From contig BDTT01000012.1 of NCBI GenBank assembly GCA_002897995.1, positions 1 to 64,000 of the forward strand: a DNA stretch of 64,000 nucleotides, written 5' to 3'. The position numbers and the translations under genes are program-made. Within the stretch, counting starts at the first letter, position 1. Each line of letters begins with the position of its first letter. Of this stretch, positions 1-64,000 are shown piece by piece. Origin of the DNA: a bacterium BMS3Bbin10. Lineage in GTDB: Bacteria; Pseudomonadota; Alphaproteobacteria; Rhizobiales; Methyloligellaceae. Under the pieces are notes generated by a model that saw only the letters and a program-made list of their open reading frames with translations, was not told the DNA's origin and searched no databases.

Positions 1-83
1 CCACGGTCTCGATTAGTTCCAGGAAGCAGGGACTCAATCAAAGCCCAACTGCGGTCTGTAATGACAAAACGTTCCGGACGCAT
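1..83 (-). mobile_element. IS5-family transposase, 5' end only (cut by window edge)
   Basis: Reading the minus strand from an ATG at 83, the frame is open to the window edge and begins MRPERFVITDRSWALIE, the usual start of IS5-family transposases (MRPERF.L.D..W..IEPLLPG). A strong Shine-Dalgarno (GAGGAGG) lies 7 nt upstream. The region between this start and about position 137 should be the terminal inverted repeat, ending near a CTAA that fits IS5-type target sites. The catalytic DDE part lies outside the window, so integrity cannot be judged. The element abuts the ATPase remnant on the plus strand and probably truncated it. Confidence 0.75.
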
Positions 84-140
84 CGCAAACCTCCTCAAAA
101 GGAAGCTTGAATCACATCAGCGCCGAAAAGGGAATCCTAA

Positions 141-1199
141 ATGTCCACAGACCCTAGTGCTCTTACTAAGAGCGAAAGAAGGGAAATTGTTCAGAGGGCT
201 AAACCGGTTGTAGACAAGGTGCAAATACGGGAACTAAATGAGGTGATCGAATTGTTGTCAGAGGCTATAGCCGACAGAAGTAGAAAATGGTTTCTCATAA
301 TCGATGGTTTGGATGAGCCTTGGGCAGAGCAAAATATACAATATAACTTAATTAGAGCTCTGATTGAAAGCATAAGAACGTTCAGAAAAATGGATAACCT
401 GAAAATAATAGTAGTGTTACGAGATGATCTCTATGAGAAAGTTATATCAAAAACTAAGAGATCTGGATTTCAATCTGAAAAGTATGAAGGTATAATAGCA
501 AAAGTTAAATGGTCGCCAGGGGAACTGAGAATGTTAATAAACAAAAGGATTGAATATTTATTTGTTAGGAAATATGAAAAAAGAAATATAGTTAAACTGT
601 ATGATGTAATACCATCTAACATACGAAAATTTGACACATACAATTTTGTTATTATGCGAACACTGTTTAGACCAAGGGATATTATAGCGTTTATAAATGA
701 AATACTGGAAAATGCGGCTGGAAAAACTGAAATTGGGTATAAGAACGTCAGAGACGCAGAGTTCACTTATTCAAAAAAGAGATTGACGGCGCTGGAAGAA
801 GAATGGTCTTCCATGCATCCAATGTTGGGGAAATATGTGAGTTTTTTGGCAAATAGGAAGGAAAAAATACCGTTTACAGACATATCTGTTCGTGAATTTA
901 TCGAGGACATGGTTTTAGCTATTGTCGAACAAACAGATTCGACGACTGACGGTATTACCGAATTGGCTCAGGAAATTATGAAAAAACAAACTGCAACTCG
1001 TATTTTGAACATGTCGAAAGAGTGGGTGTTATGTTTGTATAAAGTTGGCGCAATTGGTGTGAAACCGGAATTGGGGAGTAAGTTCTTATTTTCACACGCG
1101 GATGGTCACCAGCTGTCTCGGTCCCAACTAAGTAAAGATACAATTTTAAGTGTTCATCCGATGCTGTGGAGATCGCTCAATATCACTCCAAACATTTAA
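141..1199 (+). pseudogene. C-terminal remnant of a Sll1717-type P-loop ATPase
   Basis: 352 codons, AT-rich with many AAA/ATA codons, unlike the GC-rich neighbours. Residues about 48-60 read KWFLIIDGLDEPW, a Walker B-like strand (hhhhDGLDE), followed by a VVLRDDLYEKV sensor-like strand. This is the pattern of the Sll1717/KAP-like P-loop ATPases. Members carry a Walker A about 100-200 residues before this point; none exists here. The ORF starts just a few bases after the presumed end of an IS5-family element, and the ATG at 141 has no convincing ribosome binding site. I infer that the IS removed the 5' half, leaving a pseudogene. The family is unsettled in function; some relatives sit in defence islands. 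Alternative: a short intact protein with an unusual N-terminus. Confidence 0.6.
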
Positions 1200-1347
1200 T
1201 TTTATTAAGTAGGTCAACTACCGAAAGATATTTTATATTTCCGTTCGATTGTACTGTCACTAGTTTTATTTTTCCCATAACATCCAAACATTCTTTTTTT
1301 GCTCGACGGCAATCCGTTGTTACCCTTGGCCAAAACACGTGTTTCAG
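1200..1347. other. AT-rich non-coding tail of the foreign segment
   Basis: About 130 bp of low-GC sequence after the ATPase stop, with T-runs near 1291-1300. Composition changes abruptly to GC-rich near 1330-1345, which probably marks the right edge of the acquired DNA. No supportable gene. Confidence 0.5.
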
Positions 1348-1431
1348 GGGTCCATTCCATTGACGACCCCACTTGTTTGAGAGGTAACGGAATGGATACC
1401 CGGAATAAATCCGGGGATGACGAAGGCGGGT
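1348..1431. repeat. Dispersed intergenic repeat (TGGATACCCGG..CCGGGGATGACG type)
   Basis: GGTCCATTCCATTGACGACC on the left and GGAATGGATACCCGG...CCGGGGATGACG on the right form an inverted-repeat unit. Related units occur at 2006-2116 and 34360-34451. The right half can fold by pairing CCCGG with CCGGG. This resembles the abundant repeats found between genes in many alphaproteobacteria. Confidence 0.6.
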
Positions 1432-1575
1432 ATCCGCACATGGCGCGAAAAAAATCTTATCCCCGCCCCCCAACCTCTCCCATACACTCCGCCGCATCTC
1501 TTCTCCGATAAAGGGGACGCGGCTCGAGACCGTCTTGATCTGAAGGAGAGGAGAGCGGTTCCTGCGAAGGAGTCT

Positions 1576-1654
1576 TTGTTTGCGCTACCGCCCTTCGGGC
1601 TACTTGAGCGCGGCTTTTTAGTTGCGCTACCGCCCTTCGGGCTACTTGAGCGCG
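1576..1654. repeat. Two tandem copies of a 43-bp unit (CTACCGCCCTTCGGGCTACT)
   Basis: The sequence TTGCGCTACCGCCCTTCGGG, continuing into CTACTTGAGCGCG, occurs twice with a 43-bp period (about 1580-1612 and 1622-1654). Each copy holds a small hairpin, GCCC TTC GGGC. Read on the minus strand (CTCAAGTAGCCCGAAGGGCGG then TAGCG) it is a divergent member of the same family as the repeats at 1660, 1788 and 2322. Confidence 0.6.
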
Positions 1655-1659
1655 TTTTC

Positions 1660-1692
1660 GTCCTCAAGTAGGCGATAGCCGGTAGGACAAAC
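1660..1692 (+). repeat. TCCTCA(N)TAG...TAGGACAAAC repeat, copy 1
   Basis: GTCCTCAAGTAGGCGATAGC followed by CGGTAGGACAAAC. It belongs to a family with ends TCCT...AGGA and a trailing ACAAACAAA, also seen at 1788, 2322, 36929-37031 (three inverted copies) and 53198. Confidence 0.6.
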
Positions 1693-1787
1693 AAAATGGG
1701 CGTAACGTGCCTCTCCTTCCCGGGCGTGCCGTCCCGGACCCGGGGGTATTACGGCCCCCGCGCCGAAGTGCTAGTTGGTTTGGAAAC

Positions 1788-1823
1788 GTCCTCATGTAGC
1801 CGATAGGCGATAGGACAAACAAA
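1788..1823 (+). repeat. TCCTCA(N)TAG...TAGGACAAAC repeat, copy 2
   Basis: GTCCTCATGTAGCCGATAGG followed by CGATAGGACAAACAAA. Nearly identical in plan to the unit at 1660. The surrounding 1693-2005 segment has no ORF with a ribosome binding site or a recognisable product. Confidence 0.6.
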
Positions 1824-2005
1824 AAACCAATCAAGACGCCGGGCGGATTTCGCTAAAGATGCCGCGCGCGGGGCGCTGGAAGGCTGCCCCAATAATTCGG
1901 CAAGCGGCCCTTCAGTGCCCCGCGCCAGTCCCCGGGCCGTCAGGCTTGGAAAGCAAAATCCGGGCGACACGCCGCGCCGGGCGTTTTGTGCTGTCCAGTT
2001 TTATC

Positions 2006-2116
2006 CTTCGTCACGCCCGGACTTGACCGGGGGGTCCATTGGGCGGGGCAACAGACGCAGGATGGTATCGGGAGTCCGCATGGATTACCGGGTCAAGCCC
2101 GGTAATGACGAGGGAG
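2006..2116. repeat. Inverted dispersed repeat (CCTTCGTCACGCCCGG ... AATGACGAGGG)
   Basis: The left part reads CTTCGTCACGCCCGGACTTG and the right part GGGTCAAGCCCGGTAATGAC, an inverted pair enclosing GTCCATTGGG. Same family as the units at 1348 and 34360. Confidence 0.6.
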
Positions 2117-2321
2117 GGGGAGGAGACCGCGAACAGGAAGGAAAAGAAGTGAACCCTAGACCCAAACCGCAATCCCCCTTCACCGCCCATTGCCCGCGCT
2201 GGCGCTGCCGCCGGGCGAAGGCGTGCCGGAAGAAAGGTGCTGGGCCTTGCGCCGGGCTTGAGGCCCTGCGGTGCGCGATCCCGGCACGGCTGATGGCGAT
2301 GGTTGCGGCGCTTGGCCGGGC

Positions 2322-2353
2322 GGCCTCATGTAGCCGATAGGCGGTAGGCCAGG
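2322..2353 (+). repeat. TCCTCA(N)TAG...TAGGACAAAC repeat, divergent copy 3
   Basis: GGCCTCATGTAGCCGATAGG followed by CGGTAGGCCAGG. Compensated end change (GGCC...GGCC instead of TCCT...AGGA), so the ends still pair. It lies about 95 bp upstream of the RraA-family gene. A second hairpin (CTTCGCTTG/AGCGAAGCG) follows at about 2362-2382. Confidence 0.5.
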
Positions 2354-2449
2354 AAAAAACCCTTCGCTTGGACAAGCGAAGCGAATGCAATAGTTTCGCG
2401 GCACCTCTCACAAACAAGCAACCACAGGCAAGAAAAGCGAGTTCACCCC

Positions 2450-3115
2450 ATGCCCATTCAGCGCCACGAAACTGATTTCACCGTCCTCGATGCGTCCCGG
2501 CTTGAGGCGTGGCGCGGGCTGCCCCCGGCAGTCGTGTCGGACTGCATGAACCGCACGGGCGTCATGGCCGGGGCGATCAAGCCGGTGGCTTACGGAATGA
2601 CCCTGCTCGGCCAGGCGCGCACGGTCACTTGCATGGTCGGCGACAACTCGGCCCTGCATGTGGCGCTGGGGATGGTGGAGCCGGGGCAGATCCTCGTCGT
2701 CGATGCGGGCGGGTTCGAAGACACCGCCGTCTGGGGCGGGATCATGACGCGCGTGGCGCTCAAACGGCAAGTCGGCGGGCTGGTGATCGACGGCGCGGTG
2801 CGCGATGTGGCGGAAATACGCGAGTTCGCTTTCCCGGCCTTCGCCCGCGCGATTGTGCCCGCCGGCCCGCATAAGGGCTTTGGCGGGGTCATCGACGGGC
2901 CAATCGCCTGCGCCGGATGCCCGGTCAGCCCCGGCGATATCGTCATTGGCGACGATGACGGGGTGTGCGTCGTGCCGCTGGCGCGGGCCGAGGAAATACT
3001 GGCCGCGTCGCTGGACAAGATCGCGGCCGAAGAGGCGACCAATGCCGAGACGGATGAAGGGGTGCTGCCCGGCGCGCGGCTGGGCCTGGGCGAAGCGGAA
3101 GTGATCGGCGGGTGA
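2450..3115 (+). CDS. RraA-family protein, probable HMG/CHA-type aldolase
   Basis: 221 residues, the full length of the RraA/dimethylmenaquinone methyltransferase-like fold. Motifs seen: ALHVALGMVEPGQILVVDAG (residues about 67-86), VGGLVIDGAVRDV (the G.V.DG..RD core that binds divalent metal and the 2-oxo acid), and GDIVIGDDDGVCVVP near the C-terminus. The family includes class II 4-hydroxy-4-methyl-2-oxoglutarate/4-carboxy-4-hydroxy-2-oxoadipate aldolases, oxaloacetate decarboxylases and RNase E inhibitors. Presence of the R/D catalytic pair favours an aldolase/decarboxylase, but the substrate is unknown. The gene is monocistronic, with repeats upstream and a convergent SIMPL gene downstream. 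The name 'menaquinone methyltransferase' would be a historical misannotation. Confidence 0.85.
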   Translation: MPIQRHETDFTVLDASRLEAWRGLPPAVVSDCMNRTGVMAGAIKPVAYGMTLLGQARTVTCMVGDNSALHVALGMVEPGQILVVDAGGFEDTAVWGGIMTRVALKRQVGGLVIDGAVRDVAEIREFAFPAFARAIVPAGPHKGFGGVIDGPIACAGCPVSPGDIVIGDDDGVCVVPLARAEEILAASLDKIAAEEATNAETDEGVLPGARLGLGEAEVIGG

Positions 3116-3231
3116 GGGGCGTTTCCTCCAGAAGAGGTGCCCGGACATCCATGGATGGGCCGGGGGAGCGGGTGGCCGGGTGTGTCCATCAAGGACAAAA
3201 CAGCCTTTCAGTCCTTCATTCCTTCAGCCCT

Positions 3232-3945
3232 TCAGTCCTTCAGCTCCCAGGTCACATTTACCCGCGCCTGCACCTTGTACTCACCGGGCGCGATCGGCAC
3301 GGACGCGGATTTCGACTCAAGCGCGGGGCGGGCGAATCTGGGGCGCGGCGGGCCGGTGACGAAAGCCTCGGTGATGGTCAGCACCTTGTGGAGGCTGGCG
3401 CCGGCGGCGGCGGCGTAAAGGTCCGCCTTTTGCCGCGCATCGGCCATCGCCGCCTTGCGGGCCATGTTTTCAAGCGCCGCGGGCTCGGCGACGGAGAAGG
3501 AGATCCCGTTGATCTGGTTGGACCCCACAGAGACCGCCTGATCGAGAATGGCGCCGAGGTTTTTCAGATCGCGCACCATGATGCGCACCGAATTGACGAC
3601 GCGGTAGCCGATGATCGCCGGCGGCTTGCCGTTCTTGAAGTGCTGGAATTTGGGGCGCACCGAAAAATCCGTTGTCTGGATGTCGCGTTGCTCGACCTGC
3701 TGCTTCTTCAGCGCGGCGCTCACCTGGCCCATGGCGGCGGTGTTCTGGTCAAGCGCCGCGCGCGCCGTTTTGCCGTCGCTCACCACGCCGATGGAAATGC
3801 TCGCGGTGTCGGGGCGCGCCTTGGCGATGCCGGTTCCGGTGACGGCGATGGTGCGCTTGTCAGGGCTCTCCGCGGCAATCGCGGGATTGAGCATCGCCAA
3901 CGCAAATGCAAGCGCGAGAAACAGGGGGGTGAACTTGGCGGTCAT
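3232..3945 (-). CDS. SIMPL domain-containing (DUF541) periplasmic protein
   Basis: 237 residues beginning with a signal peptide (MTAKFTPLFLALAFALAMLN, cleaved after about AIA-A at 24-25). The rest matches the SIMPL/DUF541 fold: RTIAVTGTGIAKARPDTASI, the paired ALDQNTAAMGQVSAALKKQ helix, and the C-terminal YKVQARVNVTWEL strand. SIMPL/BP26-type proteins are exported, often form oligomeric rings, and have no firmly assigned enzymatic role. It is transcribed away from the tRNA gene and convergently with the RraA-like gene. No partner gene nearby suggests a pathway. Confidence 0.85.
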   Translation of the reverse strand: MTAKFTPLFLALAFALAMLNPAIAAESPDKRTIAVTGTGIAKARPDTASISIGVVSDGKTARAALDQNTAAMGQVSAALKKQQVEQRDIQTTDFSVRPKFQHFKNGKPPAIIGYRVVNSVRIMVRDLKNLGAILDQAVSVGSNQINGISFSVAEPAALENMARKAAMADARQKADLYAAAAGASLHKVLTITEAFVTGPPRPRFARPALESKSASVPIAPGEYKVQARVNVTWELKD

Positions 3946-3982
3946 GGGCTCGAAGTCCTTGTTGGAAGCGCGCGCGCAACTG

Positions 3983-4012
3983 TTTCGCGCTGCTGTGAAA
4001 CTCTGTTATAGG
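3983..4012 (+). promoter_or_regulatory. Candidate promoter of the CAU tRNA
   Basis: TTTCGC (3983-3988), 18-bp gap, TATAGG (4007-4012). A start about 7 nt downstream leaves a 15-nt 5' leader before the tRNA. The -35 box is weak. Confidence 0.35.
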
Positions 4013-4034
4013 AGCGGCGGGCGACAAACCCAAG

Positions 4035-4111
4035 GGGCCCGTAGCTCAACTGGTTAGAGCTGACGGCTCATAACCGTCCGGTTGCAGGTTCGAGTCCTGC
4101 CGGGCCCACCA
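4035..4111 (+). tRNA. tRNA with CAU anticodon (elongator Met or Ile2)
   Basis: 77 nt with encoded CCA. The acceptor stem GGGCCCG/CGGGCCC is perfectly paired; D arm GCTCAACTGGTTAGAGC, anticodon stem GACGG/CCGTC around loop CTCATAA (anticodon CAT), and T arm CAGGTTCGAGTCCTG are all canonical. The G1-C72 pair rules out the initiator tRNA, which has a mismatch there. Sequence alone does not separate elongator tRNA-Met from tRNA-Ile2, whose C34 is changed to lysidine. Confidence 0.93.
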
Positions 4112-4200
4112 CGACACGCCGCTTCGCGTAGGGCAGTCCATGACCCCGCTTCATATCCTGTATCTTTCACGCGGCCACGACCTTCAGAAATGAGAGGCGG

Positions 4201-5448
4201 ATGGTGACACTGGACATGGAGTTTGTCGAACGCCGGTTTCCGGCGCTCAAAACCCGTGATTTTGTCTATTTCGACAACGCCGGCGGCTCGCTGGTTCTGG
4301 AAGGCGTCGCCCGGCGGGTCCAGGACTATCTGACGACGTCGAGCGTTCAGCATGGCGCGAGTTACCCGAAATCACGCATTGCATCGCAGCGGCTCCGCGA
4401 GGCGCAGGAAAGCGTGGCCTGTTTCGTCAATGCGAGAGGGCCCGAAGAAGTCATCATGGGACCGTCGGCGAGCGCCCTTTTGCGGACGCTTTCAACCATG
4501 TTGAGCGGGCGCTTTGGTCCCGGCGATGAGATCATCGTGTCGCAAGTAGAGCATGAGGCGAATATCGGAGCCTGGCTGCCGCTGGAGAAAGCGGGAGTGA
4601 ATATCAGGATATGGCCCATTGACAAGGACACGCTGGAACTCGGCACGCAAACTCTGGCCGGCCTTTTGACCGAGCGCACGAAGCTCGTCTGCGTCAACCA
4701 TGTCTCCAATGTTTTGGGCACCATCAATCCGATCCGCGAATTCGCGGATGTTGCCCACGAACAGGGTGCGAAGATCTGCGTCGACGCCGTCGCCTATGCA
4801 CCGCACCGGCTTGTCGATGTCCAGGCCTTCGACGCGGATTATTACGTTTTCAGCTTCTACAAGCTCTACGGGCCCCATCACGCAGCTCTCATCGCGGCCC
4901 GAGACGATCTGCTGGAACTGCCCGGCATCAGCCACTATTTTATTTCCGAGGACGACATTCCCTACAAGTTCCAGCCGGGCAATGTGAACTTTGAATTGTC
5001 ATACGGCTGTATCGGCATTTGCGACTACCTGATTGAGCTGGCAAAGCACCATTCTACCGCAGAGGTTAGCGAACGAGAGTATCTTGCCCAGGCCTTTAAC
5101 GTGATTGCGGCCCATGAGCAGAAACTTTCCGCGCGGCTGCTGGACTATCTGAAATCCGTGCCCGCGGTTCGCATCATCGGTGATGAGAGCGACGATGCGG
5201 GCGTGCGCGTGCCAACCATAAGTTTTGTTGCCGAAGGTCAAGACAGCCGCGCAATCGTGGAGCATATCGATCAGTTCGGCATCGGCATCCGCTATGGCGA
5301 TTTTTACGCCAGACGTTTGATTGAGGCCCTTGGCCTTGAGCGGCACAATGGCGTGGTGCGCGTCTCGATGGCTCACTACAACACTCTGGAAGAGGTGGAT
5401 AAGCTGATAGGGCACCTCGATCCATTGCTGCTGCGCCGGGTTGCCTAG
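4201..5448 (+). CDS. Class V aminotransferase, cysteine desulfurase-like
   Basis: 415 residues. YFDNAGGSLV at about 22, the PLP-aspartate strand KICVDAVAYAPH near 195, and SFYKLYGPHHA near 220, where the lysine forms the PLP Schiff base, identify a fold-type I, class V aminotransferase. Its overall plan resembles the VC1184-like cysteine desulfurase-related group rather than IscS/NifS: there is no IscS-like catalytic cysteine loop that I can see. Substrate unknown. The start at 4201 is preceded by GAGAGGCGG; a second ATG at 4216 is possible. It lies just after the tRNA and 3 nt before the ELM1-type gene, so the two are probably co-transcribed although no shared pathway is apparent. Confidence 0.8.
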   Translation: MVTLDMEFVERRFPALKTRDFVYFDNAGGSLVLEGVARRVQDYLTTSSVQHGASYPKSRIASQRLREAQESVACFVNARGPEEVIMGPSASALLRTLSTMLSGRFGPGDEIIVSQVEHEANIGAWLPLEKAGVNIRIWPIDKDTLELGTQTLAGLLTERTKLVCVNHVSNVLGTINPIREFADVAHEQGAKICVDAVAYAPHRLVDVQAFDADYYVFSFYKLYGPHHAALIAARDDLLELPGISHYFISEDDIPYKFQPGNVNFELSYGCIGICDYLIELAKHHSTAEVSEREYLAQAFNVIAAHEQKLSARLLDYLKSVPAVRIIGDESDDAGVRVPTISFVAEGQDSRAIVEHIDQFGIGIRYGDFYARRLIEALGLERHNGVVRVSMAHYNTLEEVDKLIGHLDPLLLRRVA

Positions 5449-5451
5449 GTC

Positions 5452-6489
5452 ATGAGAACGCTTCGTATCCTTTTTATCTCAGACGGACGCCCGGGCCACT
5501 ACCATCTGGCCGAAGGGGTTATTGCCGCATTGGCGCGGCGTGCAGATGTCGAGACGCAGAGCGTGCTGATCAAGCGCCGCCGCATGGTGCCGGTGCGCTA
5601 TCTACGCGCGCTGGCGACGGCAAGCTGGTGCGCACCCGACCAGCTTTTGAAGATGGGCTATGGGCTCGATGCCGGTGAACTGAAAGGTGCCGATCTGGTT
5701 GTGTCATCTGGAGGGGAGACATTGCCCGTCAATCTCGCCGCCAGGCGGTTGCTCGGCGCGGAGAATATTTTCATCGGCTCGCGCCGCGGCATCGCCGCGC
5801 AAGAGTTCTCGCTGATCGTGAGTTCTTATGAGCGTCACGCTGACTTGCCATGCCATCTGGTGACGCTGAAACCGAGCGCGCTGGACCCCGATGCGCTGGG
5901 CCGGCCCGAGATCGTTCCCGCATTTGGCGCCGGCAACCCGCCCAAACTCGCCGGGCTGCTGGTCGGCGGGGACTCAGGTCTGTTCAAATACAGGCAGGAG
6001 GAATGGCGCGCGCTGTTTGCTTTTGCCAGCGAGGTTTCACATTCATGGGGCACGCGCTGGCTGGTCTCGACCTCGCGCCGCACGCCGCCGGAAATTGCGC
6101 AGGCGGCGTTTGACCTGGCCAAGGACAAGAGCGTGGTCGCTGATTTCATCGACTACAAGCTCGCCGGGCCGGGCACGCTGGAGAAGATTTTCAGCCGGGC
6201 AGATGTAATCGCGTGCTCAGAGGATTCAAGCACCATGATCTCAGAAGCGGTGTGGGCGCGGCTGCCGGTGGTGGGCGTATCGCCGGCCCATCACGCCTTC
6301 AAGCCCGAAGAGCGCGAATACCGGCAATTGCTGAAGCACAACAACTGGTCCCGGTTTTTGCCCATCGCGCAGCTGAGTGCAGATCGTTTCGGGGAGGCTC
6401 TGGGCGAGATCAAACCCCTTAGAGAAAATCCGCTTGAGCGGCTGGCGGGGGAGCTGGAAGCGCGGCTGCCGGATTTGTTCAGGAAATAA
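5452..6489 (+). CDS. ELM1/GtrOC1-family putative glycosyltransferase
   Basis: 345 residues. RILFISDGRPGHYHLAEGV at the N-terminus, an SSGGETLPVNLAAR segment near 82, and the C-terminal SRADVIACSEDSSTMISEAV with VVGVSPAHH match the ELM1/GtrOC1 family (formerly DUF1022). The family is named after a plant mitochondrial fission factor and in bacteria is placed among GT-B-like glycosyltransferases. The E.SS.MISEA segment corresponds to the nucleotide-sugar binding region of GT-B enzymes. It starts 3 nt after the stop of the class V aminotransferase gene, so translation may be coupled. Likely cytoplasmic or peripheral at the inner membrane; substrate unknown. Confidence 0.85.
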   Translation: MRTLRILFISDGRPGHYHLAEGVIAALARRADVETQSVLIKRRRMVPVRYLRALATASWCAPDQLLKMGYGLDAGELKGADLVVSSGGETLPVNLAARRLLGAENIFIGSRRGIAAQEFSLIVSSYERHADLPCHLVTLKPSALDPDALGRPEIVPAFGAGNPPKLAGLLVGGDSGLFKYRQEEWRALFAFASEVSHSWGTRWLVSTSRRTPPEIAQAAFDLAKDKSVVADFIDYKLAGPGTLEKIFSRADVIACSEDSSTMISEAVWARLPVVGVSPAHHAFKPEEREYRQLLKHNNWSRFLPIAQLSADRFGEALGEIKPLRENPLERLAGELEARLPDLFRK

Positions 6490-6511
6490 CCGGGCGGCGT
6501 AAAGGAAAAAA

Positions 6512-6546
6512 GAAGGGCCGCATCTCTGTCCGGGATGCGGCCCTTC
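6512..6546 (-). terminator. Intrinsic terminator, strong in the minus direction
   Basis: GAAGGGCCGCATC and its complement GATGCGGCCCTTC flank an 8-9 nt loop. Read on the minus strand the stem is followed by TTCTTTTTTCCTTT, a good U-tract. On the plus strand there is no U-run, though the stem may still help end the ELM1-type transcript. The only minus-strand unit feeding it is the 31-codon ORF at 6591-6686. Confidence 0.75.
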
Positions 6547-6590
6547 CATTGTCTTGATCGCGGCAAATCACCAAACCGCGTCAGCGCAGC

Positions 6591-6686
6591 TTATGCGCTA
6601 TCTAGATATCTGCAGAGGCAAACATCCAGGTCCACGCAGCCGACGACCGCGACGTTAGGGTTAAAACCCTTTTGACAATGAGACAC
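6591..6686 (-). CDS. Candidate 31-residue cysteine-rich small protein
   Basis: GTG start at 6686, TAA at 6591. The product reads MSHCQKGFNPNVAVVGC then VDLDVCLCRYLDSA: four cysteines, including a CLC motif and CVDLDVC. The ribosome binding site AAAGGAGGTGA is a full complement of the 16S rRNA tail, 7 nt from the start codon, much better than the sites of most genes in this window. A strong intrinsic terminator for the same strand begins 45 nt after the stop. Site, ORF and terminator thus form a compact transcription unit divergent from ettA. I do not recognise the family. The cysteines could bind metal or act in redox chemistry (inference). It could instead be a regulatory leader peptide or the coding part of a dual-function small RNA. 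Confidence 0.6.
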   Translation of the reverse strand: MSHCQKGFNPNVAVVGCVDLDVCLCRYLDSA

Positions 6687-6769
6687 TGGATCACCTCCTT
6701 TCGGTTGTTGATGAGAAGACGAGACCTTGAAGGGCTTCGCGCGATTTCGCAAGGGGTTAATCGGGCGGC

Positions 6770-6798
6770 TTGTGGGCGGCCCGGCAATCGACTAGAAC
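6770..6798 (+). promoter_or_regulatory. Candidate ettA promoter
   Basis: TTGTGG (6770-6775), 17-bp spacer, TAGAAC (6793-6798), 54 nt before the ettA start. The spacing is ideal; the boxes match moderately. Confidence 0.35.
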
Positions 6799-6852
6799 CC
6801 GGCTCGACCCCTCAAGGACAGCGACCAGATTCGCACGAAGCAGCGGAAATCC

Positions 6853-8508
6853 ATGGCCACTCCCCAATATGTTTTCACCATGCAGCAGCTTGGCAAGACT
6901 TACCCCGGCGGCAAGCAGGTCCTCAAAGACATCACCCTGTCGTTTTTGCCGGACGCCAAGATCGGCGTTGTCGGCGTCAACGGCGCGGGCAAATCCACGC
7001 TCATGAAGATCATGGCCGGGCTCGATACGGAGTTCACGGGCGAGGCCTGGTCGGCGGAGGGCATCAAGGTCGGTTACCTGTCGCAGGAGCCCGAGCTCGA
7101 TGCGTCGAAAGACGTGATGGGCAACGCCATGGAAGGGGTTGCCGAAGCCCAGGCCATGCTGGAGCGCTACAACGAACTGGCGATGAATTATTCCGACGAG
7201 ACGGCCGAAGAAATGGCCGAGCTTCAGGACAAGATCGAAGCGCAGGATATCTGGGACCTTGAGTCCAAGGTAGAGATGGCCATGGATGCGCTGCGCTGCC
7301 CGGAAGGCGACGCGGACGTCGCCAAGCTTTCGGGCGGCGAGAAGCGCCGCGTGGCGCTGTGCCGTCTGCTGCTCGCCCAGCCTGGCATTCTGTTGCTGGA
7401 CGAACCCACCAACCATCTCGATGCGGAAACCGTCGCCTGGCTCGAAGGCCATCTCCAGGCCTATCGGGGCTGCGTCATCATGGTGACCCATGACCGCTAT
7501 TTCCTTGACAATATTACGACCTGGACGCTGGAGCTGGATCGCGGCCGGGGCATCCCCTATGAGGGCAATTACTCCTCCTGGCTGGAACAGAAAGCCAAGC
7601 GGCTGGCGCAGGAAGGCCGCGAGGAAGACGCCAAGCAAAAGACGATTTCGCGCGAGCTGGAATGGATTCAGGCCTCACCCCGCGCCCGGCAGGCGAAATC
7701 CAAGGCGCGTTTTCGCGCCTATGACGAGCTGCTTGCGGAAGCAGGAAAGCAGATGCACCGGCGCGCGCAAATCCAGATCCCGCCCGGGCCCCGGCTCGGC
7801 GATCTGGTGATCGAGACGCAAGGCCTGAACAAGGGGTTCGGCGACCGGCTGCTCATTGAAAATCTGGATTTCAAGCTTCCCCCCGGCGGCATCGTCGGCG
7901 TCATCGGCCCCAATGGCGCGGGCAAGACGACGCTGTTCCGCATGATTACCGGTCAGGAGGAGCCTGACGGCGGGACCATCCGTATCGGCGAGACGGTGAA
8001 GCTGGGTTATGTGGACCAGAGCCGCGATGCGCTCGATGACAAAAAGACCGTGTGGGAGGAAATCTCCGGCGGCAGCGATATTATTCAGCTCGGGCCGCGC
8101 GAGGTGCCGTCCCGCGCCTATGTGAGCTGGTTCAATTTCAAGGGCGGCGACCAGCAGCAGAAGGTCGGGCAGCTTTCGGGCGGAGAACGCAACCGGGTCC
8201 ATCTCGCCAATATGCTGAAATCGGGCTCGAATCTGCTGCTGCTCGATGAGCCGACCAACGATCTCGACACCGAAACCCTCGCGGCGCTCGAAGCGGCCCT
8301 GGAAGATTTCGCCGGCTGCGCGGTCATCATCTCCCATGACCGCTTTTTCCTCGACCGCATCGCCACCCACATGCTCGCCTTTGAGGGCGACAGTCACGTC
8401 GAGTGGTTCGAGGGCAATTTCGCCGACTATGAAGAGGACAAGAAACGGCGGCTGGGCGAGGATTCGATTATCCCGAAACGCATTAAATACAAGCGCTTCA
8501 GCCGGTAG
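6853..8508 (+). CDS. ettA: Energy-dependent translational throttle protein EttA (ABC-F ATPase)
   Basis: 551 residues with two ABC ATPase domains and no membrane segment. Domain 1: Walker A GVNGAGKS (about 37-46), signature LSGGEKRR, Walker B LLLDEPTNHLD. Domain 2: GPNGAGKT (about 355), LSGGERNR, LLLDEPTNDLD. The linker between them and the arm after Walker A of domain 1 match EttA, the ABC-F protein that binds the ribosomal E site and gates the first peptide bond according to ATP/ADP ratio. Length equals the usual 550-560. Monocistronic, followed by a hairpin at 8518-8546. The opposite-strand small ORF lies in its upstream region. Confidence 0.95.
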   Translation: MATPQYVFTMQQLGKTYPGGKQVLKDITLSFLPDAKIGVVGVNGAGKSTLMKIMAGLDTEFTGEAWSAEGIKVGYLSQEPELDASKDVMGNAMEGVAEAQAMLERYNELAMNYSDETAEEMAELQDKIEAQDIWDLESKVEMAMDALRCPEGDADVAKLSGGEKRRVALCRLLLAQPGILLLDEPTNHLDAETVAWLEGHLQAYRGCVIMVTHDRYFLDNITTWTLELDRGRGIPYEGNYSSWLEQKAKRLAQEGREEDAKQKTISRELEWIQASPRARQAKSKARFRAYDELLAEAGKQMHRRAQIQIPPGPRLGDLVIETQGLNKGFGDRLLIENLDFKLPPGGIVGVIGPNGAGKTTLFRMITGQEEPDGGTIRIGETVKLGYVDQSRDALDDKKTVWEEISGGSDIIQLGPREVPSRAYVSWFNFKGGDQQQKVGQLSGGERNRVHLANMLKSGSNLLLLDEPTNDLDTETLAALEAALEDFAGCAVIISHDRFFLDRIATHMLAFEGDSHVEWFEGNFADYEEDKKRRLGEDSIIPKRIKYKRFSR

Positions 8509-8517
8509 GGCTGGGTT

Positions 8518-8546
8518 CGGATCAGCGCAGTCCAGTCGCGCTGATC
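8518..8546 (+). terminator. Stem-loop after ettA
   Basis: GGATCAGCG (8518-8526) pairs with CGCTGATCC (8538-8546) around an 11-nt loop. There is no U-tract, so it may be a 3'-end stabilising hairpin or a Rho-assisted terminator. Confidence 0.4.
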
Positions 8547-8597
8547 CCTCGCCACGTTAGCGTTGATAGGCCGAGATATTGCTTCAATAGGGGCTCT

Positions 8598-8671
8598 TTT
8601 TCGCTCACGGCCATTCCGCTTCGCGCGCCCGCGCAGGCCCCGCCGGAGGCGGGAACAGCCGTGAGCGAAAA
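8598..8671. repeat. Palindromic repeat with 14-bp arms (TTTTCGCTCACGGC)
   Basis: TTTTCGCTCACGGC at 8598-8611 is perfectly inverted at 8658-8671, with an inner GCCCCGCCGGAGGCGGG hairpin. A 24-bp piece of the right side (8652-8675) reappears exactly, inverted, inside the oxoprolinase coding sequence (24694-24717), and a related piece lies at 30532-30546. It is therefore a mobile or spreading repeat and not only a local terminator. Confidence 0.65.
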
Positions 8672-8725
8672 CAAACCGATAGCGCAGCAAAACAAACCGG
8701 CTGTTCGGAATATTTACAATCTTCC

Positions 8726-8753
8726 TTGACATATAAAGACATGTTTATATGTT
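8726..8753 (+). promoter_or_regulatory. Promoter and palindromic operator of the samR-metF-metH operon
   Basis: TTGACA (8726-8731), 16-bp spacer, TATGTT (8748-8753). Superimposed is a perfect inverted repeat, ACATATAAA (8729-8737) and TTTATATGT (8744-8752), with a 6-bp centre. The palindrome spans the whole spacer and both boxes, so a bound dimer would block RNA polymerase. The next gene encodes an ArsR-type regulator fused to an AdoMet methyltransferase-like domain, the expected ligand of this site. Confidence 0.75.
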
Positions 8754-8802
8754 TTGCTCCATCAAAGGAGCGGCCGGAGTGGTTCCGGGCCGGTGAAGGT
8801 TC

Positions 8803-9822
8803 ATGTCCGCGAAGATGACGTCAGCGCAGCTCTTGTCCGGCCTGAAGGCCGCCGGTGAATCGACCCGGTTGCGTTTGCTCGCGCTGCTGGCGGCGGGCGA
8901 GCTCAACGTCAAGGACCTGACGCGCATTCTGGGGCAAAGCCAGCCGCGCATTTCGCGGCATCTGAAGTTGCTCACCGAAGCGGGCCTGATCGAACGCTTC
9001 CGCGAGGGCGCCTGGGTGTTCTTCCGGCTGGCCGGCAGCGGCGCGCCGGCGAGTTTGGCGCGGGCGATCGTCAATTCGCTGGATGCGTCGGACCCCGATC
9101 TTGAGCGCGATCATGCGCGGGCTGAAAATGTGATGCGCGAGCGCGCCGAGGCCGCTCAGGAGTATTTCAAGGAACATGCCGCTGAATGGGATGTCATCCG
9201 GGGACTGCATGTCGCCGAAGACGAGGTGGAGCAGGCGATGCTCGACGAGCTTGGGCCCGGCCCCTTTGAGTGCCTGGTTGATCTGGGCACCGGAACCGGT
9301 CGCATATTGCAGTTGTTCGCGGGGCGGGCGAAGCGCGCTGTCGGCGTGGACCTCAACCGCGACATGCTTGCCTATGCCCGCACCAAGCTGGAAGCCGCGC
9401 AGCTTGACCACTGCCAGGTGCGCTATGGCGATCTGTACAGCCTGAATTTCGCCGATGGCGAGGTTGACGCGGTGGTGCTGCATCAGGTGCTGCATTTTCT
9501 CGATGACCCGGCAAGCGCGCTGCGCGAATCGGGCCGGATCCTCAAACCCGGCGGCAAGTTGCTGGTGGCCGACTTTGCACCCCATGAACTGGAGTTTCTG
9601 CGCGAAACCCATGCCCATCGCCGGCTCGGCCTGGAGCCGGGGCAGGTGGCGGGGTGGATCGCGGCCTCGGGGTTGAAACTGGCCGCGCGCAGGGACATGA
9701 CCCCGGGCATGAGCTCCGGGGAGGACAAGCTTACCGTATCGCTTTGGCTTGCCGAGAAGGCAGGTTTCGGTCGCCTGACGGGCGGACGCCAAAAAGGGGA
9801 AGGTCAGGAGGCCGCGCACTGA
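8803..9822 (+). CDS. samR: ArsR-family HTH regulator fused to a SAM-binding methyltransferase domain (SamR-like)
   Basis: 339 residues. The N-terminal winged helix (about 5-85) has the ArsR recognition helix QSQPRISRHLKLLTEAGLIE and wing FREGAWVFFRL. The C-terminal domain (about 140-300) carries methyltransferase motif I LVDLGTGTGRILQLF and the acidic end VGVDLNRDM. This architecture, at the head of metF-metH, matches SamR, described in alphaproteobacteria as a regulator of the methionine cycle sensing S-adenosylmethionine; here the methyltransferase fold presumably serves as the sensor. It probably represses its own operon through the palindrome at 8729-8752. Its stop overlaps the metF start (TGATG). 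The gene symbol rests on context and architecture. Confidence 0.85.
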   Translation: MSAKMTSAQLLSGLKAAGESTRLRLLALLAAGELNVKDLTRILGQSQPRISRHLKLLTEAGLIERFREGAWVFFRLAGSGAPASLARAIVNSLDASDPDLERDHARAENVMRERAEAAQEYFKEHAAEWDVIRGLHVAEDEVEQAMLDELGPGPFECLVDLGTGTGRILQLFAGRAKRAVGVDLNRDMLAYARTKLEAAQLDHCQVRYGDLYSLNFADGEVDAVVLHQVLHFLDDPASALRESGRILKPGGKLLVADFAPHELEFLRETHAHRRLGLEPGQVAGWIAASGLKLAARRDMTPGMSSGEDKLTVSLWLAEKAGFGRLTGGRQKGEGQEAAH

Positions 9823-10745
9823 TGCTGGACACGTCAAACAACAGAACTCCTAACGGGAACTCAAATGAGCTGAATGTCTCATTCGAGTTTTTCCCGCCCA
9901 GGACACGCAAGATGGAAGAAACGCTGTGGCAGGCGATCCGGCGTCTTGAACCGCTTGGCCCCCGTTTCATCTCGGTGACATACGGCGCTGGCGGCTCCAC
10001 CCGTGAGCGCACCCACGCGACGGTTGCCCGTATTCTCAAGGAGACCGCGCTGAAGCCCGCGGCGCATCTGACATGCATTGGCGCCACCCGCGAGGAGGTC
10101 GACGCCGTCATCAGGGATTACTGGGATCTGGGCGTGCGCCATATCGTGGCGTTGCGCGGCGACCCGGCCGATGGCGAGGGCACGCCCTATACGCCTCACC
10201 CCGGCGGCTATGCCAATGCGGCGGAGCTGACCGCCGGGATCAGGCGCATCGCGGATTTCGAAGTCTCCGTGTCGGCCTATCCCGAAAAGCACCCCGACAG
10301 CCCGGATTTCGCCGCCGACATCGATATGCTCAAAGCCAAGGTCGATGCCGGCGCCACCCGCGCGATCACCCAGTTCTTTTTCGATAACGATCTTTACTTT
10401 CGTTATCTGGACCGGGTTCGCGCGGCGGGCATCGACATCCCCATTACGCCGGGCTTCATTCCGATCCTGAATTTCAGGCAGGTGGCGAAGTTTGCGGCCC
10501 TCTGCGGCACGCATATGCCAAGCCGGATCGCGGCCCGTTACGAGGGGCTGGATGACGACCCCGAAACGCGCAAGCTGGTGGCCGCGACGATTGCGGCGGA
10601 GCAGGCGTCGGACCTGGCGGCGCAAGGGGTCACCGATTTTCACTTTTACACGCTGAACCGGGCCGATCTGGTGTTCGCGATCTGCCATCTTCTGGGCCTG
10701 CGCCCGAAGGCGCCGGCGGAAAAGGAAAATGAGGCGTCCCAATGA
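9822..10745 (+). CDS. metF: 5,10-methylenetetrahydrofolate reductase
   Basis: 307 residues. [11 protein letters not shown] at the N-terminus, [14 protein letters not shown] near 48-61, [21 protein letters not shown] and the [16 protein letters not shown] strand are hallmark FAD and folate contacts of MetF, which makes 5-methyl-THF for methionine synthase. I chose the ATG at 9822 because it overlaps the samR stop by one base and follows AGGTCAGGAG. The frame is open further upstream, but that part lies inside samR. The C-terminal [18 protein letters not shown] is intact. It overlaps metH by 4 nt. Confidence 0.95.
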
Positions 10746-11803
10746 CCCGCGAGGAACGCATCGCCGCGCTGAAGAAGGCCGTCCAGAGCCGCATTCTCAT
10801 TCTCGATGGCGCCATGGGCACCATGATCCAGCGCTACAGGCTGGATGAAGAGGCTTATCGCGGGGAGCGCTACAAGGACTGGGGTCAGGATTTGAAGGGC
10901 AACAATGATTTGTTGTCGTTGACCCAGCCTCAGATTATTCGCGAAATCCACGACGCTTTTCTCAAGGCCGGCGCGGACCTGATTGAAACCAATACGTTTA
11001 ACGCCACGTCGATTTCGCAATCGGACTACGGGCTGGAGGAAATCGCCTATGAACTCAATCTGGAAGCGGCCCGCCTGGCACGCGCCGCCGCCGATGCGTG
11101 GACGCAAAAGACGCCGGACAAACCCCGCTTTGTCGCCGGCGCCATCGGGCCGACCAACCGCACAGCTTCCGTTTCGCCGGATGTGAACAATCCGGGCTTT
11201 CGCAATGTAACCTTTGATGAACTGGTTGAGGCTTATTGTGAGCAGACGCGCGGGCTGATTGAGGGCGGCGCGGATACCATCCTGATCGAGACCATATTCG
11301 ACACCCTCAACGCCAAGGCCGCCGGATTTGCGGTCCGCCAGATGTTCGAGGAGCTGGGAACCGAATTGCCGCTGATGATTTCAGGCACCATCACCGATCT
11401 GTCGGGCCGCAATCTTTCGGGCCAGACCACGGAGGCCTTCTGGTATTCGATGCGGCATCTCAAGCCGTTCTCCATCGGTATGAACTGCTCTTTCGGCGCG
11501 GAACAGTTGCGCCCGGCCGTGTCCGATCTGGCGGAAGAGGCGGAAGTTCTCGTGACCGCCTACCCCAATGCCGGTCTGCCCAATGAGCTTGGCGAATATG
11601 ATGAAACGCCGGAAGAGTTCGCCCCCAAACTCGAAGAATGGGCCAGGGACGGGCTGGTCAACATGGTGGGGGGATGCTGCGGCACGACGCCCGGCCATAT
11701 TCGCGCCCTGGCGGAGGCAGTGGCCAAATATCCACCACGCAAGGTCCCTGAGCCAGAACACAAGATGCGCCTGTCGGGCCTCGAGCCCTTTGTGCATGAT
11801 TGA
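10742..11803 (+). CDS. metH: Methionine synthase, homocysteine-binding subunit (N-terminal half of split MetH)
   Basis: 353 residues covering only the homocysteine S-methyltransferase barrel. [14 protein letters not shown] at about 17-30, the first zinc cysteine in GMNCSFGAE and the zinc cysteine pair in [11 protein letters not shown] near 315 are all present. In most bacteria this is module 1 of a ~1200-residue MetH; here it ends at a stop followed by 24 nt and a new start for the cobalamin half. Both parts keep all catalytic residues and have clean boundaries, so this looks like a stable gene split, known in several alphaproteobacteria, and not a frameshift. ATGA overlap with metF implies coupled translation. 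Confidence 0.9.
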
Positions 11804-11827
11804 CCGGATAAGAGGCTAATTCCTTAC

Positions 11828-14509
11828 ATGACCAATTCAGGCGCGACATTCATCAATATTGGCGAGCGGACCAACGTCACGGGCTCGGCCAAATTCCGCA
11901 AACTCATCGAGGCCGACGATTATGCGGCCGCGGTCGAGGTGGCGCGCGAGCAAGTCGAGAACGGCGCGCAGATCATCGACGTCAACATGGATGAGGGCCT
12001 GCTCGATTCTGAAGCGGCCATGGTCACCTTTTTGAACCTGATCGCGGCGGAGCCGGACATTGCCCGCGTGCCGGTGATGATCGACTCGTCGAAATGGTCG
12101 GTTATCGAGGCCGGGCTGAAATGCGTGCAGGGCAAGGGGATCGTCAATTCGATCAGCATGAAGGAAGGCGAGGAGCCGTTTCTGGAACAAGCCAGGAAGG
12201 TTCTGAGTTACGGCGCGGCGGTGGTCGTGATGGCGTTCGACGAGGAGGGCCAGGCCGACACGGCGGAACGCAAAATCTCCATCTGCGAGCGGGCCTACAA
12301 GCTATTGACCGAGGAGGTCTGCTTCCCGCCCGAAGACATTATTTTCGATCCGAATATTTTCGCCGTCGCGACGGGGATCGAGGAACATAACAATTACGGT
12401 GTCGATTTCATCGAAGCGACGCGGGCGATCAAGGAAAAACTCCCTTACGTTCACGTATCGGGCGGTGTTTCCAATCTTTCATTTTCCTTCCGCGGCAACA
12501 ATCTGGTGCGCGAGGCGATGCATTCAGTGTTCCTGTATCACGCCATTGCGGCGGGCATGGATATGGGCATCGTCAATGCCGGGCAGCTCGCCATCTATGA
12601 GGACATCGAGCCTGAGCTGCGGACGCGTGTCGAGGATGTCATCCTTAACCGCCGCGACGACGCCACCGACCGGCTGCTGGAAGCGGCGGAACGCTTCAAG
12701 GGGCAGGGCGGCAAGCGAAAAGTGGAAGATTTGTCCTGGCGCGAGGCTCCAGTAGAGGAGCGCATCACCCACGCGCTGGTCAGCGGCATCGCCACCTTCA
12801 TTGTGGAGGACACCGAAGAAGCGAGGCAGAAGGCGACGCGCCCGCTGCATGTGATCGAAGGGCCGCTGATGGACGGCATGAATGTGGTCGGCGATTTGTT
12901 CGGCTCGGGCAAGATGTTCCTGCCGCAGGTGGTCAAGTCCGCGCGCGTCATGAAGCAGGCGGTGGCCCATCTCATGCCGTTTATGGACAAGGAAAAAGAA
13001 GAGCTCGGCCTGGAGGGCGCCCGGGCCGCGGGCAAGATATTGCTCGCCACCGTGAAGGGCGATGTTCATGACATCGGCAAGAACATCGTCGGCGTGGTTC
13101 TCCAGTGCAACAATTACGAGGTCATTGATCTCGGCGTCATGGTGCCGGCCCAGAAAATCCTCGAGACGGCGCGCGAAAATGGCGTCGACATTATCGGTTT
13201 GTCCGGCCTCATCACGCCAAGCCTCGACGAGATGTGCCATGTGGCGGCGGAAATGGAGCGCGAAGGTTTCGATATCCCGCTGCTCATCGGCGGCGCGACA
13301 ACCAGCCAGGTGCACACCGCCGTCAAGATCGACCCCAACTATAACAGGGGCCAGGCGGTCTATGTGGTCGATGCCAGCCGGGCGGTTGGCGTCGCATCGA
13401 ACCTGCTCTCCGATACCGGGCACGAAGGTTATGTCGCGCGCGTGCGCCAGGATTATGCGCGTGTCGCGGAGGCCCATGCGCGCGGTCAGCGCAATAAGAG
13501 GCGCGTTTCGATTGGCGGGGCGCGCAGGAACAAGGTTGGCATCGACTGGTCTTCATACCAGCCGCCCAAGCCGTCTTTCACCGGAACCCGCCCCTTCAGG
13601 GACGTGGATTTGAGCGAGATCCGCCCGTTCATCGACTGGACACCGTTCTTCTCCACCTGGGAGATGAAAGGCCGCTATCCGCGTATTCTCGATGACGACA
13701 AACTGGGCGAAGCCGCGCGCGGCCTGTTTGAAGACGCGCAGGTTCTGCTGGACCAGATCGTGCAAGAGAAATGGCTGACGGCGAATGGGGTGGTCGGCTT
13801 CTGGCCCGCCAACGCGATTGGCGGCGACGACATTGAGCTCTACACCAGTGAGACCCGCAATGAGCGCCTGGCGGTGCTGCATTCCCTGCGCCAGCAGATC
13901 GCCCGGAGCAGCGGCCGCGCCAATGCCGCATTGGCTGATTTCATCGCGCCCAGGGAAACCGGCCTCGCCGACTATATCGGCGCCTTCGCGGTGACCACCG
14001 GATTGGGCGAGGAGCCGCATCTCAAGCGCTTTGAAGAGGCTCATGACGACTATTCGAAGATCATGCTCAAAGCGCTCGCCGACCGGCTGGCGGAAGCCTT
14101 TGCGGAAATGCTTCACCAAAAGGTTCGCAAAGAGCTCTGGGCCTATGCGCCGGACGAGGCGCTGACGCCGGACGATCTGATCGCGGAGAAATATCAGGGC
14201 ATCCGGCCGGCGCCCGGCTATCCCGCGCAACCCGATCACACTGAAAAGCGAACGCTGTTCGACCTTCTGGATGCGGAGAAGGCCACCGGCATCACGCTGA
14301 CGGAGAGCTTTGCCATGTCGCCGGGAGCGGCCGTATCGGGGCTCTACTTCTCGCATCCCGAAAGCCACTATTTCGGCGTCGGCAAGATCGACCGCGATCA
14401 GATCGAGGATTACGCCGCGCGCAAGGGATGGGATATAGAAACCTGCGAGAAGTGGCTGGCGCCGATCCTCAATTACGATCCCAAGAGTATAGGCACCCAG
14501 GCAGCATAA
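11828..14509 (+). CDS. metH: Methionine synthase, folate/cobalamin/reactivation subunit (C-terminal part of split MetH)
   Basis: 893 residues with three modules: pterin-binding barrel (about 5-280; [13 protein letters not shown] and [13 protein letters not shown]), cobalamin cap and Rossmann domains (about 300-560; [16 protein letters not shown] contains the DxHxxG lower-axial histidine), and AdoMet-dependent reactivation domain (about 600-890; [12 protein letters not shown]). It transfers methyl from 5-methyl-THF to cob(I)alamin and then to homocysteine held by the partner subunit encoded just upstream. The start ATG lies 24 nt after the preceding stop. No cobalamin riboswitch is visible in the operon, so control probably rests on the SamR-like operator. 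Confidence 0.93.
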
Positions 14510-14520
14510 GGCCTCCCTTC

Positions 14521-15696
14521 ATGGATATTGATCTCTTGCGGGGGGAAACCCCCGGGGCCGCCCACCGCGTCCATCTCAATAATGCCGGGGCGGGGCTCAT
14601 GCCGCGCGCCGTGATCGGCACAGTCAAGGACCATATCGATTTGGAAGCGCGCATTGGCGGATATGAAGCCAAAGCCAGGGAAAACGATCGTATCGAGGCG
14701 GCCTATGAGAGTGTGGCGCGGCTGATTGGCGCGGACAAATCGGAAATTGCTTTTGTCGAAAATGCCACCGTTGCCTGGCAGCACGCCTTCTTCGCGCAGA
14801 ATTTGAAAGCGGGCGACCGCATCGTGACGGCGGAGGCGGAATACGCCGCCAACTACATCGCCTATCTTCAGGTGCAAAAACGCACCGGCTGCGTGATCGA
14901 CGTCATTCCGAACGACGCGGGCGGCGCCAGCGATCCGCAGGCGCTGGAAAAGATGATTGACGGAAAGGTGAAGCTCATCGCCATCACCTGGATCCCCACT
15001 AATGGCGGTCTCGTCAATCCTGCCGCCGCCATCGGCGCGGTCGCCAGGGCGCATGGCATTCCCTATTTGCTGGATGCCTGCCAGGCGGTCGGGCAGCTGC
15101 CGGTGGATGTCGGGGAGCTGGGCTGCGATTTTCTGTCCGCCACGGGACGCAAGTTCCTGCGGGGCCCGCGCGGGACGGGGTTTCTCTATGTGAGGGCTGA
15201 GAGGCTGGAGCGCCTTGAGCCCCTTATGCTCGATATGTTCGGGGCGGAATGGACCGCGCCGGAGGTCTATGAAATGCGCCCCGACGCGCGGCGGTTTGAA
15301 ACCTGGGAGAGCTCACTGGCGCTGCATCTGGGACTGGGGGCGGCGGCAGACTATGCGCTCGATGCCGGGCTGCCGGCCATTCAGGCGCGCGCGTTTATGC
15401 TTGGGAATAGTCTGCGCGATGGGCTTGATAAAATTCCCGGTGTGAGCGTCCATGATATTGGCGCCGAGAAATGTGCGATCGTGACCTTTTCCCATGAGCG
15501 TATTGCGGCCGCGGACATCGCCGAAGCCCTGCGTGCGCAGAACATCAATGTGAGCGTATCGCGTCCCCCCAGCACATTGCTCGATGCGCGGGCGAGGGAG
15601 TTGCCCGATCTGGTGCGCGTCTCGCCGCATTACTACAATAGCGAAGACGAACTGGAGACGTTTCTGGGCGCGTTGCGCGGCGTCACCGGTCGCTGA
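14521..15696 (+). CDS. Class V aminotransferase-fold PLP enzyme, paralogue A
   Basis: 391 residues; start at the ATG 11 nt after metH. VHLNNAGAGLMP near 15-27, the PLP-stacking region AEYAANYIAYLQ, the aspartate strand YLLDACQAVGQLPVD, and the Schiff-base lysine in SATGRKFLRGPRGTGFLYV near 215-230 are present. The GRK(F/W)L.GPRGTG loop resembles EgtE-like C-S lyases and other class V members acting on small sulfur or amino compounds. It is closely related to the next gene. Position at the end of a methionine operon suggests sulfur amino-acid chemistry, but the substrate is not determined. Confidence 0.8.
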   Translation: MDIDLLRGETPGAAHRVHLNNAGAGLMPRAVIGTVKDHIDLEARIGGYEAKARENDRIEAAYESVARLIGADKSEIAFVENATVAWQHAFFAQNLKAGDRIVTAEAEYAANYIAYLQVQKRTGCVIDVIPNDAGGASDPQALEKMIDGKVKLIAITWIPTNGGLVNPAAAIGAVARAHGIPYLLDACQAVGQLPVDVGELGCDFLSATGRKFLRGPRGTGFLYVRAERLERLEPLMLDMFGAEWTAPEVYEMRPDARRFETWESSLALHLGLGAAADYALDAGLPAIQARAFMLGNSLRDGLDKIPGVSVHDIGAEKCAIVTFSHERIAAADIAEALRAQNINVSVSRPPSTLLDARARELPDLVRVSPHYYNSEDELETFLGALRGVTGR

Positions 15697-15740
15697 AATG
15701 GCGGAAATTCACCCAGCCAGCCGGAGAATGGACACCCCCC

Positions 15741-16925
15741 ATGTTTGATTTGACCAAGGCGCGTGCGGACACACCGGCGGGCCAAAACGGCATTTATCTG
15801 AACAATGCCGGCTGCTCCTTGATGCCGCGGCCGGTCATTGAGGCGGTGCAGGATTATTTCGCGCTTGAAGCCGGGATTGGCGGCTTCCGCGCGGTGACAC
15901 GGGAAGCCGGGGCAATCGCCGCGGTTTACGCTTCGGTGGCGGCATTGATAAACGCAAAATCAGATGAGATCGCGCTGATGGGGAGCCATACGGCGGCATG
16001 GCAGTCCGTGTTCTATGGCCTGTCCTTCACCGAAGGCGACCGGATCCTCACCAGCCAGTCGGAATATGGCGCCAACTATGTCGCTTTCCTGCAGATGCGG
16101 AAGCGCACCGGATGCGTGATCGATGTGATCCCCTGCGGCGGGGACGGGGCGAGCGACCCGGTGGCGCTGGACAAGATGATTGATGACCGGGTCAAGCTCA
16201 TCGCCATCAACTGGATTCCAACGAATGGCGGCCTCATGAACCCCGCCGCCGAAATAGGCCGTGTCGCCAGAGCGCACGGCATTCCCTATCTGCTGGATGC
16301 ATGCCAGGCGGTTGGACAGACGCCTGTCGACGTTGAGGAACTGGGCTGCGATTTTTTGAGTGCCACGGGGCGCAAATGGCTGCGCGGCCCCAAGGGAACG
16401 GGGTTCTTGTATGTGCGTCAGGCCGGATTGGCCTCGGGCCGGCCCGAACCCGCCATGATCGACGACTTTGGCGCTCTCTGGAAGAAACCGGATGCCTATG
16501 AACTTGTGGCGGGCGCCCGCCGCTATGAGACCCATGAAAATGCGCCGGCCCTGCGGCTGGGTCTGGGTGCGGCGGCGGACTATGCGCTTGCGCTGGGGCT
16601 GGACAGAATCCGCGAACGCGTGCGCCGCCTGGCCGAAGGCCTGCGCGCTGAACTTGCGCGTATGCCCGGTATCGCCGTGCATGATCTTGGCGCCGAGCAT
16701 GCGGGCCTTGTGACTTTCACCCATGACGCCGTTGCGCCCGGCGCGATCGCACAGGCGCTCGAAGGCGAGGCGATATATGTGAAGGTCGTTCCGCGTGAGG
16801 GCGCCCTGCTTGATTCGACCGCGCGCCAGTTAACGCAGATTCTGCGCGTTTCGCCGCATTACTTTAACGCCGAGGAGGAACTGGAGACATTCCTGCGGGC
16901 GCTGCGCAAGGTGACACGCGCCTGA
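15741..16925 (+). CDS. Class V aminotransferase-fold PLP enzyme, paralogue B
   Basis: 394 residues, roughly half identical by eye to the gene before it: YLNNAGCSLMPRPVI, SEYGANYVAFLQ, IPYLLDACQAVGQTPVDVEE, and the lysine loop SATGRKWLRGPKGTGFLYV. The tandem arrangement indicates an old duplication with divergence. The 44-nt gap before it ends in GGAGAATGGACACCCCCC, so translation is independent of the upstream copy. Both copies keep the catalytic lysine and aspartate, so both are probably active; they may differ in substrate or form a heterodimer. Confidence 0.8.
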   Translation: MFDLTKARADTPAGQNGIYLNNAGCSLMPRPVIEAVQDYFALEAGIGGFRAVTREAGAIAAVYASVAALINAKSDEIALMGSHTAAWQSVFYGLSFTEGDRILTSQSEYGANYVAFLQMRKRTGCVIDVIPCGGDGASDPVALDKMIDDRVKLIAINWIPTNGGLMNPAAEIGRVARAHGIPYLLDACQAVGQTPVDVEELGCDFLSATGRKWLRGPKGTGFLYVRQAGLASGRPEPAMIDDFGALWKKPDAYELVAGARRYETHENAPALRLGLGAAADYALALGLDRIRERVRRLAEGLRAELARMPGIAVHDLGAEHAGLVTFTHDAVAPGAIAQALEGEAIYVKVVPREGALLDSTARQLTQILRVSPHYFNAEEELETFLRALRKVTRA

Positions 16926-16949
16926 GTCCTGCGATTGAGGGTCCAGCCT

Positions 16950-17660
16950 CTATTTCTGCAACAGCCCGTCGGCGATGAGCAGGGCTTCGCGGCGCGCCAT
17001 GCCCGGCATGAGCGCGGGCGTGTAGAGCGTGCGCACGAACTTCAGGTCAAGCGCCGTCAGTTGCAGGAGCTGGACGCTGGCGTTGAAGATGGAAGGCTGG
17101 ATCAGGTCGGAGTTGTTCGGCATTCCCAGGATATGCGTCATCTGCTGGGAAATGCAGGAGCTGAGTGTCGTCACGTCCTCGCCGGTGTGCACAAAGATAC
17201 TCGCGCTCGTGATGCGATGGCCGGCATCCTTGTCATAATAGGACGCACAGCCGTTTGTGAGCAGGGCGCTTTTTATGGAACTTCTGTTTTTCATGACCGC
17301 GCCGGCCAGCGCATCCATTTTCTCAGGCTTTGCGAAATAGATGGTGACGTTGGCCGGCTTGTTCTGAGTTGCGAGGGTGATATCGAGCCCGATCAGTTCG
17401 GACAGAGCCTTGGCCCGCGATTTGACGGGCGTCCTTTGGGCCTCTGCGCCATCGCCAAGAAGAGTGATGCGCAGGGGGCTGGCCCATTTGGCGAGATAGT
17501 CCGTGCGCCTGCTGTCATAGTCCGGGGCGAACACGATTTGGGAAAACATGGTCAGGCGCTTCTCCGATGCGTCGCGCATGCCGAACTGAGTGGCGCACGC
17601 GCCAAGCGCCAGGGCAAGCAGGGTGATGAAGGGCTTGGGGCCAGGACCCATTAATGGCAT
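16950..17660 (-). CDS. DUF2927-domain lipoprotein
   Basis: 236 residues. The N-terminus has a short hydrophobic stretch ending LLALALGAC, a lipobox with cysteine near 22, so it should be a lipid-anchored envelope protein. The body matches DUF2927: WASPLRITLLGD, then a C-terminal SSCISQQMTHILGMPNNSD with PSIFN. In this family the Q-x6-G..ND region looks like a degenerate metalloprotease helix. Function unknown. It converges with the aminotransferase operon and is alone on its strand until the small membrane ORF. Confidence 0.75.
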   Translation of the reverse strand: MPLMGPGPKPFITLLALALGACATQFGMRDASEKRLTMFSQIVFAPDYDSRRTDYLAKWASPLRITLLGDGAEAQRTPVKSRAKALSELIGLDITLATQNKPANVTIYFAKPEKMDALAGAVMKNRSSIKSALLTNGCASYYDKDAGHRITSASIFVHTGEDVTTLSSCISQQMTHILGMPNNSDLIQPSIFNASVQLLQLTALDLKFVRTLYTPALMPGMARREALLIADGLLQK

Positions 17661-17829
17661 CCATTATGCGTGATGAATTTTGCCGCTGAGCAGACGGAAA
17701 GGTGCAGGAAACCCGCCTGGTTTTCAAGCCTTTCCAATGCACTCAGGGGCAAAATCCACGACGCTTGATGCATATCATTGGTGAGTCCCGGGCCTGAGCA
17801 TCGGTGAAGATTACGCCACGCAAATCAAA

Positions 17830-17855
17830 AGGCCGCCTGATTGCAGGCGGCCCTT
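17830..17855. terminator. Bidirectional intrinsic terminator
   Basis: GGCCGCCTG (17831-17839) pairs with CAGGCGGCC (17844-17852) around ATTG. It is followed by CTTTCT on the plus strand and TTTTG on the minus strand. On the minus strand it closes the unit of the 27-codon membrane ORF at 17997-18080. Confidence 0.7.
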
Positions 17856-17996
17856 TCTAAAGTCTGTCACGCCCGAAGCCGGCCTCACACCCCGATTTGC
17901 AGGATTGCGCGTCGCGCGCAATCCCCGTTCGGGGAGATCGGATTCAAACTGCCGTCGGTTGCCTAAAACCGGCTCTTCGGTGATTCGCGTTGCGGT
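17853..17996 (-). other. Structured spacer between small membrane ORF and terminator
   Basis: About 145 nt with a nested hairpin: CCCCGATTTGCAGG...and the inner ATTGCGCGTCGCGCGCAAT (17906-17924), plus CCCCGTTCGGGG (17925-17936). No ORF with a ribosome binding site. It would be a folded 3' untranslated region of the small ORF. Confidence 0.4.
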
Positions 17997-18080
17997 TCAG
18001 ATCATGCCGAGAACAATCGCGGCCAGAAAGCCGAACACCACGAGCGTGGTAAATGCAGTCAATGTCCCTGTCATGCCCAT
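17997..18080 (-). CDS. Candidate 27-residue single-pass membrane peptide
   Basis: ATG at 18080, TGA at 17997. Product MGMTGTLTAFTTLVVF then GFLAAIVLGMI: a single hydrophobic helix of about 20 residues and almost no soluble part. The ribosome binding site AAGGAGG sits 6 nt upstream, near-ideal. The unit ends at a strong terminator at 17830-17855 on the same strand. I do not recognise a family; size and plan recall small inner-membrane proteins that bind and modulate larger membrane complexes. Alternative: fortuitous ORF, but the site plus hydrophobicity make that less likely. Confidence 0.55.
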   Translation of the reverse strand: MGMTGTLTAFTTLVVFGFLAAIVLGMI

Positions 18081-18383
18081 CGGAAGCCTCCTTCCCGTTG
18101 GTTGCGACGATTCACCTTAGACAAAAGTTTAAAATGTCGGATGTCGACGTGACAAGATGGATTCGATGCTGCATCGCAGCGTATTGGTGCGATGCAATAA
18201 TTGTGTATAAGTTGATTTGTGCCGGCCGCGCACGGGCAGGGTCGCTGTGTTCGGATCGCAGGGGCCGCCGAAGCAGTTTCTGCTTGCCAAATGCCAGGGT
18301 GCAGGGGCACTTGTCTCGCGAGAACGGCACGCGTGCGAACCCAGGGCCAGGACCCTGGAGGCTTGAATGAAGGGGCAGGGACT
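18081..18383. other. Spacer with no supportable gene
   Basis: About 300 bp between the minus-strand small membrane ORF and the reductase. It should hold two divergent promoters; I see no box pair good enough to call. The frame of the reductase is open upstream to 18219, but the ATG at 18384 fits the family start. Confidence 0.4.
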
Positions 18384-19370
18384 ATGGCGGGTTTCAAGGC
18401 GCTTCTGGCGACCAAAACGGATGGCGGGCAATCGGTTGATTGGGTCGAGCTTACCGAAGACGATCTTATGGATGGCGATGTAACCATCAAGGTCACGCAC
18501 TCCACGTTGAATTACAAGGACGGACTGGCCATTACCGGGAAGGCGCCGGTCATCCGCCGCTGGCCGATGATCCCGGGCGTTGATCTGGCCGGTGTGGTCG
18601 AATCGTCGAGCAGCCCGGACTACAAGCCGGGCGATAAGGTGGTCGTGAATGGCTGGCAACTCGGCGAGACCCATTATGGCGGTTATGCGGAAAAGGCCCG
18701 CGTGAAGTCGGGCTGGCTGGTGCCGTTGCCGAAACAGTTCAACTGCTCCGACGCCATGGCCATCGGCACCGCCGGATATACCGCGATGCTGTGCGTGATG
18801 GCGCTTGAGGAGCATGACGTGAAACCGGGCGACGGTCCGGTGCTGGTAACGGGCGCGTCGGGCGGCGTGGGCGGTGTCGCTATCGCCCTGCTGTCAAAGC
18901 TCGGCTATGAAGTCGCCGTCTCCACGGGGCGCACGGAGGAAGAGGAGTATCTCAAATATCTCGGCGCCTCGGAAGTGATCGATCGCAGTGAATTCTCCGG
19001 CAAGCCCGCCATGCTTGGCAAGGAACGCTGGGCCGGCGCGATTGACAGCGTTGGCAGCTCGACACTGGCGAATGTATTGAGCCAGACCAAATTTGGCGGT
19101 TGCGTTGCGGCCTGCGGTCTGGCCCAGGGGACGGATCTTCCGACAACTGTTATGCCGTTCATCCTGCGCGGCATCACGCTTCAGGGGGTTCAGTCCGTCA
19201 TGACGCCGAAGGCGCGCCGTGTGGAGGCCTGGGAGCGGCTCGCGAAGAATCTCGACATCGGCAAGCTGCGCGCCATGGCTGTCGCCCATCCGCTGGAGGA
19301 TGTGCTTGAACTTGCCCCGCAGATCGTTGAGGGCAAGGTGCGCGGCCGCGTGGTCTTCAACATCGGATAG
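18384..19370 (+). CDS. AcuI/YhdH-type zinc-free quinone oxidoreductase family, probable acrylyl-CoA reductase
   Basis: 328 residues, the usual size. FKALLATK at the start, STLNYKDGLAITGKAPVIR (about 41-59), PMIPGVDLAG, and the NADPH-binding VLVTGASGGVGGVAIALLSKLG are diagnostic of the YhdH/AcuI branch of medium-chain dehydrogenases, which reduces acryloyl-CoA with NADPH. There are no zinc-ligand cysteines, as expected. The start at 18384 was chosen because MAGFKALL matches the family N-terminus. Not in an obvious operon. Confidence 0.85.
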   Translation: MAGFKALLATKTDGGQSVDWVELTEDDLMDGDVTIKVTHSTLNYKDGLAITGKAPVIRRWPMIPGVDLAGVVESSSSPDYKPGDKVVVNGWQLGETHYGGYAEKARVKSGWLVPLPKQFNCSDAMAIGTAGYTAMLCVMALEEHDVKPGDGPVLVTGASGGVGGVAIALLSKLGYEVAVSTGRTEEEEYLKYLGASEVIDRSEFSGKPAMLGKERWAGAIDSVGSSTLANVLSQTKFGGCVAACGLAQGTDLPTTVMPFILRGITLQGVQSVMTPKARRVEAWERLAKNLDIGKLRAMAVAHPLEDVLELAPQIVEGKVRGRVVFNIG

Positions 19371-19506
19371 GCCCTGGACAGCCCCGGTCCCGCCACCGGC
19401 GTTTCCGCGGATGATGCACCCGAATGATGCGGGTTTTGCATTGCACCAGATGTGATAGAGTGTGCCGACTGGAGCAGGCAGGAAGCTGGTTTGCTTGGGG
19501 GTATGC

Positions 19507-20448
19507 ATGAACGAAACCGACCTATTCGGCGACAGCCCCTATTCGATCGTATACCGCAATCCGGAGCTGTTGACGGCGTTCGGCTTGCTGGTTTTGTGCG
19601 AGATCCTGTGGCGGAAATTTTACCGTAAAGAGGAATATGGCACTGCCGAAGCCGCCGCCTCGGTGGGCATCGCCATTGGCCGCGCGATCGCCAAGCCGGT
19701 CATGATCTTCGCCCTCGCCGGGCTCTATATCTTCGTCTATGAGCTGCGCGTCTACACATTCGACATGAGCAAATGGTGGTCCTGGGTGCTGGTCTTTATC
19801 GGCGCCGATTTCCTCTATTACTGGATGCACCGCTTCAAGCATGTGATCCGCTGGATGTGGGCCGATCATGCGGTTCATCATTCCGGCAACCGGATGAATG
19901 TTTTCATGAATTTCCGGCTCGGCTGGACCGGTCTCATCGTCGGCACCTGGCTTATGCATCTGCCGCTGGTGCTGCTGGGCTTCTCGCCTTCAGCGGTCAT
20001 AACGGCCTACGCGCTGAGCCTCGTCTGGCAGGCCTGGATTCACACCGACATGATCGGCAAGATCGGGCCCCTCGAATGGGTGCTGAACACACCCTCGCAC
20101 CACCGGGTTCACCATGCGCGCAATCCGGTCTATCTCGACAAGAACTATGCCGGCCTTCTCATCATCTGGGACCGCATGTTCGGTTCCTTCCAGGAAGAGC
20201 TGGAAGAGGAGCCCTGCGATTACGGACTGGTGCAGCGGCTCACCTCGAACAACCCGATCAAGATCGCCTTCAATGAGTGGGGCAATCTGATCCGCGATGT
20301 TCTGGCCGCGGACAGCTGGAGAGGGCGCCTGCGCGAGGCCTTCGGCTACCCCGGCGACAAAAAGGCGGTGCTGGCGGAGCAGGCCAGGCTCAGGGTGCAG
20401 CGCGAGAAGGCAAGGCAGGTGCAGGCCGGGCCGGCAGCGGGCGAATAG
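19507..20448 (+). CDS. Sterol desaturase/fatty acid hydroxylase superfamily membrane protein
   Basis: 313 residues. Three histidine clusters that hold a di-iron centre are visible: HRFKH near 117, DHAVHHS near 132, and PSHHRVHHARN near 200. Several hydrophobic segments precede and separate them, giving about four membrane spans. Family members hydroxylate or desaturate lipids, sterols or alkylglycerols. The C-terminal 50 residues are charged and alanine-rich, probably cytoplasmic. Start chosen at 19507 after a GGGGG; an upstream start at 19462 is possible but adds an atypical N-terminus. Confidence 0.85.
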   Translation: MNETDLFGDSPYSIVYRNPELLTAFGLLVLCEILWRKFYRKEEYGTAEAAASVGIAIGRAIAKPVMIFALAGLYIFVYELRVYTFDMSKWWSWVLVFIGADFLYYWMHRFKHVIRWMWADHAVHHSGNRMNVFMNFRLGWTGLIVGTWLMHLPLVLLGFSPSAVITAYALSLVWQAWIHTDMIGKIGPLEWVLNTPSHHRVHHARNPVYLDKNYAGLLIIWDRMFGSFQEELEEEPCDYGLVQRLTSNNPIKIAFNEWGNLIRDVLAADSWRGRLREAFGYPGDKKAVLAEQARLRVQREKARQVQAGPAAGE

Positions 20449-20475
20449 GTCCTGACCGGCCTTTGCAGGCCGCGC

Positions 20476-21135
20476 TTACTCCGGCGCGTAGAGCGCATAT
20501 CCAAGTCCGCTCTCAAAGGGCAGGGTCACCGATGCGTAGGGGCCGCCCGGAGAGCCGGTGTAATCCAGATAGGCCTTGATCTCCGCCGGGAAGGTATAGA
20601 CGTTGTCCGCCAGCAGGAGGCTGCCCGGCCGCAATTTCGGTTCCATCAATTTGGCGACGGGGACATAGAGATCCTTCCAGCCGTCGAGGAACAGAAGATC
20701 CACCGGGCCGTCCAGGTCCTTTAAGGTCTCCAGCGCGTCGCCGACCCGGATTTCGGCATAGTCCGCCAGTCCGGCTTCCTCCAGATTGGCGCGCGCTTTT
20801 TCCGCTTTCGAAGCTTCCATTTCCGTGCCGGTAACCCTGCCGCCTGTGTCTTTTGCCGCCGCCGCCAGATAGAGGGTCGAAATTCCGAAGGAACTCCCGA
20901 ATTCCACAATATGCGTGGCGCCAATCGCTTTGGCGCACAGATTCAAAAAGACGCCCATGGCCGGCTCGATGGAAAGATACACATCGCTGGGGTAGAGGGC
21001 GCTGGTGAATGTCCCGTCGGCCTTGGCGGCATTGATTTTGTCCCGCACGCCCGCCATGCGCGCGCCGTCGCCCCCGGCCAGTTTATGCTCGCGGGCGAGA
21101 ACTTCCCTTAGCCTTGGGTCATCGAGCGTGTTCAT
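20476..21135 (-). CDS. Class I SAM-dependent O-methyltransferase family protein
   Basis: 219 residues. IVEFGSSFGISTLYLAAAA near 75-93 is motif I; GTEMEASKAEKARANLEEAG, VDLLFLDGWKDLYVPVAKL and PGSLLLADNVYTFPAEIKAYLDY match the catechol O-methyltransferase-like family (methyltransferase 3/24). A good AGGAGG lies 6 nt upstream of the ATG. It lies at the downstream end of a minus-strand set with the MBL and FAH genes. Acceptor substrate unknown. Confidence 0.8.
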   Translation of the reverse strand: MNTLDDPRLREVLAREHKLAGGDGARMAGVRDKINAAKADGTFTSALYPSDVYLSIEPAMGVFLNLCAKAIGATHIVEFGSSFGISTLYLAAAAKDTGGRVTGTEMEASKAEKARANLEEAGLADYAEIRVGDALETLKDLDGPVDLLFLDGWKDLYVPVAKLMEPKLRPGSLLLADNVYTFPAEIKAYLDYTGSPGGPYASVTLPFESGLGYALYAPE

Positions 21136-21174
21136 TTGCGCCTCCTGTATGCATGCCGTTAACGGGTCCTGAGC

Positions 21175-22275
21175 CTAAAGCGAGGCGTCAATACGGCGCA
21201 TGAGCGCCGGAGCCGCGCCCGGGAGGGCGTAGGCCAGAAGCGCCTGTTTGCGCATCAGGTTTATTTTGGCTGCAACGGACAAATGTCCGCCGCGCCCATC
21301 GAACTGGCGATAGAGGACATGAACATTGGTCATCATCCGCTCCGGTGAATCCCATTTCGCAAAGGGCAGGGCGAGAAACTCAGGCCCGGTGACGATATGG
21401 TGGGCCGCCGCCGCCACGGAGCGTTTTTCCTCATGGCATCTTCGCGCCGCGCCGCGGACATATTCCCAGTAGGATTTCACCCTTCGCACGCCATCCTTGT
21501 TGGTAACGGGACCATGGCCCGGCACGATGGTCTCCACATCGAGGCCGAGGATCAGATCAAGGGCGTTCAGCCAGTTCTCCACCGGCCCCGCCCACATGAC
21601 GGGCGTTGACCCGATGAACAGTATATCTCCCGCGAACAGTGTTTTTGCGTCCGGCACATAGACCATGAGATCGCCGCTCGTATGGGCCGGCCCCACTTCG
21701 ATGAGCTGGACCTTGCGCCCGCCAATCTCGCGCCAGATCGTGCCGGTGAATGTCTCGACCGCCGGCGTATGCTTCACCTCATCGAAGGCGTAGGGAAGAC
21801 ACATGGATTCAAACCAGTGGCCGACACGCTGGGCCGAGGTGACCGGCGCCAGTTTGAGAAAACCGCCCAGCCTGCGAAAGGCCAGCATGGAGCGGGGTTT
21901 GTGAAATTCCATCTCCGCGCGCGCCGCCGCCGAGGTCAGGCTTTTCACGCCTTCGACAAGCTGGTTGCCCCAGAAATGGTCTCCGTCCGCATGGGTGTTC
22001 ACCAGCAGATGAAGCGGCGCCTCGCGCAGCAGCGGGCCCATGGCGTCGAGCATGGTTTGCGTGTGGCGGAGGTCCCACAGCGTATCGACCAGCAGCGATT
22101 GCCCTTTGCCGACCAGAAGCCCTGAATTGGATTCCCCCCATGACCCGTTCGGAACCATCCAGGCATAAAGATCATGCCCAAGGTCCCAGAGGCCTTCCGC
22201 ATAGGCGGGGCGTTCGCGAAAGCGCGTGCGTTTTGCGCCCGTGGGGGCAATGCATTTGGCGCTTTCGGACGTCAT
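21175..22275 (-). CDS. MBL-fold metallo-hydrolase
   Basis: 366 residues. The zinc motif NTHADGDHFWGN (HxDGDH) near 94, the second ligand region VGPAHTSGDLMVY near 196, LFAGDILFIGS and the histidine in VPGHGPVTNK near 255 define the metallo-beta-lactamase fold, glyoxalase II-like branch. HxxGDH is a common variant of HxHxDH: the middle histidine is replaced by D-G. It begins 3 nt after the FAH-family gene stops, so the two are co-translated. Probably hydrolyses a thioester, lactone or ester from the same pathway. Confidence 0.85.
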   Translation of the reverse strand: MTSESAKCIAPTGAKRTRFRERPAYAEGLWDLGHDLYAWMVPNGSWGESNSGLLVGKGQSLLVDTLWDLRHTQTMLDAMGPLLREAPLHLLVNTHADGDHFWGNQLVEGVKSLTSAAARAEMEFHKPRSMLAFRRLGGFLKLAPVTSAQRVGHWFESMCLPYAFDEVKHTPAVETFTGTIWREIGGRKVQLIEVGPAHTSGDLMVYVPDAKTLFAGDILFIGSTPVMWAGPVENWLNALDLILGLDVETIVPGHGPVTNKDGVRRVKSYWEYVRGAARRCHEEKRSVAAAAHHIVTGPEFLALPFAKWDSPERMMTNVHVLYRQFDGRGGHLSVAAKINLMRKQALLAYALPGAAPALMRRIDASL

Positions 22276-22278
22276 TTC

Positions 22279-23328
22279 TCACCGTTTGCGCGCGCCGCGC
22301 CGCGGTGCGCGCGTGGTGGGGGGCGGCGCAATGCGGTTTTGCAGAATGCCGATACGCTCCACCTCGAGTTCGACAACGTCACCGGCTTTCAGCGTCCGCC
22401 CGAGCTCCAGGCCAGACCCTTTGCCCAGGCGGCCCGAACAGGTGCCTGAACCGATGAACTCTCCTGGATATAGGGTCTCGGAGCGCGAAATGTAGGAAAT
22501 GATTTTCTCGAACGTCCAATACATGTCGCCGGTGGAGCCGCGCGACCACTCCTCGCCATTGACCCGGGCGGTCATGGTCAGGTTGTAGGGGTCGGGGATT
22601 TCGTCGGCCGTCACCAGCCATGGCCCGATGGCGTTGCCGGTATCGAAGTCCTTACCCTTAGCGGGTCCCAGACGCCCCTTCATTTCGCTCATCTGGACAT
22701 CGCGGGCGGTAAAATCATTGAAGATGGTGTAGCCGGCGATGTGGTCGCGCGCGCTCGCCAGCGGAATGTCCCTCCCGCCCTTGCCGATGACCACACCCCA
22801 TTCCAGCTCATAATCGAACTGCTTGGTGTAGGCCGGCATGCGGATGACCGCTCCGTTCCCGACAACGCTAAAGCGGTTGCCCTTGTAGTAGATGGGGCGC
22901 TTGTACCATTCCCTGTTCGCCAGGCCGGCGATGCTGCGCCGCCGCCCGAACCACTTCTCGATCGTTTCATCCAGCCTGGCAAAAGGCCCAAGCCCGGCGG
23001 TGCGGATGGAGTTGATGATATGCTCCTCGAACGCCATCGCGTCACGAATGGATTCAGGCACCGGAAGCGGGCTCAGGAATGTGGTGCTGGCGGCAGGCAT
23101 CATTGTGCCTTCAGGCGCCTTGCTGGCCACGAAATCCTGGACCACATAGGCCTTGTATTGCGCCTCTGCGCCGGCCTTCAGGAAGGCGAGCATGGACGCG
23201 AAATGCGGAGCGGGCGCGCCTTCCAGCGCCACCAGCCCGGCCTGCAGCAGGGCAACGGACTTGTCGCCGCCAAACAGCGCGCCAATCTGCGGCAGACCGT
23301 CAGGTCCGATGACCGTGGCAAGTTTCAC
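22279..23328 (-). CDS. Fumarylacetoacetate hydrolase (FAH) family protein
   Basis: 349 residues. DYELEWGVVIGKGGRDIP near 190-207 carries the metal-binding glutamates, IAGYTIFNDFTARDVQ the aspartate, and LYPGEFIGSGTCSGRLGKG the C-terminal substrate loop. The N-terminal 80 residues form the small beta domain. FAH-family enzymes cleave C-C bonds of acylpyruvates or decarboxylate/hydrate small oxo acids. Clustered with an MBL hydrolase and oxoprolinase, it suggests degradation of a cyclic amide or aromatic derivative (inference). Confidence 0.88.
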   Translation of the reverse strand: MKLATVIGPDGLPQIGALFGGDKSVALLQAGLVALEGAPAPHFASMLAFLKAGAEAQYKAYVVQDFVASKAPEGTMMPAASTTFLSPLPVPESIRDAMAFEEHIINSIRTAGLGPFARLDETIEKWFGRRRSIAGLANREWYKRPIYYKGNRFSVVGNGAVIRMPAYTKQFDYELEWGVVIGKGGRDIPLASARDHIAGYTIFNDFTARDVQMSEMKGRLGPAKGKDFDTGNAIGPWLVTADEIPDPYNLTMTARVNGEEWSRGSTGDMYWTFEKIISYISRSETLYPGEFIGSGTCSGRLGKGSGLELGRTLKAGDVVELEVERIGILQNRIAPPPTTRAPRRGARKR

Positions 23329-23467
23329 TATACGCTACCCCCGTTTAACCCGGGGTCCTTGACCCTGGGCTCTTGCCCCGATGAGAAGGTGCTTTGCGCG
23401 GCCCGTTGGGTCAATACCCGCGCGCGCGTTCGAAGCATTTTTTTGGCAATAAATTCCTCCCTTGAGA

Positions 23468-23498
23468 AGAGCGCGGGATAGCGGTTCCGCGCTCTTTT
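23468..23498. terminator. Stem-loop terminator after the oxoprolinase gene
   Basis: AGAGCGCGG (23468-23476) pairs with CCGCGCTCT (23487-23495), immediately after the oxoprolinase stop at 23500. U-run TTTT on the plus strand, TTCTC on the minus strand. It separates oxoprolinase from the FAH-MBL pair. Confidence 0.55.
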
Positions 23499-23499
23499 G

Positions 23500-26400
23500 T
23501 CATTCGGCCTTGCCGAAACCCCCGCCGGTCGGCGTCTGAATCATGATCGCTTCGCCCGCCTCCAGCACCGTGCGGTCGCAGCCCTTGAGTTTCTCGACAT
23601 TGCCATCTGCCCGGCGCACCGCGTTGGCGCCGCATTGGCCAGGCCCGCCCCCCTCCATCCCGAAGGGCCGCACCTCGCGAAAGCCGGACAGGATGGCGCA
23701 GTCCATGCGCTCCAGGAATCTCAATGTTCGGGAGATGCCGTTGCCGGCGCACCATTTTCCCTTGCCGCCGGATCCTTGGCGGATATGAAAATCTTCAAGC
23801 AATACGGGGTAACGCAACTCCAGTATTTCCGGGTCGGTGAGCCGCGTGTTGGTCATATGCGTGTGCACCGCGTCGGCGCCGTCGAAGCCCGGCCCCGCGG
23901 GCGCGCCGGAGCAGATGGTTTCGTAATACTGATATTTCTCATTTCCGAAGGTGAGGTTGTTCATGGTGCCCTGCGCGGAGCCCAGCGCGCCAAGCGCCGC
24001 GAACAGGGCGTTGGTCACAACCTGGCTGGTTTCCACATTGCCGGCGACAACCGCGGCCGGGTAGGCGGGCGAAAGCATGGAGTTTTCGGGCAGGATGATG
24101 TGAATGGGTTTCAGGCAGCCGGCATTCATCGGAATGCGGTCATCGACCATGACGCGGAACACATAGAGCACCGCCGCGCGGGTGACGGGTTCCGGCGCAT
24201 TGAAATTATTGTCCTGCGCCGGGCTGGTGCCGGTGAAATCGACACTCGCAGTGCGCGCCTCTTTATCCACCCGGATGGCCACGGCGATTTTCGTGCCCTG
24301 ATCCATCTCCACCTCGAAGGCGGAGTCCTTCAGCACATCGATGACCCGGCGCACGCTCTCTTCCGCATTGTCCTGCACATGCCCCATATAGGCCTGCACA
24401 GTGTCCAGGCCGAAATGGTCGACCATGCTCCGCAGTTCGGCGACGCCTTTCTCATTGGCCGCGACCTGCGCCTTCAAGTCCGCGATATTGTCGTCCGGAT
24501 TGCGCGCGGGATATTTCGCTTGGTTCAGCAGCGCGCGCGCCTCCGCTTCGCGGAACCCGCCCGCTTCGACCAGCAGGAAATTGTCGATATAGACGCCTTC
24601 TTCCTCGATTGTGCGCGCATCGGGGCTCATGGAGCCCGGTGAAATACCGCCGATGTCCGCATGATGTCCCCGGCTCGCCACGTAAAAAAGAATTTTGTTT
24701 TCGCTCACGGCTGTTCCGGCTTTCAGCCGGGCCTCCGCAGGGGCGGCCTGACCGGCCGGCGCGCGTTCGCGCTTGCCTCGCTGCGCTCGGATGTCTTGCC
24801 CCACACTGAACACCGGCGTGACGACGGTGATGTCGGGCAGATGCGTGCCGCCGTTATAGGGGGCGTTGAGCATATAGACGTCGCCGGGGCGCAGTTTGCC
24901 TGCATTCTCGCGGATGATGGTCTCGACGCTTCTGTCCATGGAGCCCAGATGCACCGGCATATGCGGCGCGTTGGCGATGAGCTGGCCTTGGGCATCAAAA
25001 AGCGCGCAGGAGAAATCGAGCCGCTCCTTGATGTTGACCGAATGGGCGGTGTTCTGCAGCGCCACGCCCATCTGCTCGGCGATCGACATGAACAGATTGT
25101 TGAACACCTCCAGCATAACCGGATCGGCCTTCGTTCCGACCGCATCGCGTTTCGGGCGCGGCGTGGCGCGTGTGAGCAGGAGGTGATTGTGAGTCGTCAC
25201 TTCAGCGCCCCAGCCGGGCTCCAGGACGACGGTCTGGTTGTCCTCGATAATAAGTGCCGGCCCGAGGATCTCATGTCCCGGCTCAAGCTGCCGGCGCAGA
25301 AAGACGCCGGCGTCGCGCCACTTCCGGTTTGAAAAGAAACGCGTGGCCGCGTAGGGGGCGGGAGCGGGCTCTCTGGTGAGCGGAAATTCCTTCTCGCGCG
25401 CATCCGCGCCGCCGCCGCTGGTTTCCACCTCAATCGCCTCGATGACGATCGGGCAATCGGGATCGGTGAAGCCGAAACGCTGCTTGTGCTCGGCCTCGAA
25501 AGCGGCGCGCATGGTCTTCAGGGTTCCGACAGTGACCGGCAAGGCGGTGTCCGTCCCCTGATAGCGCAGATGGACACGCAACTGCGTCCCCATGTCATCG
25601 GCGGCCACGTCCTGACCGGCGAGCTCGGATATGTTCTCTTTTTCCAACTCCGCGCCGATGGATTTCACCTCTTCCAGGGCGGCGGCATCCAGCGGCTTCT
25701 CGATGGCGCGCTGGCGCGAAGCGCGGATGCTGGCAAGCCCCATGCCATAGGCCGACAGAACGCCCGAAAGCGGGTGCATATGGATGGTTTCCATGCCCAG
25801 CACATCGGCGATCATGCAGGCATGCTGTCCGCCCGCGCCGCCGAATGAGACGAGCGCATATTCGGTCACGTCATAGCCGCGCTGGATGGAAATTTTCTTG
25901 ATGGCGTTGGCCATGTTTTCAACCGCGATGCGCAGGAACCCGTCGGCCACTTCTTCAGGAGGGCGGTCATCGCCGATGGCGCGCGCGAGATCGCCAAATG
26001 CCTTTTTGACGGCTTCGGCATCGAGCGGCTGGTCCTGCGCGGGGCCGAAGATGGCGGGGAAGAATTCGGGGCTGAGTTTGCCGACCATCACATTGGCGTC
26101 GGTGACGGTGAGGGGGCCGCCGCGCCGGTAACAGCGCGGCCCCGGATCGGCCCCGGCGGAGTCCGGTCCGACCCGGAAACGCGCACCGTCATAATGCAGG
26201 ACCGAGCCGCCGCCCGCGGCCACCGTGTGAATGCGCATCATGGGCGCGCGCATGCGCACGCCGGCGACCTGCGTCTCGAAACTGCGCTCATAGCTCCCCG
26301 CATAATGGGAGACATCGGTCGAGGTGCCGCCCATGTCGAAGCCGATAATCTTCTTCAAACCCGCGATGCCAGCGGTTTCGACCGCGCCGACGACACCGCC

Positions 26401-27240
26401 CGCGGGGCCCGACAAAATGGAGTCCTTGCCCTGAAACAGGGCCGCCGATGTCAGCCCGCCGGAACTCGCCATGAACATGAGCTTGGGGGCGCTTCCCCCC
26501 ACCCCCGGCCCCTCCCCGCCGGGGGGAGGGGAGGCGGGCGCGCCCAGCTCTCCGGCGACCTTGTCCACATGGCGGCGCAGAATGGGCGAGAGATAGGCGT
26601 CGACGACGGCCGTGTCGCCGCGCCCGACAAACTTGATAAGCGGGCTTGCCTCATGGCTCGGCGAAACCTGGGTGAATCCGGTCTCGCGCGCGATTTGCGC
26701 GACGCGGGCTTCGTGGAGGGGGTAGGCATAGGCATGCATGAAGACGATGGCGACGGCGCGGATGCCGTCCTCATAAGCCGACCTCAGGGCGATTCGGGCG
26801 GCCTCTTCATCGAGCGGCGTTTCAACGCCGCCGTCCGCGCGCACCCGTTCGGGAATTTCCGCGACGCGAGAGTAGAGCAACTCCGGCTTCACGATATTGC
26901 GGGCGAAAATGTCGGGCCGCGCCTGATAGCCGATTTCCAGGGCGTCGCGGAAACCTTGCGTGGTGAGCAGCAGCACCCGCTCGCCTTGACGCTCCAGCAG
27001 CGCGTTGGTCGCAACCGTGGTGCCCATCTTGACCGCGCCAATGCGGCTTGAGGGAAGCGGATCGCCCGCGCCGACGCCGAGGAATTCGCGGATGCCCTGC
27101 AAAGCCGCGTCGTCATAGCTTTCAGGATTTTGCGAAAGCAGCTTGGCCGCTTTGATTTCGCCCGATGGCGCGCATGCGACCACATCGGTGAAGGTGCCGC
27201 CCCGGTCGATCCAGAAATACCATTTTCCCCGGTCCGTCAT
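23500..27240 (-). CDS. Fused ATP-dependent 5-oxoprolinase/hydantoinase (HyuA-HyuB), with two in-frame repeat insertions
   Basis: 1246 residues. The N-terminal HyuA half (about 1-690) has [13 protein letters not shown]-like [44 protein letters not shown] and [16 protein letters not shown], the actin-like ATP-binding core. The HyuB half (about 720-1246) has [38 protein letters not shown] and the glycine-rich [13 protein letters not shown] tail. The product opens lactam or hydantoin rings with ATP, e.g. 5-oxoproline to glutamate; the true substrate is open. Two stretches have no counterpart in the family: about residues 234-250 ([13 protein letters not shown]) and about 812-847 (from [10 protein letters not shown] to AVSENK). 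Both coincide with genomic palindromic repeats inserted in frame. Conserved blocks continue cleanly on both sides. Confidence 0.9.
24694..24806 (-). repeat. Palindromic repeat inserted in frame in the oxoprolinase gene
   Basis: About 110 nt between the codons for PVFSV and ILFYVASRG, which are adjacent in the family. Its edge at 24694-24717 is an exact 24-nt inverted copy of 8652-8675. The other end contains CCTCGCTGCGCTCGGATGTC, typical of REP-like DNA. It encodes about 36 arginine/alanine-rich residues without breaking the frame. Confidence 0.65.
26493..26540 (-). repeat. GC-rich palindrome (CCCCTCCCC..GGGGAGGGG) inserted in frame in the oxoprolinase gene
   Basis: CCCCTCCCC GCCGG GGGGAGGGG is a near-perfect hairpin coding for [12 protein letters not shown] between KVAGELG and [13 protein letters not shown] relative of this palindrome sits between genes at 30474-30493. 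Confidence 0.6.
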
Positions 27241-27297
27241 GGGGCAAAAGCAATAGGGCGCGAAAGAAGCGCGCGCAATGGGGTCAGCTGCGCCGGA

Positions 27298-27387
27298 TCA
27301 CGCGCCCGGGGCGCTTTGCATATATGTAATCAGGTAAATTCCGCCGGCGACGATGGCGGCGGTCATGAGCCAGAAAATTATTTTCAT
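27298..27387 (-). CDS. Candidate 29-residue membrane peptide
   Basis: ATG at 27387, TGA at 27298. Product MKIIFWLMTAAIVAGGIYLI then TYMQSAPGA: one membrane-spanning helix with a positive N-terminus and a short tail. AGAAGAAGG lies about 9 nt upstream, a usable ribosome binding site. It lies between the DMT transporter gene (90 nt upstream) and the oxoprolinase (57 nt downstream), all on the same strand, so it may be part of that transcript. No family recognised. Confidence 0.5.
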   Translation of the reverse strand: MKIIFWLMTAAIVAGGIYLITYMQSAPGA

Positions 27388-27477
27388 CACGGGTGGCCTT
27401 CTTCTGTGTTGCTGCTGGAGGATAGGTGCAACTCGCGGGGTCATGCAATTCACTTCCGTTACTTCTGACGCCAGGCC

Positions 27478-28353
27478 CTATGAGACCCGCATTCTCTGCC
27501 CCGCGGCGACGAGGGCGACGACGAGCAGGGCGAAACCAATCTCGATCCAGGTGATCTGCTCTCCCAGCAGCAATGCGGCCGCGCCCAGCGTCACGAAGGT
27601 TTGCAGCAATTGCAGCTGACCGACCTTGGCGACGCCGCCGAGCGCCAGCCCCTGATACCAGGCGAAGAAGCCGATAAACTGGCTGAACAGCGCCAGATAC
27701 AGGAATCCCGCCCAGGCCGACGCCGGGGCGCTCCAGTTGATGGGCGTGCCCATGAATATCAGCCCGGCCAGCAATATCGGAGCCGCGATCACCAGCGCCC
27801 AGCAAATGACCTGCCAGCCGCCCATGGAGCGCGCCAGCACACCGCCTTCCGCATAGCCGATCGCCACGGCTACGATGGCGGCGGCGAGCAGCAGATCGGC
27901 GGTGCGGACACCTTCGGCTCCCGCCCCTTCGATGAGCGTGAATGCCAGTACGGCGGCGGTCCCGGCGATGCTGCACGCCCAGAACCCTTTCGAGGGCCGC
28001 TCCCCGGCCGATATGACGCCCGCGACAGCGGTTGCCAGCGGCAGGATGGCGAGGACGATGCCGCCATGGGCAGCGGGCACATATTGCATCGCCAGGGTCG
28101 CCAGCAGCGGAAAGGCGAGCACGACGCCGGCCGATGCGATCGCCAGGGATCGCCAGGTTTCTCTGGGCGGCCATTTCTGCCGGGTTGCGAGCAGAACGAT
28201 CGCGGCGGCGAATGCGGCGACGAGCCCGCGTCCCAATCCTATGAACCAGGGGTCAAGGCCATTGAGGCTGGCCCGCGTGGCCGGCAGCGTCAGCCCGAAA
28301 ATGACAACGCCGGTCAGCCCGAGCACGAGGCCGGCACGCTCGGGGTTTTTCAT
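27478..28353 (-). CDS. DMT-superfamily transporter (EamA domains)
   Basis: 291 residues, about ten hydrophobic segments in two EamA repeats (about 8-140 and 150-285). Motifs such as GLTLPATRASLNGLDPWFIGLGR at the N-terminus and LQLLQTFVTLGAAALLLGEQITWIEIG at the C-terminus, with the conserved GE in loop 9, fit RhaT/EamA exporters of amino acids or metabolites. First gene of the minus-strand run 20.5-28.4 kb, so it may export or import a compound handled by the oxoprolinase set (inference). Confidence 0.88.
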   Translation of the reverse strand: MKNPERAGLVLGLTGVVIFGLTLPATRASLNGLDPWFIGLGRGLVAAFAAAIVLLATRQKWPPRETWRSLAIASAGVVLAFPLLATLAMQYVPAAHGGIVLAILPLATAVAGVISAGERPSKGFWACSIAGTAAVLAFTLIEGAGAEGVRTADLLLAAAIVAVAIGYAEGGVLARSMGGWQVICWALVIAAPILLAGLIFMGTPINWSAPASAWAGFLYLALFSQFIGFFAWYQGLALGGVAKVGQLQLLQTFVTLGAAALLLGEQITWIEIGFALLVVALVAAGQRMRVS

Positions 28354-28521
28354 CGAAATACCAATAAGGAGGGGCTGGGCCCTGGAGCACGCCCGCGGTT
28401 GACGGAATTCTGCAAGTTCGAATTCGGCAGTTTAGTCCCTTGCGGGAGGTCGAGCCATCTGTTTGCTGAAAAAGGTGATTCTTCTCATGCATTTTACGAA
28501 AAAATGCGTATGCTGCGGGCC

Positions 28522-29247
28522 ATGTCGATTTGGGGAAAAATGGCGGGCGCCGCCGCGGGGCTAGCGGTAGGCGGTCCCATAGGCGCTCTTGTGGGGGGAT
28601 TTGCCGGGCATTTCGCGATTGATCGCGACAAGGACGGCGAAGACTCCGCCGGGGGTGAAAATCAGGTTGCCTTCACCGTGGGCGTCATTGCGCTTGGCGC
28701 GAAGATGGCCAAGGCCGACGGTGTGGTGACGCCCGATGAGGTCAACGCCTTCAAGGACGTCTTCAAGGTGCCGGAAGGCGAGATGAAGAATGTCGCCCGC
28801 GTGTTCAATCTGGCGAAGCAGGACATTGCCGGCTACGAGGCCTATGCCGATCAGCTGGCCAGCATGTTCAAGGACAACAAGAAGCTTCTTGAAGATATTC
28901 TCGATGGCCTGTTCCATATCGCCGGAGCCGATGAAGTGATGCATCCGGCCGAAGAAGCCTATCTTGGTGAGGTCGCCAGCCGGTTCGGCTTCTCCCCGAC
29001 CGAGTTCAAATATATCCAGGCGCGCCATGTGGCGTCGGACAAGCGCAACCCATACGACGTGCTGGAAGTCACGCCCGAGATTTCGGACGGCGACCTCAAG
29101 ACCCATTACCGCAAGCTGGTTGCCGAAAATCATCCCGACAAACTGCTGGCGCGCGGGGTTCCGCAAGAGTTCATCGCACTGGCGACGGAAAAGATCGCCA
29201 CCATCAACGAAGCCTATGACGAGGTTGCCAAGGAACGCGGGATTTGA
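28522..29247 (+). CDS. djlA: TerB/DjlA-type J-domain co-chaperone
   Basis: 241 residues. MSIWGKMAGAAAGLAVGGP and IGALVGGFAGH form a glycine-rich N-terminal membrane helix. TerB domain about 50-150 (VGVIALGAKMAKADGVVTPDEV, with acidic helix pairs). C-terminal J-domain about 175-240: NPYDVLEVTPE and the essential HPD in ENHPDKLLARG. DjlA anchors DnaK to the inner membrane and stimulates its ATPase. An upstream in-frame ATG at 28504 would add MRMLRA; MSIWGK is the common family start. It overlaps the next gene by 4 nt. Confidence 0.88.
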   Translation: MSIWGKMAGAAAGLAVGGPIGALVGGFAGHFAIDRDKDGEDSAGGENQVAFTVGVIALGAKMAKADGVVTPDEVNAFKDVFKVPEGEMKNVARVFNLAKQDIAGYEAYADQLASMFKDNKKLLEDILDGLFHIAGADEVMHPAEEAYLGEVASRFGFSPTEFKYIQARHVASDKRNPYDVLEVTPEISDGDLKTHYRKLVAENHPDKLLARGVPQEFIALATEKIATINEAYDEVAKERGI

Positions 29248-30029
29248 CGCCTGACACGTCTCTCGTCACGCTTTACTGCCCTTCGCCAAATTTTGAGCCG
29301 CGCAAGGATGCCCGCGCGGCCGAAATGCTGCTGCTCCACTATACGGGCATGGAGAGCGCCGAGGGCGCGCTCGCCTGGCTGACGGCACCGGAGTCGAAAG
29401 TCTCCTGCCATTATCTCGTCGATGAGCAGGGCCGTATCACGCAGATGGTGGCTGAAGAGATGCGCGCCTGGCATGCGGGCAATTCCCACTGGGCGGGGGA
29501 GGACGATATCAATTCCCGCTCCATCGGCATCGAGATTCACAACCCCGGTCACGAGCTGGGTTACCCGGATTTCCCGAACGTTCAGATGAGCGCGGTTGCG
29601 GATCTGTGCGGCGATATTCTCAAACGCAACCAAATCCGGCCCGAACGCGTGCTGGCCCATAGCGACGTGGCGCCGGCGCGCAAACGCGACCCGGGCGAAA
29701 AATTCGACTGGCCGCGGCTGGCGAAGGCGGGCATCGGACTGTGGGTGGAGCCCGAGCCGGTTGGGTCCGGCGACGGGCTGGGGCCGGGCAGCGAAGGCGA
29801 TGAGGTGAAGGGCCTTCAGGAGGCCTTGAAGACATTCGGCTATGGACTTGAGATAACGGGAACATATGACGCGGCAACCAAGAGCGTGGTGCGCGCGTTC
29901 CAGCGCCACTGGCGGCCGGAACGCGTCGATGGGCGCGCGGACCGGTCCGTGCGGGTGACGCTTGAGCGGTTGATTGAGGCCATGACCCAAGGGTCCGGGC
30001 AGTCAGGTATTAACGCTGTAATTCGATAA
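29244..30029 (+). CDS. N-acetylmuramoyl-L-alanine amidase with peptidoglycan-binding domain
   Basis: 261 residues from a TTG that overlaps the J-domain gene stop (TTGA). Amidase_2 zinc ligands are visible as the histidine of LLLHYTGM near 31, the histidine of VLAHSDVAPAR near 135 and the aspartate of KRDPGEKFDW near 147. SIGIEIHNPGHE is the catalytic glutamate region. The C-terminal 70 residues hold a PG_binding_1 repeat (EVKGLQEALKTFGYGL...DAATKSVVRAFQRHW). No signal peptide, so like AmiD/AmpD relatives without one it may act in the cytoplasm on recycled muropeptides. ATG is absent nearby, and translation probably depends on the upstream gene. Confidence 0.85.
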   Translation: MTPDTSLVTLYCPSPNFEPRKDARAAEMLLLHYTGMESAEGALAWLTAPESKVSCHYLVDEQGRITQMVAEEMRAWHAGNSHWAGEDDINSRSIGIEIHNPGHELGYPDFPNVQMSAVADLCGDILKRNQIRPERVLAHSDVAPARKRDPGEKFDWPRLAKAGIGLWVEPEPVGSGDGLGPGSEGDEVKGLQEALKTFGYGLEITGTYDAATKSVVRAFQRHWRPERVDGRADRSVRVTLERLIEAMTQGSGQSGINAVIR

Positions 30030-30121
30030 ATTGCCATATTCCCCCTCAGTTTTGCCGCACTCGCGCGATTTAGTGTTCAGCCTTGGCCGGGGGGCGTGTA
30101 TTAGCGTGAGGAAATACAATT

Positions 30122-30421
30122 ATGGCATCAAACGAACTCGACCGGTTGCGGGCGCTCGCCAGCTTTGCCGACCAGATTTGCGGTCTTGCCAATGACGGAG
30201 AAGAAGCGCGCCGGCGCATCAATCACCTGATCAGCCGGTCGGAGGAAGACATCAAGACCAAGAGCCTGGAAATACAGATGCAGCAGTCGCATATCGCGCT
30301 GCTGAAGCATCTGGACGGCTTCATGTCCCGGCCGCTCGACGCCGCAGGCCAGTTTCGCCTGGGTGAAGCCCCGGGTGCAGCCCCGGGTGCGGGCCCGCGC
30401 GCCATCGCCGACCGGAAATAG
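30122..30421 (+). CDS. Small hypothetical protein, helical
   Basis: 99 residues, preceded by GTGAGGAAATACAATT, a fair ribosome binding site. Residues 1-70 are charged and predicted helical (ELDRLRALASFADQI, RRINHLISRSEEDIKTKSLE), able to form a coiled coil; the last 30 are low-complexity (GAAPGAGP). I do not recognise a family. The ATPG repeat tail overlaps the start of a repeat-rich spacer, so the true C-terminus may have been extended by repeat DNA. Confidence 0.5.
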   Translation: MASNELDRLRALASFADQICGLANDGEEARRRINHLISRSEEDIKTKSLEIQMQQSHIALLKHLDGFMSRPLDAAGQFRLGEAPGAAPGAGPRAIADRK

Positions 30422-30465
30422 GCTGCGAACACGGATCAGCCGGCGCTGCGGCGCGGCGCCAGCCA

Positions 30466-30588
30466 ATAATCACCTCTCCCCTGCGGGGGGAGGTCGAACC
30501 GCGGATTCGCGTGAGGGGAACGGCGGTTGCCGGTTCGCTCACGGCTGACCTCACTCTCCAGCCCTCTCCCGCCGGGGTGACGAATGTG
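30466..30588. repeat. Composite intergenic repeat (CTCCCC..GGGGAGG plus GCTCACGGCTG)
   Basis: CACCTCTCCCCTGCGGGGGG then AGGTC forms a hairpin; further on TTCGCTCACGGCTG is shared with the palindrome at 8598 and with the insertion in the oxoprolinase gene. It fills the space between two convergent genes. Confidence 0.6.
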
Positions 30589-30593
30589 ACCTC

Positions 30594-31250
30594 TCAGGCG
30601 TGGCGCTTGAGAGTCTCGACAACCGACGCCGGAACCTCAACACCATCCAGAAGCCGCCCGTCGTCCTGCGGTGCGCCGAACGCGTGCCGGACCGGGATCA
30701 CACCGCTCCAGACCGGCAGCGCATAATCCTCATCGTCGTCGATGGGGCCGCCGGTGCGCGCCTTTGCGACGGCGTGCTCGATCGGCACGGCGAAGACGCC
30801 TGTGCTCTTCAGCTCCTTGTCGTTCATGGGGCGGGCCTCGTCCCAGCGGCCCGGCGCCAGATGGTCCGTTATCTGTGCAAGCGCTTGCGTCATTTCATCC
30901 GCGTCCGTCACCTGCCGCGCCATGCCATGGATGACCACGGACCGGTAATTCATTGACGAATGGAACGCGGAGCGCGCCAGCACCAGCGCGTCCACCAGCG
31001 TAACTTCGATGCACACCGGTACGCCTTTGCCCAGCGTCTTGGCGATGCGCGCCGCCTTGGCGCCGTGCAGATAAAGCGTCTCGCCGATGCGCCCGTAAAT
31101 CATCGGGATGACCATCGGCCAGTCATTGTCGGTAAAGCCGACATGGGCGAGGAGCGCCTCATCGAGGATGGCGTGGACGGTTTCCTTGTCATAGGAGGCG
31201 CGGTCGCTCTTGCGCACCTTGTTCAATTTTGTTTTTGCATATGTGTTCAT
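30594..31250 (-). CDS. Pyridoxamine 5'-phosphate oxidase-like flavoprotein (NimA type)
   Basis: 218 residues. ILDEALLAHVGFTDNDWPMV with IPMIYGRIGETLYLHGAKAARIAKTL (split-barrel FMN-binding fold, about 30-75) and HSSMNYRSVVIHGMA near 98-112 match the NimA/nitroimidazole-resistance-like branch of PNPOx proteins. FMN or heme cofactor. Divergently transcribed from the MocR-type regulator, 100 bp apart, the usual arrangement for a regulator and its target. Actual substrate unknown. Confidence 0.85.
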   Translation of the reverse strand: MNTYAKTKLNKVRKSDRASYDKETVHAILDEALLAHVGFTDNDWPMVIPMIYGRIGETLYLHGAKAARIAKTLGKGVPVCIEVTLVDALVLARSAFHSSMNYRSVVIHGMARQVTDADEMTQALAQITDHLAPGRWDEARPMNDKELKSTGVFAVPIEHAVAKARTGGPIDDDEDYALPVWSGVIPVRHAFGAPQDDGRLLDGVEVPASVVETLKRHA

Positions 31251-31306
31251 GGGAGGGTGAAACTTTCCTGGATTGATGTTGCTCCTGCATTGATAGCCTC
31301 GTAAAA

Positions 31307-31343
31307 GGCTCTATGAAAAGAGCCATTATTCAGAAAATAATGG
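31307..31343. promoter_or_regulatory. Palindromic operator candidates between NimA-like gene and MocR regulator
   Basis: CCATTATT (31323-31330) and AATAATGG (31336-31343) form a perfect 8-bp inverted repeat with a 5-nt centre. Just before it GGCTCT (31307-31312) pairs with AGAGCC (31319-31324). Both lie in the divergent intergenic region and are plausible binding sites of the regulator. Confidence 0.5.
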
Positions 31344-31350
31344 GGCCATT

Positions 31351-32826
31351 TTGCAGGATGTATTCTCAGGTGTCGTAGATCTTGAGCGGTCCGCGCGGCA
31401 ATCGCTTTACCGCCAGCTCTATGAGCAGTTGCGCGGCGCGATCCTCGACGGGCGGCTGCCCGCTGGGACACGCATTCCCTCCAGCCGGGCCATGGCGGCG
31501 CAGTTGGGCGTGGCGCGCAACACGGTGCTGGCGGCGGTGGAGCAACTGGCCGCCGAAGGGTTCCTTGAAGCGCGGCGGGGCTCGGGGACGCTCGTCTCCG
31601 CCCAGCTCTCCGCCGGTTTGACGCGGGCGGCGCGGCAGCGCAGGTCCGGCACGCGCCCTGTTTACGCCCTGTCGGCTGCGGGCACGCGTCTTGCCGGCAT
31701 CAGCCGCACGAGTGACGGGGGAGAAACTCCAAGGCCGTTCATGCCGGGCATTCCCGACATTGGCGCATTCCCGGCGGCGATCTGGGCGAGGCTTCTGAGA
31801 CGCGAGACACAGCGCTTGCAGCCCGAGGCGCTGGCCTATGGGTGGACCGCGGGCCATCCAAGGCTGCGCGAAGTCCTGTGCGCGCATTTGCGCGAGATGC
31901 GGGGCATCCAGGCCGAACCCGAACAGATCATCATCACATCCTCGGCTCAAGGAGCGCTCGACCTTCTCGCCCGCGCTCTTGTTGGCCCGGGAGACAGGGT
32001 GTGGCTGGAGGAGCCGGGCTATCTTGGCGCGCGCGCGGCATTTTCAGGAGCCGGCGCGCGGCTTGTCCCGGTGCCGGTTGACGCCCATGGCCTCAACCCG
32101 AACGGAAAGCACGCCGTCCCTCGCGCCATTTATGTGACGCCCTCGCATCAATATCCTACCGGGCGGCTGATGCCGCTCGCGCGCAGACTGGAATTGCTGG
32201 ACGTCGCCGAGCGCCACGGCGCATACGTCATCGAAGACGACTATGACAGCGAGTTCCAGTTCAAGGGCCGCCCGGTCGCGGCCTTGCAGGGGCTGGACCC
32301 TGAAGGGCGCGTTCTCTATGTCGGCACCTTCTCCAAAATTCTCCAGCCCGGTTTGCGCGTGGGCTACGCGGTTGTGCCGAGTGCGCTGGCGGGGCCCCTG
32401 GGAGCGATTCAGCGCAACACCGGGCAGATCGTCCCGGTGGCCATACAACTGGCGCTGGCGGCGTTCATCGAAGAGGGGCATCTGCGCGCCCATGTGCGGC
32501 GGATGTGCGCCCTTTACGAGCAGCGCCAGCGCGCGCTGGCCGATGGGCTGTCGGCGCTTTTCAAGGGCTTGCTGACTGTCGAGAAACCGGCCGGCGGCAT
32601 GCAGCTTATCGCCGGGTTGCCCGGCAAGATTGACGATACGGCCATCGTTGCCAGGCTGGCGGAGAGGGGGGTGCAGGCGCGGGCGCTCAGCAGCTTCTAT
32701 CTGGGCAAGGCAAAAAGCCAGGGGTTGCTGCTGGGATTTGCCGGGTATGCGAGCGAGGCGATCGAGGCGGGGCTTAAGGAGATCAAAGAGATACTGCGCT
32801 CTAATACCGATGGCCAACCCCTTTGA
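31351..32826 (+). CDS. MocR/PdxR-family regulator (GntR HTH plus aminotransferase domain)
   Basis: 491 residues from a TTG. N-terminal winged helix (about 12-80): [53 protein letters not shown]-terminal fold-type I domain (about 125-485): [49 protein letters not shown] and the PLP lysine in [17 protein letters not shown]. MocR proteins sense PLP or amino compounds. The product is probably a regulator of the divergent flavoprotein gene and itself. No ATG fits the frame near the HTH, so TTG start is likely. Confidence 0.85.
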
Positions 32827-32839
32827 CTCGTGGCCCATG

Positions 32840-32941
32840 CTTCGAGACGCGCCCTCGCGGACGCTCCTCAGCATGAGGTATATAATTACTATTCCTGCCC
32901 ACAAACCTCATCCTGAGGAGGCGCGAAGCGCCGTCTCGAAG
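32840..32941. repeat. Inverted repeat with CTTCGAGACG ends
   Basis: CTTCGAGACG (32840-32849) is inverted as CGTCTCGAAG (32932-32941), with an inner CCTCAGCATGAGG and CCTCATCCTGAGG. Elements with this CTTCGAGAC...CCTCATCCTGAGG plan are very frequent in alphaproteobacterial genomes. Confidence 0.7.
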
Positions 32942-33059
32942 GATGTGCGGACCGGTCAGACTTAGCGGCCCATGCTATAATTCCTCTTTGCAATGTCCCG
33001 GCACTTGACCAATGAGGGTCCAATTCCTTTATTGTTTATGGAAAGCTTTAGGAGTTGTG

Positions 33060-33263
33060 ATGTCCAGAGACCGGAAAGAGGAAGCGTGGGCAGAAGCCGT
33101 CAAAATGGCAAGCTCTGGCGACTATAAAAGCGCGTCGCACGTCGAGGATATTATGAGGTCCAATGGCTACTCACATGAAGTCAATGCGTGGCGCGGCAAG
33201 TGGGAGCATGACCGCTTGGATCAATTGTGCCGCGACGGTATAGAAAACAAGAATAATACCTAA
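33060..33263 (+). CDS. Hypothetical 67-residue protein
   Basis: Start ATG at 33060 after TTTAGGAG, 7 nt away. The product (MSRDRKEEAWAEAVKMA...NGYSHEVNAWRGKWEHDRLD) is soluble, charged and helical. Base composition is lower in GC than the chromosome around it. Followed 25 nt later by another unknown gene on the same strand, so they may form a two-gene unit. No family recognised. Confidence 0.55.
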   Translation: MSRDRKEEAWAEAVKMASSGDYKSASHVEDIMRSNGYSHEVNAWRGKWEHDRLDQLCRDGIENKNNT

Positions 33264-33288
33264 TGATCCCAAGCGAGAAAGACGCATA

Positions 33289-33747
33289 ATGGAAAAATGG
33301 CCGCTCGACAAGCTTCAAGGGCGGAAGTCGTTTGAAGATTGGAGCGAATTTTTCGCCACGCTAACCCCCTACGCTGTAGGAGAAGTTTGCGTTGATGCAA
33401 TGAGTCAAGACCTGGGTGTCCCTGAATCTCTGAACTTCTATTCTGCGGGAATAAACAGACTGCGTGACATGGCGCAGATATCGACTGCATTGACAGACGC
33501 TCAACGCGATGCAGCGATGGGTTTTTCTAAAAAAGTTTTATCTTATGTTGAAGCGCAGTTTGTAGCATGGCCAGACGCTTTAGAACGCCTGAGAGATGCA
33601 CTCTCCTACTCGGATGAATTCTATCAAATATGGGGGACTGAAGCCGCGCGCGAATTTCTATACGAGCGCGGCTTTTATGATGAGTACGGCGTGCAACTAA
33701 AACCTATGGAGGAAGAAGATGAGGGTCCTCCTAGGATTTCAAACTGA
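33289..33747 (+). CDS. Hypothetical 152-residue protein
   Basis: Starts MEKWPLDKLQGRKSFEDWSE; soluble, acidic, no membrane segment or signal peptide. Codon use is less GC-biased than the core genes. A weak site (GAAAGACGCATA) precedes the ATG. It sits between the small 67-residue gene and rnpB. I do not recognise a family; short modules of this kind beside RNA genes are often horizontally acquired. Confidence 0.55.
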   Translation: MEKWPLDKLQGRKSFEDWSEFFATLTPYAVGEVCVDAMSQDLGVPESLNFYSAGINRLRDMAQISTALTDAQRDAAMGFSKKVLSYVEAQFVAWPDALERLRDALSYSDEFYQIWGTEAAREFLYERGFYDEYGVQLKPMEEEDEGPPRISN

Positions 33748-33800
33748 AATGCTACCGGAATTCTCCGCGCCTGACCTCTGTTCACCTTGTCGGGGGGTAC

Positions 33801-33830
33801 TTGACGCAAACCACTCCAATCCCCTTATTC
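33801..33830 (+). promoter_or_regulatory. rnpB promoter
   Basis: TTGACG (33801-33806), 18-bp gap, TTATTC (33825-33830). The predicted start, 7-8 nt on, coincides with the 5' end of the RNase P RNA at 33838. Confidence 0.6.
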
Positions 33831-33837
33831 TGTTCAT

Positions 33838-34256
<419 letters not shown>

Positions 34257-34359
34257 ATGATTATGGGCCGGTCCACGCGAAACCGTGGGCCGGCCTTCCA
34301 GTACATTACACGTGCAGAAAATGCCAGGAGACGGTGAGCTTTTATCAATTCCCACTATC

Positions 34360-34451
34360 CGTCATTCCGGCGAACGCCGGAATCCAGTTGCTGCCGTAAA
34401 GAAATATTGCGGAGTTTGTTTTCTGGACCCCGGTTTTCACCGGGGTGACGG
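34360..34451. repeat. Inverted dispersed repeat (GTCATTCCGGCG..CCGGGGTGACGG)
   Basis: CGTCATTCCGGCGAACGCCG on the left and CCCCGGTTTTCACCGGGG then TGACGG on the right, two hairpins of the same family as the units at 1348 and 2006. Between rnpB and the katG terminator. Confidence 0.65.
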
Positions 34452-34477
34452 GAATGGGTGACTGGGATAACGAGAAA

Positions 34478-34513
34478 AAACGGCCGGTGCGGAATGAAGC
34501 TCCGCGCCGGCCG
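34478..34513 (-). terminator. Intrinsic terminator of katG
   Basis: ACGGCCGGTGCGGA pairs with TCCGCGCCGGCCGT around ATGAAGC. On the minus strand it is followed by TTTTTT. Located 28 nt after the katG stop. Confidence 0.8.
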
Positions 34514-34540
34514 TCCAGCTTTACCGATATGCTCTTGAGA

Positions 34541-36793
<2,253 letters not shown>

Positions 36794-36928
36794 TTATGCC
36801 TGGTCCGTAATTCTGGAATTATTCTAGTTAAACTTGGCGTAGATCAGACATAAGGTCCAATTGCAAAAATCTATCTTTATGATAAGAAAAACTGATTACA
36901 TAAAAAGGCAAACACGGGCGCTTTTATC

Positions 36929-37031
36929 TGTCCTGCCGCTGCGCTATTTGAGGACCCTTTTTTTGTCGTCCTATCGCTGCGCTATTTGAGGACCCCTTTT
37001 TTTGTCCTACTGCTGCGCTATTTGAGGACCC
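36929..37031 (-). repeat. Three tandem copies of the TCCTCA...TAGGACA repeat
   Basis: TGTCCT-N2-CGCTGCGCTATTTGAGGACC occurs at 36929-36957, 36965-36995 and 37001-37031, each separated by CCTTTTTTT-type spacers. They are inverted relative to the single copies at 1660-2353 and 53198. The third copy ends with GAGGACCC 6-9 nt before the oxyR start. Confidence 0.75.
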
Positions 37032-37037
37032 GTAACG

Positions 37038-37946
37038 ATGATCACGCTGCGTCAGCTTCAATATTTCCAGGCTCTTGGTGAATGCCTCCATTTTGGCCGG
37101 GCCGCTGAAGCCTGTTCGGTGACCCAGCCGGCCCTGAGCATGCAGATCAAGGAGCTTGAGGCCGATCTTGGCGTGACGCTCATCGAGCGCCGCAAATCCG
37201 GCGTGCAGCTCACCAGCGAGGGGCGGGAGGTTGCCCGGCGCGCGGCGCAAATCCTGCTGGATACAAAAGACCTTCGAGACTTTGCCGCCGAGCGCCACGG
37301 GCCGCTCGGCCGCGCCCTGTCGCTGGGGGTTATTCCGACCATAGCACCTTACATTCTTCCGCGCGCCCTGCCTGAGTTGCAGCAGCGATACCCCGAACTC
37401 GATCTGACTCTGCATGAGGCGCAGACCGGCCGTTTGCTGGAGCAGCTGGCCGGAGGCGCCCTGGATGTGGCGCTGCTCGCGCTCCCGGCCGGAGATGACC
37501 GCTTCACAAGCGAGATATTGTTCGAGGACCGGTTTCTGCTGGCCATGCCGGCGGGTGCGCCCGCGCCCCGGTCCATGCATATCGGCGATCTGCGCGCGGA
37601 CAAGCTGATTCTGCTGGAGGAAGGCCACTGCCTGCGCGACCAGGCGCTCGCCGTCTGCGGCGCTGTCGGGGAGGGGGCCATGGCGAAATTCGGCGCCACC
37701 AGCCTGACGACGGTCCTGCAGATGGTGGCGAGCGGTTACGGCAGCACGCTGTTGCCGGAAATGGCGGTGCCTGTGGAGGTTCGCGCCGGCACGCCGCTGA
37801 CCCTGCGCCATCTGGAGCCGGAGCCCTCGCGCACCATCGGACTGCTCTGGCGCGCCTCGGCGCCCCGCCAGGAACGGTTCGGCGCGCTCGGCGATGTCAT
37901 TCGCGGCGTCTGGCGGAAGGGCAATCCGGGATACCAGGCGCACTGA
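37038..37946 (+). CDS. oxyR: OxyR-type hydrogen-peroxide-sensing LysR regulator
   Basis: 302 residues. LysR helix-turn-helix at 1-60 (TLRQLQYFQALGECLHFGRA, QPALSMQIKELEADLGVTL). Two redox cysteines at the OxyR positions: LEEGHCLRDQALAVCG near 197-209, with the GHCLRDQ motif exact. Peroxide joins them in a disulfide and turns OxyR into an activator. Divergent from katG. Its ribosome binding site GAGGA is contributed by the last copy of the repeat just upstream. Confidence 0.9.
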   Translation: MITLRQLQYFQALGECLHFGRAAEACSVTQPALSMQIKELEADLGVTLIERRKSGVQLTSEGREVARRAAQILLDTKDLRDFAAERHGPLGRALSLGVIPTIAPYILPRALPELQQRYPELDLTLHEAQTGRLLEQLAGGALDVALLALPAGDDRFTSEILFEDRFLLAMPAGAPAPRSMHIGDLRADKLILLEEGHCLRDQALAVCGAVGEGAMAKFGATSLTTVLQMVASGYGSTLLPEMAVPVEVRAGTPLTLRHLEPEPSRTIGLLWRASAPRQERFGALGDVIRGVWRKGNPGYQAH

Positions 37947-37955
37947 GGTTTTTGT

Positions 37956-38882
37956 TCAGCGTTTCAGGAATTCCTGCATCAGCTCCACCGTCTGTTGCGG
38001 CCTTTCTTCCTGGGGCATGTGCCCGCATCTGCGCATGATACGGAGGGTGGAATTGGGAAGATCGTTGCGCAGCCGCAGGCCGATTCTCGGCTTGATAACC
38101 TTGTCGCGGTCGCACCAGATGATGAGCGCCGGAATCTTGATGGTCTTGTAGCGGCTTGAGAGTTCGGGAAGATTTTTCGGCAAAATCTGACGCGCCGTCT
38201 GAATCAGGGCATGGCGGGAGCCTTTGTCCTTCAGCGGGCCGGAATATTGCTTCACATCGTGGCTGTCGAATTTCGAATCGTCGAAATAGGCAAGTTTCAG
38301 GGCAACCCGCGTCTGGACATCGAGCGGCACCAGGCGGCTGCTGATCTCGCCCAGCACCGGTGTGCGCAAAATGCTGAAGGCGATCGGAATATTCTGGGCA
38401 TAGGCGATGCTGTTGATAAGAACCAGTTTGGCGATCCGTTTGCGCTTGGCGGGGTTGTTGTCGAGCGCCAGCACCAGCGCCACGCCGCCGCCGAGCGAGT
38501 GGCCGATGACGGTGACCTTTTTCAGGCCGATCTGATCGATGAACTGGGAAACGAGCGCCGCCTGATCGAAAATGGAGTAGCCGTCATCGAACGGCTTTTC
38601 AGACAGGCCGAAGCCTTTCAGGTCCAGCGTGACGACCCTGTAGCCCGACGCGGTCAGCGCCGGTTCCACATGCCGCCAGGTGTAGGAACTGGCGCCGAAG
38701 CCGTGCAGCAGCAAGACGGCCTGGCCTGTCCCCCGATCGCGATAGGCCAGCCGGACTTTCTGCGTGTCCGAACCCACGGTGGCATAGCGGACATCGGCGT
38801 CCCCGCTCTGATAGGCGCCCGAACATGACATGAGAAGCGATCCCGCCAGCAGCAGCACACAAATTCTAACCGTCTTAATCAT
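37956..38882 (-). CDS. Alpha/beta hydrolase, probable lipoprotein
   Basis: 308 residues if started at MIKTVRICVLLLAG; a start 33 nt further upstream (38915) is also possible. The signal ends LLLAGSLLMSC, a lipobox (cysteine about 20). Alpha/beta hydrolase core: oxyanion LLHGFGASSYTW, nucleophile elbow VIGHSLGGG (serine), aspartate near LIIWCDRDKVI, histidine in RRCGHMPQEERP. An envelope-anchored esterase or lipase-like enzyme; substrate unknown. It converges with oxyR (9 nt apart). Confidence 0.85.
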   Translation of the reverse strand: MIKTVRICVLLLAGSLLMSCSGAYQSGDADVRYATVGSDTQKVRLAYRDRGTGQAVLLLHGFGASSYTWRHVEPALTASGYRVVTLDLKGFGLSEKPFDDGYSIFDQAALVSQFIDQIGLKKVTVIGHSLGGGVALVLALDNNPAKRKRIAKLVLINSIAYAQNIPIAFSILRTPVLGEISSRLVPLDVQTRVALKLAYFDDSKFDSHDVKQYSGPLKDKGSRHALIQTARQILPKNLPELSSRYKTIKIPALIIWCDRDKVIKPRIGLRLRNDLPNSTLRIMRRCGHMPQEERPQQTVELMQEFLKR

Positions 38883-39171
38883 GAGTCCCGCGATCAATTC
38901 ATGCATTGGCGGCAAACCGAAACCCGTGGCCCCGGTAACAGGGGCGCGAGACTTTCATGCTGTTCGGGCTTTTTCAAGAACTCATCGTCCAGGGGCGTTT
39001 CGTAAAGTGCGCCCGGGCCACCTGCTCCGGTTCGATGGAAAACCGCTCCAGCCGCGCCCGGCCGCGGCGGATCAACACCTCCTTAACTCTAGCTTGTGAT
39101 CGTGAGAGCCGGAAATCCCGGTTTGTTGCCGATTAACCCGCCATAAACCCTGAATTCTCCATGTCAGGCCA

Positions 39172-39211
39172 TTGACGCCCATATATTCCCATGCTATCCC
39201 ATATGTGCCCG
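39172..39211 (+). promoter_or_regulatory. dcw promoter with four MraZ-type boxes
   Basis: TTGACG (39172-39177), 17-bp spacer, TATCCC (39195-39200). CCCA/CCCG occurs at 39178, 39188, 39198 and 39208, exactly every 10 bp (TGGG on the minus strand), covering the spacer, -10 box and start region. MraZ binds TGGG repeats one helical turn apart in front of mraZ, so this is probably the autoregulatory operator. Confidence 0.7.
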
Positions 39212-39385
39212 TTCGGATTGGGGTAACGGGAGGAGAGGCGTCTTGTCTGAGCTCCTCTGAGGCCACGGGAGACCAGCGGCCTCTCCTCCGCCCCATATCC
39301 ATCAGGACGCGGTAGCAGCGCTGGGGGCTGCACCTGCGGCAAGGAAGTTCGTTGCGTAACAGCCGAAGTGGGGAATCGAGGGGGG
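39212..39385 (+). other. Structured mraZ leader
   Basis: About 175 nt of probable 5' untranslated RNA. GGAGGAGAGGC (39230-39240) can pair with GCCTCTCCTCC near 39278-39288, giving a long hairpin that could hide or present downstream signals. The upstream stretch 38883-39171 holds no supportable gene. Confidence 0.4.
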
Positions 39386-39871
39386 ATGGATCAGTTTGTC
39401 TCCAAATTTACCAACAAGATTGACGCCAAGGGGCGGGTATCCGTCCCGGTCTCTTTCCGCACTGTCCTCGCCAAAGACGGCTTTGAGGGCATCTATTGCT
39501 ATCCCTCGCTTGATGACGATGCGCTGGATGCGGGTGGCCAGCGCCTTGTCGGCAAGATTCAGCTTCTCCTCGAAGACCTCGCTCCCTATTCCGACGAACG
39601 CGACCATCTCGCGATGGCGCTTTTTGGCGCCAGCGAAATCCTCTCCATTGACCAGGATGGCCGCATCAAGATTCCCGAACGCCTGTGCACCCATGTGGGG
39701 CTTTCCAGCAGGGTCACATTCGTCGGGCTGGGCGACAAATTTCAGATATGGGAACCCGAGAAATTTGCCGATCAATTCAATGAGGGGCGTAAAAAGCTCA
39801 GTGAATTCAAGAAACTGCTAGGCGCGGGACGCGGAATTTCGCCGGACACTGAGGGGGCACGGGAACAATGA
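39386..39871 (+). CDS. mraZ: MraZ transcriptional regulator
   Basis: 161 residues from MDQFVSKFTNKIDAKGRVSV, the family's normal start; GAGGGGGG directly precedes the ATG. Two SpoVT/AbrB-like repeats: IDAKGRVSVPVSFR (about 12-25) and LSIDQDGRIKIPERLCTHVGL (about 85-105). MraZ binds DNA as a ring at TGGG repeats upstream of its own gene, and represses or modulates the dcw operon. It overlaps rsmH by 4 nt. Confidence 0.95.
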   Translation: MDQFVSKFTNKIDAKGRVSVPVSFRTVLAKDGFEGIYCYPSLDDDALDAGGQRLVGKIQLLLEDLAPYSDERDHLAMALFGASEILSIDQDGRIKIPERLCTHVGLSSRVTFVGLGDKFQIWEPEKFADQFNEGRKKLSEFKKLLGAGRGISPDTEGAREQ

Positions 39872-40902
39872 CGAGCCGCGGCACACCAGTCACGGGTGCT
39901 GCTGGCGGACCGGTTCGTCACGTTCCTGTGCTGCTCCCGGAGATCATTGACGCGCTGGCGCCCCGCGAGAACGGCACCTATATCGACGGAACATTCGGCG
40001 CGGGCGGATATACGCGCGCCCTGCTTGAGAGCGCCGAATGCATCGTCCTCGCCATCGACAAGGATCCGGAAGCCATTTCGGCCGGGCGCGGTCTGGAAGC
40101 GGAATCGGGCGGGCGGCTGACGCTGGTGCAGGGCGCCTTCGGCGATATGGCGGACATTGCCGCCGCCAATGGCATTTCCCGCGCCGACGGCATTGCCCTC
40201 GATCTCGGCGTGTCCTCGATGCAGCTCGATCAGGGTATGCGCGGATTTTCCTTTCAGAGCGACGGGCCGCTCGACATGCGCATGTCGCAGGCCGGTCCGA
40301 GCGCCGCCGATGCGGTGAATTCACTCGCCGAACGCGATCTGGCCCGGGTGATCCGGGTTCTGGGCGAAGAACGGCGCGCGCGGGCCATCGCCCGGGCCAT
40401 TGTCGCCGCGCGCGAGGAGCGCCCCATTGCCCGCACGGGCGAGCTGGCGGATATCGTCACGCGGGTGCTCGGGCGCCGGCATGACGACAAGAAACATCCC
40501 GCCACCCGGACCTTTCAGGCCCTGCGTCTTTATGTGAACGGGGAACTGGATGAACTGGTCGCCGGCCTGCTGGCGGCGGAGCGGTTGCTTGGAGAAGGGG
40601 GGCGTCTCGTGGTCGTCACCTTCCATTCCCTCGAGGACCGGATCGTGAAGCGGTTTCTGGCTGCCCGCGCGGGGAAAGCGGCCAGGCCATCGCGCCATGC
40701 GCCGGTGAGCGCGGCGCCTGAGCGGCAACCCTCTTTCGCGTTGCTGCACCGGCGCGCGGTTACGCCGGGGGCCGATGAAATCAAACGAAATCCGCGGGCG
40801 CGATCGGCGCGGATGCGGGCAGGCGTGCGTATGGGGACGCCGCCATTTCCAGCGGAGGCCGAGGGGCTTGGGGTGCCGAAACTTTCGGTAAATTCAATGT
40901 AG
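39868..40902 (+). CDS. rsmH: 16S rRNA (cytosine-1402-N4)-methyltransferase
   Basis: 344 residues. HVPVLLPEIIDAL at 18, YIDGTFGAGGYTRALLE (SAM-binding motif I), LDLGVSSMQLDQGMRGFSF near 110-128, LDMRM, HPATRTFQALRLYVNGELDEL and VTFHSLEDRIVKRF are all RsmH signatures. The C-terminal 60 residues (ends EGLGVPKLSVNSM) vary. Formerly mraW. ATGA overlap with mraZ. Confidence 0.95.
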   Translation: MTSRGTPVTGAAGGPVRHVPVLLPEIIDALAPRENGTYIDGTFGAGGYTRALLESAECIVLAIDKDPEAISAGRGLEAESGGRLTLVQGAFGDMADIAAANGISRADGIALDLGVSSMQLDQGMRGFSFQSDGPLDMRMSQAGPSAADAVNSLAERDLARVIRVLGEERRARAIARAIVAAREERPIARTGELADIVTRVLGRRHDDKKHPATRTFQALRLYVNGELDELVAGLLAAERLLGEGGRLVVVTFHSLEDRIVKRFLAARAGKAARPSRHAPVSAAPERQPSFALLHRRAVTPGADEIKRNPRARSARMRAGVRMGTPPFPAEAEGLGVPKLSVNSM

Positions 40903-40924
40903 TTCAGTATTGGGGTCAAAAGTA

Positions 40925-41281
40925 ATGCGTGTGGTGAATTTAATCCTGGCCGGCTGTGTGGTCGCGCTTTCATTTGTAATCTACGGGCAGAAATACGAAT
41001 CCCGGGATATGGAGAGCCGCGTTGCGGAGCTGCGCCGGGCCATCGGCGGCGAGCGTGATGCCGTTGCCGTATTGCGCGCCGAATGGAGCCATCTCAATCG
41101 TCCCAAACGTATCGAGCGGCTTGCCCGCAAGCATCTGGGGCTGAAACCGCTCAAGGCCAGCCAAATCCTGACCGTCAGGCAGTATGCCGAAATCCGCCAG
41201 CCGACTCCGGCGGAGGTCGCGGCTCGAATGCTCGGGCGTGTGGACCGGCCGGTGTCGCGGCGTCAGGCGGCGTTGCGCTAG
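40925..41281 (+). CDS. ftsL: Cell division protein FtsL
   Basis: 118 residues from MRVVNLILAGCVVALSFVIY: one N-terminal membrane helix, then a coiled coil (ESRDMESRVAELRRAIGGER, VAVLRAEWSHLNRPKRIE) and the FtsL motif RIERLARKHLGLKPL. Single-pass bitopic divisome subunit pairing with FtsB and FtsQ. Position between rsmH and ftsI is diagnostic. The ATG at 40925 was preferred to the TTG at 40910. Confidence 0.88.
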   Translation: MRVVNLILAGCVVALSFVIYGQKYESRDMESRVAELRRAIGGERDAVAVLRAEWSHLNRPKRIERLARKHLGLKPLKASQILTVRQYAEIRQPTPAEVAARMLGRVDRPVSRRQAALR

Positions 41282-41293
41282 AGCAAGGCGGTC

Positions 41294-42985
41294 ATGGGGC
41301 ACATTCGCAAACATCTGGCATTCAGGCGTGACGCCGCGCAGAAGCAGCGCACCCGGGCTCGCGCCGGGGTGATGTCACTGGCCTTTGCGCTTGCCTTCAC
41401 CGTTATCGGGGTCCGGCTCGGGGGTCTGGGTTTCGCGCCGGGCAATGCCGGGCCGAGCACCAGTTGGTCCACGCTGTCGAGCGCCGTCAACCGGTCGGAC
41501 ATCGTGGACCGGAAGGGGCGAATCCTCGCGACCGACATTCAAACCGGTTCCCTGTTCGCCAATCCAAGCCGCGTCGTCGATGTCGACACCACGGCCGAAC
41601 AGCTTTCCGCCGTGCTAACGAATGTGAATGCGCGGTCCTTGAGAAAGCGGCTCACCGGCGGCGGCAAGTTCCTGTGGATTGCGCGCGGGCTGGCGCCGCG
41701 CCAGCAGGCCGAGATTCACAATCTGGGTTTGCCGGGGCTCGGTTTCGTTCAGGAACCGCGCCGGGTCTATCCCGCCGGCGCCACGGCCTCCCATGTTCTG
41801 GGGTATGTGGATGTGGACAATCGGGGTCTGGCCGGGATGGAGCGCTATCTCGACAGGCAACCCGGAGTTGTTTCCACCGGGGCCAAGGCGAAGGCGGAGC
41901 GTATCCCGGTCCGCCTGGCGATGGACCTGAGTGTTCAGTATGCGGTGCGCGAGGAACTTGCCAGCGCCATGGAACGCTACAAGGCCAAGGCGGCTGTCGG
42001 CATCGTGCTCGACGTGCATTCGGGAGAGATCGTCGCGCTGTCCTCCCTGCCGGACTATGATCCGAACCGCCGCGAGCAGGCGCTCAAGAAGGACCGGTTC
42101 AACCGCGCGACCGCAGGTGTGTTCGAGCTGGGTTCCGTCTTCAAGGTGTTCACGACCGCGGGCGCGCTGGATATGGGCGTGACGTCGCTCGACAAGGGAT
42201 ATGACGCGAGCAAGCCGCTCAAGGTTGCCTCCTTCACCATCAATGATTTCCATGCCAAACGGCGCTGGCTCTCGGTCCCGGAGATTTTCATCTACTCGTC
42301 GAATATCGGGTCCGCCAAGATGGCGCTCGATATGGGCGTTAAGCGCCACAAGGCATTCCTGGACAAGCTGGGATTGCTCGATCGCATAAACACCGAGATG
42401 GGCCCCACCGCCGCGCCGATCGTCCCCAAGAGATGGGGGCGCCTGAACACCATGACAATTGCTTACGGTCATGGGCTTTCAGTAACGCCGCTGCACCTGG
42501 CAAGCGCGGCGGCGGCGCTTGTAAATGGCGGCTACAAGGTGAAGCCGACCTTTCTGGCGCGCTCGCGCGAAGACGCGGTCGGGCAGTCCGACCGGGTTCT
42601 GAAACTCCAGACCAGCGACCTGATGCGCTATTTGCTGCGGCTCAATGTGCAGCAGGGTTCGGGCAAGCAGTCCAATACCGCCGGCTACCGCGTCGGAGGC
42701 AAGACGGGCACGGCCGAGAAGGTCGTCAACGGGCGCTATTCGCGGTCCAAACTGCTCAACACATATCTCGGCGTCTTCCCGATGGACGCGCCTGAATATC
42801 TGGTGCTGGTGGTCCTTGACGAGCCCAAACGGGTCAAGGAATCGGGCGCGGGCGCAACCGCCGGCGTCAATTCCGCCCCGACCGTCGGGCGTATCATCGA
42901 GCGGATCGGGCCGATGCTGGGCGTAACCCCGGTTATGGACAGGGACCGGCAAAAGCCCGGCGCGCCTTTGGCGGCGTCCTATTAG
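41294..42985 (+). CDS. ftsI: Septal peptidoglycan transpeptidase FtsI (PBP3)
   Basis: 563 residues. One N-terminal membrane anchor (about 25-45), a dimerisation domain (RSDIVDRKGRILATDIQTGS at about 67-86) and transpeptidase domain with SxxK in GSVFKVFTT (near 280), SxN in YSSNIGSAK and KTG in GGKTGTAEK (near 470). Class B high-molecular-weight PBP that crosslinks septal peptidoglycan with FtsW. Starts 12 nt after ftsL. Confidence 0.95.
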   Translation: MGHIRKHLAFRRDAAQKQRTRARAGVMSLAFALAFTVIGVRLGGLGFAPGNAGPSTSWSTLSSAVNRSDIVDRKGRILATDIQTGSLFANPSRVVDVDTTAEQLSAVLTNVNARSLRKRLTGGGKFLWIARGLAPRQQAEIHNLGLPGLGFVQEPRRVYPAGATASHVLGYVDVDNRGLAGMERYLDRQPGVVSTGAKAKAERIPVRLAMDLSVQYAVREELASAMERYKAKAAVGIVLDVHSGEIVALSSLPDYDPNRREQALKKDRFNRATAGVFELGSVFKVFTTAGALDMGVTSLDKGYDASKPLKVASFTINDFHAKRRWLSVPEIFIYSSNIGSAKMALDMGVKRHKAFLDKLGLLDRINTEMGPTAAPIVPKRWGRLNTMTIAYGHGLSVTPLHLASAAAALVNGGYKVKPTFLARSREDAVGQSDRVLKLQTSDLMRYLLRLNVQQGSGKQSNTAGYRVGGKTGTAEKVVNGRYSRSKLLNTYLGVFPMDAPEYLVLVVLDEPKRVKESGAGATAGVNSAPTVGRIIERIGPMLGVTPVMDRDRQKPGAPLAASY

Positions 42986-43123
42986 AGTCAGTTCTGATTT
43001 ATCGATCCCCCTCAAGGGGCAGCTTGCCTTATCCCCTCTGGAAGGGGAGCCGCAAATTCTGTAGTGATTGGACGTCAAAACCCCGCCAACACTCCCAAGG
43101 TGAGCTGTCGATTGGCCCATTCC
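42986..43123. other. Spacer between ftsI and murE
   Basis: CCCCCTCAAGGGGCAGC and CCCCTCTGGAAGGGGAGC form two small hairpins (43011-43050), similar to the CTCCCC-type repeats at 30474. Unusual in a cluster where most genes overlap. No gene seen. Confidence 0.45.
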
Positions 43124-44587
43124 ATGAAGTTAGGTGAGCTTGCCGGGTCCGCGCATGCGCTCGGCGAACCCGCGGCACGCCTCGAAATTACCGGCCTCAC
43201 CGCCGACAGCCGCGAGGTTGGACCCGGCATGTTGTTTGCGGCCCTTCCCGGCACGCTTACCGATGGCGCCGGATTTATCCCGCAAGCCATCGAAAAGGGC
43301 GCGGCCGCCATCCTTTTGCCGCAAGGATCATCAGCAGCCGGGGGGCTGAAGCTGCCGGTACTCGAGGAGGCCGATCCGCGCCGCGCCCTGGCGCTTATGG
43401 CGGCGCGCTTTTATCGCCGCCAGCCCGGCACCATCGTCGGCGTCACCGGCACCAATGGCAAGACATCCGTGGTCGCTTTCGTGCGCCAGCTCTGGCAGGC
43501 CATGGGACTGAGCGCCGCCAGTCTCGGCACCATCGGCGTCGAGACGCCAGCCGGCCCCAGGCCGCTCATCCATACCACCCCCGATCCGGTTGGGCTGCAT
43601 AGGGTTCTGGCTGAACTGAGCGATGAAGGCGTCACCCATCTGGCGCTGGAAGCCTCCAGCCACGGATTGCAGCAGCGCCGTCTCGACGGGGTGAAATTCG
43701 CCGCCGCCGCCTTTACCAACCTGTCGCGCGATCATCTCGATTATCATGCCACGTTCGAGGACTATCTGGCGCAGAAGCTGCGCCTGTTCGACAGGCTTCT
43801 TCCGGGCGGCGCGCCGGTTGTGATCGACACCGATTCAGCCGGGGCGGACAGGTTTCTCGAAGCTGCGAGCAGGAGAAATCTTCCCGCGCTGACGGTCGGG
43901 GAAAGTGGCCGGACGCTGACACTCCTCGAGGCCAGACGGGACGGGCTCGCCCAGCATCTCTCGATTCGCCATGACGGGAAAACACATGACGTCACCTTAC
44001 CCCTGGTTGGAGGCTTTCAGGCGGCCAACGCCCTGGTCGCGGCGGGGCTCTGCATGGCCTGCGGCGCAGAGGCCGATGAGATCTTGCCGCTTCTCGGCGT
44101 GCTCAAAGGCGCCAGGGGGCGGCTTGAACAAGCCGGTGTGTCGGCCAGGGGCGCGCCGGTCTATATCGACTATTCCCATACTCCCGACGCTCTGGCCACG
44201 GCGCTCGACGCCCTGCGCCCCTACGCGAATAACAGGCTGGTCGTGGTGTTCGGCTGCGGCGGGGACCGTGACCGGGGCAAGCGCCCGCAAATGGGCAAAA
44301 TCGCATGTGACAAGGCCGATATGGTGTTTGTGACCGATGACAATCCGCGCGGCGAGGACCCGGCCGCGATACGCGCCGCAATCCTCAAAGCGGCGCCCGG
44401 GGCCAGCGAGATCGGCGACCGCGGCGAAGCGATCGAGGCTGCTGTCTTGAACCTCGGGCCCGGCGATCTGTTGCTCATCGCGGGCAAGGGCCATGAGCCG
44501 GGCCAGACCATCGCCGGCAAGGTCATACCGTTCTCCGATCATGACGCAGTGGCCGCCGCACTGGCTGCGGAGGCGGCCCGTGGCTGA
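43124..44587 (+). CDS. murE: UDP-MurNAc-tripeptide synthetase (meso-DAP adding)
   Basis: 487 residues. ATP-binding GVTGTNGKTSVV near 105, EASSHGLQQRRLDG, YIDYSHTPDALATAL, CGGDRDRGKRPQMG, and DNPRGEDP: the DNPR motif specifies meso-diaminopimelate addition. Start at the ATG giving MKLGELAG. Its stop overlaps the murF GTG by 8 nt. Confidence 0.94.
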   Translation: MKLGELAGSAHALGEPAARLEITGLTADSREVGPGMLFAALPGTLTDGAGFIPQAIEKGAAAILLPQGSSAAGGLKLPVLEEADPRRALALMAARFYRRQPGTIVGVTGTNGKTSVVAFVRQLWQAMGLSAASLGTIGVETPAGPRPLIHTTPDPVGLHRVLAELSDEGVTHLALEASSHGLQQRRLDGVKFAAAAFTNLSRDHLDYHATFEDYLAQKLRLFDRLLPGGAPVVIDTDSAGADRFLEAASRRNLPALTVGESGRTLTLLEARRDGLAQHLSIRHDGKTHDVTLPLVGGFQAANALVAAGLCMACGAEADEILPLLGVLKGARGRLEQAGVSARGAPVYIDYSHTPDALATALDALRPYANNRLVVVFGCGGDRDRGKRPQMGKIACDKADMVFVTDDNPRGEDPAAIRAAILKAAPGASEIGDRGEAIEAAVLNLGPGDLLLIAGKGHEPGQTIAGKVIPFSDHDAVAAALAAEAARG

Positions 44588-46001
44588 TCCGCTGTGGACA
44601 TTCGATGAGGTGCTGGCGGCGACGGGCGGGCGCGTGGAGGGCTCCGGGTCTCCCGACATATCGAGTGTATCCATCGATAGCCGCACCTTGGAGCCCGGCG
44701 CACTGTTCGCCGCCATTCGCGGCGATAGCCTTGATGGCCATGACTATGTTGCAAAAGCATTTCAAGCTGGCGCAACAGCGGCGCTCGTTGCGGACGACGC
44801 GAAGCTGGAGACAACCGGAATACTCATCCGCGTTCCCGATACGCTTCAAGCCCTGAACCGGCTCGGGGCGGCGGCCCGCGCGCGCAGCGGCGCCCGTGTC
44901 ATCGCGGTGACGGGAAGCGTCGGCAAGACCGGAACCAAGGAGGCCCTGCGGCTGGCGCTGGCCCCGTCGGGACGCGTGCACGCATCGCAAAAGTCCTACA
45001 ACAATCAGTGGGGCGTGCCGTTGACGCTCGCCAATTTTGCGCAAGGCGACGATTTCGGCGTGTTCGAGGTGGGCATGAATCACCCTGGAGAAATCACGCC
45101 GCTCACAAAGCTCATCCGCCCGCATATCGCGATCGTCACAACCGTTGCGTCCGTGCATCTGGAATTCTTCGAATCCGAGGAACGGATCGCCGAAGCCAAG
45201 GCGGAAATTTTCGCCGGGCTGGAACCGGGGGGCGTGGCGATTCTCAACCGCGACAATCCGCATTTCGAGTTATTGAAAAGGCGCGCCCGGGAAGCCGGCG
45301 CGGAGCGCATCATTGCTTTTGGGGCTCATGACGAGGCGGATGCAAAACTGACGGGTCTGAACCCGGCCGGCGATGCAAGCGACGTCGAGGCCGTTATCTC
45401 CGGCGAGGCGGTTTTCTACCGCATCGGTGCGCCGGGGCGGCATCTGGTTATGAACTCGCTTGGCGTATTGGCGGCGCTTCAGGCCGCTGGCGCGGATGTT
45501 CGCGCCGGGGCCGATGCGCTCGGCGGCTATCGGCTACAGCCCGGGCGCGGAGCCCGCACTTATTTCAGCCTTGGGGATGGCCGCGTGATGCTGATCGATG
45601 AAAGTTACAACGCCAACCCGGCATCCATGCGGGCCGCGCTGGAAAGCCTGGGCGAGACGCCGCGCGCGGACAGCCCGCGCCGTATCGCCGTGCTTGGCGA
45701 CATGCTGGAGATGGGTGACACCTCCTCCCGGCTGCATGGCGATCTGGCTCAGCCGGTTGACGCGGCCGGGGTAGATGTAGTCTTTGCATGCGGGCCGCAT
45801 ATGCGCAGCCTCTATGATGCGCTGCCCGAATCGCGGCGCGGAGCCTATGCGGAAAGTTCCCAAGGACTGGAAGCAGCCCTGCTGGAAACGGTTCAGGCGG
45901 GTGATGCCGTGATGGTCAAAGGCTCTCTGGGGAGCGCGATGGGGCCACTGGTCGAGGCGCTTCGGGCGCATCTGAAGCAAAAGGGTGCGCAGCCCGGATA
46001 G
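44580..46001 (+). CDS. murF: UDP-MurNAc-tripeptide:D-Ala-D-Ala ligase
   Basis: 473 residues from a GTG overlapping mur[15 protein letters not shown] at the start, ATP site [15 protein letters not shown] near 115 (GSxGKT), [23 protein letters not shown] and [15 protein letters not shown] near 340 are MurF signatures. It adds D-Ala-D-Ala made by Ddl from the same cluster. Confidence 0.94.
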
Positions 46002-46030
46002 TGGCGCTGCCACGGGAGGGGAAAGCAGGC

Positions 46031-47116
46031 ATGTTCTATTGGCTAACCGAGTTTACCGACCAGATTCAGCTTTTCAATGTGTTTCGCTACATCACCTTCC
46101 GCACCGGCGGAGCGACCATGACCGCGCTGCTGTTCGTATTCATGTTCGGACCCGCGCTTATCAAGGCCTTGCGCCTCAAACAGGGCCGGGGGCAGCCGAT
46201 CCGCGACGACGGTCCGGTCAGCCATATTGTCGGCAAGCAGGGCACGCCGACCATGGGCGGCCTGATGATCCTGATGGGGGTCACGGCCTCGACCCTGCTC
46301 TGGGCCAATCTCTCCAACGCCTACGTCTGGGTCGTGCTGGCCGTTACACTCAGCTATGGCGGCATCGGCCTTTATGACGATTATCTCAAGGTCACCACGC
46401 GTTCATCGAAAGGGTTCCCCGGCCGCGTCAGGATTACGCTTGAGGCCACGGTCGCGGCGGTCGCCGTCTATATCATTGTGAAACTCGGCACGGAGCCGTT
46501 TTCAACCTCGCTTACGTTCCCTTTCTTCAAGAATCTCATTCTCGATCTCGGCCCGGTTTTCATTCTGTTCGGCGCCTTCATCATCGTCGGCGCGGGCAAT
46601 GCGGTGAACCTGACCGACGGGCTCGACGGTCTGGCGATTGTGCCGGTGATGATCGCGGCGGCGACATTCGGATTGATTACCTATCTGACCGGCAACAAGG
46701 TCTTCGCCGACTATCTGCAGATTCATTTCGTGCTTGGCGCGGGCGAACTGGCGATAATCTGCGGTGCGCTGGTCGGCGCCGGGCTCGGGTTTCTGTGGTT
46801 TAACGCCCCGCCGGCCACCATTTTCATGGGCGACACCGGTTCGCTCGCCCTGGGCGGCGCGCTCGGGACCATTGCCGTGGCCATCAAGCATGAGCTGGTG
46901 CTGGGCATTGTCGGCGGATTGTTCGTTCTGGAAACGCTTTCGGTGATCGTGCAGGTGGTCTCTTTCAAGCTCACGGGAAAGCGGGTGTTCAAAATGGCGC
47001 CGCTGCACCATCATTTCGAGCAGAAGGGGTGGGAGGAAGCCACCATCGTGATCCGCTTCTGGATCATATCCATCGTCCTGGCGATGATCGGGCTGGCGAC
47101 ACTCAAACTGCGCTAG
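46031..47116 (+). CDS. mraY: Phospho-N-acetylmuramoyl-pentapeptide transferase MraY
   Basis: 361 residues, ten hydrophobic segments. [11 protein letters not shown] near 74, the metal-binding DDYLKV (about 118-123), [13 protein letters not shown] near 190, [10 protein letters not shown] near 265 and the HHHFE motif in [12 protein letters not shown] near 325. Makes lipid I on undecaprenyl phosphate at the inner membrane. Start MFYWLTEF follows GGAGGGG by 9 nt; a GTG at 46001 is less likely. Confidence 0.96.
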
Positions 47117-47126
47117 TATTGGCTGC

Positions 47127-48536
47127 ATGATTCCAATCCATGTCTTTGACGGAAAAACAGTCGCCCTGTTCGGTCTGGGCCTGAGCGGCGTCGCTTCGGC
47201 GCGGGCGCTGCGCGCCGGCGGGGCAAGGGTGCTGGCGTGGGACGATGCGGAAAGCTCGCGCGATGCCGCCGCGTCGCAGGGCATCGAGATCGTCGATCTG
47301 CGAGATGCGGACTGGGGTTCATGCGCCGCGCTCATCCTGGCGCCGGGGGTGCCGCTGACACACCCCGAACCGCATTGGAGCGTAAAAAAGGCTAGGGAAG
47401 CCAATGTCGAAATCATCGGCGATACGGAACTGTTTTTTCGCGAGCGCAAGCGGCTGGGCTCGAAGGCGCGTGTGGTGGCGATCACCGGCACCAACGGCAA
47501 GTCCACCACTGCCGCTCTCACCGCGCATGTTCTCAGATCGGGCGGCCTCAAGGCGTCGCTTGGCGGGAATATCGGGACGGCGATCCTGGACCTCCCGCCT
47601 TTTTCGGAGACCGGTGTCTATGTGATCGAATTTTCCTCCTATCAGATCGACCTGACGCCGGGGCTGGAAGCGGATGCGGCGGCGCTTCTCAACATCACGC
47701 CCGATCACCTTGACCGGCACGGAACGCTGGAAAATTACGCCGCCATCAAGGCGCGCATCTTTTCCGGTCTCAAGGGAAGCGGGCTGGCGGTCGCCGGCAT
47801 CGACGATGAACATTGCCGCGCTATTACGGACACGCTCGAAGGCGCGTTTGCTGTAGCGCAGATATCAACGCTTGAAAGGGTTGCAGATGGCGTCAGCGGC
47901 GTGGACGGAGTGCTCCGCGAATGGCGCGAGGGTAAAGAGGTTTCTTCGCTTGATCTGACGGGGATCGGTTCGCTGCGCGGCGCGCATAACGCGCAGAACG
48001 CGGCCATATGTTATGCGCTGGCGCGGGGCCTCGGGCTTGGTCCGGAGGCGATTGCGCGCGGGCTGAAATCGTTTCCCGGTCTTGAGCACCGGATGGAGGA
48101 AGTCGGGCGTCTGGGCAAGGTGCTGTTCATCAACGACTCAAAGGGCACCAATGCGGATGCGGCGGCGCATGCGCTGGCGAGTTTTGACGATATTTACTGG
48201 ATTGCGGGCGGGCTGGCCAAGACGGGCGGCATCGAAAGCCTGAGGCAATATTTCCCGCGCATTGTCCATGCCTATCTCATAGGCGAGGCGGGCCAGGACT
48301 TCGCCCGCACCCTGGCGGGAGAGGTGGATCACACCATTTGCGGGACCCTGGACAAGGCCGTCGCGGCGGCGGCGGCGGATGCCGCGGCGAGCGAGGCCGC
48401 TGAACCGGCAGTGCTGTTGTCGCCTGCCTGTGCGTCCTTCGACCAGTACCGCAGCTTCGCGGTACGCGGCGATGCATTTCGCGCCGAAGTGTCGAATCTG
48501 GACGGCGTTGTCATGCAGGGAAGTGAATCCGCATGA
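47127..48536 (+). CDS. murD: UDP-MurNAc-L-Ala:D-Glu ligase
   Basis: 469 residues. VALFGLGLSGVASARAL near 11, ATP site ITGTNGKSTTAALTAH near 120, GGNIGTAILDL, EFSSYQIDL, NITPDHLDRHGTLENY and DSKGTNADAAAHAL near 335. It adds D-glutamate to UDP-MurNAc-L-Ala in the cytoplasm. Overlaps ftsW by 4 nt. Confidence 0.95.
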   Translation: MIPIHVFDGKTVALFGLGLSGVASARALRAGGARVLAWDDAESSRDAAASQGIEIVDLRDADWGSCAALILAPGVPLTHPEPHWSVKKAREANVEIIGDTELFFRERKRLGSKARVVAITGTNGKSTTAALTAHVLRSGGLKASLGGNIGTAILDLPPFSETGVYVIEFSSYQIDLTPGLEADAAALLNITPDHLDRHGTLENYAAIKARIFSGLKGSGLAVAGIDDEHCRAITDTLEGAFAVAQISTLERVADGVSGVDGVLREWREGKEVSSLDLTGIGSLRGAHNAQNAAICYALARGLGLGPEAIARGLKSFPGLEHRMEEVGRLGKVLFINDSKGTNADAAAHALASFDDIYWIAGGLAKTGGIESLRQYFPRIVHAYLIGEAGQDFARTLAGEVDHTICGTLDKAVAAAAADAAASEAAEPAVLLSPACASFDQYRSFAVRGDAFRAEVSNLDGVVMQGSESA

Positions 48537-49705
48537 GATTAACCCGTTCCGACCGCTCTCTTCTCTCCGATTGGTGGTTCACCGTTGACCGGGCGATGCT
48601 GTTCGCCGTTCTGCTGCTTTTGATCGGCGGTCTTGTATTGTCACTGGCCGCGAGCCCGTCTGTGGCCACCAGGCTCGGTCTCGATCCGTTTCATTTTTTC
48701 AAGCGTCATGCGCTTCTCATTGCACCTGCGTTTCTGGTGATCGTCGGCGCCTCGCTGCTTTCTGCGCGCATGATCCGCCGGGCGAGCCTGGCGATATTCG
48801 CGGTGGGACTGGTTCTCATGGTCGCCACGCTGTTCTTCGGGGAGGAAATCAAGGGCGCGACCCGCTGGTTGCAGTTTGGCGGGGTTTCGCTGCAACCCTC
48901 CGAAATCACCAAACCGGCTTTCGTGGTCATGTGCGCGTGGCTGTTCTCCGAAACCCAAACCCGCGATGACGTGCCCAGCCTGCCTCTGGCTGTTGCGGTC
49001 TATGTGGCCTTTGTCAGTCTTCTTGTCTTGCAACCGGACTTCGGGCAGGCCTTTCTGGTGACGCTGGTGTGGGGCGGTCTGTTCTTTCTCGCGGGGCTGC
49101 CGCTGATCTGGGTCGGCATACTGGGAATAGGCCTTCTGATGGGCGGTATGGCCGCCTATCTGACCGTGCCACATGTGGCCGCGCGCATTGACCGCTTCAT
49201 CAATCCGGCCGCCGGAGACACCTACCAGACCGACCGGGCGATCGAGGCGTTCAAAAACGGCGGCTGGTTCGGGACGGGCCCGGGCGAAGGCACCGTCAAG
49301 CTGGTGTTGCCGGACTCCCATGCCGATTTCATCTTTGCCGTGGTGGCCGAAGAATTCGGTCTTGTCGCCTGTCTGGCTATTGTCGCCTTGTTCGGCTTCA
49401 TCGTGATGCGCGCCATGATGCGGGTGCGTGCTGAGTCTGATGTCTTCATCCGCCTCGGCGCAATCGGGCTGGCCATGCTGTTCGGGTTGCAGGCGATCAT
49501 CAACATGGCCGTCAATGTCGGGCTGCTGCCGGCCAAGGGCATGACGCTGCCGTTCATATCCTATGGCGGGTCGTCGCTCCTTTCCATGGCGCTCACAATG
49601 GGGTTCGTATTGAGCCTGACGCGCCGCCGCCCGACTGCCGCCAGGCTTCACGAGTCTGGAGGCGGAGCAGCGCCTCCATCCGTGTCGCGAGGGCTCAAGG
49701 CATGA
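48533..49705 (+). CDS. ftsW: Septal peptidoglycan polymerase FtsW (SEDS family)
   Basis: 390 residues, ten membrane segments. GATRWLQFGGVSLQPSEITK near 106-125 (SEDS signature), LQPDFGQAFLV (essential aspartate), LVLPDSHADFIFAVVAEEFG near 260 and GLLPAKGMTLPFISYGGSSL near 330. Acts with FtsI. Confidence 0.95.
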   Translation: MRLTRSDRSLLSDWWFTVDRAMLFAVLLLLIGGLVLSLAASPSVATRLGLDPFHFFKRHALLIAPAFLVIVGASLLSARMIRRASLAIFAVGLVLMVATLFFGEEIKGATRWLQFGGVSLQPSEITKPAFVVMCAWLFSETQTRDDVPSLPLAVAVYVAFVSLLVLQPDFGQAFLVTLVWGGLFFLAGLPLIWVGILGIGLLMGGMAAYLTVPHVAARIDRFINPAAGDTYQTDRAIEAFKNGGWFGTGPGEGTVKLVLPDSHADFIFAVVAEEFGLVACLAIVALFGFIVMRAMMRVRAESDVFIRLGAIGLAMLFGLQAIINMAVNVGLLPAKGMTLPFISYGGSSLLSMALTMGFVLSLTRRRPTAARLHESGGGAAPPSVSRGLKA

Positions 49706-50796
49706 GCAAACCGCTTGTTATGATCGCCGCTGGCGGCACCGGCGGGCATCTGTTCCCCGCATTCGCCCTTGCGGAGGAGCTGAAACGCCGCGGGTTTGAA
49801 GTCGATCTCGTCACCGATGTGCGGGCGGACCAATATGGCATCGGCTTCCCGGGGCGCAGCGTCCATCGGGTGCCTTCGGCAACCTTGCGCGGGCGCACTC
49901 CGCTCGGCGTTCTCAAACTGGCGCTGACCCTGGCGTGGGGCATCTGGCGGGCCCGTGCGCTCCTGAAAGAAACAAATCCAGCCGTGATCGCGGGGTTCGG
50001 CGGGTATCCCACCGTGCCGCCGCTGCTGGCGGCGCGGCTCGCCGGCATACCCTCGGTCATTCACGACGCGAATGCGGTGATGGGGCGCGCCAACCGTCTG
50101 CTGGCCCGCTTCGCGAGCGTTATCGCGCTGACGTTCGAAAAGACCAAATATCTTAGGGCCGGGGATCGATCGAAAACACGCATGGTCGGCATGCCGGTGC
50201 GAGACGCGGTTCTGGAGGAGGTCACGCCCTATCGGACGCGCTCCAGGGCGGATGCTTTCTCGTTGCTTGTCTTCGGCGGCAGCCAGGGCGCGCGAATTTT
50301 CGCCGATGTCGTTCCCGCTGCGCTCGCCGGATTGCCGCAGGCATACAGGGCACGGCTGAAACTGGTGCAGCAGGTGCGCGAAGAAGACATGCAGCGTGTG
50401 CTCGCCGCGTATACACAAGCCGGTATCGATGCGGAACTTGCAACTTTCTTTTCCGATTTGCCGCGGCGCATGGCAAACGCGCATCTGGTTATCGGGCGTT
50501 CCGGCGCCTCGACCGTGGCCGAATTAACCGTGCTGGGGCGGCCCGCCATACTGGTTCCGCTGCCCCATGCCCTTGACAATGATCAGCTGGAGAATGCAAC
50601 ACGGCTTCAGGAAGTCGGCGGTGCATGGTGTATCGAACAGGCGGATTTCACGCCCGAGCGCCTGCGCAATGAATTCATGCATCTTGCCGACTCGCCCGAT
50701 GCGATGAAGGAGGCCGCAAAAGCGGCGCTGAGTCTGGGTGAGCCGCAGGCGGTTGCCAGGCTTGCGGATGTGATCGAAGAGTTGGCGCGGGCCTGA
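49702..50796 (+). CDS. murG: Lipid II synthase MurG (UDP-GlcNAc transferase)
   Basis: 364 residues, GT-B fold. AAGGTGGHLFPAFALAEEL near 8-26, GFGGYPTVPPLLAAR, HDANAVMGRANR, LVFGGSQGARIF near 190 and GRSGASTVAELTVLGRPAIL near 265-284, which binds UDP-GlcNAc. Overlaps ftsW by 4 nt. Confidence 0.96.
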   Translation: MSKPLVMIAAGGTGGHLFPAFALAEELKRRGFEVDLVTDVRADQYGIGFPGRSVHRVPSATLRGRTPLGVLKLALTLAWGIWRARALLKETNPAVIAGFGGYPTVPPLLAARLAGIPSVIHDANAVMGRANRLLARFASVIALTFEKTKYLRAGDRSKTRMVGMPVRDAVLEEVTPYRTRSRADAFSLLVFGGSQGARIFADVVPAALAGLPQAYRARLKLVQQVREEDMQRVLAAYTQAGIDAELATFFSDLPRRMANAHLVIGRSGASTVAELTVLGRPAILVPLPHALDNDQLENATRLQEVGGAWCIEQADFTPERLRNEFMHLADSPDAMKEAAKAALSLGEPQAVARLADVIEELARA

Positions 50797-50828
50797 CCGG
50801 GCCGCGATGCTGGTGAGGAGTTGCGTCT

Positions 50829-52256
50829 ATGCGGATGCCCCGCGATATCGGGCCGTTCCACATTGTTGGAATTGGCGGCATTGGCATGAGCGCCATCGCC
50901 GAGGTCATGCATGACCGCGGCTATGAGGTGCGTGGCAGCGACCTCAAGGACAGCGCCAATGTGCAGCGGCTGAAGGCAAAGGGCATCGCCAGTTTCATCG
51001 GCCATGACCCCGCCAATCTCGATGGCGCCCGCTTCGTGGTCCTTTCAAGCGCGGTGAAGCATGACAATCGCGAATATGAGGCCGCTCGCGAGAGAGGCCT
51101 GCCGATTATCAGCCGGGCGGAAATGCTTGCTGAATTGATGCGTGAATGCGCGACCGTTTCGGTGACCGGCACCCACGGCAAGACCACCACCACCTCGATC
51201 ATCGCCGAACTGCTGCAGGCCGCCGATCTCGATCCGACCGTGATTTCCGGCGGCATCATCCTGAACTGGGGGTCCAACGCGCGCATCGGCAAGGGCGAAT
51301 GGATGGTTGTCGAGGCGGATGAGTCGGACGGGACATTCACCGCATTGCCGACCCGCATCGGGGTCGTCACCAATATTGATCCCGAACATATGGACTATTG
51401 GCAGTCGCTGGAGGCCCTGCACGGCGCGTTCAAGACCTTCTTCGACAATATTCCCTTTTACGGCGTTGTGGTCGCCGGGCTGGACCACCCCATTGTGCGC
51501 GAGATGATTGCCTCGATCGGGCGCGAGGAGTCCGGCCGGCGGTTTCTCACTTATGGTGTGGCGGATGATGCGGATCTGCGTTTGTCGAACTACCGTGTGG
51601 AGGCCGGCGCCGCTGTCTTCGATGTGGATGTCAGCGCAAATGTGCCGGGCGGCGCGCGCGCCTTGAAGGAACTGCGTCTGCCGGTTCCAGGCCAGCATAA
51701 TGCTCTCAATGCCCTGGCGGCTCTTGCGGTGGCGGCCGAGATTGGCATCGCGGATGCGAAAATCCGCGTCGCGCTGGAGAATTTCGGCGGTGTCGCCCGG
51801 CGTTTCATGCTGACGGGTATGTGGAACGATATTCCCGTCTATGACGATTATGCCCATCATCCGGTTGAGATCGAGGCGGTGCTCAAGGCGGCGCGCGGCG
51901 CGTCTGACGGGCGGGTCATCGCCATTGTTCAGCCGCACCGTTACTCGCGGCTCAAGAACCTGTTCGGTGATTTCTGTACCTGTTTCGGCGATGCGGACAT
52001 TGTTATCGTAACGCCTGTCTATTCGGCCGGAGAGGAGCCTATCGAGGGGGCGAACCGTGACGCGCTGATCGACGGCCTCAAGCGTCAGGGTCACGAGGAT
52101 GTGCTGCCGGCCGATGACGAGTTACACTTGGTTTCGCTGCTGGCGGAGGTTGCCAGACCGGGAGATCTGGTAATCGGTATGGGGGCGGGCACTGTCACCG
52201 AGTGGATGCACGCCCTGCCGGTGCGGTTGAATGAACTGGAATCCGCCGCGGAGTAG
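50829..52256 (+). CDS. murC: UDP-MurNAc:L-Ala ligase
   Basis: 475 residues. [20 protein letters not shown] near 12-31, ATP site [14 protein letters not shown] near 114, [20 protein letters not shown] and [11 protein letters not shown] near 338. First amino-acid ligase of the pathway. GAGGAG upstream of the ATG. Confidence 0.96.
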
Positions 52257-52261
52257 AGCAT

Positions 52262-53221
52262 TTGACATTTGCCGATCTGGCCTCCGACCTGAGTGCAAAA
52301 CTGCCCGAGTTAAAGGGCCGGCTCACCGCCAATGCGAGCCTGTCGGACATCACCTGGTTCCGGGTCGGCGGACCGGCGCAGCTGCTGTTCAGGCCCGCTG
52401 ACGAAGGCGACCTTGCCTATTTCCTGAGCCGGTGTCCCGGTGATTTGCCGGTCACGGTGATTGGGCTGGGGTCGAACCTTCTGGTGCGCGATGGCGGCAT
52501 TCCCGGTGTTGTCATCCGGCTCGGGCGCGGCTTTGGCGCGATCGGGATTGAAGAAGGCAATCGTCTGCGCGCGGGCGCGGCGGTGCCCGATGTGAAGGTG
52601 GCGCGCGCCGCGGCGGACGCAGGGATTGCGGGGCTGTCTTTTTATCGCGGTATTCCGGGGGGTATCGGCGGCGCGCTCGCGATGAATGGCGGCGCCCACG
52701 GCCGTGAAACCAAAGACGTTTTGCTTGAAGCGCGCGCTGTGGACCGGTCGGGGAATATCCATACGCTCAGCGTTGCCGACATGAATTACAGCTACCGTCA
52801 CTGCGGCGCACCTTCAGATTATATTTTTACTCAAGGCCTGTTTCGCGGCCGCGCGGGAAACCGCGCCGACATCCTTGCCGAAATGGAAGAGATTGCCGAT
52901 TACCGGGAACAGGCGCAGCCGGTCAGGAGCCGGACAGGGGGCAGCACGTTCAAAAATCCCCCCGGGGAAAGCGCCTGGAAACTCATCGATGCGGCCGGGT
53001 GCCGGGGCCTGGCGGTGGGTGGCGCCAGGGTGTCGGAGAAGCATTGCAATTTTCTTATCAATGAGGGCGGTGCAACGGGAGCCGACCTGGAGCAGCTTGG
53101 CGAGAGCGTGCGTGCAGCGGTTAAGGAAGAGAGCGGCATCGAGCTTGAGTGGGAAATCCGCAGACTTGGACTGGCGGCTGACGGCAAAGTTCCGGAGGGT
53201 CCTCATATAGCGAAGCGATAG
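52262..53221 (+). CDS. murB: UDP-N-acetylenolpyruvoylglucosamine reductase
   Basis: 319 residues from a TTG, 5 nt after murC. FAD-binding [20 protein letters not shown] near 70-89, [20 protein letters not shown] near 137-156, [12 protein letters not shown], catalytic serine in [17 protein letters not shown] and C-terminal glutamate in [10 protein letters not shown]. The last residues (EGPHIAKR) and stop codon are encoded by a copy of the dispersed TCCTCA repeat, so the native 3' end was replaced or extended. Confidence 0.94.
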
Positions 53222-53234
53222 GACAAAAAAAGGG
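53198..53234 (+). repeat. TCCTCA...TAGGACAAA repeat overlapping the murB 3' end
   Basis: GGTCCTCATATAGCGAAGCG then ATAGGACAAAAAAAGGG. It matches the inverted copies before oxyR. The TAG in ATAGGAC is the stop codon of murB; ddl starts 8 nt after the element. Confidence 0.7.
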
Positions 53235-53241
53235 ATGGATC

Positions 53242-54177
53242 ATGAGCGGTGAATACGAACATGTGGCGGTGCTGCTTGGCGGGTTGTCGGCCGAGCGCGA
53301 AGTGTCTCTTGCGTCCGGCAAGGCCTGCGCCGATTCTCTGGAAGCCGAGGGTTACAAGGTCACGCGCATCGACGTCGGCGCCGATTTGGCGGAGCAGCTC
53401 AGCAAGGTGAAGCCGGACGTCTGTTTCAACGCCTTGCACGGGCGCTGGGGCGAGGACGGCTGCGTGCAGGGTCTGCTGGAGACCATGCAGATTCCCTACA
53501 CCCATTCCGGCGTGCTGGCGTCGGCAATCGCCATGCACAAGGAGCACGCAAAACTGGTCTTCGCCGAAGCCGGTATTCCGGTGGCGGAAAGTAAAATTGT
53601 TACACGCGCGCAAGCCGCGAAATCTCACGTTATGGAGCCGCCTTACGTGCTCAAGCCGGTGGCCGAGGGCTCCAGCGTGGGCATCTTCATCGTGCGCGAG
53701 GATCACAAGCACCCGCCGCAGGAACTGACATCATCGAACTGGACGCTTGGCGATGAAATCATGGCCGAGCGTTTCATCCCGGGCAAGGAGCTGACCTGCG
53801 CCGTCATGGGCGACACCGCTCTCGGCGTTATCGACATTTTGCCGGCCGAAGGCCTCGGCTTTTACGACTATGAGGCTAAATACGCTCCTGGAGGGTCAAA
53901 ACACGTCCTCCCGGCGCAAATTTCACCAAATGTTTACCATTTAATTCAGAAGCTAGCACTCAAGGCTCACAACGCTTTGGGCTGCCGTGGAGTCAGCCGC
54001 GCGGATTTCCGTTTCGACGAAAATTCGACCGGAAATGACCGGCTTGTTTGCCTCGAGGTGAATACGCAGCCCGGCATGACGGAAACGTCGCTTGTGCCTG
54101 AATTGGCAGCCCATGCGGGCTGGACGTTTGGAGAATTAATGCGCTGGATGGTGGAGGACGCATCTTGCAACCGCTAG
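53242..54177 (+). CDS. ddl: D-alanine--D-alanine ligase
   Basis: 311 residues, ATP-grasp. VAVLLGGLSAEREVSLASG at 9-27, NALHGRWGEDGCVQGLLE, YVLKPVAEGSSVGI near 135, and metal-binding SRADFRFDEN with CLEVNTQPGMTETSLVPE near 272-290. Makes the D-Ala-D-Ala for MurF. Overlaps ftsQ by 13 nt. Confidence 0.95.
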   Translation: MSGEYEHVAVLLGGLSAEREVSLASGKACADSLEAEGYKVTRIDVGADLAEQLSKVKPDVCFNALHGRWGEDGCVQGLLETMQIPYTHSGVLASAIAMHKEHAKLVFAEAGIPVAESKIVTRAQAAKSHVMEPPYVLKPVAEGSSVGIFIVREDHKHPPQELTSSNWTLGDEIMAERFIPGKELTCAVMGDTALGVIDILPAEGLGFYDYEAKYAPGGSKHVLPAQISPNVYHLIQKLALKAHNALGCRGVSRADFRFDENSTGNDRLVCLEVNTQPGMTETSLVPELAAHAGWTFGELMRWMVEDASCNR

Positions 54178-55154
54178 GCGGCAAGAGAGGCAAAAGACAA
54201 GGTACCGCAAATCGATTTTGGAAGCGCTCCTCGCAGGCAGGCAAGGGGCCGCTTTCCGGAATCGCCTTGTCCATGTCGGAAAGATGGCAGGGCCGCTCCC
54301 AGGTGCCGGGGCGCAAACGCCTGCCCATGCGCGCGGGCTGGATGGAGCGCACGCCGCGCGCCTGGCGCGTTGCCGCTGTCACCTTCATTTCAACGGCGGT
54401 CGTATATGGATTGTCGGCCGGCGGTTATTTCGGCCGGTCCGCGGATTTCGCCGCGCGAAAAATGTCCACCATCATGGTCAGCGCCGGGTTCAGGGTGGCC
54501 CGCGTCACGATCGAGGGACAGAACCGCGTCGGAAACCAGGAAATCATGCGGGCGCTCAAACTTGACAGCAGCGTTTCCACCCTTGGCTTTGAAACCACCG
54601 CCGCGCAGAAACGCCTTGAGAAGCTGCCCCTCATCCGCCGCGCCCGGGTTATGCGGCTGCTGCCCTCGCAACTGCATGTCGTGATCGAGGAGCGCGTGCC
54701 CTACGCCATCTGGCAGCACAAGTCGGCGCTGAGCCTTGTGGATCAGGACGGCACGGTGCTTGAGAAACTGAAAGACGGCGCGCGCCCGAACCTGCCCCTG
54801 GTGGTCGGGGCGGGCGCGGCTGAAAACGCCCGTGATCTGCTGAACGAGCTGGCGCGCTGGCCGCAGGTGAAAGCCAAGGTTCAGGCCGCGATCCGGGTGG
54901 CTGACCGGCGCTGGAATCTGAAACTTGCGAACGGGCTGGAAATCCGCCTGCCCGAAGAAAATATCGCCCGCGCCCTGAAAAAGGTCGCCGAGCTGGACCG
55001 TACTCAAAAGATTTTATCGGGTGATGCCGTCGCGGTGGACCTGCGCTTGTCCGACCGCGTGACCATTCGTTTGGGCAAGGAGGCGGCGCCGCGCCGCGAT
55101 TCCGCTTTTACCGCATCGCCGGGGAAAATCCGCCACCCCGGACAGGACGCGTAA
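54165..55154 (+). CDS. ftsQ: Cell division protein FtsQ
   Basis: 329 residues from a TTG inside ddl. Basic cytoplasmic tail of about 70 residues, one membrane helix (VAAVTFISTAVVYGLSAGG, about 70-88), POTRA domain (FRVARVTIEGQNRVGNQEIM, about 109-128) and beta domain ending DLRLSDRVTIRLG. Bitopic divisome scaffold. The start is uncertain; ATGs at about 54273 would shorten the tail. Confidence 0.88.
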   Translation: MQPLGGKRGKRQGTANRFWKRSSQAGKGPLSGIALSMSERWQGRSQVPGRKRLPMRAGWMERTPRAWRVAAVTFISTAVVYGLSAGGYFGRSADFAARKMSTIMVSAGFRVARVTIEGQNRVGNQEIMRALKLDSSVSTLGFETTAAQKRLEKLPLIRRARVMRLLPSQLHVVIEERVPYAIWQHKSALSLVDQDGTVLEKLKDGARPNLPLVVGAGAAENARDLLNELARWPQVKAKVQAAIRVADRRWNLKLANGLEIRLPEENIARALKKVAELDRTQKILSGDAVAVDLRLSDRVTIRLGKEAAPRRDSAFTASPGKIRHPGQDA

Positions 55155-55175
55155 CCGGAGACCAGAAGAGCAGGT

Positions 55176-56471
55176 ATGGACCGAAAGGCAGAAAACAGCG
55201 CGAAACGCCAGCGCCTTGTCGCCGTGCTTGATGTCGGCACGAGCAAGGTGTGCTGCATGATCGCCAGGCCGGTTCCCGCTCCCGGTTTTCTCGCCGAAAC
55301 GGGGCAGACCGCCCAATTGCGCGTTATCGGCTTCGGGCACCAGCGTTCGCAGGGCATCAAGAGCGGCATGATCGTTCATATGGATGCGGCCGAACAGGCC
55401 ATCCGGGCGGCTGTCGACCAGGCCGAGCGCATGGCGGGCAAGATGATCGATGAAGTTATCCTCTCGGTCTCCTGCGGGCGTGTGAAGAGCGATATTTTTT
55501 CCGCCAGCGTCGCCATTGCCTCGGAATCGGTGAGCAAAAGCGATGTGAACAAGATTCTGGTTGCCGGCCATGACTACGCCGCGAGCGAGGGCCGCACCGT
55601 ATTGCACACGATGGCGACCGGTTACCGGCTCGATGACGATACCCTCATCGCCGATCCCGAAGGCATGATCGCCGACCGGTTGAGCGTCGATGTGCACACC
55701 GTCGTGGCCGATCATCCTCCGGTCAAGAACTTGATGCTGTGCGTGGAGCGCTGCCATCTCTCCGTGGCCGGCCTCGTCGCGGCGCCATTCGCCAGCGGGC
55801 TTTCCGCCGTTTCCGATGAGGAAGCCAAGCTCGGGATAACCTGCATCGACATGGGGTCGGGCACAACGAGCCTCTCTGTGTTCGCCGACGGCAACTTCGT
55901 CTATTGCGATGCGATCGCCATGGGCGGCAATCACATCACACTCGATCTGGCGCGCAGCCTTTCCACTTCGCTGGAGGAAGCTGAACGCATCAAGACGCTG
56001 CATGGCTGCGCTTTCGCCGCCGCGTCGGATGAAAGTGAAATCATCTCCTTCCCGGTTGTGGGAGAGCATGAAGCTCCGCAGTTCAACCAGGCGTCCAAAG
56101 CGCAGATTGCGCAACTGGTGCAGGAGCGTATCGAGAAAATCCTGGTGCTGACCCGCGAGCGCCTCGACGCTGGCGGGCTCGGCGACATGGCCGGTCAGCA
56201 TATCGTTCTGACGGGCGGCGCCAGCCAGCTTGCCGGCGTCGGCGATTTCGCGGCGCGGATTTTCTCGAAAGCGGTTCGGATCGGACGCCCCAAACACCTG
56301 CCGGGGCTTCCCGGGCATGGCGTCGGACCGGCGTTCACGACCGCGACCGGAATTCTGCAATACGTGCTGCGCGATATGGGTGATTTCAGACCGCGCGCCG
56401 AGACCAGGCTGCTGGCGACCGGCACGGGATATTTCTCCCGCGTCGGCCAGTGGATCAAGGAGAGTTTTTGA
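55176..56471 (+). CDS. ftsA: Cell division protein FtsA
   Basis: 431 residues, actin-like. VAVLDVGTSKVCCMIAR near 11-27, SHS2-type 1C domain, CIDMGSGTTSLSVFADGN near 220, IVLTGGASQLAGV near 345. The amphipathic C-terminus (VGQWIKESF) tethers FtsZ filaments to the membrane. Starts 21 nt after ftsQ. Confidence 0.95.
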   Translation: MDRKAENSAKRQRLVAVLDVGTSKVCCMIARPVPAPGFLAETGQTAQLRVIGFGHQRSQGIKSGMIVHMDAAEQAIRAAVDQAERMAGKMIDEVILSVSCGRVKSDIFSASVAIASESVSKSDVNKILVAGHDYAASEGRTVLHTMATGYRLDDDTLIADPEGMIADRLSVDVHTVVADHPPVKNLMLCVERCHLSVAGLVAAPFASGLSAVSDEEAKLGITCIDMGSGTTSLSVFADGNFVYCDAIAMGGNHITLDLARSLSTSLEEAERIKTLHGCAFAAASDESEIISFPVVGEHEAPQFNQASKAQIAQLVQERIEKILVLTRERLDAGGLGDMAGQHIVLTGGASQLAGVGDFAARIFSKAVRIGRPKHLPGLPGHGVGPAFTTATGILQYVLRDMGDFRPRAETRLLATGTGYFSRVGQWIKESF

Positions 56472-56587
56472 AATGCGCATGACGCGTAAATTGCGGCGCG
56501 CGGCGCTGCCGGCCAGGACCAGTCCCTTGCCGGCGACCGGTGGATCAAACGCAACCAACGCTGACGAGTGGAAGAAATGAGATCGCT

Positions 56588-58237
56588 ATGACCATTAATC
56601 TCAAAGTACCTGACATGACCGAACTCAAGCCGCGCATCACCGTGTTCGGCGTTGGCGGCGCCGGCGGCAATGCCGTAAACAACATGATCCAGTCTGGCCT
56701 TGAAGGTGTCCAGTTCGTGGTCGCGAACACCGATGCCCAGGCGCTGGCCATGTCCAGCGCCGAGCGGCGCATCCAGATGGGCGCGCATATTACCGAAGGT
56801 CTGGGCGCCGGGTCCAAGCCGGATGTCGGCAGCGCCGCGGCGGAAGAAGCCATCGCCGACATCAAGGCGCAGCTCTCCGGATCGCATATGGCATTCATAA
56901 CCGCGGGCATGGGCGGCGGCACGGGCACCGGCGCCGCTCCCGTCATTGCCAAGGCCTCGTCGGAAGAAGGCATCCTGACGGTCGGCGTTGTCACCAAGCC
57001 GTTCCAGTTCGAAGGCAAGCACCGGATGGAGACGGCCATAACGGGCCTTGCCGAACTTGAAAAATATGTCGATACGCTGATCGTCATTCCGAACCAGAAT
57101 CTTTTCCGGGTCGCAACGGAAAAGACGACATTCGCCGACGCTTTTGCAATGGCGGACCAGGTGCTGCATTCGGGCGTCGCGTGCATTACCGACCTGATGG
57201 TCAAGGAAGGGCTTATCAATCTCGACTTCGCCGACGTGAAAGCGGTCATGGCCGGCATGGGCAAGGCAATGATGGGCACGGGCGAGGCATCGGGCGAGCA
57301 ACGCGCCAACGAGGCGGCGGAATCGGCCATTTCCAATCCGCTGCTGGACGATGTTTCCATGCGCGGCGCTACCGGCCTGCTGATTTCCATCACCGGCGGC
57401 AACGATCTGACGCTTTACGAAGTCGACGAGGCGGCAAGCCGGATTCGCGAGGAAGTGGATAGCGGCGCCAATATCATTCTCGGCGCCACCTTTGACCAGA
57501 GCCTCGACGGCAAAATCCGCGTGTCCGTGGTTGCGACCGGTCTGGAAGCGCAGCCCGGCGAGAAAACACAGGAAGAAACCGTAAAGCGGCCCGAGGTGGC
57601 CAAGCCGGAAGCCAGCGAGACAATCGCCAAACTGACCGAGCGCATTGCGGGCCTGCAGCCGCTCGCCGATGCGCCGGCGCGAGCGGACAAACCGGCGGGC
57701 GGAACCAAGAAAGCCGCCGATCCGGTCTGGAAGAGCGGTGAGGACGTCACGATTGAGAAACGCGTGCCCAGGGCCCCGGCCAGGCAGGCGGGCCCGCAAA
57801 CCCCGGAAGACAAGCAGGCCTCTTTCATACCGCAGCCGCCCGCCGTCGCCAGGAAAGCGCCGCGGCGCATGCCCAAAGCGGAGGATTTCCCGCCCCATGC
57901 CCAGAAGGCATTGAAAGAGCAGGAGGGTAACCAGGACAAAGCGGGTCTTGAGGCGCAAAAGACGAAGGTCGGCTTTTTCGAACGTCTGACCGGCCGCCGC
58001 GGCGCCAAGGCTTCAGAACCTGAGATTGTCCGGGACAATGAGCCGAGTCTGGGAGCGCCCGAAGACATGGCGGCCGGAAAACCGGCAGGACGGCACAAGG
58101 CGGCGGCGCCGACGCCTTCAAAGTCGCGTTTAGGCCGGGCCGCCGGTACGCCCAAACCATCGAGTGGCCAGGTGGCCATGCAGGAAGAAAATGGAGATTT
58201 GGAGATTCCGGCATTCCTGAAGCGCCAGGCGAATTAG
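56588..58237 (+). CDS. ftsZ: Cell division GTPase FtsZ
   Basis: 549 residues. Start at [31 protein letters not shown] near 21, tubulin signature [13 protein letters not shown] near 105, catalytic loop [20 protein letters not shown] near 210. Globular part ends near 320, then a long (about 215 residue) proline/alanine/charged linker, and conserved C-terminal peptide [12 protein letters not shown] that binds FtsA. The long linker is typical of alphaproteobacteria. Confidence 0.97.
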
Positions 58238-58281
58238 GGAGCAGGGAAGTTATCAAGGTTGGCCGGGAGGGATGCCGGGCT

Positions 58282-58311
58282 GGAAAATTGGCTGAACTGT
58301 GCCGATTTTCC
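58282..58311 (+). terminator. Stem-loop after ftsZ
   Basis: GGAAAATTGGC (58282-58292) pairs with GCCGATTTTCC (58301-58311), one G-T wobble, 8-nt loop. No U-run. May stabilise or partly terminate the ftsZ transcript. The remaining spacer to 58568 has no supportable gene and probably holds the lpxC promoter. Confidence 0.45.
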
Positions 58312-58568
58312 GGCGGATGGCGAACCAGGAGGGTATTGTAACAGATTGAAAGTAACCGTGATTTGGCGGGGCATAGAATCGCACGTTATTGTTCCTGCGT
58401 GTTGTCTGGGGCACCAACGGGTTACGCGATGCTCTGCAAATAAGGTCTGAATGCATCAGGCTCGCAGTCAAGTTAGTCGTAGTTTCCAGTGCCGGGGGCG
58501 GCGGAGTCCAGATTGGGGGGGCCAGACCTTTTGTCATGGCCCGAGTTTTTGGGAACGGCACGTCGATT

Positions 58569-59519
58569 ATGAAACACTTGGCTGGAGCACGGCAAACCAC
58601 CCTTGCAAGTGAAATTGCACTGAATGGTATTGGGGTCCATACGGGCGCTCCGGTTTCCATCCATCTCTCCCCCGCTGACATCAATACCGGAATTTGCTTT
58701 GTATTGCCTGATGGCGACGACGGTGAGATTGAACTCCCGGCGTCAAGCGACGCAATCTCGAATGTGACCTTGTGCACTGTGCTGAGCGACGGAAACGGCG
58801 CGAGCGTGGCGACGGTCGAACATCTTCTGGCCGCCGTGCGTGCGCTTGGGGTCGACAATATCCGCATTGAAATCGACAGCGGTGAAGTGCCGATCATGGA
58901 TGGCAGTTCGGTGCAATTCGTGGATGCTCTCGACGAGGCCGGCATTCGCGAGCAGGGTGCGCCCCGGCGCTTTATCAAGGTGCTCAAGCCGGTCCGGATT
59001 GAAGATGGCCGGGCTTGGGCCGAATTATCTCCGCATGATGGTTTCCGCATCGATATCGGCATTGAATTCGATACGCCGCTTATCGGGAATCAGCGCATCC
59101 GTCTCGAGATCACTCCCGATACGTTCCGCGATGAGTTGGCCCGGGCCCGCACCTTCGGCTTCATGAAGGATGTCGAGCGCCTTTGGGCGACCGGCCTGGC
59201 GCTGGGTGCGTCACTGGAAAATACGGTCGCAATCGGCGAGGATCGCGTTATCAATCCTGAAGGATTGCGGTTTGCGGATGAATTTGTCCGTCACAAGGCC
59301 CTGGACGCGGTTGGCGATCTTGCGCTCGCCGGAGCGCCAATTCTGGGGGCGTACCGGTCACAGCGCGGCGGGCACCGTCTGAACGCCATGGTGCTCAAGG
59401 CGCTGCTGGCGGACAGGCATGCGTGGACCTTCGTTGAAGCGCCCTGGCGTAGGGAAGCTCTGCACGCGGAAGCTGGTTTTGGCGCCGTTGCAGCGAATTT
59501 CGCTGCCGATCGAAGCTAG
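58569..59519 (+). CDS. lpxC: UDP-3-O-acyl-N-acetylglucosamine deacetylase
   Basis: 316 residues from MKHLAGARQTTLASEIALNG (MARVFG at 58536 is an alternative). GVHTGAPVSIHLSPADINTG, zinc histidine in ATVEHLLAAVRALGVDN near 80, IMDGSSVQFVDAL, RTFGFMKDVE and zinc ligands in HKALDAVGDLAL near 240; the catalytic histidine in GGHRLNAMVLKAL. Committed step of lipid A synthesis. Its TAG stop is the first bases of the 295-bp repeat element that follows. Confidence 0.94.
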   Translation: MKHLAGARQTTLASEIALNGIGVHTGAPVSIHLSPADINTGICFVLPDGDDGEIELPASSDAISNVTLCTVLSDGNGASVATVEHLLAAVRALGVDNIRIEIDSGEVPIMDGSSVQFVDALDEAGIREQGAPRRFIKVLKPVRIEDGRAWAELSPHDGFRIDIGIEFDTPLIGNQRIRLEITPDTFRDELARARTFGFMKDVERLWATGLALGASLENTVAIGEDRVINPEGLRFADEFVRHKALDAVGDLALAGAPILGAYRSQRGGHRLNAMVLKALLADRHAWTFVEAPWRREALHAEAGFGAVAANFAADRS

Positions 59520-59811
59520 AGCAACTTCCGGCCATACGGAATCGTTTGACCGGTTTTTCGCGTTTGCTGGCAAGGCGCGGTTCGCGCCGTGGTCTGGCCG
59601 ACCGCAAGCGGACCGCAACGCAGTCCGGCGGGCGCGAAAAACCGGCCTGTCGTGTCGAAGACGCGCCTCCGGCACGGGTGGTGGGCCAAATCCGCCCATC
59701 CGCGGCGTTGCGTCGCTTGCCCAACCAACCAGGTTGCGCTGCGCACCGCGCCTGGCGGAGTGAGCGGATTGGACTCCATCAAACGGTTCCGTATGGCCGG
59801 AAGTTGCTCTA
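59517..59811. mobile_element. MITE-like element, 295 bp, 32-bp terminal inverted repeats
   Basis: TAGAGCAACTTCCGGCCATA followed by CGGAATCGTTTGA at the left end is inverted at the right end (TCAAACGGTTCCGTATGGCC followed by GGAAGTTGCTCTA) with one mismatch. TA at both outer ends could be a TA target duplication, as in IS630/mariner-type elements. A second nested pair, CCGGTTTTTCGCG (59551) and CGCGAAAAACCGG (59633), lies inside. No transposase, so it would depend on one elsewhere. Confidence 0.7.
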
Positions 59812-60101
59812 ATTCCGGAGCGACGCGGAAATTCATCGATTTCAGGGTCTGATTTCTCTGCGGCGGGGTTAACTCTGGCTGTTGGTTGTCTATTGCCGTT
59901 GCGGCTCAAAATCACCACAATCGCCGTGCTCCAATGCTGGCGTCTTGCCGGCGACTTCGCTACAAGGGCAGGCCATCACCGGCGGGGTGCGCCGCGTGCC
60001 TGGCTTCGGGCACCACTTGGAGTATTTCGGGCGCCACTTGGAGTACAAAGTGGCTTGGAGTACAAAGTGGCAAAGGCGGTTCCGCCGCAGGGTTTCATTG
60101 G
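59812..60101. other. Spacer with short direct and inverted repeats before bamD
   Basis: CTTGGAGTACAAAGTGGC occurs twice in a row near 60035-60071, and CACTTGGAGTA a further time at 60012; CCACTT and AAGTGG allow pairing. No gene supported; it should carry the bamD promoter. Confidence 0.45.
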
Positions 60102-60950
60102 ATGAGAGCGGTGATTGAACGTTTGCCCCACAGATTTCCACTCATTGTCATGCTCTTGTTCGCCGCTGTTCTGAGTGGCTGCGCCTCACGCGGTGACAAG
60201 TCCGATATCGGCAGCGGGGATCCGCCGGAAGTCATTTACGCTGAAGCCGACAAGCTCATGGACAAGAGCAGGTTCATTGATGCCGCCAAGAAATTCGAGG
60301 AAGTTGACCGCGATCATCCCTATTCGCCTTACGCTCGCCGGGCCATCGCCATGTCCGCATTCTCCTATTACAAGGCCGGCATGTATTCTGAAGCGATCCA
60401 GGCGGCCAAGCGCTACACGACCCTGCATCCCGGCACAAAGGAATCGGCGCTCGCGCAAAATATTATAGCCATGTCCTATTATGACCGGATCACCGATCCC
60501 TCACGCGACCAGGGCCGGACCAGGGAGGCGTTGAAGGAGCTGCAGACCCTTGTGCGCCGTTATCCGAACAGCATCTATGCCGTCAAGGCGCGCAACCGCA
60601 TCAAGATAACCACGGACATGCTGGCGGCTGCGGAAATGAAAGTGGGCCGCTATTATCTGACCCAGAAAACTTATCTGGCCGCCATCAACCGTTACCGTAC
60701 CGTCATCACGAAGTATCAGACGACCGCGCAGGTTGAAGAAGCCTTGATGCGTGTCGCGGAAGCCTATATGGCGCTAGGTATAAAGGCAGAGGCACAGACG
60801 GCCACGGCCGTTCTTGGACACAACTTCCCGGAAAGCAAGTGGTATCAGTACGCATACAAGCTTCTGAAAACCGATGGTCTGGAGCCGCGGGAAAGCAAGA
60901 CTTCATGGATCAGCCGTGCCTGGCGCAACGTGAAACCGGGCTCCGGGTAA
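60102..60950 (+). CDS. bamD: Outer-membrane assembly lipoprotein BamD
   Basis: 282 residues. Signal peptide to AAVLSGC (lipobox, cysteine about 27). Tetratricopeptide pairs from about 40 to 230: IYAEADKLMDKSRFIDAAKK, HPYSPYARRAIAMSAFSYYK, YPNSIYAVKARNRI, KVGRYYLTQKTYLAAINRY. BamD binds BamA and substrate barrels. Formerly comL. Start MRAVIERLPHR at 60102; the upstream in-frame extension is repeat DNA. Confidence 0.93.
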   Translation: MRAVIERLPHRFPLIVMLLFAAVLSGCASRGDKSDIGSGDPPEVIYAEADKLMDKSRFIDAAKKFEEVDRDHPYSPYARRAIAMSAFSYYKAGMYSEAIQAAKRYTTLHPGTKESALAQNIIAMSYYDRITDPSRDQGRTREALKELQTLVRRYPNSIYAVKARNRIKITTDMLAAAEMKVGRYYLTQKTYLAAINRYRTVITKYQTTAQVEEALMRVAEAYMALGIKAEAQTATAVLGHNFPESKWYQYAYKLLKTDGLEPRESKTSWISRAWRNVKPGSG

Positions 60951-61041
60951 GCACATTTTCGTTCTGGCCGGGCCGCACGCTCCGCCAGGCGGGGATTTCG
61001 ATCGAGACGAAAAATACTCCAGCATGTTTTAAGAGGGCGAA

Positions 61042-64000
<2,959 letters not shown>

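Follow-up and report, generated by a model that had tools for sequence, protein, structure and literature searches.

A CC2171-type small RNA of Alphaproteobacteria with a conserved, probably translated short frame behind a full-length 16S-tail complement

The closest described relative of the element analysed here is the small RNA CC2171, Rfam family RF01867. The accessible part of the Rfam 15 report counts RF01867 among the structure-improved families, with one additional covarying base pair (PMC11701678), and MH_s33 of a Mesorhizobium survey corresponds to the same family according to the available text of that survey (PMC5596092). Literature searches of limited depth yielded no functional study of CC2171/RF01867, and the term CC2171 does not occur in the available portions of PMC11005374, PMC5988900 and PMC5082802. 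In Caulobacter, most ncRNA regions were reported as untranslated and two earlier-predicted ncRNAs as translated (available text of Schrader 2014, PMC4117421); CC2171 may lie on either side of this split.

The window (the whole stretch of 64,000 nt analysed, from the Methyloligellaceae bacterium BMS3Bbin10) harbors the element on its minus strand (Table 1). Read directly, this strand gives GAAAGGAGGTGATCCA, a GTG opening a frame of 31 codons, TAA, a hairpin and six T, with a spacing of 7 nt between GGAGG and GTG and with cysteines at residues 4, 17, 23 and 25 of the 31-residue reading. This confirms the anatomy that a first-pass annotation had described at 6512-6703: a full-tail ribosome site, a 31-codon GTG frame and a terminator, all on the minus strand. 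The program scan reports the terminator stem for the plus strand only, and the consensus promoter scan lists nothing at 6725..6753; by eye and uncounted, a better CTTGAC/CATANT-like pair occupies the same place in a number of relatives. Past the terminator lies a convergent gene (5452-6489), and the divergent gene on the other side is presumably ettA, a name that we adopt from the first-pass annotation. The position "opposite ettA" holds in the window, in five of seven congeners and in one further genome of the family (flanks of approximately 1.5 kb), while the neighbours in other clades are different. Elsewhere, the window also contains a class A RNase P RNA (33839-34259, plus strand) and a tRNA gene (4035-4108, plus strand).

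Table 1. Features of the minus-strand unit and of its divergent neighbour in the window
Feature	Positions	Strand	Basis
Putative RNA, ortholog of Rfam RF01867 (CC2171) by sequence	6506..6711	-	cmscan; inferred 5' end
Weak promoter-like pair CTTGCG, 17 nt, TCAAGG (candidate)	6725..6753	-	by eye
Extended Shine-Dalgarno (SD) site, 17-nt perfect complement of the 16S 3' tail, last base being the first G of the start codon	6686..6702	-	
GTG ORF, 31 codons plus TAA	6591..6686	-	direct read, protein search in relatives
CATTGTC, 5' arm of the helix closing the long hairpin, just past the start codon	6674..6680	-	
Insertion AAAGGGTTTTAACCCT, 16 nt, relative to other relatives in alignment A1; downstream reading +1	6657..6672	-	
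16S-tail-like segment GACCTGGATGTTTGCCTCT within the ORF, able to pair with the SD/start region	6614..6632	-	
GACAATG, 3' arm of the closing helix, adjoining the terminator	6547..6553	-	
Intrinsic terminator, stem 6512-6546 followed by T6 (6506-6511)	6506..6546	-	direct read, folds
ettA-like ABC-F gene, divergent neighbour, outside the unit	6853..8508	+	ORF list, flank comparison

A cmscan search matched RF01867 to positions 6514-6710 of the minus strand with 69.8 bits (E 2.3e-14), which is 5.2 bits below the curated gathering score of 75. Eight relatives have ettA and/or the convergent gene in common with the window; six of them pass the RF01867 cut-off (76.8-88.3), and the other two, L177 (72.2) and the sister locus L003 (71.2), fall below it. 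As most of the relatives with common neighbours pass, the window element is, by sequence comparison, an ortholog of CC2171, formally below the cut-off. All seven congeners retain the site and the start codon and match RF01867. Allowing at most one mismatch, the site with its start codon was found in all eight genomes of the genus and in 18 of the 30 family genomes searched. RF01867 was detected in 40 of 192 genomes of the class, six of them above the cut-off, and in one of 14 control genomes, that of Caulobacter vibrioides. The site pattern was present in 101 of 387 class genomes; in a phylum sample it occurred in 64 of 299 genomes, every one of them a member of the class, and the 186 genomes belonging to the phylum only gave no match. 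A reversed control pattern matched once (G685, phylum sample). A contig scan returned at least 117 loci, and a plasmid search gave only short matches, covering at most 18% of the query. Two genomes (G070 and G417) contain two site matches each, one of those in G070 being of the MSHC type (L025). Two contigs of Gemmatimonadetes MAGs (L051:7833-7852 and L082:169-188) display the same site, a TTG and 20-codon frames with an L-(S/T)-W-A-S core; these copies may reflect transfer, misbinning or an independent case.

The first in-frame stop falls at codons 14-36 in 153 of 155 loci, compared with 62 loci in one shifted frame and 59 in the other; this count covers 155 of 163 loci (at least 300 nt), with L172 and L173 left out as duplicates of L022 and L003. 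Because conserved bases near the start create shifted-frame stops in some clades, loci with such stops before codon 6 were also excluded, and the controls then became 62/132 and 59/99. The counts include probable chance or out-of-class matches where these were long enough (L051, L082, L122, L135 and L160); without them, the numbers are 152, 59 and 59 of 152. Each clade has a fixed frame length: 18 codons for the Rhodobacterales type (MSR...GVGT-type; all 19 loci) and for MSHG (28 of 31 loci), and 14 codons for the Bradyrhizobium type (all seven loci). Among 192 partly redundant loci, which include repeats of the same genomes, the start codon was GTG in 100, ATG in 87 and TTG in five (CTG was excluded by the search patterns), and the stop codon was TGA in 92, TAA in 61 and TAG in 39. 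As stop conservation is frame-specific, the stop position appears to be under selection, and since both start and stop positions are conserved, the short frame is probably translated. Conservation thus extends to the frame and its stop position, not to the peptide.

This pattern bears directly on the rival that follows the Rfam label, namely a purely non-coding, base-pairing sRNA with a merely incidental ORF, whose SD-like block serves as a seed or as a 16S antisense. The label sRNA, the strong fold, the T-rich terminator and the reported lack of translation of Caulobacter ncRNA regions (available text of Schrader 2014, PMC4117421) are all in keeping with it; however, the frame-specific stop, the interchange of ATG, GTG and TTG at the start, and the start codons found in a search that did not require them (described below) argue against it, and we regard it as unlikely.

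A search for the 16S tail found no 16S copy in the genome of the window, and the tail was visible in only two of 61 genomes; in the congener G004 it reads GGCTGGATCACCTCCTTTC, and the site is on this basis a 17-nt complement, with a predicted site/16S-tail duplex of about -29.7 kcal/mol. The 15-mer AAAGGAGGTGATCCA occurs once in the window's own genome, and its reversed control does not occur. The 15-mer GAAAGGAGGTGATCC, searched without a start-codon condition, was matched in 88 of 289 genomes, and 30 loci were fetched from a longer list of places. Twelve of these are antisense to 16S rRNA, 11 of them recognised by script and L237 by eye; the remaining 18 non-rRNA loci all open a frame of 20-39 codons at +0/+1, with an ordinary gene behind none of the 18. 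Within the sample examined, the full-tail site precedes short frames alone. Such a distribution could also be expected of a passive 30S decoy, which would bind the full tail, retain subunits through the hairpin past the start codon (starting at approximately +7) and thereby lower initiation; the strength of the predicted duplex and the lack of ordinary genes behind the 18 sites agree with this, but a decoy would have no need of a conserved stop codon, and the explanation seems to us quite unlikely.

In the window, the region between the start codon and the terminator has a predicted folding energy of -58.7 kcal/mol, as against -41.4 kcal/mol for dinucleotide shuffles (z -4.4). When every second locus was surveyed (86 loci), the same region had a median z of -3.3, with values below -2 in 66 of the 86. 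Single-sequence folds of 38 chosen loci, inspected by eye, mostly show a long rod with its closing helix about 7 nt past the start codon. The arms of this helix pair better with their own 5' or 3' partner than with arms swapped between clades, with p values inflated by relatedness. The place of the stop codon within the rod was ranked by the number of enclosing pairs in the 172 loci that remained once identical bodies, and loci lacking a terminator call, had been removed. The in-frame stop reached the 80th percentile or higher, near the middle of the rod, in 83 of these loci, versus 67 of 360 out-of-frame stops, a moderate trend toward a stop at the predicted apex.

The site may also be masked within the RNA. 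In alignment A1, which holds the window's group, RNAalifold pairs the SD/start region with CTGGAT...GCCTC inside the frame (columns 19-32 with 82-97), and the corresponding duplex in the window, between the SD/start region and the segment at 6614..6632, has a predicted energy of -16.0 kcal/mol (z -1.8). This helix and the closing helix cross, so they would be alternatives or form a pseudoknot. A1 offers no clear covariation because both helices are nearly invariant; its pair counts do not clearly exceed those of shuffles (16 to 151 of 500), and both-sided changes affect six of 26 pairs, all within the terminator. Both-sided changes were found at 20 of 47 pairs in A3 (MSHG) and at six of 29 in A2 (Rhodobacterales-type); the Rhodobacterales-type consensus fold has the SD paired with a downstream CACCTCCT-like segment. 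At p<=0.05, the SD pairs internally better than expected from shuffles in 66 of the 172 loci: 29/57 in MSHC, 12/38 in MSS, 12/19 in the Rhodobacterales type, 5/7 in the Bradyrhizobium type, 2/34 in MSHG and 6/17 in others. Masking as a universal feature was rejected, as the MSHG clade does not rise above shuffles, and by these fold models SD masking is a property of some clades.

The amino acids of the frame are weakly constrained. For loci of a single fixed length per clade, pN/pS was 1.30 (25 unique MSHG sequences), 0.82 (20), 1.21 (6) and 0.88 (5), and a second series gave 0.78 (5), 0.61 (3), 0.83 (3) and 1.03 (15 sequences). Variability peaks at third codon positions in two of the three small sets made up of close relatives, and not in the three largest sets. 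Indels before CTGGA leave the frame intact in 40 of 43 loci, and the amino acids vary between clades. Strong constraint on the amino acids is hardly compatible with the pN/pS values; ratios below 1 in several groups, the third-position variability and the keeping of the frame through most indels leave room for weak constraint. A protein search of 61 genomes listed 11 of them with matches, of which those in the own genome (E 3.4e-18) and in G006 (E 4.2e-10) are convincing and the others lie at E 0.11-0.64. Neither Pfam nor NCBIfam gave a match to the 31-residue protein at E<=10, and two longer readings of the frame had no Pfam match at the same threshold. Separately, the 14-codon frame of the Bradyrhizobium-type loci (L091, L101, L105, L109, L128, L150 and L155) ends in KRCHLAGIAR, with both DNA and protein near-unchanged.

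The cysteines of the window are explained in large part by an insertion. In alignment A1, the window has 16 extra bases past TGTCA and its sister L003 has 15. The CTGGA segment reads WTW(M/I)F in L162, L174 and L175 and AWMF in L003, and the frame of WTW(M/I)F also yields TWNL (L171, L177 and L178) and RDRIV (L176); the window reads this segment one frame over, giving CVDLDVCLC, a motif present in none of the seven congeners. Its distance between the start codon and CTGGA is 57 nt (offset 0), as opposed to 56 nt in L003 and 41 nt in L162 and L174 (offset 2). Among the 43 window-type loci with CTGGA (19 further loci lack it), the offset is 2 in 40, 0 in two including the window, and 1 in one, and the C-terminal half of the window frame is out of frame with most of the seven congeners. 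C17, C23 and C25 exist solely because the 16-nt insertion shifts the reading by +1, and they are found in none of the seven congeners, L176 having one different cysteine elsewhere; only C4 recurs, and its codon TGT is part of the closing helix CATTGTC. The insertion may be an assembly error, and the cysteine-rich peptide is, to judge from these relatives, probably a local accident.

These comparisons weigh on the first-pass suggestion of a metal-binding, redox or ribosome-related micro-protein. A strongly translated, cysteine-rich functional protein would account for the perfect SD, the dedicated terminator and the conserved start and stop, and three small sets of closely related sequences, with a pN/pS of 0.61-0.83 and in two cases with most variable third positions, would suit it. 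However, the homologs retain the site, the start and the stop position and keep neither the amino acids nor three of the four cysteines, so that the refuting condition named by the annotation itself goes against the protein; the C-terminal half is out of frame with most congeners, no Pfam or NCBIfam family was matched, and the synonymous/nonsynonymous comparison that the annotation had proposed (pN/pS 0.6-1.3) indicates that the amino acids are weakly constrained. The micro-protein, and with it the high translation of such a protein that the annotation read from the site, is accordingly left unsupported and we consider it very doubtful. The other suggestion of the same annotation, a dual-function RNA, came close, to which the present comparison adds the orthology with CC2171 and the conserved start and stop; translation itself is predicted.

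Downstream of 16 of the 19 Rhodobacterales-type loci (L042, L044, L049, L053, L055, L057, L059, L066, L072, L074, L081, L085, L110, L124, L144 and L147), a gene with a GGQ motif lies on the same strand, approximately 900 nt away in L044 and L066, and L097 and L224 likewise carry a relative of it; from the motif, we take this gene to be arfB-like. A leader peptide or attenuator for a neighbouring gene would accommodate these loci but is highly improbable, as the window gene past the terminator (5452-6489) is convergent, ettA is divergent and the neighbours change from clade to clade. Conserved neighbours were also considered as a clue to function and dropped, since they are conserved within clades and not between the main ones.

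Our preferred reading, to which we assign a probability of roughly one half, sees in the element a structured, CC2171-like small RNA that stands alone, serves as a bait for the 30S subunit and opens when it is translated; the peptide would be incidental. This reading is drawn from the homology to CC2171, the site that precedes short frames alone, the conserved frame and stop, the fold and the weak constraint on the peptide, which together suggest that being translated matters more than the peptide itself. At the 5' end, the complement of the entire 16S tail would be exposed or transiently hidden; on capturing the RNA, a 30S subunit would displace the internal pairing and initiate at the GTG. 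While translating the short frame, the ribosome would melt the 5' arm of the long hairpin, and it would be freed by the stop codon near the hairpin's middle, so that the RNA would have two forms, open when translated and closed when not. Translation as far as the middle of the hairpin would alter the fold or the lifetime of the RNA. Selection would maintain the docking site, the start codon, the stop position and the fold, with little effect on the peptide. We infer that the unit is transcribed and translated in this bacterium, that its fold is switched by translation and that the open form acts on something else, be it target RNAs or RNA lifetime. A broader and more speculative version, which we think unlikely as a whole, is a class-wide RNA family whose ligand is the free 16S tail: an imitation of the tail would mask the site in several clades, the 30S subunit would displace this imitation, the RNA would be locked open once its peptide-indifferent micro-ORF had been translated as far as the apex, the freed strand would regulate other transcripts, and the RNA would report the supply of free ribosomes.

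If the preferred reading of a translation-opened bait is correct, a family classed as non-coding RNA would in fact be translated and widespread, with a peptide that is hardly relevant, and, should translation be the signal, it would give simple access to the question of how ribosome supply might be sensed in Alphaproteobacteria. More generally, a strong ribosome site and striking residues are no guarantee that a short frame encodes a working protein. Our literature search found no published mention of the site and start codon as printed here, and the literature surveyed, in the parts available, does not describe the CC2171 family as having, after a full-length site, a frame that is conserved yet almost indifferent to its peptide.

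Several known systems share parts of this design. With RF01867 (CC2171), the window element has in common the conserved 5' block, the closing helix and the terminator; Rfam files that family as an sRNA, whereas the frame evidence presented here argues for a conserved micro-ORF. The rnTrpL of Sinorhizobium, as described in the available text of PMC10117765, is similarly a short RNA whose ORF, of 14 aa, is translated, but it is leaderless and attenuator-derived, while the window element has a full-length SD, stands alone and shows little conservation of the peptide. Type I toxin mRNAs (available parts of PMC6733600 and PMC7708055) resemble it in their self-sequestered SD, predicted here in some clades, and differ in that the RNA family of the window has no conserved peptide. 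Finally, the anti-SD sRNAs SisA-D of Caulobacter, a member of the same bacterial class, likewise contain an anti-SD-like segment; according to the accessible part of PMC12559287, they bear an anti-SD signature and act on mRNAs, whereas the RNA of the window carries an SD as well.
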